From Acidimicrobiaceae bacterium (GTDB lineage: Bacteria > Actinomycetota > Acidimicrobiia > Acidimicrobiales > Aldehydirespiratoraceae): a stretch of 39,814 bases of DNA. The stretch spans positions 1-39,814 of the forward strand of contig JABIQM010000119.1 of the NCBI GenBank assembly GCA_018699415.1, in the 5' to 3' direction. The position numbers were made by a program, and so were the translations under genes. How positions within the stretch are numbered: position 1 is the stretch's first letter; each line of letters starts with the position of its first letter. Below are positions 1 to 39,814 of the stretch, one piece after another. The notes beneath the pieces are model-generated. The model was not told the origin of the DNA, searched no databases, and saw only the letters and a list, made by a program, of their open reading frames with translations.

Positions 1-326
1 AGGGCGGGGCCGGGTGCGCCTTACACTTACAGGCAGAGGCGGACGGTGAACGACCGATGGACTGGAAGCCCGCCGTGTGCTGGCAACTGCCGCTTCGAGC
101 CGAGGGTGCAGGCGGAGACGTCGCCACGCTGCGCCGCTGGACTCGGGCGGACTGGGGAACTGATGCCACCATGGCGTGGTGCTGCACCGAGGAAGCGGCA
201 GCGTTCGTCGGCGACAAGCCGGTGGCGGAGTCATTGGCCGGAGAGCTTGAAGCGCTTGTTGGGCCCGAGGTTGCGGTGATGATCACGCAGCGGGCAAGCC
301 TGCACTTTCCGGCGGATTCGGAATAG
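1..326 (+). CDS. C-terminal part of a hypothetical protein (5' truncated by window edge)
   Basis: Frame of ORF 57..326 is open upstream to base 3 (GGAGCALHLQAEADGERPMDWKPAVCWQLP...); ends TAG at 326. Confidence 0.6.
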   Translation, partial: GGAGCALHLQAEADGERPMDWKPAVCWQLPLRAEGAGGDVATLRRWTRADWGTDATMAWCCTEEAAAFVGDKPVAESLAGELEALVGPEVAVMITQRASLHFPADSE

Positions 327-1047
327 CGAGATAGTCCTCAGCTGGGATTCGCACGAGCCCGACAAGGCCGAGACTGGCCTGGTCTGCGGTTGTTAGTTGG
401 TGGATTGCTCGCTCCACGGCAGCGAAGATCGCACCGGCGTCGTTCCCCTTGGCGGTGATGAGCGGAAGCCCTGGCGTCGGTTTGGTCCATTCGAGGACCC
501 GAAGTTCGGTAGCGAACGACTCGTAGGCCTCCATCAGTCGCCACGACACGGCGTCGAGCGAAGCGATATCAGCTCGCCCCTCAGCAACCGAGCGAGCCGA
601 CTCGAGATGTTGCCCGGTGTGAAGGAGTTCGTTGAACCACCATCCGTGACGGTCGAGGTGGTTGTAGGCAGCGGCGAACCCAGACTGCGAGTGAGTCTGG
701 TTGTATGCGAAGCGAGCATTACGGAACGCATCGACCGTTGAGCGGGTGTCGTCGGCTCGGACTACGAGGGGACTGATGTAGTAACCGGGTGGGCATCCAT
801 CGATCCCAAAGTCGGGTGTGCCGACGAGCGTGACCTCGCGGTAAAGCCAAAGCCGGTACGGCATTCCACAGGTCTGACTCAAGGTCAGGTCGGCATGCTT
901 CCAGACGAAGAACTCGTCGGCGTCCTGCGACAGTGTGTCGGGGCTGTCGATTCCCACCTCGGCCAGATTCGATCGGATGAGTGCCCAGTACCGATCGTGG
1001 GCGGCGTCAAGCTCAGGCCGCCGGTACATCATCAGACTGGCGATCAT
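283..1047 (-). CDS. PhnD-like phosphate/phosphonate ABC transporter substrate-binding-type protein
   Basis: MIASLMMYRRPELDAAHDRYWALIRSNL...; start at 1047 overlaps the stop of the upstream TPR gene (TGATG). The 325-aa ORF start at 1260 is an over-extension. Confidence 0.7.
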   Translation of the reverse strand: MIASLMMYRRPELDAAHDRYWALIRSNLAEVGIDSPDTLSQDADEFFVWKHADLTLSQTCGMPYRLWLYREVTLVGTPDFGIDGCPPGYYISPLVVRADDTRSTVDAFRNARFAYNQTHSQSGFAAAYNHLDRHGWWFNELLHTGQHLESARSVAEGRADIASLDAVSWRLMEAYESFATELRVLEWTKPTPGLPLITAKGNDAGAIFAAVERAIHQLTTADQASLGLVGLVRIPAEDYLAIPNPPESAGLPAA

Positions 1048-2717
1048 CAGGCATCCCCCATGCCCCGGCACATGCACGAGGATGTGATTGCCGTATCGGT
1101 CTTCGCCAGAGCTTCGTCGAGCTTCGCCTGCAGTCCGGTGAGTTCTGGCGACTCGCCGCGCCGTCCAACGCACTCGACGAGTCCGTGGAGCGCCCACACA
1201 TTGTCTGGATGCTGAGCACACCGCTGCACCGTGTCGTTGAGTCCGAGGTCGGCTCGACACAGGGATTCGGCCTCGTCATAGTGGCCCTGCTCGGTCAACA
1301 GCGCTGCCAATGCATGGCGAGGCGGATGCATCCATGCCCAGGGCTCGGTGTAGGCCAGGTCGTCGTCGCGGGCGACGGCTTGGCGAAGGCTGGCGAAGCC
1401 GACGTCGTGGTTGCCCTTGTGGTATTCGACTTCGCCGTTCAGCATCATTTCCCCAACTCCAAGGATCGACTGTGCCGAATTATTGAAGAACAGGCGCTCC
1501 TCAGGAATTCGGGCGAGCGCAACGCCAAACGCCTCGCGCTCACGTTCCGCTGCGGTGAAGTTCTTCAGGGTGGCGTAGGCAATTCCTTTGGCGTAGTGGT
1601 GCATGGCGGTTGACACGCAATAGAGATCGGGGTTGTCGGGCATCGGTTCGTCGACGATCTCGTGCCATCGGCCGAACCGCACCAGCACGTGCATCTTCAT
1701 GGAGTAATAACCTTCCATGGTCATTGCGAGCTGAGGCTTTCCCGCCACGCTCAGTACGTCCTCGGTAAGGGTGGCGCACATCTTCTCGGCGGCTGCCAAT
1801 GCTGGCTTGAACTGACCGAGCAGCATGCAGGTGTACATCATCAGATGAAGGTCGTGGCAGCGAGCAGAGGTGTAAAAGTTGAACGGACCTGCGTAGTCGA
1901 GGTACATATCGTCGGCCTCGATCGCCTTCTCGCTGGCGATCTTTGCCTTCTCGTAGTTGCCGCAGAGCACGTAGGTGTGGCCCGGCATGTGGTTCAGATG
2001 GCCAGCGTCGGGGCACATGGTGGAGAGGAGGTCGGCGGGGCGCATCGAGCGTTCGGGCTCAGTCGACATCTCGGTTGTGTGGATGTGGAGGTGCAGGATG
2101 GCCGGGTGCTGGGGTTTGTTGGCTTTGTCTTTCAGATCTATCGATCGCTCAAGGACGTGGAGTGCCTCCAGCGTGTCGGCGCCGGCGGCGGGGACTCCTC
2201 GTTTCACGTCCCAGAGTTGCCACGGCGTTCGGCTTATCGCTGCCTCAACGAACAACGCCATCACATCATGGTCGTTGGGGAACCGCTGGTAGACGCCCCG
2301 CATGGCATCGGCGTAGTCGTCGTCGCACTGATCGAACTCGCTGACGGAGACGCTGTGCGAGTACTGGAACCGCATCGCCAAAGCTTCGACCAGAGCGTTT
2401 TCCACGTCGGTGGCGGTGTGCGCGAGCGCACGGGCTTTCTGGATGTGGCCGTGACCGAAGTCGGTGGCTTCATTGGCTTCTTCGGTGCTGAATTGGCGCC
2501 ACCCATAGTTGTAGAACGGGCCCGCCCCCAGTGCGGCTCCCCAATGGGCCATGACGCAGTCGGGGTCGTATTCGATCGCTCGCTCGAAGCACGTCACCGC
2601 TTCTTCGTGGTTGAAACCGTAGAGCCAATTCATGCCGATATCGAACCAGCGCTGCGCCTCTGTAGATGTGGTCGAGATGGTTCTCGTGTGAGTACCAAGA
2701 TTGAAGCGATCCATCAC
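1047..2717 (-). CDS. tetratricopeptide-repeat protein
   Basis: 556 aa; TPR-like NWLYGFNHEEAVTCFERAIEYDPDCVMAHWGAALG; TAGGGT 6 nt before GTG. Confidence 0.75.
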   Translation of the reverse strand: MMDRFNLGTHTRTISTTSTEAQRWFDIGMNWLYGFNHEEAVTCFERAIEYDPDCVMAHWGAALGAGPFYNYGWRQFSTEEANEATDFGHGHIQKARALAHTATDVENALVEALAMRFQYSHSVSVSEFDQCDDDYADAMRGVYQRFPNDHDVMALFVEAAISRTPWQLWDVKRGVPAAGADTLEALHVLERSIDLKDKANKPQHPAILHLHIHTTEMSTEPERSMRPADLLSTMCPDAGHLNHMPGHTYVLCGNYEKAKIASEKAIEADDMYLDYAGPFNFYTSARCHDLHLMMYTCMLLGQFKPALAAAEKMCATLTEDVLSVAGKPQLAMTMEGYYSMKMHVLVRFGRWHEIVDEPMPDNPDLYCVSTAMHHYAKGIAYATLKNFTAAEREREAFGVALARIPEERLFFNNSAQSILGVGEMMLNGEVEYHKGNHDVGFASLRQAVARDDDLAYTEPWAWMHPPRHALAALLTEQGHYDEAESLCRADLGLNDTVQRCAQHPDNVWALHGLVECVGRRGESPELTGLQAKLDEALAKTDTAITSSCMCRGMGDA

Positions 2718-2749
2718 TCGGCGACCCTACATGCCGACGACAAACAGGA

Positions 2750-3247
2750 TCAGGTAATGGGGGAGGCCTCGTCGAGGGCTTGGGCCAGCGTGTTCCAGCT
2801 GAGGGTGGCGCATTTGATACGGACGGGGAATTTCACGACGCCCTTGAGCGCCTCGAGGTCGCCGAGTTTCGTGTCGCCAGAGTCGATGCTGAGTTCAATG
2901 CCCATTTCGGCTTCGCTCCCGTCGCCACCGATTTCACCTTCGTGAATGGACATCAGGCCCTTGAAGGCGCCAATCAAGCGGCGAGCGTAGGTGACGGTCT
3001 CGCCCTTCACGGCGGCCGACATCATCGAGGCCGAGGACTGGCTTATAGAGCAGCCCTGACCGCCGATGGCGACGTCGGTGATGAGGCCATCATCATCCAC
3101 ATCGATGTAGACGATGATCTCATCGCCACAGAGCGGGTTGAACCCCTCGCTCTTTACAGCAGGTGGTGTCTCGAGTTCGCCACGGTTCCGAGGCGAGCGG
3201 TAGTGATCGAGGATGATCTCTCGGTAGAGGTCTTCGAGGCCGGGCAT
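2750..3247 (-). CDS. sufU: SUF system Fe-S assembly protein, NifU-like SufU
   Basis: LYREIILDHYRSPRNRG, FNPLCGDE, GQGCSISQSSASMM, IKCATLSW motifs. Confidence 0.92.
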   Translation of the reverse strand: MPGLEDLYREIILDHYRSPRNRGELETPPAVKSEGFNPLCGDEIIVYIDVDDDGLITDVAIGGQGCSISQSSASMMSAAVKGETVTYARRLIGAFKGLMSIHEGEIGGDGSEAEMGIELSIDSGDTKLGDLEALKGVVKFPVRIKCATLSWNTLAQALDEASPIT

Positions 3248-3262
3248 ACGGGGTTCTGGTCC

Positions 3263-4492
3263 TTAAAACGAGAAGATATCGGACGCCTCGGTGAGCGTCT
3301 CAGCGAGCAGGTCGATGTCGGATTTGTCATTGTAGATATAGAGCGATACTCGGCTTGTGGCGGGCACCTGCAGAGTCTGCAGCAATGGCTTGGCGCAATG
3401 GTGGCCGGCCCGAACGCAGATACCCTTTTGGTCGAGGACTTGGGCGACATCGTGGGGGTGAACCTGGTCGTAGACGAACGACAACACGCCGCCGCGCTCA
3501 GCGGGCTCCGACGGGCCATGAATAGTGATCTTGTCGCCGTGACGCTCCTTGAGAGTGCGCATCGCGTAGGCGGTGAGCTCGACTTCGTGCTTTCGCACTT
3601 CGTCCATGCCGATGTCGCTGAGGTAGTCGATCGCCGCAGCAAGCCCCACGGCCTCGGCGACCATCGGGGTTCCAGCTTCAAACTTCCAGGGGATGTCGTT
3701 GGTAGTGAAACCTTCCTTGGTGACATGGAGGATCATCTCGCCGCCACCGAGGAACGGGGGCATGGCTTCGAGGATTTCTTCTCGAGTCCACAGCACTCCG
3801 ATACCCATTGGGCCGAGCATCTTGTGACCGGTGAAGATCAGGAAGTCGGCGCCCATGGCCTGCACATCGGTGGCGATATGGGGCACGTATTGGCTACCGT
3901 CCACGGCGATCAATGCGCCGTGGGCATGAGCGGCTTCCGCAAGGCGTTCGATCGGATTGAGGGTGCCGAGCACATTACTCATGGCTGTGATCGATAAAAG
4001 CTTGGCGCCGTCGAGTAGTTCATCGAGATTGCTGAGATCAAGATGGCCATCGTCGTTGACGGAGATCCAGCGGAGCTCGATTCCCTTTTCGGCAGCGAGC
4101 ATGTGCCACGGCACAATGTTGGCGTGGTGCTCCATTTCGGAGATCACAACGGCGTCGCCTTCGCTGAGGTTGGCGCCACCCCAGGAGCGAGCTAGCAGGT
4201 TCATAGCCTCGGTGGCGTTCTTGGTGAAGACGACCTCTTTGGCGGACGGAGCGTTGATGAACACGGCGGCCCGCTTGCGAGCGTTTTCGAGCGCATCGGT
4301 CGCTTTCACTGCGATTTCGTATGAGCCGCGGTGCACGTTGGCGTTGATGGTCTCGTAGTAGGTCGACATGGCGTCGATGACCTGCTGCGGCTTCTGCGAC
4401 GTGTTGCCCGAATCGAGGTAGACAAGGGGGACGCCGTGTACTTGCTGGCGGAGCACGGGGAAGTCGGCCTTGATCGCGGCCCAGTCGGTCAT
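3263..4492 (-). CDS. sufS: cysteine desulfurase SufS
   Basis: PLP aminotransferase class V; FTGHKMLGPMGIGVLW, RAGHHCAKPLLQ. Confidence 0.93.
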   Translation of the reverse strand: MTDWAAIKADFPVLRQQVHGVPLVYLDSGNTSQKPQQVIDAMSTYYETINANVHRGSYEIAVKATDALENARKRAAVFINAPSAKEVVFTKNATEAMNLLARSWGGANLSEGDAVVISEMEHHANIVPWHMLAAEKGIELRWISVNDDGHLDLSNLDELLDGAKLLSITAMSNVLGTLNPIERLAEAAHAHGALIAVDGSQYVPHIATDVQAMGADFLIFTGHKMLGPMGIGVLWTREEILEAMPPFLGGGEMILHVTKEGFTTNDIPWKFEAGTPMVAEAVGLAAAIDYLSDIGMDEVRKHEVELTAYAMRTLKERHGDKITIHGPSEPAERGGVLSFVYDQVHPHDVAQVLDQKGICVRAGHHCAKPLLQTLQVPATSRVSLYIYNDKSDIDLLAETLTEASDIFSF

Positions 4493-5250
4493 GCCGAAAC
4501 TCCGAAGCGTTCGTAGCCATCCCGCTCCAACTGCTTCGCGAGTTCGGCGTCGCCGGACTCAACGATGCGGCCGTCGATAATCACATGGACCTGATCGGGC
4601 TGTAGCTCATCGAGGAGACGCTGGTAGTGAGTGATAGCGAGGACACCAAGCTCAGGACGGTCACGACGGACTTCCTGCACGCCGCGGCTGACGACTCTGA
4701 GGGCATCAATGTCGAGGCCAGAATCGGTCTCGTCGAGGATCGCCATCTCGGGTTCGAGTATGGCCATCTGAAGGATCTCGTTGCGCTTCTTCTCGCCGCC
4801 GGAGAAACCCTCGTTGAGGTAGCGATCAGCGAACGACTCGTCCATTTCCAAACGTTCCATCCACTCCATGATGGCAAGACGCAACTCAAGGACTGATAGG
4901 TCGATGCCTTTGCGAGCGGAGAGCGACTGGCGCAGGAAGTTGAGGACGGAGACGCCTGGAATCTCTTGGGGGTACTGAAACGCCAGGAACAAGCCTGCCT
5001 TGCCACGTACGTCTGCGGGCCACTCGGTGACGTCTTCACCACGGAAGTGGATTGACCCACCGGTGACCTCGTACTCGGGGCTTCCAAGCAGGACGCTGGC
5101 GAGCGTGGACTTACCACTGCCGTTGGGGCCCATGAGGGCGTGGACTTCACCGATGCCGACCGCGAGATCGACACCTTTCAGGATCTCGATGCCACCTTCA
5201 ACAGTGCTGGCGTACAGACCCTTGATTTCGAATAGGGGAACCTCGGACAT
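4489..5250 (-). CDS. sufC: Fe-S cluster assembly ATPase SufC
   Basis: ABC ATPase; MGPNGSGKSTL, FSGGEKKRNEILQ; 4-bp overlap with sufS. Confidence 0.93.
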   Translation of the reverse strand: MSEVPLFEIKGLYASTVEGGIEILKGVDLAVGIGEVHALMGPNGSGKSTLASVLLGSPEYEVTGGSIHFRGEDVTEWPADVRGKAGLFLAFQYPQEIPGVSVLNFLRQSLSARKGIDLSVLELRLAIMEWMERLEMDESFADRYLNEGFSGGEKKRNEILQMAILEPEMAILDETDSGLDIDALRVVSRGVQEVRRDRPELGVLAITHYQRLLDELQPDQVHVIIDGRIVESGDAELAKQLERDGYERFGVSA

Positions 5251-5297
5251 AGGTGAAAGTCTATGGACCAGGCCAGGTTTGTCCTACCGCCGTAGTG

Positions 5298-6137
5298 CTA
5301 ATTCGTTGCCGTCATCGTGGACTGGGTCGCGGGCCGCTGTGCTGTGTAGAGGAAGCGTGCCAGGAGGCCCTCGTCGAGTCCGGCGAGCGTTCGTCTGCGG
5401 CTACTGAGTCGATCGCTGTACATCTCGTCACCCATGGATACTCGCAACGGTTCTTCATGACGTGTCCCAGCGTCGATCCAGCGCTGCTGAGTTGCCCGGT
5501 AGTCGGCGGTCGCGTCGATTGCGGTGATCTGCTCGAACCCGGCCGCCCGCAGCAAACTCTGATAACTCGTCCGTACAGCGCCGCTACCTGGCCCGGCAGC
5601 GTTGGCGCGCCGTCGGTCGCGGCCGGTGAGACCAGGGGTTGGTTGGATGGTGAAGAATGCCATCCGTCCTCCTGGCTTGAGGATCCTTCGGCATGCGCTC
5701 AACACGGAGTGCTTACGGCGAATTCAACATAAGAGGTCGCCATGGGTCACCGCATCGACCGATGCCGGACGGATAGGAATCGATTCGGCGTCGCCGCGGA
5801 TCGAAGCTGAGGGCGAAACAAGACCATCACGTATCAATCGTCGATTTGCTGTGGCGCATCCCTCTGCCACCGGATCGATGCTAATCACGGCGCATCCTGC
5901 GCTCTGCGCCAGGTACAGGCCCGGCCAGCCGCACCCTGAACCCAGATCCACCAACACCTTGCCCGGTTGGAGCTCGAGTTCGTTGCGAAGACGGTCGGCC
6001 TGCTCCATGGTCGTGTAGCCGTTGGCCTGGTAGTCGCTGCCCAGTGTCTCAAATTCAGTCGCCATCTCGGCGGTTGTTCCCGTGAGCCCGTAGCGTTTCG
6101 CAAAACGCTCAGGATCGTCAGCTGCAAAGGCTCGCAT
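5298..6137 (-). CDS. class I SAM-dependent methyltransferase with in-frame TGA (candidate selenoprotein, Sec138; otherwise a pseudogene)
   Basis: ORFs 5724..6137 and 5298..5705 share one frame and are separated by a single TGA at 5724-5726. Motif I VLVDLGSGCGWPGLYLA is upstream, LKPGGRMAFFTI downstream. Confidence 0.65.
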
Positions 6138-6183
6138 AGGGCAGGTTACCGAAACCGGTGGCGCTCCTTGTCGGAGAACTCGT

Positions 6184-7578
6184 CTAGTTCGTCAGGGGTG
6201 CGAGCAACGGCCATGGACGATGTCGTTCCCATGCCCGTCCGAGGTCGAGGAGCAGGTCCTCTCGATAATGCGGCGCCAGGATCTGGAGGCTCACAGGGAG
6301 CCCATCGCTCGCCAGACCCACCGGCAGTGCGGCGGCGGGATTGCCGAAAATGTTGGACGGTGCGGTGAGGGCACCATTGTTACTAGAGCGCGCCTCGACC
6401 CCCTCGAACGTACTCGGGAGGTGCCCCTCGGCGTTAAATGCAGTGGCCGGGTTGGTGGCGGCGAGGACGATGTCAGCATCAGCAAACATGGCTGCCATCG
6501 CGGTGTTGAGTTCGACCCGCCGGGTTTCGGCCTTCACCATGGTGTTGAGGTCAAAATTTGCTTCGGCGCGCTCGATGCCGACGCGCATTGCGCCCGTGAT
6601 GTCCGCACCGCAATCGGGCCAGAGATCGCCGAGACTCTTGCGGGTGCCGACTGTGCCGGTGAGCCCCCACGCTCCCATGATGTTGGGGAGTCGCAGGTTG
6701 ATGTCGACGCGCCGCATGCCGGTGACGGTGATGAGTTCTTCGGCCGCCGCTCGGATCAGTTCCTCTGATTCGGGGCCGATGGTTGCACATCCGAGTCCGG
6801 GGACGACTGCTACTCGCAAGGTCCGGATCTCGTCGATATGTGTCTCAAGATTTTTCTCGTAGCCCTCGACGCGGGGCAATGACTTGGGATCGTCGAGATC
6901 GAAGCCGTTTGTGACATCAAGGAATCGGGCTGAGTCTCGGACACTGCGGCTGACTGATCCCTCCACTGATGTGGCGTTGCCCAGGATGATGCCTGGACCT
7001 CGGGGGATTCGGCCATAGGTGGACTTCAGGCCGAAGAGGCCACAGAAACCAGCGGGGATGCGAATCGATCCGCCTCCATCGCTGGCCGTGGCGAGGGTAA
7101 AGATCCCGCCGGCGACTCCCGCGGCTGATCCACCGCTGCTTCCGCCGGGTGTTCGATCAGGGTTCCAAGGGTTGCGGGTAGCGCCGTGAATTTTGGTGGT
7201 CGTTTGGTTGGTGCCGCCAAACTCGCTCGACGTGGTCTGGACCGCGGCCACTGCTCCTGCGGCCTTGAGGCGGCGAACTGAGACGGAGTCCTCGGCGAAC
7301 GTCCGGTTGGCGAGGGGAAGCGATCCTTCTGCTGCCGGCCATCCGGCTACAGCGAGCAGTTCTTTGACTGCGAGAGGGACGCCACCAAACGGGAGGCTGG
7401 TGTCGGCTCTGGCTGCAGTCTCGTGAGCGGCGTCGGTGTCAATGTGGCAGACGGCGTTGAGACCGCTGGCGTCAACGGCGGCGAAGGTGGCGGCGAGTTC
7501 TTCGGTGGGGTGGCGCTCACCGGAACGAAAGGCATCAACGAGGCTGACGATGTCGCCAGTCCATGGAGTTTCGGGCAT
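6184..7578 (-). CDS. amidase (amidase signature / GatA-like family)
   Basis: [34 protein letters not shown] signature. Confidence 0.9.
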
Positions 7579-7705
7579 GGGGGAATCCTAGTTTCTTCTT
7601 GTGGAGCGAACGGTCGCGCCACATCCGGACTCTCAGGTTCTGGTCTTGTGCGACGTATCACATCGAATAATGATGCACCTCGACGTTGGCGTCGTTGACT
7701 TCGGG

Positions 7706-10168
7706 TTAGAGAGGGGATGGCATCTCGCCGACTCGCACGATGAGTAAACGCTGCACGGGTCGAGTGAGTGCCACATAGAGCAGACGTAGTCCGTTGGGCA
7801 GATCGACGAAGTCGGCGGGCTCAACGACGATTGTTGCGTCGAATTCCAGGCCCTTTGCCGTGGGTGGGTCGACGACCGAGATTGGTTTGTCGAGTTCCAA
7901 TGCTTTGCGCGTGTCCCCCGCTTCGAGCCCAGCCTCGGCAAGAGCCTGGAGCACGTCATCCATGTGGGTTCTGGGCGCGATCACGCCGATGGTTGACCAC
8001 TCGCCGCCAAGGTCGGCAGCCAGTTTGGCCACGGTCGATCCGATGGCTGCTGTGTCGACTTGATGATGCTCGGCACCGATGCCACGGCTGCGAATAGATG
8101 TCGACGGGGTGATGTCAGGAGCGGTGATTGGTAGCAGTTGGTTGGCGTACTCAAGGATCGGGCCGGGTACTCGATAGCCCACCGTGAGTTCGCGTCGACG
8201 CACTAACGAACCATCGATTCCGAGACTGGTCGTGACAGCATCCCATGACTCCTGAGCCCCAATGCCGGTCGATTGAGCGATGTCCCCCAGGATCGTCATT
8301 GAGGCGTTGGTGGCTCGACGCCCGGCGGCGCGTAGCGCCATCGCGGACAGGTCTTGGGCCTCGTCGATTACCACATGGCCGTAGCGGCGACCACCACCGG
8401 AAGCGATCGCGTTGCCCTCGTCGAGTAGGGGTAGGTCTGCCGCAGTCCACGGCTCGTCCGCGATCTTCTTGGCCGAAGAGCGCTGTAGAAGGTTGCCTTC
8501 TTCAGGCGAGAGCAGACCATCGATTGCTTTGTTTCGGTTGGTCGGGCTCCCGAGAAGAAAGCGAACGAGTTGTGCACCGGAAAGATTGGGCCAGATCTTG
8601 TCGACCATTTTCTTGAAACCGCTGCTCTTACGGAGGTCGGGAAGTATGCGAGCAAGGTCTTCTTCAAAAACGCCTCGGTCGAGCAACTGTTGCCGTGCCT
8701 CACGCAGGAGGACTTGAGCGAAGACCCCTTTTGCGTCGTTGAGTGGGAGAGTGTTGTTGCGGGCAGTCTTCATCGCCGCGTTGATCACGGCAGGTGTGAA
8801 CCGCACAGATCGGAGACCGATCGGTACGGCTTGCTCCTCGTTCGGCACCTTGATGCGGGCGTCCGCTAGGCGTCGCAAGACCTGCGTCATTGTCGCTCGG
8901 CCCTTGAGTTCGGTAACAGCGGCTGAGTCTTCACCGCGGACGCGTACCCGGGAACTGAGCAGCGACGTGATCGTCGCCTGGGTCACCGCTGTCTCACCGA
9001 GCGAAGGGAGCACATTGGACACGTAGCGAAGGAAGACCCGGTTGGGTCCGATCACGAGAACATGGCTTTGTGCCAGAGCCGCCCGGTGTTCGAAGAGAAG
9101 GAACGCCGCCCGGTGAAGACCCACCGCCGTCTTGCCGGTGCCGGGACCGCCCTGCACCAGGAGGCATTCGCTGAGTGGGGCGCGGATGATCTCATCCTGC
9201 TCTGCAGCGATGGTGGCCACGATGTCCGACATCTCACCACTACGGCCTTGCTCGATCTCTGCGAGTACCGGATCGGGGATTCCCGCCGCGCTCATAGAGT
9301 CAGGGTCGTCCAGGTGCTCATCGAAGATGGCTACGAGTTCGTCAACTTCGGTCGAGAAGCGTCGGCGACGCGAGAGACCGAACGCATCGGCGGCAGTCGC
9401 TCGGTAGAAGGGAATCGCCACCGGAGCCCGCCAGTCGACGATAACTGTCCTGCCATCAGCGTTTTCGATGTGGCGGCGGCCCACGTACCACTGGTCGCCG
9501 TCGGCGATGATCGGGTCTTCATCGATACGGCCGAAGCACAGGGCAACGTTGCCAACATTGACCGCATGGAGTCGCTCGACCATCTTGGACTGCGCGATTT
9601 TGGCGTCGACGGAGTCCTCGTCGCGGACGCGTTGCTCGCTGAACTCGAGCACTCGCTGCGTCCGTTCGATCATCGCCTCGAGTGTTGCTCGGGCATGACG
9701 GAGGTAGCCCTGCTCTGCATGATGGTCAGGGTGAAGATCTGACCCAGATATTGATGTGTGGTGTGACTTCGGGTCATTGGTGGTAATGAGATCTTCCTTC
9801 CAGATTCGCAATCGTTCGTGTTCGCGACCACTGGGGCCGATGCCAGAGCCCGTGCCATTGGGGAGGAGACGGAAGGTGAAGACCTGCGAGTTATCGTCAG
9901 CGTGGATGGCGGTGTAGCGAGCGTCGGCACCGCGGGCGGGTCCGGCGCGCCAGAGCAACCATGAACCGAGCCGACGCTTGTAGGCAATGCGCGGTGAACC
10001 GATGTCGTTGCCGGACTCCATCAATGCAGCTGGAGCCTCGATCCACGCTTCAGCAGAGATATTGCGGTCTCGGGTCGGTAGCGCGGGGAGGTTTGCCGTA
10101 GAAATCGGCGTGTCATCGAACGGGCGTTGGTCTGCCGGGAGCGGTTTGTCTTCGGAAGTATCTGGCAT
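7706..10168 (-). CDS. UvrD/Rep-like superfamily 1 helicase, HelD-like
   Basis: Walker A LVQGGPGTGKTAVGLHRAAFLLF; VVIDEAQDLSAMALR; YVALTRPVQRLLIV. Confidence 0.85.
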   Translation of the reverse strand: MPDTSEDKPLPADQRPFDDTPISTANLPALPTRDRNISAEAWIEAPAALMESGNDIGSPRIAYKRRLGSWLLWRAGPARGADARYTAIHADDNSQVFTFRLLPNGTGSGIGPSGREHERLRIWKEDLITTNDPKSHHTSISGSDLHPDHHAEQGYLRHARATLEAMIERTQRVLEFSEQRVRDEDSVDAKIAQSKMVERLHAVNVGNVALCFGRIDEDPIIADGDQWYVGRRHIENADGRTVIVDWRAPVAIPFYRATAADAFGLSRRRRFSTEVDELVAIFDEHLDDPDSMSAAGIPDPVLAEIEQGRSGEMSDIVATIAAEQDEIIRAPLSECLLVQGGPGTGKTAVGLHRAAFLLFEHRAALAQSHVLVIGPNRVFLRYVSNVLPSLGETAVTQATITSLLSSRVRVRGEDSAAVTELKGRATMTQVLRRLADARIKVPNEEQAVPIGLRSVRFTPAVINAAMKTARNNTLPLNDAKGVFAQVLLREARQQLLDRGVFEEDLARILPDLRKSSGFKKMVDKIWPNLSGAQLVRFLLGSPTNRNKAIDGLLSPEEGNLLQRSSAKKIADEPWTAADLPLLDEGNAIASGGGRRYGHVVIDEAQDLSAMALRAAGRRATNASMTILGDIAQSTGIGAQESWDAVTTSLGIDGSLVRRRELTVGYRVPGPILEYANQLLPITAPDITPSTSIRSRGIGAEHHQVDTAAIGSTVAKLAADLGGEWSTIGVIAPRTHMDDVLQALAEAGLEAGDTRKALELDKPISVVDPPTAKGLEFDATIVVEPADFVDLPNGLRLLYVALTRPVQRLLIVRVGEMPSPL

Positions 10169-10173
10169 CGGTT

Positions 10174-10590
10174 TTAGGCCACTTCCGGGGTGATGACTTC
10201 GAAGTCGAGAGCAACTGCGGCGGGGATTTGGCGGAAATCGAGGGTAGCGAATTGGACTGGTCGGGGGAGCCGATCAAGAGCTGCGAGGTGCACTGCATCG
10301 ATGGTGGTGAGGCCGTAGAGGGTTCCGACCTCGACTGCTCGGCCTAGGCAGCGTTCATCGACTGGTACCACCGTCATCGCATCAATGTCGGCTCGGGCCG
10401 CAGCGGCGAGGTCTGCTGCCGTGTATGGATCCGGGGCTGAGCGGTGGAGTGCCATCAGGAGCTCAGCCCGGGCGAGATCGGAAATGGCCCAGATATCGGC
10501 ATCGGTCATGGCGTCGTTGATGAGCCGACGATGAGAGCCTCCGGTATATCGCTGCAGCAGCGCAGACGGGTCCAGAGCAAGGATCTTCAT
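10174..10590 (-). CDS. PIN-domain ribonuclease toxin, VapC-like
   Basis: KILALDPSALLQRY, DLARAELLMAL, TTIDAVHLAALDRL, FATLDFRQ acidic motifs; overlaps antitoxin by 4 bp. Confidence 0.85.
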   Translation of the reverse strand: MKILALDPSALLQRYTGGSHRRLINDAMTDADIWAISDLARAELLMALHRSAPDPYTAADLAAAARADIDAMTVVPVDERCLGRAVEVGTLYGLTTIDAVHLAALDRLPRPVQFATLDFRQIPAAVALDFEVITPEVA

Positions 10591-10898
10591 CGGCGGCGGG
10601 GAATATCGCCACGAAGTTCGGCGAGCACTCGATCGGGGGCGAGGTCCACAGGGAGAGTTGGCGTTGATTGAGTGGCCGCCGGCTTGTCATCTCGAACGGG
10701 GAGACGGACAAGGCCGGCAGCTGCGAGGTCGTCAAGGGTCGGCTCGGTCGTCGGCGTGAGTGGACCAAGTTGGGCGATGGGTTGGCCGTCGACGGTAATT
10801 ACGACGCGCTGCCCAGCTCCGGCGCGGCGCACGTGGGTGGTGAGGTCGGCCCGTAACTCTCGAATACCGAGTTGAGGCTGGCCGTCACGACTCATCAT
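10587..10898 (-). CDS. Phd/YefM (VapB-type) antitoxin
   Basis: LGIRELRADLTTHVRRAGAGQRVVITVDGQPIAQLGP typical antitoxin N-terminus; operon with PIN toxin. Confidence 0.85.
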   Translation of the reverse strand: MMSRDGQPQLGIRELRADLTTHVRRAGAGQRVVITVDGQPIAQLGPLTPTTEPTLDDLAAAGLVRLPVRDDKPAATQSTPTLPVDLAPDRVLAELRGDIPRRR

Positions 10899-10913
10899 GT
10901 GAAAAGGTCTCGC

Positions 10914-10935
10914 ATGTGTACACTAGAGTACACAT
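10914..10935. promoter_or_regulatory. perfect inverted repeat ATGTGTAC-ACTAGA-GTACACAT, probable operator
   Basis: 8-bp perfect arms, 6-nt spacer, between divergent antitoxin and acyl-CoA dehydrogenase starts. Confidence 0.65.
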
Positions 10936-10977
10936 CATAACTTGGAATGTGGCGATCATGTCGCTACGTTCTTGGTC

Positions 10978-12093
10978 ATGAACTTTGCATTCTCCGAAGA
11001 GCAAGAACAGCTGCGCGAGTTTGTCCGGAGCTTCCTTGCGGACAAGTCGGCCGAGTCGGCCGTCCGCGAGCAGATGGACACCGAGCATGGCTATGACGAA
11101 GCCGTCTGGAACCAGATGGCTGAGCAGATGGGTCTCCAGGCACTGGCAATCCCCGAAGAATACGGTGGCCAGGGCTACGGCTCCATCGAGCAGGTAGTCA
11201 TCCTTGAAGAGATGGGCCGCGCCCTGCTGTGCGCCCCCTACTTCTCCTCATGTGTGCTCGCTGCCAACGCCCTGCTGCACAGCGGCGATGATGCAGCCAA
11301 AGCTGCACACCTCCCCAGCATCGCTGCGGGAGAAACTCGTGCTGCACTCGCCTTCACCGAGGAGAGCGGTCGCTGGGACGAGGGCGGCATCACCATGCAG
11401 GCTTCCGCCAGCGGCGACGGCCACACCCTCACCGGCACAAAGAGCTTTGTGCTCGATGGTCACACCGCAAACCTGATTCTGGTTGCGGCGCGTACCGATG
11501 CCGGCGTGTCGCTGTTCAGCGTCGACGCTGATGCGGCTGGCCTGACCCGCACCGCTCTCTCCACCATGGATCAGACCCGTAAGCAAGCGAAGCTTGATTT
11601 CGCCGACGTGTCTGCCACGCTCATCGGCACCGATGGTGGTGGGTGGGCGACGATGGAGACTGTCCTCGATCTGGCTGCGGTTGCCCTTGCCGCTGAGCAG
11701 GTCGGTGGCGCTCAGATGTGTCTCGACATGGCAGTTGAGTACGCCAAGGTTCGCGTCCAATTCGGTCGTCCGATCGGCTCGTTCCAGGCCATCAAGCACA
11801 AGTGCGCTGACATGCTGCTCGAGGTCGAGTCGGCCAAGTCGGCGGCGTACTACGCCGGTTGGTGCGCGGCGGAGATGAACGACGAACTGCCCCAGGTGGC
11901 ATCGCTGGCGAAGAGCTACTGCTCGGAGGCCTACTTCCATGCTGCAGCGGAGAACATCCAGATCCACGGTGGCATCGGCTTCACCTGGGAGCACCCTGCC
12001 CACTTGTACTTCAAGCGCGCCAAGAGTTCCGAGCTCCTGTTCGGTGATCCGACGTATCACCGCGAGCAGCTCGCTCAACGCATCGGCATCTAG
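10978..12093 (+). CDS. acyl-CoA dehydrogenase
   Basis: MNFAFSEEQEQLREFVRSFL...VQFGRPIGSFQAIKHKCADMLLEVESAKSAAYYAGW...IQIHGGIGFTWEHPAHLYFKRAKSSELLFGD. Confidence 0.93.
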   Translation: MNFAFSEEQEQLREFVRSFLADKSAESAVREQMDTEHGYDEAVWNQMAEQMGLQALAIPEEYGGQGYGSIEQVVILEEMGRALLCAPYFSSCVLAANALLHSGDDAAKAAHLPSIAAGETRAALAFTEESGRWDEGGITMQASASGDGHTLTGTKSFVLDGHTANLILVAARTDAGVSLFSVDADAAGLTRTALSTMDQTRKQAKLDFADVSATLIGTDGGGWATMETVLDLAAVALAAEQVGGAQMCLDMAVEYAKVRVQFGRPIGSFQAIKHKCADMLLEVESAKSAAYYAGWCAAEMNDELPQVASLAKSYCSEAYFHAAAENIQIHGGIGFTWEHPAHLYFKRAKSSELLFGDPTYHREQLAQRIGI

Positions 12094-12110
12094 CAGACCG
12101 AAAATCTCAG

Positions 12111-12147
12111 ACACCCAGGTCGTACGCTTGTCGTATGGCCTGGGTGT
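12111..12147 (+). terminator. terminator-like hairpin overlapping the next ORF start
   Basis: ACACCCAGG (12111-12119) perfectly pairs with CCTGGGTGT (12139-12147), then TCTTTGTTTT; ATG at 12135 is in the loop. Confidence 0.4.
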
Positions 12148-12608
12148 TCTTTGTTTTGGGTGGGGTGGTGGTGCTGACGATCGCGTTTGTCGCGCTCGGA
12201 CAGGCTGTGGCTCGGTTGGAGATGCAGCGGCCCCCGGCCATTCTTGAGGTGGAGGCAGCGGTTCGATGGATCGCAACCCGCTTGCCTGATGAGGTGACGG
12301 CCAGAATCAGCTATGACGACGTTGCAACGATTGTCGGCTGGCACCTGGATTGGTTCACTGATGTTGGCGTGTCGTCGAAGCACGGCGAGGAACTCGCGGG
12401 CGAAGACGTGGTTCACGAGGGCGCAGTAGCGATGGAGGGCGCAGCGATAAATGCTGTCGTGGCCAGAGCGGTCGCAGAGGCTGCGACCGGAGGTCCAGAC
12501 ATTGATCCTGTCGACGTCGTATGCGTACTCGATTTGCAGATGCAGTACTTGCATGAGATCGGCGCCGTGAGCGCCGCAGTCGATGACGAAGCCGCCCCTC
12601 AGGACTAA
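12135..12608 (+). CDS. hypothetical protein with N-terminal TM helix
   Basis: MAWVFFVLGGVVVLTIAFVALGQAVARLE...; TACGCT box 6 nt upstream. Confidence 0.6.
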   Translation: MAWVFFVLGGVVVLTIAFVALGQAVARLEMQRPPAILEVEAAVRWIATRLPDEVTARISYDDVATIVGWHLDWFTDVGVSSKHGEELAGEDVVHEGAVAMEGAAINAVVARAVAEAATGGPDIDPVDVVCVLDLQMQYLHEIGAVSAAVDDEAAPQD

Positions 12609-12630
12609 CTGATTCACATAGGTCGGTGAG

Positions 12631-12878
12631 ATGTGCTTCACTGGTGTCACCAACGAGAGGAGGTGGTCCAGCTGATAGCTCAAAGTTTCGTGACCTTGGA
12701 GGTGGCTGGCCGCTAACGCAGGCCTGCTGGACTACCTGGCGAATACCAGCCAGTCACCCCTGCGGTGGTTGCGATCGGGGGTTTGTCACACCTGATCTGT
12801 CGTTTCGGCGTCACGCACCCCGCGGGTTTCCAGCCAAAAATGTGGGACCGCCCTGATGCTCAGGTATCGGGGCGGTTT
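12631..12878 (+). ncRNA. candidate structured RNA / leader with mini-ORF and intrinsic terminator
   Basis: Mini-ORF 12631-12675; long-range 11-bp helix 12662-12672/12726-12736; terminator hairpin 12847-12876. Confidence 0.45.
12847..12878 (+). terminator. intrinsic terminator
   Basis: ACCGCCCTGAT/ATCGGGGCGGT 11-bp stem (one G-U), 8-nt loop, then TTTCG. Confidence 0.65.
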
Positions 12879-12900
12879 CGCGTCCGGCTAGTCTCCGGAT

Positions 12901-13095
12901 ATGGATCGACCAAGCCGTTATGAAGGAAACCGCTACCTCGGTGACAAACGTGTACAGGTGGTCTATGACGTAGACGAGATCGGTGATGATGACATGATTG
13001 CTCGCGTAACCGAGTTGGCATCGACATCATTCGGCCAGACCTTTGGGCCAGACACCCTTGCCGAGGCCCGTAACCGCGGGTACGACCTAGCCTAA
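12901..13095 (+). CDS. small hypothetical protein (64 aa)
   Basis: TAGTCT box 6 nt upstream of ATG; immediately followed by hydrolase (TAAATG). Confidence 0.6.
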   Translation: MDRPSRYEGNRYLGDKRVQVVYDVDEIGDDDMIARVTELASTSFGQTFGPDTLAEARNRGYDLA

Positions 13096-13881
13096 ATGGA
13101 CCAACGGTTCACAGTCGACGGCAATCAGCTCGCTGCGCATATTTCGCAGCCGACGCATCTGCATCCAACCGCTCAGGCCGGCCTCGTCGTTGCCCACGGA
13201 TTTCCCGCGGAGGTCGGTGGTGGCATCAACAGCACTGCAAGCTTTCCAGAGCTCGCGGACCGAGTCGCCACCGACCTCGGTTGGGTGGGCCTTGCTTTTG
13301 CCAGCCGTGGCGTAGCCGAGTCAGAGGGAAACTTCTCGCTCGGTGGTTGGCTCCGTGATCTGCAAGGCGCCGTGGCGTATCTTCGGAAGTCAGTTCCTGT
13401 CACTGGTGTATGGATTGTCGGCTTTGGTACCGGCGGAGCGTTGGCCATCGAGGCGGCGGCCTTGGATCCGAGTGTCCGGGGAGTAGCGGCGGTCGCATCA
13501 CCAGCCGACTTTCAAGACTGGGCAAGTAATCCGCGCAAGCTACTGGTGCTCGCCCGCGAAATGGGCATCTTGCGCGACGGCGGAGATTTCGGTGGTTCGT
13601 TCGATGACTGGGCCGCGGAGCTGAAGAGCATCGCAGCAGTTGATGCGGCGGAGCGCCTTGCTCCTCGGGAGCTGATGGTTCTGCACGGCGCCGACGACGA
13701 TACGGTGCCGGTATTCGATGCTCGAGCGGTTGCTGATGCGCATGGGACCGCCGACTTGCGATTGGTCCATGGTGGCGGACATCACCTTCGTCACGATCCG
13801 CGCGCCATGGCGATTCTGCTTGGATGGCTCGAACGACAGAGGGTAGCGCTACTGCAGAGCGCAAGCGGAAACCCTGCGTAG
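13096..13881 (+). CDS. alpha/beta hydrolase
   Basis: VVAHGFPAEVGGG, GFGTGGALAIEAA (nucleophile-elbow region), HGADDDTVPV, HGGGHHLRHDP. Confidence 0.8.
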   Translation: MDQRFTVDGNQLAAHISQPTHLHPTAQAGLVVAHGFPAEVGGGINSTASFPELADRVATDLGWVGLAFASRGVAESEGNFSLGGWLRDLQGAVAYLRKSVPVTGVWIVGFGTGGALAIEAAALDPSVRGVAAVASPADFQDWASNPRKLLVLAREMGILRDGGDFGGSFDDWAAELKSIAAVDAAERLAPRELMVLHGADDDTVPVFDARAVADAHGTADLRLVHGGGHHLRHDPRAMAILLGWLERQRVALLQSASGNPA

Positions 13882-13972
13882 CATCCACAAAGGTTGAGGG
13901 TCCGACGTATCTTTCCGCCCGTGCCTCCGGAGATTTGAGCAACTGCTGGCTTTGGCGATGCCAGATACATGG

Positions 13973-14566
13973 TTAGTCGGCCTTGGACTTGCCCTTGGAC
14001 TTCTGCTCGAGGCGCCAGGCCCGAACCGCGGCATGGCTGGCCTCGTCACCCATGTCGGCAACCGAGCGGGGAAGCTCGTCGCCGAATGGCTTGCTGACGA
14101 GTTGCCAATCTGATGGGCGCTTGCCGAACCGCTTGGCGAGGACAGCTATGAAGATGCGCGCCTTCTCATCGCCATACCCTGGCACCGCGATCAGGCGATC
14201 ATGGATCGTGGTCGCTGACCTCTGACTTCGCCAGATAGCGGCAGCGTCACCCTCGTACTCATCCAAGATGTGGCTGCACAGCGCCTGGATCCGTTTGGCC
14301 ATCGACGCGGGGAAACGGTGAAGCGCCGGTTTGGTCGCGACAAGAGCGACGAACTCGTCGGGGTCGAAGGTGGCGATCATTGCCGGAGCGAGATCATGGT
14401 CAACTTTGACTCCGAGACGTTCGGCCAGCCGATGAGGGCCCATGAACGCCCACTCAATCGGGATTTGCTGGTCCAGCAGCATCCCGATCAAGAGAGCGAG
14501 AGGATCCGTATTGATGCGGATATCGGCGACAGGATTGCCGGTTACCCAGAGCGTGCCGGACTTCAC
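13973..14566 (-). CDS. HhH-GPD-type base excision DNA repair protein
   Basis: LLIGMLLDQQIPIEWAF; LIAVPGYGDEKARIFIAVLAKRFG (helix-hairpin-helix). Confidence 0.75.
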   Translation of the reverse strand: MKSGTLWVTGNPVADIRINTDPLALLIGMLLDQQIPIEWAFMGPHRLAERLGVKVDHDLAPAMIATFDPDEFVALVATKPALHRFPASMAKRIQALCSHILDEYEGDAAAIWRSQRSATTIHDRLIAVPGYGDEKARIFIAVLAKRFGKRPSDWQLVSKPFGDELPRSVADMGDEASHAAVRAWRLEQKSKGKSKAD

Positions 14567-17298
14567 CGGTCGATAGGGGCAGCGCCGGTGTCGGGGTGAG
14601 CCGGATCGGGGCGGTTGGGATCAATTCCGTACTGCTCGATGGCGGCCTTGACTTCGTCGGTGGTAGCGAGTCCGTCCGCCGCGAGAGCGGAGAGCACGGC
14701 AACCACGAGGTGGGCCGCGTCGACCTCGAAGAAACGACGCAGCGCCTCTCGAGTGTCGGAGCGGCCGAAGCCGTCGGTGCCGAGCACGTGCATAGCTCGT
14801 GGCGTCCAGCGGGCTATCTGCTCAGGAACGAGGGTCATCCAGTCCGAGACCGCCACGATTGGGCCTTGGCTGTCATGGAGCTTGCGAGTGACCATCGGAA
14901 CGAGCTGCTCAGTACCAGGGGACAAGCGGTTGCGGCGGTCGCAGTCGAGTGCATCCGCTCGTAGTCGCTTGTAGGACGTGGCACTCCACAATTCTGCTGA
15001 CACTGCATGGTTGTCGGCTAGCAACTGCTGGGCTTCAAGCGCGGCGACAACCGATGGCCCCGAGAAGAGGACTGTGGCGTTGCGGTCGTAGTCGCCGGCC
15101 TCGGGCCCATCACTGAATTTGTAGAGGCCTGACGTGATCTCGGCGTTGTTGACATGGTCAGGCTTCGGCGGCTGGACGTAGTTCTCGTTATAAATCGTGA
15201 TGTAGTAGAAGATGTCTTCGCCGTCGGCTGCCTTCTCCGGGTACATTCGTGCGAGGCCGTCTTCGACGATCGCTCCGAGTTCGTAGGCAAAAGCCGGGTC
15301 GTAGGCCTCGCACGCCGGGATTGTTGTGGCAAGCAACTGGCTGTGGCCATCCTGGTGCTGGAGGCCCTCTCCCATAAGGGTCGTGCGCCCGGCCGTGGCT
15401 CCAAGGAGGAATCCGCGGGTGCGAGCATCAGCGGCGGCCCACAGCGAGTCACCGACCCGCTGGAAACCAAACATCGAATAGAAGGTGTAGAACGGCACCA
15501 TCGGAACGCCGGTGTTGGCGTAGGAGGTACCTGCGGCGATCCACGATGCGGTCGACCCGCACTCGGTGATGCCCTCTTCGAGAATTTGCCCATCGCTGCT
15601 TTCGGAGTACGAAAGCAGGAGGTCATGGTCGACGGGCTCGTAAAGCTGGCCACGCGGTGCATAGATCTTGAACTCGCGAAACAATGAGTCCATACCGAAC
15701 GTACGGGCTTCATCGGGAACGATCGGAACGACCCGTTCGCCGAAGGTCTGATCTCGGAGCAAATCACGGAGAAGCGCGGTGAACGCCATAGTGGTCGAGA
15801 CAGCGCGTCCAGATGATCCTTTTTGGAGATCGATGAATGGCCCACCGAGCGGTGCCTTGATCGGTCGACGGTCCCGGATAAGCCGCGACGGCAAGCTGCC
15901 ATCGAGGGCCTTGCGCCGCTCCATCATGTATTCGTACTCGATGCTGTCAGACGACGGCTTGAAGTACGGCGGTATGCCGTCTTCGAGCGTTTGCTCAGGA
16001 ATTTCGTCCTCGACATGGAGACGTTCGCGTAACTCGATGAGCTGGGCCTTGGTCATTTTCTTGATCTGATGCGTGGCGTTGCGTCCTTCGAAGCCTTCGC
16101 CGAGGGTCCAGCCCTTGACAGTCTTGGCCAGGATCACGGTGGGCTGACCAGTGACTTCGCTGGCGGCTTTGAATGCGGCATAAACCTTCTGGTAGTCGTG
16201 GCCACCGCGAGGGAGATGCTCAAGTTGTTCGTCGCTCAGATGCTCGACCAGCTTGCGGAGACGCGGGTCAGGGCCGAAGAAATGCTCACGGATGTAGGCG
16301 CCGTCTTCGGTGGCGTAACGCTGATACTCGCCGTCGACGGTTTGACCCATTTTATTGAGCAGCACGCCATCCACGTCACGGTGGAGTAGTTCGTCCCATT
16401 CGGTGCCCCAGACCACCTTGATGACGTTCCAGCCGGCGCCGCGAAAGACACCTTCAAGCTCTTGGATCATCTTGCCGTTGCCGCGAACGGGGCCGTCGAG
16501 GCGCTGGAGGTTGCAGTTGATCACCCATTTCAGGTTGTCGAGATCGGAGCGCCCGGCTAGTGAGATGGCACCGAGAGTTTCCGGTTCATCGCACTCCCCA
16601 TCGCCCAAGAACGACCAGACAGTGCTCTGGCTGGTGTCATCGATGTGGCGCTGATGGAGGTACTTGTTGAAGCGAGCGTGATAGATCGAATTGATTGGGC
16701 CAAGCCCCATCGACACCGTGGGATATTCCCAGAAGTTCGGCATCAGGCGTGGATGGGGGTAGCTGGAGAGCCCATTACCGCCGATCTCCATCCGGAAGTT
16801 GTCGAGCTGAGTCTCGGTGAGCCTGCCCTCCATGAACGCTCGGGCATAGATGCCCGGGGCTGCATGGCCCTGAAAGTAGACGGCGTCTCCAGGGAGGCCG
16901 TCTACCTTGCCGCGGAAGAAGTGGTTGTAGCCGACCTCATAGAGCGCAGCGCTCGACGCGAACGTGGACAAGTGCCCGCCGATTCCGTCTGCTGCCTTAT
17001 TCGCTCGGATCACCATTGCGGCCGCGTTCCAGCGGATGAAGGCGCGGATACGACGCTCGACGTCTTCGTTGCCGGGGAAGAACGGCTGTTCCTCGGCTGG
17101 AATCGTGTTGATATAGGGCGTTGACGTTGTTGGAGGGACGCCCACATGTAACTCGTTAGCCCGTTCCAGGAGCTTGGCCACGATGTAGCGCGCTCGAGGT
17201 GCACCTTGCGCGCCTACTACAGAATCGAGCGAGTCGATCCACTCTTTGGTTTCTGTTGGGTCAATGTCAGGGAGCTGTCGTGAGTAATGGTTAATCAT
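14563..17298 (-). CDS. aceE: pyruvate dehydrogenase E1 component, homodimeric type
   Basis: 911 aa; FFRGKVDGLPGDAVYFQGHAAPGIYARAFMEGRL, GDGECDEPETLGAISLA. Confidence 0.95.
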   Translation of the reverse strand: MINHYSRQLPDIDPTETKEWIDSLDSVVGAQGAPRARYIVAKLLERANELHVGVPPTTSTPYINTIPAEEQPFFPGNEDVERRIRAFIRWNAAAMVIRANKAADGIGGHLSTFASSAALYEVGYNHFFRGKVDGLPGDAVYFQGHAAPGIYARAFMEGRLTETQLDNFRMEIGGNGLSSYPHPRLMPNFWEYPTVSMGLGPINSIYHARFNKYLHQRHIDDTSQSTVWSFLGDGECDEPETLGAISLAGRSDLDNLKWVINCNLQRLDGPVRGNGKMIQELEGVFRGAGWNVIKVVWGTEWDELLHRDVDGVLLNKMGQTVDGEYQRYATEDGAYIREHFFGPDPRLRKLVEHLSDEQLEHLPRGGHDYQKVYAAFKAASEVTGQPTVILAKTVKGWTLGEGFEGRNATHQIKKMTKAQLIELRERLHVEDEIPEQTLEDGIPPYFKPSSDSIEYEYMMERRKALDGSLPSRLIRDRRPIKAPLGGPFIDLQKGSSGRAVSTTMAFTALLRDLLRDQTFGERVVPIVPDEARTFGMDSLFREFKIYAPRGQLYEPVDHDLLLSYSESSDGQILEEGITECGSTASWIAAGTSYANTGVPMVPFYTFYSMFGFQRVGDSLWAAADARTRGFLLGATAGRTTLMGEGLQHQDGHSQLLATTIPACEAYDPAFAYELGAIVEDGLARMYPEKAADGEDIFYYITIYNENYVQPPKPDHVNNAEITSGLYKFSDGPEAGDYDRNATVLFSGPSVVAALEAQQLLADNHAVSAELWSATSYKRLRADALDCDRRNRLSPGTEQLVPMVTRKLHDSQGPIVAVSDWMTLVPEQIARWTPRAMHVLGTDGFGRSDTREALRRFFEVDAAHLVVAVLSALAADGLATTDEVKAAIEQYGIDPNRPDPAHPDTGAAPIDR

Positions 17299-17304
17299 GA
17301 TTAA
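17291..17304. promoter_or_regulatory. perfect 14-bp palindrome TTAATCATGATTAA spanning the aceE start codon
   Basis: Exact palindrome; ATG at 17298-17296 on the minus strand lies inside. Confidence 0.35.
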
Positions 17305-17365
17305 TTCAAGTATTTCAGGATTTTGACAACTTCGTGCGTGTTTCTGTTCGGGTATGGTTGGCCCG

Positions 17366-18433
17366 GTGGCCCACTCTCCAACAGTCGTTTACACCGACGG
17401 TGCGTGCCGAGGGAACCCGGGGCCTGGCGGCTGGGGCTGGGTAATCCCTGACGGTGCATGGGCCAATGGTGCCGATCCCGATACGACGAATCAGCGAATG
17501 GAGTTGATGGCAGCTCTCGATGCTCTTCGCACTATCGAGGGTCCCGTTGAGGTGGTTTCCGACTCGACGTATGTCGTCAACTGTTTCAATGACGGCTGGT
17601 GGAAGGGTTGGCTCAAGCGCGACTGGAAGAACTCCAAAAAGGAGCCGGTAGCGAATCGGGACATCTGGGAGCCACTCATCGAGCTGTATCGGGCGCGCGC
17701 TGACGAGCTCACCTTCACGTGGGTGAAGGGACACGCTGGCAATGAGTTCAACGACATCGCCGATCGGCTGGCGGTTGAGGCCTCCCATACCCAAGCAGGC
17801 CGCTATGGCGTTGGTACGCCCGACGACCTCGGCCCTCCTGACGAGATCGTCGGCGGGCGAGCGGTTGAGCCAGTGGTACGACCTCCTGGGCCCGACGGTG
17901 TCTACGGTCAGACTTGGCGCCCGACCGGACGAGCCATCGTGATCACCGGCCATCAACCACCCGAAATCGGTGGCTTTGCCAATGATCCGGCTAACCCGCC
18001 GCGAGAACATGGCGCCATTCGGGCCCGTTTGGCCGAAATTCTTGAAGCGAAGAAGGCCGTCGATTCTGACCTGGTCGTTCTCACGGGGCTCAGGCTTGGT
18101 GTGGAAACACTCGCTGCTGAGGCCGCAGAGTCCGCCGAGGTTCCGTTCGTGGTGATCCTGCCGTTTCCGGACCCTGACTCGGTCTGGCCCCAGGCGGCTC
18201 GACGAATGTTCGCCGAACTCAGCGCGAGGGCTGTGGCTGTTGTCCGTCTCGAGCGAAAGGCGCCAGAGTCTGCTCAGCGAGCAGGCCAGGCGATTGATCG
18301 GCGCAATGCTTGGCTCCGTAAGGTGGCCGACGAGGCGCTTATTGTTTGGGATGGCACCGAGAAGCGAGTGGGCAAGGTGGTAGCCGACTTTGAGAAGAGC
18401 CACCCCGACGATGTGTGGGTAGTCAGTCCCTGA
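17366..18433 (+). CDS. ribonuclease HI fused to a C-terminal SLOG-like (DUF1273/YpsA-like) domain
   Basis: RNase HI: YTDGACRGNPGPGGWGW, NQRMELMAAL, SDSTYVV, VKGHAGNEFNDIAD. C-term: IVITGHQPPEIGGF..., VVLTGLRLGVETLAAEAA, WDGTEKRVGKVV. Likely GTG start at 17366 after TATGGT box. Confidence 0.85.
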   Translation: MAHSPTVVYTDGACRGNPGPGGWGWVIPDGAWANGADPDTTNQRMELMAALDALRTIEGPVEVVSDSTYVVNCFNDGWWKGWLKRDWKNSKKEPVANRDIWEPLIELYRARADELTFTWVKGHAGNEFNDIADRLAVEASHTQAGRYGVGTPDDLGPPDEIVGGRAVEPVVRPPGPDGVYGQTWRPTGRAIVITGHQPPEIGGFANDPANPPREHGAIRARLAEILEAKKAVDSDLVVLTGLRLGVETLAAEAAESAEVPFVVILPFPDPDSVWPQAARRMFAELSARAVAVVRLERKAPESAQRAGQAIDRRNAWLRKVADEALIVWDGTEKRVGKVVADFEKSHPDDVWVVSP

Positions 18434-19334
18434 GAGCGGCCGTTAGCGCTCGTTCGAGACGGGGGTGCTCGAACACGAACCCCTCAGCCAAAAGCGTACA
18501 TGGTGAAACATGCGCACTGCTGAGGAGTAACTCTCGGGTGAGTTGCCGACCGAGCTTTGCCCAAAGGGCGATGGTTGGGGTGGGGATGATGGCGGGTCGG
18601 CGTACGGCCGCGCCCAACGTCTTTGTGAATTCGGTGTTGGTCACCGGGTTCGGAGCGGTGAGATTCACCGCTCCTGCTACCGGGTGATCAAGGAGCCATA
18701 GCATGGCGGCGATGTGGTCGGTGAGGCTGATCCAACTCATCCATTGCGTGCCTTTGCCAATACGGCCGCCGAGCCCGCGCGTGAAAAAGGGCAACTGTTC
18801 CGCGAGCGCCCCGCCACTCGGGTCGAGCACGATTCCGGTGCGGAGGTGGGTAACCCTCGTTCGCTGATCAAGGGGATTAGTTGACGCTTCCCATGCCTGC
18901 ACGACTTCTGAAGCGAACCCGAGACCGGGAGCAGATTCCTCGGTGAGCTTCTCGTCGCCGCGGTCGCCGTAGAAACCGATTGCTGAGCCGGAGAGAAAAA
19001 CGGCGGGCGGTGCGTCGAGACTCGCCATGGTGGAGGCTAGAAGCCGGGTGCCATGGATACGGCTCTCAAGGATTTTTGCCTTCTGTGCTTGACTCCAGCG
19101 GTGCTCAGCGAGCCCTTCTCCCGCAAGATGAATCACGGCATCAATACGGCCGGCAGCGGCGATGCCATCGTGGTCGATCGTTCCCCCAGCAGGGTCCCAG
19201 CGCACCCCGGGCCCATTTATCGACGCGCTGCCGCGTACAAGAGGCACAGGCGAGTGGCCCGTGGCACGAAGGCTCGCCATTAGCGCCGAGCCGATGAATC
19301 CGGTTGATCCGCTCACGAGAACTTTCATAGACAT
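18423..19334 (-). CDS. TIGR01777-type NAD-dependent epimerase
   Basis: KVLVSGSTGFIGSALMASLRATGHSPVPLVRG...FLSGSAIGFYGDRGDEKLTEES. Confidence 0.88.
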   Translation of the reverse strand: MSMKVLVSGSTGFIGSALMASLRATGHSPVPLVRGSASINGPGVRWDPAGGTIDHDGIAAAGRIDAVIHLAGEGLAEHRWSQAQKAKILESRIHGTRLLASTMASLDAPPAVFLSGSAIGFYGDRGDEKLTEESAPGLGFASEVVQAWEASTNPLDQRTRVTHLRTGIVLDPSGGALAEQLPFFTRGLGGRIGKGTQWMSWISLTDHIAAMLWLLDHPVAGAVNLTAPNPVTNTEFTKTLGAAVRRPAIIPTPTIALWAKLGRQLTRELLLSSAHVSPCTLLAEGFVFEHPRLERALTAALRD

Positions 19335-19407
19335 ATGTTCTCACGCGCTCCCAAGCAACCTTGGGTCGCGCGGCACTACCATCGGGGCACACAACCCGGG
19401 AGCAACG

Positions 19408-19656
19408 ATGAATGACGACGCCGTTGAGCAGCCAGAGAAGCGGGCGCCGCAAACTGGATTGATCGTTGGGGCGCTCGTCGCGATTTGTCTCGCTGCGTTC
19501 GTGCTGCAAAATACAGACTCAACACCGGTCACGTGGATGATGTTCGACGGTTCAGCGCCATTGTTCGTTGTGATCTTGGGATCAGCTGCGGCGGGTGCAG
19601 TGCTCAGTGAAGCTGCTGGCTGGGTGATTCGGCGTCGGCGTCGTCTCCACCGCTGA
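19408..19656 (+). CDS. LapA-domain (DUF1049-like) membrane protein
   Basis: 82 aa; LIVGALVAICLAAFVLQNTDSTPVTWMMFDGSAPLFVVILGSAAAGAVL. Confidence 0.65.
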   Translation: MNDDAVEQPEKRAPQTGLIVGALVAICLAAFVLQNTDSTPVTWMMFDGSAPLFVVILGSAAAGAVLSEAAGWVIRRRRRLHR

Positions 19657-19719
19657 CTGTTTAGATTGAGCTTGTGGTTCCCTAAGCCGAGTGTCCTTTG
19701 CGCTGGGATGCCTCGTTGA

Positions 19720-21411
19720 CTAGTCGCCGCGTCGGGAGCGACGGCGCGCTGCGATCGATGGCAAGTCGCCAAGTCGGGAGGTTCCTTTGCGGCGGCGTTT
19801 CTCCTCGTACTGCGCCTCATCAGCGGCGCGAAGTAGAGCCCCGGGCGTAGCAATGTTGGTGGTGGCCAACGCAACGCCATAGGACAGTGATCGCCCGGGA
19901 CCAGAGTCGCCAAAGAGTTTCTGAGCACCTGCCGCTACCGGTTCGGCGCTGAGGGTGCCCCCACCGTCGAGGATTACGCAAAACTCGTCGCCGCCAATAC
20001 GGCAGACGGTCGAACCGGTGAGCGCTCTGGCAGCCGCAGTGAGTGATTGGGCAGCGTGGATGAGTAGGTCGTCGCCGGCTGCATGACCATTGGCGTCATT
20101 GACAGCTTTCAGGCCGTCGACATCGCACATGATGAGCGCAACATCCTGACGGTCAATGGGAGCGCGATCGAAGATCTGCGTGAGGTGCTGATCGAGAACG
20201 CGCCGATTGCCAATCCCGGTGAGTGGATCACGGAGTGCAAGTTCCTCAAACTCAGCGATGCGTTCCGCCTGCACCACAGCTGCTGCTACGTGTGTGGAGA
20301 CGAGACGGAGCGTGGCTAGGTCGTCGTGATCAAGCATGCTGGCATCGGCGCTGGAGGTGGCCCAGGCGACACCCCAGATGCTGTCACCGATGATGATTGG
20401 CCAAGCTGCCTCGGAGCGGAGCCCCCGGCGATGAAGCGATATCGTGCCCGGGTCGTCAGCGCGAGTTTCATCGATTGACCGAACGAAACCCTGCCCACCG
20501 AGAAGGCGACCGAGGCCGGGTCGGTCACCCTCCTGGAGAGATTCGGCGACGGGGAATCGTTCGCTGCCAGAACCGCTGGTGACGAGGATGTCGAGTGTTT
20601 GTTCGTCGTGATCCAGGCGGCCGATACTGATCGATGTGGCGCTGAGCGCCTTTTTCGCTTGATCGGCAATTACAGACAAGACGTCGGTCATGTTGTCGGC
20701 CGCACGCACCGCAGCACCAATTGACCCCAGCGCTTCGACGGGTGAGTTGCGTTCGATGGGGACGAACCGGTCGAGGCTGTTGAGCACTTCACTGAGATTG
20801 AGTTCGGCAATAAGCGGATCTCCGGACTCCAACTCGAGGGCTGCGGCGGCACCCAGATCAGGGTCGAGGGCCGAGCCGAGAAGCTCGTCAACACGGCGAC
20901 GGCGAGCGGTCCAGTTGGGGGCGGATCCCGAAGCTGGGTGGCCCACGAGGGTCGCAGCCAGGGCGAGCAGGCGGGCGGAAAGCGGGATCTCCGGTCCACG
21001 CAAGGCGTGGGGTCCGCCACTTCCGTCCCAGCGTTCGTGCTGATGGCGAACAGCATTAGCGCAACTGCCGAGCCCCGGCAGAGATTTGAGCATGTTCGAC
21101 GCGAGCACGGCTGAGGATGGGTCCGGCACGATATCTACGGTGCCGACCGGGCGAACATGAGTGAGCAGGATGCCGATCTCAGCAAGAAGCGATCCGGTTA
21201 TGGCGTCCACACGGTCCTGGACTAGGGCACCTGCAGCAACTGCGATTCGGTCGACCAAGTGTGCCCGCAGAGCGGCGCGTCGTGCCGCGGCAGGATCGAA
21301 TACGTCGAGTGCTTGAGCGAGAGCGGTTATTGCGGCGCGGGCGGACCGGTCAAGCGGGCGAGTAGCCGCATCGCTCGAGCGTTCGGGCGCTTCGGTGAAC
21401 AATTGCTCCAT
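19720..21411 (-). CDS. diguanylate cyclase: degenerate HD-GYP-like region + GAF + GGDEF
   Basis: RHQHERWDGSGGPHALRGPEIPLSARLLALA; GAF; DPLTGIGNRRVLDQHL ... CRIGGDEFCVIL. Confidence 0.85.
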   Translation of the reverse strand: MEQLFTEAPERSSDAATRPLDRSARAAITALAQALDVFDPAAARRAALRAHLVDRIAVAAGALVQDRVDAITGSLLAEIGILLTHVRPVGTVDIVPDPSSAVLASNMLKSLPGLGSCANAVRHQHERWDGSGGPHALRGPEIPLSARLLALAATLVGHPASGSAPNWTARRRRVDELLGSALDPDLGAAAALELESGDPLIAELNLSEVLNSLDRFVPIERNSPVEALGSIGAAVRAADNMTDVLSVIADQAKKALSATSISIGRLDHDEQTLDILVTSGSGSERFPVAESLQEGDRPGLGRLLGGQGFVRSIDETRADDPGTISLHRRGLRSEAAWPIIIGDSIWGVAWATSSADASMLDHDDLATLRLVSTHVAAAVVQAERIAEFEELALRDPLTGIGNRRVLDQHLTQIFDRAPIDRQDVALIMCDVDGLKAVNDANGHAAGDDLLIHAAQSLTAAARALTGSTVCRIGGDEFCVILDGGGTLSAEPVAAGAQKLFGDSGPGRSLSYGVALATTNIATPGALLRAADEAQYEEKRRRKGTSRLGDLPSIAARRRSRRGD

Positions 21412-21528
21412 TTACTCGCGCCTCCCCTGACTCGCCTATTTTCGCTATTTGTATCAGAATCGAACAGCCACGGAAAGTATAGAGTTTCACCACGTAGCGT
21501 GGCTAATTTTTCTCGTAAGAGCGGCGGA

Positions 21529-22158
21529 TTATGTCGCAACCAGGGCTGTCATGCGCTTGACAAGTTCGTCTTCACCTATGGCACCAATCACGATTTCGAC
21601 TGCACCGTCGTCGTTGATAAACGCAAAGGCCGGTTGGCCGCTAATGCCAAATTCCTCCCAGATTTCACCGCTGATATCTGCGATGTGGGGGAATGCATCG
21701 ACGCCCATATTGGTGATGAATTGGCGCATCGGCGGGAGGTCGTCGCGACTGGCGACGCCGACCACGTTTACTTCATCGGCAAATTGTTCCTGCACCAGTG
21801 CGACCGCACCGGATTCTCTGACACAACTTGGTCACCAGGGCGCCCAAAACCACAGGACAAGATCTTGCCCGGCGTAGTCGCCAGAGTTGAACTGTGAGCC
21901 ACTGATGGTTACACCGTCGTAGCCCAAGGGCCAGTCGAGACCGGCAGTGTCGCTTGCCGGTGGGTCATTAGTCGACTCTTCGGTCTCGGCGGCGATATCG
22001 CTTTTAGTATCGGGATCGCTGACGGTTTCAGGAGTCAGGTCGTCGGTGGTGCTGCCTGAGTCGTCGGTGAACTCCTCGCTGGGCCCGCTGAAAGAGTCGC
22101 TACCGCAGGCAGCACCGAGCAGCGCCATCGTGAAAAACCAGGGGAGAATTCGCTTCAC
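21529..22158 (-). CDS. TlpA/thioredoxin-fold lipoprotein with in-frame TGA at the first catalytic Cys (candidate selenoprotein, Sec109)
   Basis: GTG start 22158, lipobox ALLGAAC, VLWFWAPW-TGA(21832-21834)-PSCVRES, downstream GISGQPAFAFINDDG (cis-Pro region); ORFs 21832..22254 and 21529..21795 are in the same frame. Confidence 0.82.
21795..21812 (-). promoter_or_regulatory. bacterial SECIS-like hairpin CCGGUGC-GGUC-GCACUGG
   Basis: 7-bp stem (one G-U) with GGUC loop; loop at nt 27-30 after the UGA. Confidence 0.7.
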
Positions 22159-22228
22159 GTAACCTGATAGTAGACAATCTTCCGTCATACTCAGAGTCAG
22201 TTGCCGAGAAACGATTGATTGCTGACAT

Positions 22229-22324
22229 ATGAGCACCCGCAAACTCATCCTCACCGCCCTCCTGTGCGGGATGGCAATCTTGATCGCTGGAGCGATTCAA
22301 CTTCTCGACATCCTCAGTACCTGA
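22229..22324 (+). CDS. small single-TM peptide (31 aa)
   Basis: ATG...TGA encodes MSTRKLILTALLCGMAILIAGAIQLLDILST; below the supplied ORF length cut-off. Confidence 0.45.
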   Translation: MSTRKLILTALLCGMAILIAGAIQLLDILST

Positions 22325-22396
22325 ACCCCGCTGCGCCACCGAAGCACAACATCCCACAGGCTCTGGGGGCGATATGGTGGACGCCAACCTGAGGAG

Positions 22397-23812
22397 GTGA
22401 GTGGGACGGACGCACTACATGATGTCGTAGTAATTGGCGGTGGACCAGGCGGTTACGCCGCTGCGCTCTATGGCGCTGGAATTGGGCTCGATGTCGGGCT
22501 CGTCGAAAACAACATCCTTGGGGGAACATGCCTCAACGTCGGATGCATCCCGGCGAAAGAACTTCTGGAGACGGCCCACGTCTTCCGCACTGTCCAGCAC
22601 GCGGCCAAGTTCGGTGTGAACGCATCCGAGCCAGAGCTCGACTGGTCGATCACTCTTCAGCGAAAGCAGGGGATCATCGACCAACTCGTCGGCGGACTCG
22701 CCAGCTTGCTGAAGTCCAAGAAGGTCACAGTCTATGACGGCACCGGCTCGCTAGGCCCCAATCGTTTGGTCACTATCTCTGGCGCCGATGGGCGGCAGCT
22801 CACGATCACCGGTAACTCGGTCATTCTGGCTACTGGCTCACAGCCTCGCACTATTCCTGGCTTTGAGATCGACGGTCGGCTTGTCGTGACGTCTGACGAG
22901 ATGCTCTCGATTCCTGAACTCCCCGCCTCAGCCGTTGTCATAGGAGGCGGGGCTATCGGCTGTGAGTTCGCATCGATGATGGGCGACCTCGGCGTCGACG
23001 TCACCGTCCTCGAAGCCCTCCCCCAGATCCTCACAGGCTGCGATCCCGATGCCACTCGCGTTGTCGAGCGATCGTTCAAGAAGCGCAAGATCATCACTCG
23101 GACGGGAGTTCTGGTCGGCGGCCACACCCCATCGGCTGATGGCCGATCCACCACCGTTGCGTTTGGCGATGGTGAGTCGATCGCCGTCGAACTCATCGTC
23201 ATGTCCGTCGGTCGGCGCCCCTATTCAGACCTCCTCGGACTTGAAGGCACTGGGGTCCGGCTCGATGAGCGTGGATTTGTTGTTGCCGATGGTCGATGTC
23301 GCACCGATGAGCCAGGAGTATGGGCCGTAGGTGACATCATCAACACTCCCGCGCTCGCTCACGTGGCATTCGCAGAGGGCATGCTCGCGATCCGCGACAT
23401 TCTCGGTGAGGAACCGACCCCGCTGGACCATCACGGCACACCCTGGTGCATCTACTGCCATCCCGAGGTTGCCTTCGCCGGCCATACCGAAGAATCTGCC
23501 AAGGAAGCGGGCTTCGACGTTGTCACGTCAAAGCACTCCTTCATTGGCAATGGCCGCGCCAAGATCGTCGGGGAGACCGACGGCGTGGTGAAGGTCGTTG
23601 CTGAGAAACGTCCCGACGGCACCGGAGGTCGAATCCTGGGCGTCCATATGGTCGGCCCGTGGGTTACCGAACAACTCGGCCAGGGTTACCTCGCTGTCAA
23701 TTGGGAGGCCACCGTCGATGACGTGGCCGCCTTCATTCAACCCCACCCCACCATGAGCGAAATGTTCGGCGAGACCGTTATGTCGCTCACTGGCCGTTCG
23801 CTGCACGGCTGA
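22397..23812 (+). CDS. lpd: dihydrolipoyl dehydrogenase (E3)
   Basis: VVVIGGGPGGYAAAL, GGTCLNVGCIPAKELL, C-terminal AFIQPHPTMSEMFGE; SD GAGGAGGT at start. Confidence 0.94.
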   Translation: MSGTDALHDVVVIGGGPGGYAAALYGAGIGLDVGLVENNILGGTCLNVGCIPAKELLETAHVFRTVQHAAKFGVNASEPELDWSITLQRKQGIIDQLVGGLASLLKSKKVTVYDGTGSLGPNRLVTISGADGRQLTITGNSVILATGSQPRTIPGFEIDGRLVVTSDEMLSIPELPASAVVIGGGAIGCEFASMMGDLGVDVTVLEALPQILTGCDPDATRVVERSFKKRKIITRTGVLVGGHTPSADGRSTTVAFGDGESIAVELIVMSVGRRPYSDLLGLEGTGVRLDERGFVVADGRCRTDEPGVWAVGDIINTPALAHVAFAEGMLAIRDILGEEPTPLDHHGTPWCIYCHPEVAFAGHTEESAKEAGFDVVTSKHSFIGNGRAKIVGETDGVVKVVAEKRPDGTGGRILGVHMVGPWVTEQLGQGYLAVNWEATVDDVAAFIQPHPTMSEMFGETVMSLTGRSLHG

Positions 23813-23830
23813 ACAAGGAACCGAGAACTC

Positions 23831-25138
23831 ATGGCTGATGTCACAATGCCCCAGCTGGGCGAGACCGTTACCGAGGGCACTATCACCCGCTGGTTCAAGA
23901 ACGTGGGTGACACGGTGGCGATGGATGAGATCCTCTTTGAGGTGTCGACCGACAAGGTCGACTCTGAGGTTCCCTCGCCCATTGCTGGCACGCTCACAGA
24001 GATCTTGGCGAATGAAGGTGATGTGGTCGAGGTCGGCCAAGTCCTGGCTCGCATCGGCGATGCTGGTGCGGCTGCCGTGACTGTCGAAGCGGCGGCTCCG
24101 GCCCCGCGGCTCCCGTCCCCCGTACCAGCGGCGGAACCCGCTCCGATTATCGAGGGTCTGATCTTGTCGCCGGTGGTGCGGCGGCTGATCGCCGACAATG
24201 GAATCGATGCATCCACGCTGACCGGTACAGGTGTGGGTGGTCGGGTCACACGGGCCGATGTGGAGCGTGTTATCCAGTCCCATGCGGTTGGAACCACTCC
24301 AGCACCTCATGCGACCGCGGCTGCTCCGGCATCTGTGGCGCCGGTGGCTCCAGCACCTGTTGTGGCGCCGTCTGCTCCAGCACCTGTTGTGACGCCGGCT
24401 GCTGCGGTACCAGCGGTTGGCGCCCGCGATCAGATCGTGCCGATCAACAACATCCGCAAACACACCGGCGAACACATGGTGATGTCCAAATCGACGTCAC
24501 CGCATGTGCTCACCGCCATGGAGGTCGATTATGAGCGAGTCGAACACGTTCGTCGAGCCAACAAGGCCGGATGGAAGACCGACGAAGGCTTCAGCCTCAC
24601 GTACCTGCCGTTCATTGTCCGAGCAGTCGTCGATGCGCTGCATGAATTCCCGCATCTCAACGCCAGCTTTGGTGGCGACCATCTCGTGGTCCACGACGAG
24701 ATCAATCTCGCAGTCGCGGTCGACATCGACTTCAATGGGCTCCTCGCCCCCGTGGTGAAGGGAGCAGGCGGGAAGCGGTTGCGTCAACTCGCTCGCGAGA
24801 TCGTGGATGTTGCTGCTCGCACTCGTACAAAGCAACTCAGGCCAGACGATCTGAGCGGCGGTACCTTCACGGTGACCAACGCAGGTCAGTACGGCACGAT
24901 GATGCAGTTCCCGATCATCAACCAACCCCAGGTAGCGATCCTTTCTACCGACGGGGTGAAGCGAAAGCCGGTCGTGGTCACTGATGAATTCGGCAACGAG
25001 TCGATCGCCATTCATTCGGTCGGCGTTCTGGCGCTGGCCTGGGATCACCGAGCATTCGATGGTGCGTACGCCGCAGCATTCTTGAACAGGATCCGCGAGA
25101 TCATCGAAACCCGTGACTGGGAGGCGGAGGTCCACTGA
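23831..25138 (+). CDS. 2-oxoacid dehydrogenase dihydrolipoamide acyltransferase (E2), one lipoyl domain
   Basis: MPQLGETVTEGTITRW...FEVSTDKVDSEVPSP lipoyl domain; PSBD; DHRAFDGAYAAAFLNRIREIIE. Confidence 0.92.
   Translation: MADVTMPQLGETVTEGTITRWFKNVGDTVAMDEILFEVSTDKVDSEVPSPIAGTLTEILANEGDVVEVGQVLARIGDAGAAAVTVEAAAPAPRLPSPVPAAEPAPIIEGLILSPVVRRLIADNGIDASTLTGTGVGGRVTRADVERVIQSHAVGTTPAPHATAAAPASVAPVAPAPVVAPSAPAPVVTPAAAVPAVGARDQIVPINNIRKHTGEHMVMSKSTSPHVLTAMEVDYERVEHVRRANKAGWKTDEGFSLTYLPFIVRAVVDALHEFPHLNASFGGDHLVVHDEINLAVAVDIDFNGLLAPVVKGAGGKRLRQLAREIVDVAARTRTKQLRPDDLSGGTFTVTNAGQYGTMMQFPIINQPQVAILSTDGVKRKPVVVTDEFGNESIAIHSVGVLALAWDHRAFDGAYAAAFLNRIREIIETRDWEAEVH
24347..24400 (+). repeat. 27-bp in-frame tandem repeat (x2) in the E2 Ala/Pro linker
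   Basis: GCTCCAGCACCTGTTGTGGCGCCGTCT / GCTCCAGCACCTGTTGTGACGCCGGCT. Confidence 0.85.
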
Positions 25139-26832
25139 CCACCGCCGTCGACCTTGACCCGAGCCTGCGGGTCCGCTGGCTCGGCCGAGTTCGCTATCTC
25201 GACGCGCTGGCGCTTCAGCGTCAACTCGTCAAGGGTGAAGACGATCACCTACTCCTACTTGAGCACGACCATGTGATCACGCTGAGCAAGCGGACGCCGG
25301 CCGAGCACCTCCTAGTTGATGTAGAGGCGCTTGGCGCTGATGTTGTCGCCACTGATCGGGGCGGTGACATCACCTATCACGGACCCGGTCAGCTTGTCGG
25401 CTACCCGGTTCTCACCGTTGCCGGTAAACGGGGTGGAGGTATGGCCGACACCGCCGTCTATGTCGAGGGCATCGAGCAACTTCTGATCGACGTTCTCGCA
25501 GATCTCGGGGTTGAGAGCGGACGGATACATCGATCTACGGGAGTGTGGATCGATATCGACGGGCTTCGACCACGCAAGATTGCAGCTATTGGTGTGCGTA
25601 TCACTCGAGGACGATCCATGCACGGGTTTGCCCTCAATGTCGATCCCGACCTGGCCTGGTTCGATCGCATCGTTCCCTGCGGCATACCCGATAGGGGTGT
25701 TACGTCGTTGGTGGCTGAGGGGATTGATGTCTCGATGCGCGAGGTTGTCGACCTGGTTGTCGCCAAAGCTGCCGACTACTGGGGCCGGGCTCGACCGGTC
25801 GATCGTGCCGATGTCGCATGGCGGGTTCCGGCCTCCGACCTGGCACCGTTCACTCGGGGCGAAGGGGCAGGCACGCCCGTCGGTCGACAAGGTATTGGCT
25901 ATGGCGAACAAGCGGACGGCACGTCGGTCCGGCTGCTCGGGAGGCTTGCCGAAGCTGGCGTTGCGGCCGACCCCGTCAGGCTGAAGTCCCGCAAACCTGA
26001 GTGGATGCGAGTGCCGCTGGACACTGGTCCGAAGTACCGCGAGATCAAGAAGACGATGCGCGAACTTGATCTGGTCACCGTGTGTGAGGAGGCCGGTTGT
26101 CCCAACATCTCGGAGTGTTGGAACGATGGCACCGCTACCTTCATGATCCTCGGCGAGCGTTGCACTCGAGCCTGCGGTTTCTGCTTGGTCGACACGCGAA
26201 AGCCAGTTGCCGCTGACCTCGATGAACCGGCGCGCGTGGCGGAGGCCGTCGACCGTATGGGGCTACAACACGCGATAGTCACGATGGTGGCGCGCGACGA
26301 CCTCGTCGACGGGGGAGCATCAGTCGTTGCGGAAACTATTCATGCCATCAGGGCACAGGTTCCATCGTGTCGTGTTGAGGTGCTCGTCTCCGACTTGAAA
26401 GGAGACGACGACTCTCTGCAGACGGTTTTCGATGCTCGACCCGATGTGTTTAACCACAACATCGAAACCGTGGCGCGGTTGCAGCGCGCGGTTCGGCCTT
26501 CAGCTGGTTATGCGCGTTCGTTGTCGGTGCTTGCTCGGGCCAAGCACGCCGGACTCGTCACCAAGTCATCGATCATCGTCGGCATGGGCGAGACAGAGGA
26601 TGAAGTCGTCCAGACGATGTCTGACCTCGCCGCCAGCGGCGTCGACATAGTCACCATCGGCCAGTATCTTCGCCCGACATCCCACCACCTGCCTGTAGCG
26701 GTTTGGTGGGAGCCGAAGGTATTCACCCGCTGGAAGAAACAGGGAGAGGCCATGGGTATCGCTCACGTTGAGTCGAGTCCGCTCACACGCTCCAGCTATC
26801 ACGCTCGCGAAGCCGCCGACGCTGCGGAGTAG
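25135..26832 (+). CDS. LipB-LipA fusion: octanoyltransferase + lipoyl synthase (probable CTG start; track shows 25273..26832)
   Basis: LipB: LRVRWLGRVRYLDALALQRQLV, RGGDITYHGPGQLVGYPVL. LipA: CEEAGCPNISECWNDGTATFMILGERCTRACGFC...HLPVAVWWEPKVF; single open frame. Confidence 0.85.
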   Translation: MTTAVDLDPSLRVRWLGRVRYLDALALQRQLVKGEDDHLLLLEHDHVITLSKRTPAEHLLVDVEALGADVVATDRGGDITYHGPGQLVGYPVLTVAGKRGGGMADTAVYVEGIEQLLIDVLADLGVESGRIHRSTGVWIDIDGLRPRKIAAIGVRITRGRSMHGFALNVDPDLAWFDRIVPCGIPDRGVTSLVAEGIDVSMREVVDLVVAKAADYWGRARPVDRADVAWRVPASDLAPFTRGEGAGTPVGRQGIGYGEQADGTSVRLLGRLAEAGVAADPVRLKSRKPEWMRVPLDTGPKYREIKKTMRELDLVTVCEEAGCPNISECWNDGTATFMILGERCTRACGFCLVDTRKPVAADLDEPARVAEAVDRMGLQHAIVTMVARDDLVDGGASVVAETIHAIRAQVPSCRVEVLVSDLKGDDDSLQTVFDARPDVFNHNIETVARLQRAVRPSAGYARSLSVLARAKHAGLVTKSSIIVGMGETEDEVVQTMSDLAASGVDIVTIGQYLRPTSHHLPVAVWWEPKVFTRWKKQGEAMGIAHVESSPLTRSSYHAREAADAAE

Positions 26833-26834
26833 TC

Positions 26835-27320
26835 CTAGCGTCGCGAGTTGATCACGCCTGTGTTGAAGCCGGCGAGGCTGAGACCACCAGCGAAGCGGGC
26901 GTGCTCGATCTTGGTACAGCGATCCATCACGACGTCGAGGCCCGCCTCGGCGGCGACCCTTGCTGCGTCAGTGGACCAGAGGCCGAGTTGTGTCCAGAAC
27001 ACTTTCGCCCCGATGTCGACAGTTTCCTCTGCGATCGGGGGAAGGTCCTCACTGCGGCGGAAAACGTCTACCAGGTCAGGGACAACCGGAAGGTCGGCAA
27101 GTGACGGATAGACCTGATGCCCGAGGATCTCGGTCTCGCGCGGATTGACCAGATACACGTCAAAGTCAGCGGATGAACTCAGCAGATAGGTGGCAACGAA
27201 ATAGCTCGCACGAGCCGAGTTGGATGAGGCGCCGACGATGGCGATCGACTGAGATTCATCAAGGATTCGCTTGCGCTCACTGACGCCTGGCGGAGTCCAC
27301 CCGGGAATATGGTCACGCAT
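26835..27320 (-). CDS. CoA-binding domain protein (YccU/YneT-like)
   Basis: SIAIVGASSNSARASYFVATYLLSSSADFDVYLVNPRETEILGHQVYPSL; start M at 27320 overlaps metY end. Confidence 0.85.
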   Translation of the reverse strand: MRDHIPGWTPPGVSERKRILDESQSIAIVGASSNSARASYFVATYLLSSSADFDVYLVNPRETEILGHQVYPSLADLPVVPDLVDVFRRSEDLPPIAEETVDIGAKVFWTQLGLWSTDAARVAAEAGLDVVMDRCTKIEHARFAGGLSLAGFNTGVINSRR

Positions 27321-28629
27321 TGTCTGCTCCAACTGCGGTATTCCCGAGTGCAGTATCAAGGTCGTAGAGGATGTCATCGAGATCTTCGAGACCGACAGAG
27401 ATCCGCACCATTTCGGGCGTCACGCCGCCTGCCTGAAGCTGCTCATCGGACAGCTGCGAATGGGTAGTCGAGGCAGGATGGAGAATGAGTGTTTTGGCGT
27501 CGCCAATGTTGGCGAGATGGCTGATCATCTCAAGCGACTCGATGAAGCGGGTGCCAGCTTCGCGGCCACCGGCAAGTCCGAATGTGAAAACAGCCCCCGG
27601 GCCGGTCGGCAAGTAGCGCTGCGACATCTCATGGTGGGGTGAGTCGGGGAGGCCGGCGTACTTGACCCAACTGACCCGCCGGTCAGCGTCAAGCCATTCG
27701 GCGACCGCCTGAGCATTCGCCACATGACCCGCCATCCGGTAGTCCAGCGTCTCCAACCCTTGAAGGAAGAGAAACGCATTGAGCGGGGCGAGGCTGGCAC
27801 CGACATCGCGAAGGCCGTCGTTACGGAGCTTCGTGCAGTAGGCATATTCGCCGAAGTTGTCCCACCAGCGCAGACCGTTGTATGTCGGCACCGGCTCGGT
27901 CATCTCAGGGAAACGGCCTGAGCCCCAGTCGAACGTTCCCGCCTCGACGACGACACCGCCGAGGGAGGTGCCGTGGCCACCGATGAACTTCGTCGCCGAG
28001 TGCACGACGATGTCGGCTCCGTGCTCTATCGGTCGGCAGAGGGCCGGTGTAGCGAAGGTGGAATCGACGGCAAGTGGTATGCCATGCGAATGGGCAACGT
28101 CGGCCAAGGCGGCAATATCTGCGATCGCTCCTGACGGGTTGCCGATGGTTTCGGTGAACATCAACTTGGTTTCCGGGCGGATGGCGGCCGCGAACGCATC
28201 GACGTCGGTCGGGTCTACGAACGTCGTCTCGATCCCGAACCGGGCCAGTGTGTTGGAGAACATGGTGATCGTGCCGCCGTAGAGATGGCTGCTCGACACG
28301 ATGTGGTCGCCGACACTGGCGACCGCTGTGACGCTTAGGAACTCGGCGGCATGACCCGAGGACGCTGCAACGGCGCCGATTCCGCCCTCGAGGCTCGCCA
28401 TCCGTTCTTCGAATGCTGAGACTGTGGGGTTGCCAAGACGGCTGTAAACCATCCCAAACTTCTGGAGCGCGAACAGGTCGGCGGCATCGTCAGCATCTTC
28501 AAACACGTACGAACTCGTCTGGAAGATAGGTACGGCTCGGGCCCCGGTAGCCGGGTCGGCTCGAGCGCCTGCATGGAGCGCCCGCGTCCGAAAGCCCCAC
28601 TGGTGGTCGGCGTTGGACTCGTTAGACAT
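27313..28629 (-). CDS. metY: O-acetylhomoserine sulfhydrylase / aminocarboxypropyltransferase
   Basis: FRTRALHAGARADPATGARAVPIFQTSSYVF; VVHSATKFIGGHGTSLGGVVV PLP site. Confidence 0.92.
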   Translation of the reverse strand: MSNESNADHQWGFRTRALHAGARADPATGARAVPIFQTSSYVFEDADDAADLFALQKFGMVYSRLGNPTVSAFEERMASLEGGIGAVAASSGHAAEFLSVTAVASVGDHIVSSSHLYGGTITMFSNTLARFGIETTFVDPTDVDAFAAAIRPETKLMFTETIGNPSGAIADIAALADVAHSHGIPLAVDSTFATPALCRPIEHGADIVVHSATKFIGGHGTSLGGVVVEAGTFDWGSGRFPEMTEPVPTYNGLRWWDNFGEYAYCTKLRNDGLRDVGASLAPLNAFLFLQGLETLDYRMAGHVANAQAVAEWLDADRRVSWVKYAGLPDSPHHEMSQRYLPTGPGAVFTFGLAGGREAGTRFIESLEMISHLANIGDAKTLILHPASTTHSQLSDEQLQAGGVTPEMVRISVGLEDLDDILYDLDTALGNTAVGADNA

Positions 28630-28675
28630 CTTGTGACTCTACGTGTGACGGCGCCGAGGCCGTAGTCTCAATGCC

Positions 28676-29782
28676 ATGTTCGCAACACGTATCGATCGGG
28701 CTAGAGCCCGAATGGAAGCCGATGGGGTCGATGCCCTACTTCTCTCGGTCGGCAGTGACCTCCCGTACTTCTGCGGATACGAGGCAATGCCGCTTGAACG
28801 GATCACGATGCTCGTGGTGCCTCGCGAAGGCGATGCCACGCTCGTGGTCCCTAGGCTCGAAGTCCCGCGGGTCGAGGAACGTCCTGACATCTTCTCGATT
28901 CACGGCTGGGGCGAGACCCAGGATCCCATCGCTCTGATCGCCGAGTTGGCCGGACCAGCGACCAACGCTGCGGTGGGTGATCACATGTGGGCCGGTTTCC
29001 TGGTGGACCTTATGAGCGCGATGCCGTCGACGTCGTTTCGACGAGCAAGCACGATTACGAGTCCGATTCGCTCGGTGAAGGACGCGGCTGAAGTTGAGCG
29101 CCTCCGGGCAGCGTCAGCGGCCGTCGACCGAATCGCCGCTCGCCTGCAGGCCGGCGAGATCGCATTGGTCGGGAAAACGGAAGCTGAGGTTTCTGCTGAA
29201 CTCAGCCGACAGCTCATCGCTGAAGGCCACCAACGTGTGAATTTTGCGATCGTGGCTGCTGGCGAAAATGCCGCCAGTCCGCACCACCATGCCGGTGATC
29301 GGGTGATTCGAGCGGGGGAGGGGGTCCTCTGTGATTTTGGTGGCACCATGATCGGAGATGACGGCATCGGCTACTGCTCCGATATAACCCGCTGTGTCTG
29401 GACCGATGGCAGCCCCGATCGTGAGTTCCTCGAGGCCTATGCCGTGCTCCACGAAGCCCAGGCCGTAGGGGTGCGTTCAGCCACCGTCGGCGCTCCCGCT
29501 CAAGACATCGATCGAGCGACGAGACAGAAGATCGTCGATGGGGGGTTTGGAAGCTACTTCATCCATCGCACCGGCCACGGAATCGGCGTTGAAGCCCACG
29601 AGGATCCCTACATCGTCGAAGGGAACGCCAAGACACTCGAGCACGGAAACGCCTTCTCGATCGAACCGGGTATATACATCCCTGGAAAGTGGGGCATGCG
29701 CCTCGAAGACATCGTGGTGGCCAATGACGCTGGGCCCGATCCACTCAACACCGTTGACCATCAACTCGCTGTTCTTGGCTGA
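28676..29782 (+). CDS. M24 family metallopeptidase (Xaa-Pro dipeptidase-like)
   Basis: HHHAGDRVIRAGEGVLCDFGGTM, YCSDITRC, HRTGHGIGVEAHEDPYIVEGN, FSIEPGIYIPGKWGMRLEDIV. Confidence 0.92.
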   Translation: MFATRIDRARARMEADGVDALLLSVGSDLPYFCGYEAMPLERITMLVVPREGDATLVVPRLEVPRVEERPDIFSIHGWGETQDPIALIAELAGPATNAAVGDHMWAGFLVDLMSAMPSTSFRRASTITSPIRSVKDAAEVERLRAASAAVDRIAARLQAGEIALVGKTEAEVSAELSRQLIAEGHQRVNFAIVAAGENAASPHHHAGDRVIRAGEGVLCDFGGTMIGDDGIGYCSDITRCVWTDGSPDREFLEAYAVLHEAQAVGVRSATVGAPAQDIDRATRQKIVDGGFGSYFIHRTGHGIGVEAHEDPYIVEGNAKTLEHGNAFSIEPGIYIPGKWGMRLEDIVVANDAGPDPLNTVDHQLAVLG

Positions 29783-29785
29783 TTC

Positions 29786-30640
29786 ATGATTGAACTCGAC
29801 GGGGCGACCGTTCTCCTTCAATGGGCCGCGGGCGGCTGGTTCTTCCTCTGGATGACGACGCGTCACCGCGAGGTCGGCCTCGGCTATGGCTGGCTCCAAC
29901 GCTTGACTTTCCTGATGCTGGCGGCCGGATCGCTGGCGGCCGCATTCATAACGACGCCTACCTGGACCCGCGAGATCGCCACGATGGCCTTCATCGTTGC
30001 GGGCGGAGCAGCGCTATGGGTCTCGATCGCTCGCAAGGCCGCCGGTGTTGCCGGCCAGCGCGACGTTGTCGAGCGGCGAAGCGAGCGCGTGGCAGCGATG
30101 ACCGGAATCGATCGCGAGGAGCAGCGTTTCGACAAGGACAGTGCCGAGTTTCCGCCGGTGCTTGATCTCATCGCCGCCAGCCTTGGACTTATCGCCGTGA
30201 TCATCGCCTCGCTCGAAGCTGGTGGACCGGCGGCGCTTTCGGTTTTTCGAGGGTTGACGAGTGCGCTTTTCCTCGGTGTGGTTTCTGACGCGATGCTGCT
30301 CGGTCACTGGTACCTGGTTCAGCCGGGTCTGGCGCGGTCGCCCATTCTTGAGTTGGTGCGATGGACCGCAATACTCTGGGTTCCGGAGACAATCGCGATG
30401 CTGCTTCCGACGGGAATGGTGTCGGTGCTGAACGGGAACATCGACGATGCCTACAACGGCCTTCTTGGCTGGTTCTGGATCGCTTGCGTCGTCTCCACGA
30501 TCATTCTCATTGGTGTAACACGGGCCGCGTTGCGTGAGCGGGAGTATTCGGCGGTCATGGCCGCCACAGGTCTCATGTACCTAGCGATCCTCACGGGATT
30601 TGGTCAGGACCTGGTCGCTCGCGTTTTGCTCACTCCCTGA
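29786..30640 (+). CDS. hypothetical polytopic membrane protein
   Basis: 284 aa with multiple TM segments. Confidence 0.7.
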   Translation: MIELDGATVLLQWAAGGWFFLWMTTRHREVGLGYGWLQRLTFLMLAAGSLAAAFITTPTWTREIATMAFIVAGGAALWVSIARKAAGVAGQRDVVERRSERVAAMTGIDREEQRFDKDSAEFPPVLDLIAASLGLIAVIIASLEAGGPAALSVFRGLTSALFLGVVSDAMLLGHWYLVQPGLARSPILELVRWTAILWVPETIAMLLPTGMVSVLNGNIDDAYNGLLGWFWIACVVSTIILIGVTRAALREREYSAVMAATGLMYLAILTGFGQDLVARVLLTP

Positions 30641-30754
30641 GCTTCCCAAAACGAATGAGTCGAGGTGCCGGCCTGCTCCGTGGAGCGTGGCATCTTGGCG
30701 TTGCCTGAATCCATAGTTTCGGTCCACCTCAAAGCGGTGGCTACAGTTCTCAAT

Positions 30755-32194
30755 ATGACGATCACGTTCACCGCAAGCCGTTCGATCCCCAAGGCCGTAA
30801 AGGCTGCTGTCACCATTGTGACCAGTGATGCGGTTAGGGCGGGAATCGATGGAGTCGATCCAAAGCAACTTGAGGCGGCTGGCTTTGAGGGGAAGGTTGG
30901 GCAGACCCACACCTGGCCGAGCACTGGTCGAGTTTTGGCACTAGTCGGGATCGGCGCCGCCAAGGACGTCGATGGCAACGCTGTACGCGCCACTGGTGCA
31001 TCGATTGGACGTAGTTTCGGTCGCCACGCCCGAATTGGTATCAGTCTCCCGGTGAGCGAACTCAATGACAGCGCCACTCGACAGGCTCTAGCCGAGGGCG
31101 TGATGCTGTCGACCTACACATACACGGCCTACAAGAGTGACGCGAAGCCGACGAAGCTTGCCAAGGTCGATATCGCCGGCGCTTCCGGTGCCCGCGCTCA
31201 AACCGCGCTCGACCGAGGCGCAGCACTTGCCGCAGGGCAGTGCTTTGCTCGGGATCTGGTCAATGAGCCTGGCGGCGATCTCACGCCAGCGGCGTTTGCT
31301 CGTCGTTTGAGCGCTATGGCCAAGTCGGCGGGCCTCACCGCCAAGGTTTGGGACGAAGCAGCGATCAAGAAGGCGAAGCTTGGCGGTCTCCTGGGCGTAA
31401 ACCGGGGCTCCACCAATCCGCCCCGCCTCGTTGAGTTGACCTATTCGCCGAAGGGTAAGGCCACCGCAACATTGGCTCTTGTTGGTAAGGGCATCACGTT
31501 TGACTCGGGTGGCCTGTCCATCAAAAGCGGCCAGGGAATGATGACGATGAAGTGTGACATGGGCGGCGGTGCCGCGGTTGCTGGTGTGATGTCGGTTCTC
31601 AGCGGACTGGGGGTGAAGGCCAAGGTTCGGGCGTTCATTCCCATGACGGACAACATGACCGGTGGCGATGCCACTCGTCCGGGCGACGTGTTGAAGATTC
31701 GGAACGGCAAGACAATTGAGGTGCTCAATACAGATGCCGAAGGTCGCTTGGTTCTTGCCGATGGCCTAGCGCTGGCCTCTGAGACGAAGCCCGATGCGAT
31801 CATCGATCTGGCCACGCTCACCGGCGCATGTATGGTCGCCCTTGGCCCGAAGATCGCCGGCCTTATGGGCAACAATGAGGACTGGATCGGTCAGATTGAG
31901 TCAGCGGCGGCGGCAACCGGGGAACGCGTGTGGCACTTGCCCCTACCTGATGACTACAAAAAGCAGTTCGAGTCGGCCGTGGCCGACATGAAGAACATTG
32001 GCACGGCACACGGTGGAGCGCTCACAGCGGGACTGATCCTGCAGGAGTTCGTGGCTGACGGTATCCCGTGGGCGCACGTTGATATTGCGGGCCCGGCATG
32101 GAGTGATGTCGATGATGGCGAGACCACAAAGGGTGGCACCGGCTTCGGTGTGCGTCTACTTGCTGACCTTGTCACGAACTTCAGTAAGCCGTAA
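30755..32194 (+). CDS. pepA: leucyl aminopeptidase (M17)
   Basis: NTDAEGRLVLADGLALA; DSGGLSIKSGQGMMTMKCDMGGGAAVAG; TACAGT box 7 nt upstream of ATG 30755. Confidence 0.93.
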   Translation: MTITFTASRSIPKAVKAAVTIVTSDAVRAGIDGVDPKQLEAAGFEGKVGQTHTWPSTGRVLALVGIGAAKDVDGNAVRATGASIGRSFGRHARIGISLPVSELNDSATRQALAEGVMLSTYTYTAYKSDAKPTKLAKVDIAGASGARAQTALDRGAALAAGQCFARDLVNEPGGDLTPAAFARRLSAMAKSAGLTAKVWDEAAIKKAKLGGLLGVNRGSTNPPRLVELTYSPKGKATATLALVGKGITFDSGGLSIKSGQGMMTMKCDMGGGAAVAGVMSVLSGLGVKAKVRAFIPMTDNMTGGDATRPGDVLKIRNGKTIEVLNTDAEGRLVLADGLALASETKPDAIIDLATLTGACMVALGPKIAGLMGNNEDWIGQIESAAAATGERVWHLPLPDDYKKQFESAVADMKNIGTAHGGALTAGLILQEFVADGIPWAHVDIAGPAWSDVDDGETTKGGTGFGVRLLADLVTNFSKP

Positions 32195-32214
32195 CGGCCT
32201 GAGAATAAAATGCG

Positions 32215-32242
32215 GGAAGGCGGCCCTGGAGGGCCGCCTTCC
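32215..32242. terminator. bidirectional hairpin between convergent pepA and flp
   Basis: GGAAGGCGGCCC-TGGA-GGGCCGCCTTCC perfect 12-bp stem. Confidence 0.8.
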
Positions 32243-32265
32243 GTGCGGATTTCGGCTGTTTGGGC

Positions 32266-32448
32266 CTAGAGATTACTCGCGACTTCGGAGAACTTGGACG
32301 AAGCGGAGCTGCCTAGTGCGGTGACGGCGGCGATGCAGACAACCGCGATGAGGGCCACGAGAAGGGCGTACTCAACGAGGCTGGCGCCACGCTCGTCATC
32401 AATGCGGCTGGTGACCCAAGCGGCAAGGAACTGATAGGTGGTGGTCAT
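32266..32448 (-). CDS. Flp-family type IVb pilin
   Basis: DERGASLVEYALLVALIAVVCIAAVTALG. Confidence 0.88.
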   Translation of the reverse strand: MTTTYQFLAAWVTSRIDDERGASLVEYALLVALIAVVCIAAVTALGSSASSKFSEVASNL

Positions 32449-32665
32449 ATTGGGTGGACTCCCGTGTTAGTGAAATTCACAACCACTCGGCAGTGAACCG
32501 TGTTAGGTCTTTCGGCACAAACGAGCCGTCCCTTATGTTTTCTTTTAAAAATTTGGAACGACGCGAAGTCTGTCGAAAGCTACGAGATACCAAACCGGGC
32601 CAAATTGCCTAGATTTAGCAGCCCAATTTCCCAGATTGGGAAGGTGAGTGGGGCTGGAGAGAGGG

Positions 32666-33340
32666 CTAGGCGGCAGTCGGACCGTGCTCTCGCGGACTCT
32701 GCTCCAGGCTCCGAATGTGGTGAGACCATGCCCATCGAACGGCATCGGCGGCGACCGCTGGCGGCACATTCCAGGAGGCGAGCTGTCCTTCGGCGACCGT
32801 GATGGTGTCGCCACATTCGATGAGGCCGAGTGCGAGTCGGCGCACCCGGTTGTCCGTGGCTTCGTCGTTTCGTGGGTGGTGTTCGACAAAGCGGCGGTGT
32901 TCGACCTGGAGCGATTTCGGCAAATGATTGACCTGCGTGCGATTGAGCGGGGGTACTCCGCGCCGAAGCTCGAGATGGTTGCCTCGGCCAGCGCGAGCCG
33001 CACCGAATCGACATGAGCGAAGGATGGTGCGGGTCAACGCGCTGTTTCGTCCACCTTTGTGACCGAGACCGAGGTGGTGAGCGATGGCTTCGAGTTCAAG
33101 CTCGACCATGGCACGGGCACCGCTACCGGCATTGTCGAGTTGGTCGGCACAGTGGCGCACGAAGACAACAGTGCTGGGACCGAGAACAGGGAGCCAGAAT
33201 CGTTCGACGTAGCGCGAGCGTGGGTCGTGTCCGAGCTTGTCGAGGAGTGGGTCGACCCACCGGCTAAGGACGACGGTGGTCGGTGTCTCTTTCACCGCTC
33301 TATTGGTGGTCGGGACGGGGACAGATTGGGTTGAGTTCAC
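32666..33340 (-). CDS. hypothetical protein (start uncertain)
   Basis: Long ORF; WVDPLLDKLGHDPRSRYVERFWLPVLGPSTVVFVRHCADQLD... Confidence 0.55.
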   Translation of the reverse strand: MNSTQSVPVPTTNRAVKETPTTVVLSRWVDPLLDKLGHDPRSRYVERFWLPVLGPSTVVFVRHCADQLDNAGSGARAMVELELEAIAHHLGLGHKGGRNSALTRTILRSCRFGAARAGRGNHLELRRGVPPLNRTQVNHLPKSLQVEHRRFVEHHPRNDEATDNRVRRLALGLIECGDTITVAEGQLASWNVPPAVAADAVRWAWSHHIRSLEQSPREHGPTAA

Positions 33341-33413
33341 GGGTACTTCCAGGCATTGGATGGTTGATGCCGGGGAAGCTTCTATGAATTTCAGCCTATT
33401 TCATGCTGTCTTG

Positions 33414-33752
33414 TCAAGTGGGTGAATGGTCGGCTGCTCCGTGGCTACTGGTGGCCGACTCCGCGCCGCCATCCTCACTGCCGTGTGCCGCGACGATGGG
33501 CGCAGCATCTCCCGACGGTTCAGCGTCGACAAGCGTGGCGCGCGCAGGGGGGGGTGGACCCTTCGGCGCCTTGATTGGGCCGGCGATGCCCCACAATGTC
33601 GCGGCAAAAACGCCGACCACGAACACGATGGGCGGAGGCGATGTGCCGAGAGCGCCCATTCCTTATCCGACCACGATCAAGGCAAGCCCAAGGCCGAAGA
33701 AGACGCCATAGAGGGATCCACGGATCGGGTGGCGTTTGGTGACGGTGTCCAT
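33414..33752 (-). pseudogene. 2-TM membrane protein interrupted by in-frame TAA
   Basis: MDTVTKRHPIRGSLYGVFFGLGLALIVVG-TAA(33663-33665)-GMGALGTSPPPIVFVVGVFAATLWG...; same frame on both sides. Confidence 0.55.
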
Positions 33753-34321
33753 CACACTCCTTCCCACGTTTTGGTGGGTCTGGCATTGAACAGCAGGCCG
33801 ACGGTGGCCAAGAACACGAGAGCAACGCCTGGTGCAGTGAGCGGAATGCCACCCTGGAATTCCACGAAACCAGTGGCCATACACAAGAACATGTCGTTGT
33901 TGTGGTCGTCGCGAGAGCCGTTGTCGGTGCCGGGCGCATGTATCTGGCCGTTGACAGCAACCAAGCCGCTGATCTTGGCCGGGTCTGGGAGATCCTCGTG
34001 GAGGTTGACCGCACCAGCATTGTGGTTCTCGTACCCCGTGTTGGGATCGCCACCCGCGTCGATGTTCGTGCCGGTGAAGCCCAGCAGGTTCATCATGATG
34101 AACCAGTCGTGCTCCCAGGGCCCGGTGCCATCCTCAAGTCCGCCTGCGACACCGGTGTAGATGACGACACCGTCCACATCGACGATGAAGGGATCATCGG
34201 AGGTGAAGGCCTGGACGAGATTGCCGTCCTCGTTCCAGGTTCGGGGCGGGAGTTCTCGGTTCCAGTCGAAGGCGACATCGAGTGGTTGGCCATGACTGTC
34301 GTAGGACCAGGCCTGGCCCAT
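33752..34321 (-). CDS. hypothetical secreted/surface protein with C-terminal TM (N-terminus apparently missing)
   Basis: GPCMGQAWSYDSHGQPLDVAFDW...ALVFLATVGLLFNARPTKTWEGV; no signal peptide from M34321 although coding-like sequence extends upstream. Confidence 0.5.
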   Translation of the reverse strand: MGQAWSYDSHGQPLDVAFDWNRELPPRTWNEDGNLVQAFTSDDPFIVDVDGVVIYTGVAGGLEDGTGPWEHDWFIMMNLLGFTGTNIDAGGDPNTGYENHNAGAVNLHEDLPDPAKISGLVAVNGQIHAPGTDNGSRDDHNNDMFLCMATGFVEFQGGIPLTAPGVALVFLATVGLLFNARPTKTWEGV

Positions 34322-34399
34322 GCATGGACCCGTTAGCGCGGAGCCCGATCCGGCGATGAGTCTCCGGTCGCCGCCGGCGCTCGTGATCTTGCTGAGCGG

Positions 34400-34902
34400 T
34401 TAGAGCAATGCCTTGGGGATGGGAACGAACTCGACTTCGCCGGTGATCGGGTTGACGAATTTGGCATTGTTGATGTCCTGGAACTCGAGCATTGCCTGGT
34501 TGATGTTGTCGTCACCGAGATGCAGGAGGTCGCGGGCACCGGGTTCGCCGAGTAAGCGATTGAGTTCTTCCCAGTTGGGACCGACGTCAACGCCGCCCTC
34601 GAAGAGGCGGGGAACATTCGGGAAGCCGTCCGGCCTGGGGTCGTCCATTGTCGAGTCCGGGAACTTGAGGTGATGATGTCGAGGATGCGGGCAACATCTT
34701 GAGTGCCGAGTTGGCCGGGCAAGGAACCGCCGCTGCCTTCAGCACACGCCAGCCGGCTGGTATCGGCGTTGGGTACGCCATCACCGTTGAAGGCATCGGG
34801 TATGCAATCGCTGTCGCGATCATCCGCCACCCCGTCGCCGTTCGTGTCGACGCCGTCTTGGGCTGACGCAAAGGTTACGGGCACGGGAGTAGCCAGTACC
34901 AT
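34400..34902 (-). pseudogene. secreted protein with thrombospondin-type-3-like Asp repeats, frameshifted
   Basis: Frame A MVLATPVPVTFASAQDGVDTNGDGVADDRDSDCIPDAFNGDG...DVARILDII continues in frame B LKFPDSTMDDPRPDGFPNVPRLFEGG...; shift near 34660-34680. Confidence 0.55.
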
Positions 34903-35043
34903 GACAAGCGCCGTGCTCAGGAGAGCTACCGGGAACCGCTGTATGTGGCTCTACCGCCAGAATTTCAGCCTCAATCTGACCATAATCTGCTGAAGTAGCG
35001 AGTGCCGCCAGAGCGTGAATCGGTCAGTCGCTAACCTGTCTCG

Positions 35044-35820
35044 ATGGCCGTTGAAACCGACTCCACGCCTGGCGCTGATCCTCGTAACACCGCACGTCAG
35101 ATTCTCGATAATGCCATCGCCGTCACCGTGCTCACGGGTGCGGGGATTTCTACCGATTCAGGGATCCCGGATTTCCGCGGTCCCAATGGCGTATGGACGA
35201 AGAATCCAGAGGCGGAGAAGGCATCAAACATTCGCCACTACGTCGCAGACCCTGAGGTCCGAAAGGTGAACTGGGAACGCCGAGCGTCAGGAGAGTTGTG
35301 GGCGGACGTTGAGCCCAACGACGGACACCGTGCGCTTGTCACGCTGGAGAGGAACGGCAAGCTCCACACGCTCATTACCCAAAACGTTGACGAACTCCAC
35401 CAGCGAGCCGGCAGTTCAACGGAGAAGGTCGTGGAAATTCATGGCTCCACTCGCAAGGTTGGGTGCCTCGACTGTGACTGGCGCGCCGAGATGAACGTTG
35501 TGCTTGATCGAGTGCGCTCGGGGGAGGAGGATCCCCATTGTGAAGTGTGTGGGGGAATCCTGAAGTCGGCAACGGTTTCGTTTGGTCAGTCGCTGATCGC
35601 CGATGACCTCCGCCGAGCCGAGGTTGCTGCCTCGGAGTGTGATGTCTTCCTAGCTATCGGGTCGTCGCTTGCCGTGTACCCGATCAACGAGAGTGTGGCG
35701 CTTGCCAAAAACTCGGGAGCGGCGTTGATCATTATCAATATGGAGCCCACGCCCTACGACCGCTACGCCGACGTGGTACTTCGGGAGTCAATCTCCGAAG
35801 TCCTGCCTGACATTCTGTAA
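35044..35820 (+). CDS. NAD-dependent protein deacylase, Sir2 family
   Basis: LTGAGISTDSGIPDFRGPNGVW, TQNVDELHQRAGS, CLDCDW...CEVCGG zinc site. Confidence 0.93.
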   Translation: MAVETDSTPGADPRNTARQILDNAIAVTVLTGAGISTDSGIPDFRGPNGVWTKNPEAEKASNIRHYVADPEVRKVNWERRASGELWADVEPNDGHRALVTLERNGKLHTLITQNVDELHQRAGSSTEKVVEIHGSTRKVGCLDCDWRAEMNVVLDRVRSGEEDPHCEVCGGILKSATVSFGQSLIADDLRRAEVAASECDVFLAIGSSLAVYPINESVALAKNSGAALIIINMEPTPYDRYADVVLRESISEVLPDIL

Positions 35821-35868
35821 GCGGACATTCTGTATGTAGACATTCTCTGAGCGGCGTTCTCTACGTGA
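35809..35868 (+). repeat. degenerate 15-bp tandem repeat (3-4 copies) across the sirtuin stop codon
   Basis: GACATTCTGTAAGCG / GACATTCTGTATGTA / GACATTCTCTGAGCG / GCGTTCTCTACGTG. Confidence 0.7.
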
Positions 35869-35908
35869 ACTTGTCCGTATTCTTGACTGATTGAGTAGGG
35901 TTTCTCTC

Positions 35909-37075
35909 ATGGCCAGTTTCCGTGAACTTCTCCAGCAGGCGAAAGCCTCCATCGACGAGGTCGACACGGCCCAAGGCGAGGCGCTTCTCGCTGAGGGTTA
36001 CATCCTTCTCGACGTACGTGAGCCGGACGAGTTCGAGCAGGGCTCGATCCCCGGCTCGATCCATATTCCCCGTGGGCAACTCGAGTCCAACATCGAGAGT
36101 CGAGTGCCGGACCGGAGTGCCAAGATGGTTGTGGTGTGCGCGGGCGGTGTGCGTTCGGCATTCGCCGTGCAGACACTTGAGCAGCTCGGATATGCCGATA
36201 CCGTTTCGATGGATGGCGGGTTCAACAAGTGGAAGGACGAGGGCCGCGACTGGAGTCGTCCCCGCGTGCTCGATGGCCCTCAACGAAACCGGTACGCCCG
36301 TCATATTCTCGTTCCTGAGATTGGTGAAGAAGGGCAGATCAAGCTGCTCGACGCCAGGGTTCTGCTGCTCGGTGCTGGTGGCCTTGGCTCACCGGCCGCC
36401 CTCTACCTGGCTGCGGCCGGTGTGGGCACAATCGGCATCATCGATATGGATGTCGTCGACGAGTCCAATCTCCAGCGTCAGATCCTTCACAATCTTGACC
36501 GCGTGGGTGACCGTAAGGTCGACTCTGCCAAAAAGACGCTCACGAGGCTCAACCCCGACGTCAATGTCATCACGTTCGACACCCGCTTGGGCGCCGACAA
36601 CATCATGGACATCCTGGATGGATTCGACGTGGTTGTCGATGGCGCCGATAATTTTCCGAGCCGTTACCTACTCAACGACGCATCGGTGAAGCTCGGTATC
36701 CCGGTTGTGCACGGCTCGATCTTCCGCTTCGAGGGTCAGATCACTGTGTTCGATCCGCGTCATGGCCCGACCTATCGCGACATGTTGCCCGAGGCCCCAC
36801 CGGCAGAGTTTGCTCCATCATGCGCTGAAGCTGGCGTGCTCGGCGTGTTGCCCGGCATTGTCGGCAGTATCCAAGCGCTTGAAGCGATCAAGCTGATTCT
36901 TGGAATTGGCGATGGTCTCAGCGGTCGTCTCATCGCCTTTGACGCTCTGGAGATGTCGTTCCGAGAGTTCAAGCTCAACGTCGACCCGGGCAACGAGGTC
37001 ACCTGGGAAAACCGTGATCGCATTGAGGTCGTCGAACTCGATGGGCTCTGCATGCCGAGCTTCACGCCGGCGTAG
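35909..37075 (+). CDS. rhodanese (N-terminal) + ThiF/MoeB-type adenylyltransferase
   Basis: LLDVREPDEFEQGSIPGSIHIPRGQL, VVVCAGGVRSAFA; RYARHILVPEIGEEGQIKLLDARVLLLGAGGLGSPAALYLAAAGVG. Confidence 0.9.
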   Translation: MASFRELLQQAKASIDEVDTAQGEALLAEGYILLDVREPDEFEQGSIPGSIHIPRGQLESNIESRVPDRSAKMVVVCAGGVRSAFAVQTLEQLGYADTVSMDGGFNKWKDEGRDWSRPRVLDGPQRNRYARHILVPEIGEEGQIKLLDARVLLLGAGGLGSPAALYLAAAGVGTIGIIDMDVVDESNLQRQILHNLDRVGDRKVDSAKKTLTRLNPDVNVITFDTRLGADNIMDILDGFDVVVDGADNFPSRYLLNDASVKLGIPVVHGSIFRFEGQITVFDPRHGPTYRDMLPEAPPAEFAPSCAEAGVLGVLPGIVGSIQALEAIKLILGIGDGLSGRLIAFDALEMSFREFKLNVDPGNEVTWENRDRIEVVELDGLCMPSFTPA

Positions 37076-37139
37076 CACGGTCCGCTAGTTCGCTCACGAT
37101 CAGCGCAGTGCGCGATAGCTTGCAGGTCCCCCGATACGC

Positions 37140-38471
37140 TTGGTTGGTCCGCAATGCGGGCATTCCGCGTCTCTGGAGCATCTGATCCGCCGCTTGCTCG
37201 TCTCCCTTCGAGAACGAAACCCTCTCCCGGCCGGCACCTCCCCGATCGTGGTGGGGCTCGCGATCAATGGCCTGGCCACCTATGGGTTCCTCGTTGTTGC
37301 CCGGCGTTCGTTGGGCGATGAGGCGTACGGCGGCCTCGCAGTGCTGTGGGGTTTCGTCTACATCCTCGGCCCGGGCATCTTTCAGCCCCTTGAGCAAGAG
37401 GTGGCCCGCGCTACCGCCGGTCGTATGAGTCGGGGCGAAGGATCCGCACCTGTGCTGCGTCAGGCGTCTCGCGTTGGCGCGATGGCTATGACCGTTCTGA
37501 CGGTCGGCATTCTCGCTTGGTGGCCGTTTGGATTAGCTGGATTACTTGACCACCGCATCGATCTTCTCGTGGCCTTACTCGCGTCGTTGGCTGCCTTTGG
37601 GGTCGCTGAACTTGTTCGCGGCATCCTCTCCGGACGTCACAAGTTCCGCGAGTACGGCAGGTATTTCGCCGTAGAAGGAATTTCGCGCTTTGTTCTTGCC
37701 TTCGGATTCGGAATCATTGGGTTTCAAGTTGTCGGCGTCTTTGGTTTCTCGTTGGCCGCGGCTTTCGGCATCGGAGCGCTCGTGGCCTATCGGAGTGTCA
37801 AGCCGTTCGTGAATCCGGGCCCACCCGCTGCTCTTCACGAACTCACACCGGCACTCGGGTTGCTTCTTGTTACGTCGATCGGTGAAGCGTTCCTGCTCAA
37901 CGTCGGCCCAGTGGCCTTGTCGATCGTCGGCGACGAGCTCGGTGACGAAGCGCCCGGCGTGTTCCTCAATGGCCTGATCATTTCGCGGGTGCCTCTGTTC
38001 TTTTTTCAGGCCGTCAAAGCATCATTGCTGCCAAGTCTGGCGACCCTGGCCGGAAACGAAGACCTCCGCGGGTTCCGCGATCTTCAGCTTCGCCTTGTTG
38101 CCGGAGTGGCGGCGGTCGCCGGTTCCTCGATGGTGCTTGGCGGCCTTATCGGGCCGTGGATTGTGGAAGCAGCATTTGGTGATGTGATCGGTGCCCGAAG
38201 CATGGCCCTCCTCGCTGGTAGTGGCGGCGGCCTCATGGTGATGCTGTCGCTCTCGCTTGGTCTTGTTGCACTTGACCACACCCGCCTTGCCGTTGTCGGT
38301 TTTGTGGTTGCGATTGTGGTCTTTCCGATCGCGATGCAATTCCCCGATGATGCCTTCCTGCAAGTGGAGGTCGGATTGCTGGCAGCGGTAGTGGCTGGCT
38401 CTCTGGCCACCGCTGTGTTGCTGCGCTACGAGTACGCCATGCATACCGCTGCTGGCCGGCTCAGCAAGTAA
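37140..38471 (+). CDS. Wzx-like polysaccharide flippase / membrane protein (start uncertain)
   Basis: Polytopic 443 aa; upstream of rmlA/rmlC. Confidence 0.7.
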   Translation: MVGPQCGHSASLEHLIRRLLVSLRERNPLPAGTSPIVVGLAINGLATYGFLVVARRSLGDEAYGGLAVLWGFVYILGPGIFQPLEQEVARATAGRMSRGEGSAPVLRQASRVGAMAMTVLTVGILAWWPFGLAGLLDHRIDLLVALLASLAAFGVAELVRGILSGRHKFREYGRYFAVEGISRFVLAFGFGIIGFQVVGVFGFSLAAAFGIGALVAYRSVKPFVNPGPPAALHELTPALGLLLVTSIGEAFLLNVGPVALSIVGDELGDEAPGVFLNGLIISRVPLFFFQAVKASLLPSLATLAGNEDLRGFRDLQLRLVAGVAAVAGSSMVLGGLIGPWIVEAAFGDVIGARSMALLAGSGGGLMVMLSLSLGLVALDHTRLAVVGFVVAIVVFPIAMQFPDDAFLQVEVGLLAAVVAGSLATAVLLRYEYAMHTAAGRLSK

Positions 38472-38485
38472 TACTTCGAGGCACC

Positions 38486-39598
38486 ATGAAGGGTCTACTC
38501 CTCAGTGGTGGAGCTGGAACACGGCTCCGCCCGATCACACACACCAGCGCAAAGCAGCTTGTGCCGATCGCTAATCGACCCATCCTGTTCTATGGCATCG
38601 ATGACATGGCGGCAGCGGGAGTTACCGAGATTGGCATCGTGATCTCACCGACTACCGGAAACGAAATTCAACTAGCGGTGGGCGACGGGTCAGATTTCGG
38701 TGTTTCGGTCACGTACATCTTGCAGGATGAACCGCTCGGACTTGCCCACTGTGTCGTGGTGGCCCGTGACTTCCTCGGCGATGACGACTTCGTGATGTAT
38801 CTCGGCGACAACATGCTCGAGCAAGGACTAGCCGGCTTCGTGGCTCAGTTTGAAAACGCCAGGGCTGCGATCAATGCACCTCAACTCGGCAAAGCTCCGG
38901 GCGTGGCTCCGGTGGCACAGATTCTCTTGGCGGAGGTCGATGATCCAACGTCATTCGGTGTTGCCGAACTCAACGATGTCGATGAGGTAATTCGATTGGT
39001 GGAGAAGCCGTCGAACCCGCCGAGCAATCTGGCGTTGGTGGGCGTGTATCTCTTCGACAAGACCATCCATGGTGCTATCGAGGCGATCGAACCGTCGCCA
39101 CGGGGTGAACTTGAGATCACTGACGCGATTCAGCAGTTGATTGACGACGGCCATAGCGTCGTCCACGATGTGCTTTCGGGCTGGTGGATCGATACCGGCA
39201 AGAAGGACCCACTGCTCGAGTGCAATCGACTGGTGCTCGAGTCGCTCGAACAACGCATAGACGGGCACGTCGACGTCGATTCGGTCATCGAAGGGCGGGT
39301 TGTGATTGAGGCAGGCGCCAGCATCATAAATAGCACAGTGCGGGGTCCTGCGGTCATTGGCGCCGACTCGATCATCGACCACAGTCATATTGGTCCCTAC
39401 AGTTCGGTTGGCCTTGATTGCCGAATCACGCGCAGCGAGATCGATAACTCCGTGGTGCTTCGCCGAAGTCGGATCACCGACATTCCGCGACTCACCGACA
39501 GCCTCATCGGACGTGACACCGAGGTGGAACGGGACCCACGCCGGCCTAGAGCGACCCGTTTGATGATCGGTGATCACTGCCACATCGGGATCGAGTGA
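38486..39598 (+). CDS. rmlA: glucose-1-phosphate thymidylyltransferase, long form
   Basis: MKGLLLSGGAGTRLRPITHTSAKQLVPIANRPILFY; C-terminal left-handed beta-helix-like repeats. Confidence 0.9.
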   Translation: MKGLLLSGGAGTRLRPITHTSAKQLVPIANRPILFYGIDDMAAAGVTEIGIVISPTTGNEIQLAVGDGSDFGVSVTYILQDEPLGLAHCVVVARDFLGDDDFVMYLGDNMLEQGLAGFVAQFENARAAINAPQLGKAPGVAPVAQILLAEVDDPTSFGVAELNDVDEVIRLVEKPSNPPSNLALVGVYLFDKTIHGAIEAIEPSPRGELEITDAIQQLIDDGHSVVHDVLSGWWIDTGKKDPLLECNRLVLESLEQRIDGHVDVDSVIEGRVVIEAGASIINSTVRGPAVIGADSIIDHSHIGPYSSVGLDCRITRSEIDNSVVLRRSRITDIPRLTDSLIGRDTEVERDPRRPRATRLMIGDHCHIGIE

Positions 39599-39599
39599 C

Positions 39600-39814
39600 A
39601 TGGCCACGGTGACCTCAATCGGTGCCATCGACGGTGCGTATCTCGTGGAGCCAACGATCCATAGCGATGAGCGGGGATTCTTTCTTGAGACGTACCGACG
39701 CGAGTGGTTCCCGGGCCGGCCTGAGATGGTTCAGTCAAATCGTGGCGACCGACAGGCAGGCACGGTCGTTGGGCTGCACTACCACCGGTTCCAAGCCGAC
39801 TACTGGTACGTCCC
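39600..39814 (+). CDS. rmlC: dTDP-4-dehydrorhamnose 3,5-epimerase, 3' truncated by window
   Basis: TSIGAIDGAYLVEPTIHSDERGFFLETYRREWFPG...QSNRGDRQAGTVVGLHYHR. Confidence 0.88.
   Translation, partial: MATVTSIGAIDGAYLVEPTIHSDERGFFLETYRREWFPGRPEMVQSNRGDRQAGTVVGLHYHRFQADYWYV

Follow-up and report, generated by a model that had tools for sequence, protein, structure and literature searches.

The window, that is, the whole stretch of 39,814 nucleotides that was analyzed (contig JABIQM010000119.1 of the Acidimicrobiaceae assembly GCA_018699415.1), carries on its minus strand a gene for a thioredoxin-like protein in which a TGA codon stands in frame at the position of the first catalytic Cys. The features of the locus are the following:

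21529..22158, minus strand: predicted selenoprotein gene, with a GTG start, 209 residues including U109 when TGA is translated as U, and a TAA stop
22105..22158, minus strand: predicted lipoprotein signal peptide VKRILPWFFTMALLGAAC, with Cys18 as the putative lipidation site (from the sequence and a similarly placed Cys in orthologues)
21832..21834, minus strand: in-frame TGA, predicted to encode Sec109 where the WAPWCxxC site has its first catalytic Cys (from translation and homologue alignment)
21823..21825, minus strand: TGT codon of Cys112, the predicted resolving Cys of U-P-S-C (from the sequence and the homologue column)
21795..21812, minus strand: predicted bSECIS hairpin with a 7-bp stem, CCGGUGC/GCACUGG, including one G-U (from covariation, RNAalifold, codon-preserving shuffles and a covariance model)
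21802..21805, minus strand: apical loop GGUC of the bSECIS, invariant in 33/33 orthologues
22397..23812, plus strand: lpd, dihydrolipoamide dehydrogenase, divergent neighbour (from Pfam; adjoining the gene in 12/12 same-family loci examined)

When TGA was translated as U, the frame opened with GTG at 22158, ran through VKRILPWFFTMALLGAAC with Cys18 and through LVLWFWAPW to the TGA at 21834-21832, and continued as PSCVRESGAVALVQEQF...GISGQPAFAFINDDG...VAT to the TAA at 21531-21529. This amounts to 109 residues up to and including U109 and 100 codons past the TGA. The original prediction of a single minus-strand gene from 22158 to 21529, with a lipobox start, a TGA and 100 more codons, was re-read identically by translation, and its placement of the TGA exactly at the first Cys of the thioredoxin site, giving UPSC, was confirmed both by translation and by the homologue alignment. 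The 209-residue product consists of a predicted lipoprotein signal peptide, a low-complexity linker and a thioredoxin-fold domain with the active site WFWAPW-U-PSC. The TlpA/thioredoxin-like identity first proposed for it was borne out by Pfam, in which the joined protein matched Redoxin (54 bits), AhpC-TSA (49.8) and Thioredoxin (35.6), each above its cut-off. The column of Cys112 was occupied by Cys in every aligned homologue except one UxxU protein. When the six frames of the window were scanned for 30 open codons leading into a stop, followed by xxC and then by 60 open codons, five such stretches were found in total, the selenoprotein locus among them, and no thioredoxin-like sequence was present in the other four.

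The beginning of the protein had been read as a lipoprotein with the lipobox ALLGAAC. The lipoprotein reading was strengthened by the orthologues, most of which have Ala/Gly-rich lipoboxes of the ordinary type at the same place, and nearly all of which have a Cys after a hydrophobic stretch (lipobox-like) at the equivalent place. The motif itself fared less well, as it reads LGAAC and its residue -3 is a non-canonical Gly, not Leu. The product is most likely, as far as these sequences indicate, a lipoprotein whose domain faces outward on a lipid anchor. Regarding gene order, the divergent genes lpd-sucB-lipBA lay beside the gene in 12/12 same-family loci fetched for this comparison, and these loci are therefore vertical orthologues. 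LipB (octanoyltransferase) and LipA (lipoyl synthase) of the window, at 25273-26832, apparently form a single-frame fusion, the length of which is conserved in relatives.

The genome family of the host contained 26 close homologues, spread over 24 of its 51 genomes, each with exactly one in-frame TGA and none with Cys. Direct reading of 24 of those 26 loci showed WFWAPW-TGA-xxC in every case, with the TGA at the catalytic codon. A tRNA-Sec was detected in 23 of the 24 genomes carrying a close homologue, the exception (G019) being a 92% complete assembly. The closest Sec homologues came from Acidimicrobiia MAGs (L023-L028), and nine further TGA homologues were obtained from other Acidimicrobiia MAGs. 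TGA occupied this codon in 33/33 aligned Sec orthologues; in 72 Cys homologues, most of them belonging to other actinobacteria, the codon was TGC or TGT. Residue 109 was Sec or Cys in the homologues, which did not end at that position. Past the TGA, the frame extended for 97-105 codons over 43 loci, and for 99-101 in almost every locus with WFWAPW; dN/dS against three congeners was 0.11-0.23; judged by these values, this part of the frame is under purifying selection.

The proposal of a selenoprotein was also checked against the Sec machinery of the host genome (an assembly of 3.45 Mb in 333 contigs, 98.7% complete and with 5.6% contamination), and selA, selB, selC and selD were all found. One tRNA-Sec with a UCA anticodon scored above the Rfam cut-off (64 bits), SelA and SelB reached 390 and 291 bits, their genes adjoining on contig C228, and SelD reached 358 bits. 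The selD gene (L021, C144:3350-4285) has an in-frame TGA of its own, giving GAGUGCKLAPGEL, and SelD is a second selenoprotein of this genome; the position within GAGUGCK is where SelD usually has its Sec. Across the genome family, tRNA-Sec was present in 45 of the 51 genomes. In the window, TGA also serves as an ordinary stop and ends 11 of the 24 predicted genes.

Downstream of the UGA, nucleotides 20-37 form the hairpin CCGGUGC-GGUC-GCACUGG, that is, the SECIS-like element of 7 bp with one G-U and a GGUC loop that was originally claimed. Its geometry fits the published bSECIS model (PMC13188914), with 7 bp, a GGUC loop, a spacing of 26 nt and an energy of -11.1 kcal/mol. In the alignment of 33 sequences, 90% of the cells of the helix (8 pairs) were paired, compared with 29-49% in slid controls. 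Three helix pairs had changed on both sides (C-G to G-C; G-U/G-C/C-G/U-G at one position; U-A to C-G). The covariation score was reached by 0/500 shuffles, and the same helix was recovered unaided in the RNAalifold consensus. The mean number of pairs formed in the set was 6.55 of 7, against 4.95 ± 0.17 (sd) in codon-preserving shuffles, and at the same place the Cys homologues formed 3.1 of 7 pairs and had no fixed loop. A covariance-model search of the host genome gave a single strong match, at the hairpin (69 bits, E 2.7e-11), the next match having an E of 0.47, and revealed no further selenoproteins there; an Rfam scan of the hairpin gave no match. Taken alone, the helix of the window gene was only modestly above codon shuffles (P 0.10 for its 7 pairs and P 0.03 for the energy of the hairpin), and the strength of the evidence for the predicted SECIS comes from the orthologue set. 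Within that set, one pair is broken in the orthologues L124 and L125, whose hairpin, at -5.4 kcal/mol, is weaker than the -7.5 of the published model (PMC13188914), one of the inner pairs is C-A or C-C in many orthologues, and the global minimum-energy fold of several single sequences differs from the hairpin.

The TGA might be taken for a sequencing or assembly error, or for a nonsense mutation that marks a gene in decay, and the 333 contigs and 5.6% contamination of the source assembly would be compatible with this. Isolated in-frame TGAs do exist in relatives, such as that in the CcdA gene of G020 (L187, G020:C36:11748-12368). This gene was considered as a second selenoprotein and rejected, as its TGA replaces a Gly of LSLVTGLEV that is kept in relatives, and is not conserved; it is probably an error or a lesion, in contrast to the conserved TGA of the Sec gene. 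The latter occurs at the same codon of 33 aligned homologues, and its recurrence in independently assembled genomes excludes a base-call error. The SECIS is conserved alongside it and, together with the purifying selection past the TGA, the recurrence ruled out both the error and the pseudogene, to which we attach next to no credence. Nevertheless, an in-frame TGA by itself does not name the amino acid, and the codon could be read under a reassigned code or by near-cognate suppression inserting Trp or Cys. Reassignment was ruled out by the use of TGA as the normal stop of 11/24 window genes. Furthermore, the complete Sec machinery of the genome, the identity of the replaced residue as the catalytic Cys and the SECIS that follows it, absent from the Cys homologues, make any decoding other than Sec very improbable. 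We consider, with a probability of roughly 0.9, that the gene encodes a genuine selenoprotein, with Sec inserted at its UGA (21834-21832). The original inference to this effect is backed by the Sec machinery, the conserved UGA, the covarying SECIS and the conserved downstream frame, and these elements, together with the fold, are well supported at the level of sequence analysis.

The AlphaFold model had a pLDDT >90 over most of residues 81-209, and the residues before 81 were unstructured. A Foldseek search with this model ranked DsbF first (3ios; TM 0.92 on the target, rmsd 1.0) and MPT53/DsbE second (1lu4), ahead of ResA; in phmmer, 3ios (5.8e-32) and 1lu4 (1.2e-21) were followed by ResA (1.5e-09). 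Of the thioredoxin superfamily, DsbF/MPT53 come nearest to the protein in sequence and in predicted fold. The following mechanism is proposed for it. The SelB and tRNA-Sec of the host would decode the UGA as Sec under the direction of the SECIS with the GGUC loop, which lies 20-37 nt past this codon. The protein would be exported and probably lipidated at Cys18, facing the outside of the membrane, where it would work as a DsbF/DsbE(MPT53)-type thiol:disulfide oxidoreductase. The U109 selenolate would attack the disulfides of putative substrates and C112 would resolve the selenenyl-sulfide, nucleophile and resolver being assigned from the known thioredoxin mechanism. Electrons would most likely be supplied by a CcdA/DsbD-type membrane protein, both the partner and the direction of flow being presumed, and the protein would serve outside the cytoplasm as a fast reductase or as a thiol-disulfide exchanger in repair.

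A DsbD_TM/CcdA protein was found in 49 of the 51 genomes of the family. The host CcdA gene (C51:10995-11627) lies beside a Cys-type TlpA lipoprotein paralogue, and the Sec gene is not adjacent to it. A VKOR-coupled disulfide-forming system was considered and rejected, as VKOR, the oxidase searched for, had no match in the 98.7% complete host assembly and was found in only 2/51 family genomes. For the DsbE/DsbF of M. tuberculosis, the proposed partner is DsbD or Rv2877c (PMC3853704). The near absence of VKOR, the nearly universal CcdA and this proposal favour a reductase fed by CcdA, a role that we infer to be, on balance, the probable one. Instead, the selenoprotein could act as a DsbA-like extracytoplasmic oxidant that forms disulfides, its oxidised state being restored by oxygen or by a quinone-linked enzyme; a selenol, which generally favours a reduced, nucleophilic role, and the count of VKOR against that of CcdA weigh against such an oxidant, which seems rather unlikely. 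It does draw on the nearest fold being that of DsbF, and on the closest solved relatives, DsbE and DsbF, which in vitro fold hirudin oxidatively and do not reduce insulin (PMC3853704), a behaviour that argues against a purely reductive role. The Pfam matches to AhpC-TSA and Redoxin would also suit a peroxidase or detoxifier, either peroxiredoxin-like or acting on organic hydroperoxides or metals, not on protein disulfides. This function is improbable given the UxxC motif, which is not the TxxU given for Sec peroxiredoxins (PMC13188914), and the profile and fold, both nearest to the DsbF/ResA/TlpA group.

The family was also surveyed in 395 sampled genomes of the class (E 1e-22 or better, the TGA position being checked in the fetched loci only) and was present in 68 of them. 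Among the 81 matches listed, 64 had one TGA, two had two TGAs and 15 had none. Across Acidimicrobiia, members of the family with Sec and members with Cys occur, as well as one with Sec-xx-Sec. The tree, made from few columns by a quick method, needed 7 Sec/Cys changes, at least two of them forced by well-supported branches. The Sec-xx-Sec protein (L171, G319:C36:9088-9474, minus strand) has two in-frame TGAs, WFWAPW-U-PH-U-RAE, by which both catalytic Cys are replaced (UxxU), and a GGUC-loop hairpin follows; the second match with two TGAs is at G358:C8:93859-94248. The tandem of L183 (G093:C154:60571-61722), in which a Cys paralogue (WFWAPWCSVC) and a Sec paralogue (WFWAPFUSVC) lie together and the Sec copy has the GGUC hairpin, is a natural recent Sec/Cys pair.

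A sister branch with WFWAPH-U-PTC was read in 10 copies, with tandem pairs in several genomes. Among the sister paralogues at L127-L132 (WFWAPH-U-P[TI]C; genomes G010, G016, G011, G002, G004 and G009), two copies often follow each other at a distance of about 1.1-1.4 kb; one of the two has a lipobox, and the other comes after an Ala/Glu-rich and Thr/Pro-rich stretch. No GGUC hairpin was present at the equivalent place in this branch, which often has a different candidate SECIS, GCCGGAG-AGAGG-CTCCGGC (in several), and the SECIS architecture therefore turns over within the family. It is possible, although we hold this view tentatively, that Acidimicrobiia maintain a CcdA-fed, lipid-anchored extracytoplasmic Sec redox system nearly without VKOR, and that the diversification of the TlpA/DsbF family (into UxxC, UxxU and Cys forms, with two or more SECIS architectures) is thereby a main reason why the lineage keeps Sec decoding.

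Standard gene callers should split or cut the gene at the UGA, and a conserved extracytoplasmic redox protein of an environmental class that is widespread is probably hidden in present annotation. The locus would add the DsbE/DsbF disulfide enzymes of Actinomycetota to the range of selenoproteins, with vertical retention of Sec over a whole genome family, and the natural Sec/Cys pairs and the Sec/Sec protein offer material for testing how an exported enzyme with a thioredoxin fold profits from Sec. Were the hosts aerobic, this retention would count against the view that selenoproteins are rarely kept by aerobes.

Regarding known systems, the bSECIS of E. coli fdhF is a short hairpin that directly follows the UGA and has GGUC as its loop. 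The SECIS predicted here is a similar short GGUC hairpin, which differs in stem sequence and distance. The WAxxUGC ResA-like selenoprotein (NCBIfam NF041054) of the UGC-containing TlpA family is likewise a ResA/TlpA-like selenoprotein, but its motif is UGC where that of the window protein is UxxC, and the latter scores 19.8 against a cut-off of 300. Proteins with UxxC have been catalogued as a "Thiol-disulfide isomerase-like protein" from the Sargasso Sea (PMC1088965), as Prx-like/Trx-like classes of GOS (PMC2398784) and as "Redoxin family protein, PF08534, UxxC" (Table 1 of PMC13188914), and UxxC thioredoxin-fold selenoproteins are already known as a kind. The window protein shares with these entries Sec at the first position of the CxxC site and membership of the redoxin/TlpA superfamily; the entries (representatives, e.g., HEU0032618.1) are set apart by their descriptions, which name no DsbE/DsbF clade, lipoprotein or Acidimicrobiia. 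In the open-licence papers searched, a part of the literature, nothing relevant was found on selenoproteins of Acidimicrobiia or Ilumatobacter, nor any paper describing UxxC thioredoxin-fold selenoproteins in Acidimicrobiia or as DsbE/DsbF, and a clade-wide extracytoplasmic DsbF-type Sec protein appears to be unreported there. The closest comparison is with DsbF (Rv1677, 3ios) and DsbE/MPT53 (Rv2878c, 1lu4) of M. tuberculosis, which, like the window protein, have a single extracytoplasmic thioredoxin-fold domain with a WFWxPWCxxC-type site and Q-P before the cis-Pro loop (identity 41% to DsbF and 35% to DsbE/MPT53; rmsd 1.0-1.1). Unlike them, the window protein has a SECIS, a long low-complexity linker after the lipobox and, in place of the dithiol CxxC active site, UxxC with Sec for the first Cys; it is a Sec variant of the DsbF/DsbE (MPT53) family and not a standard member.
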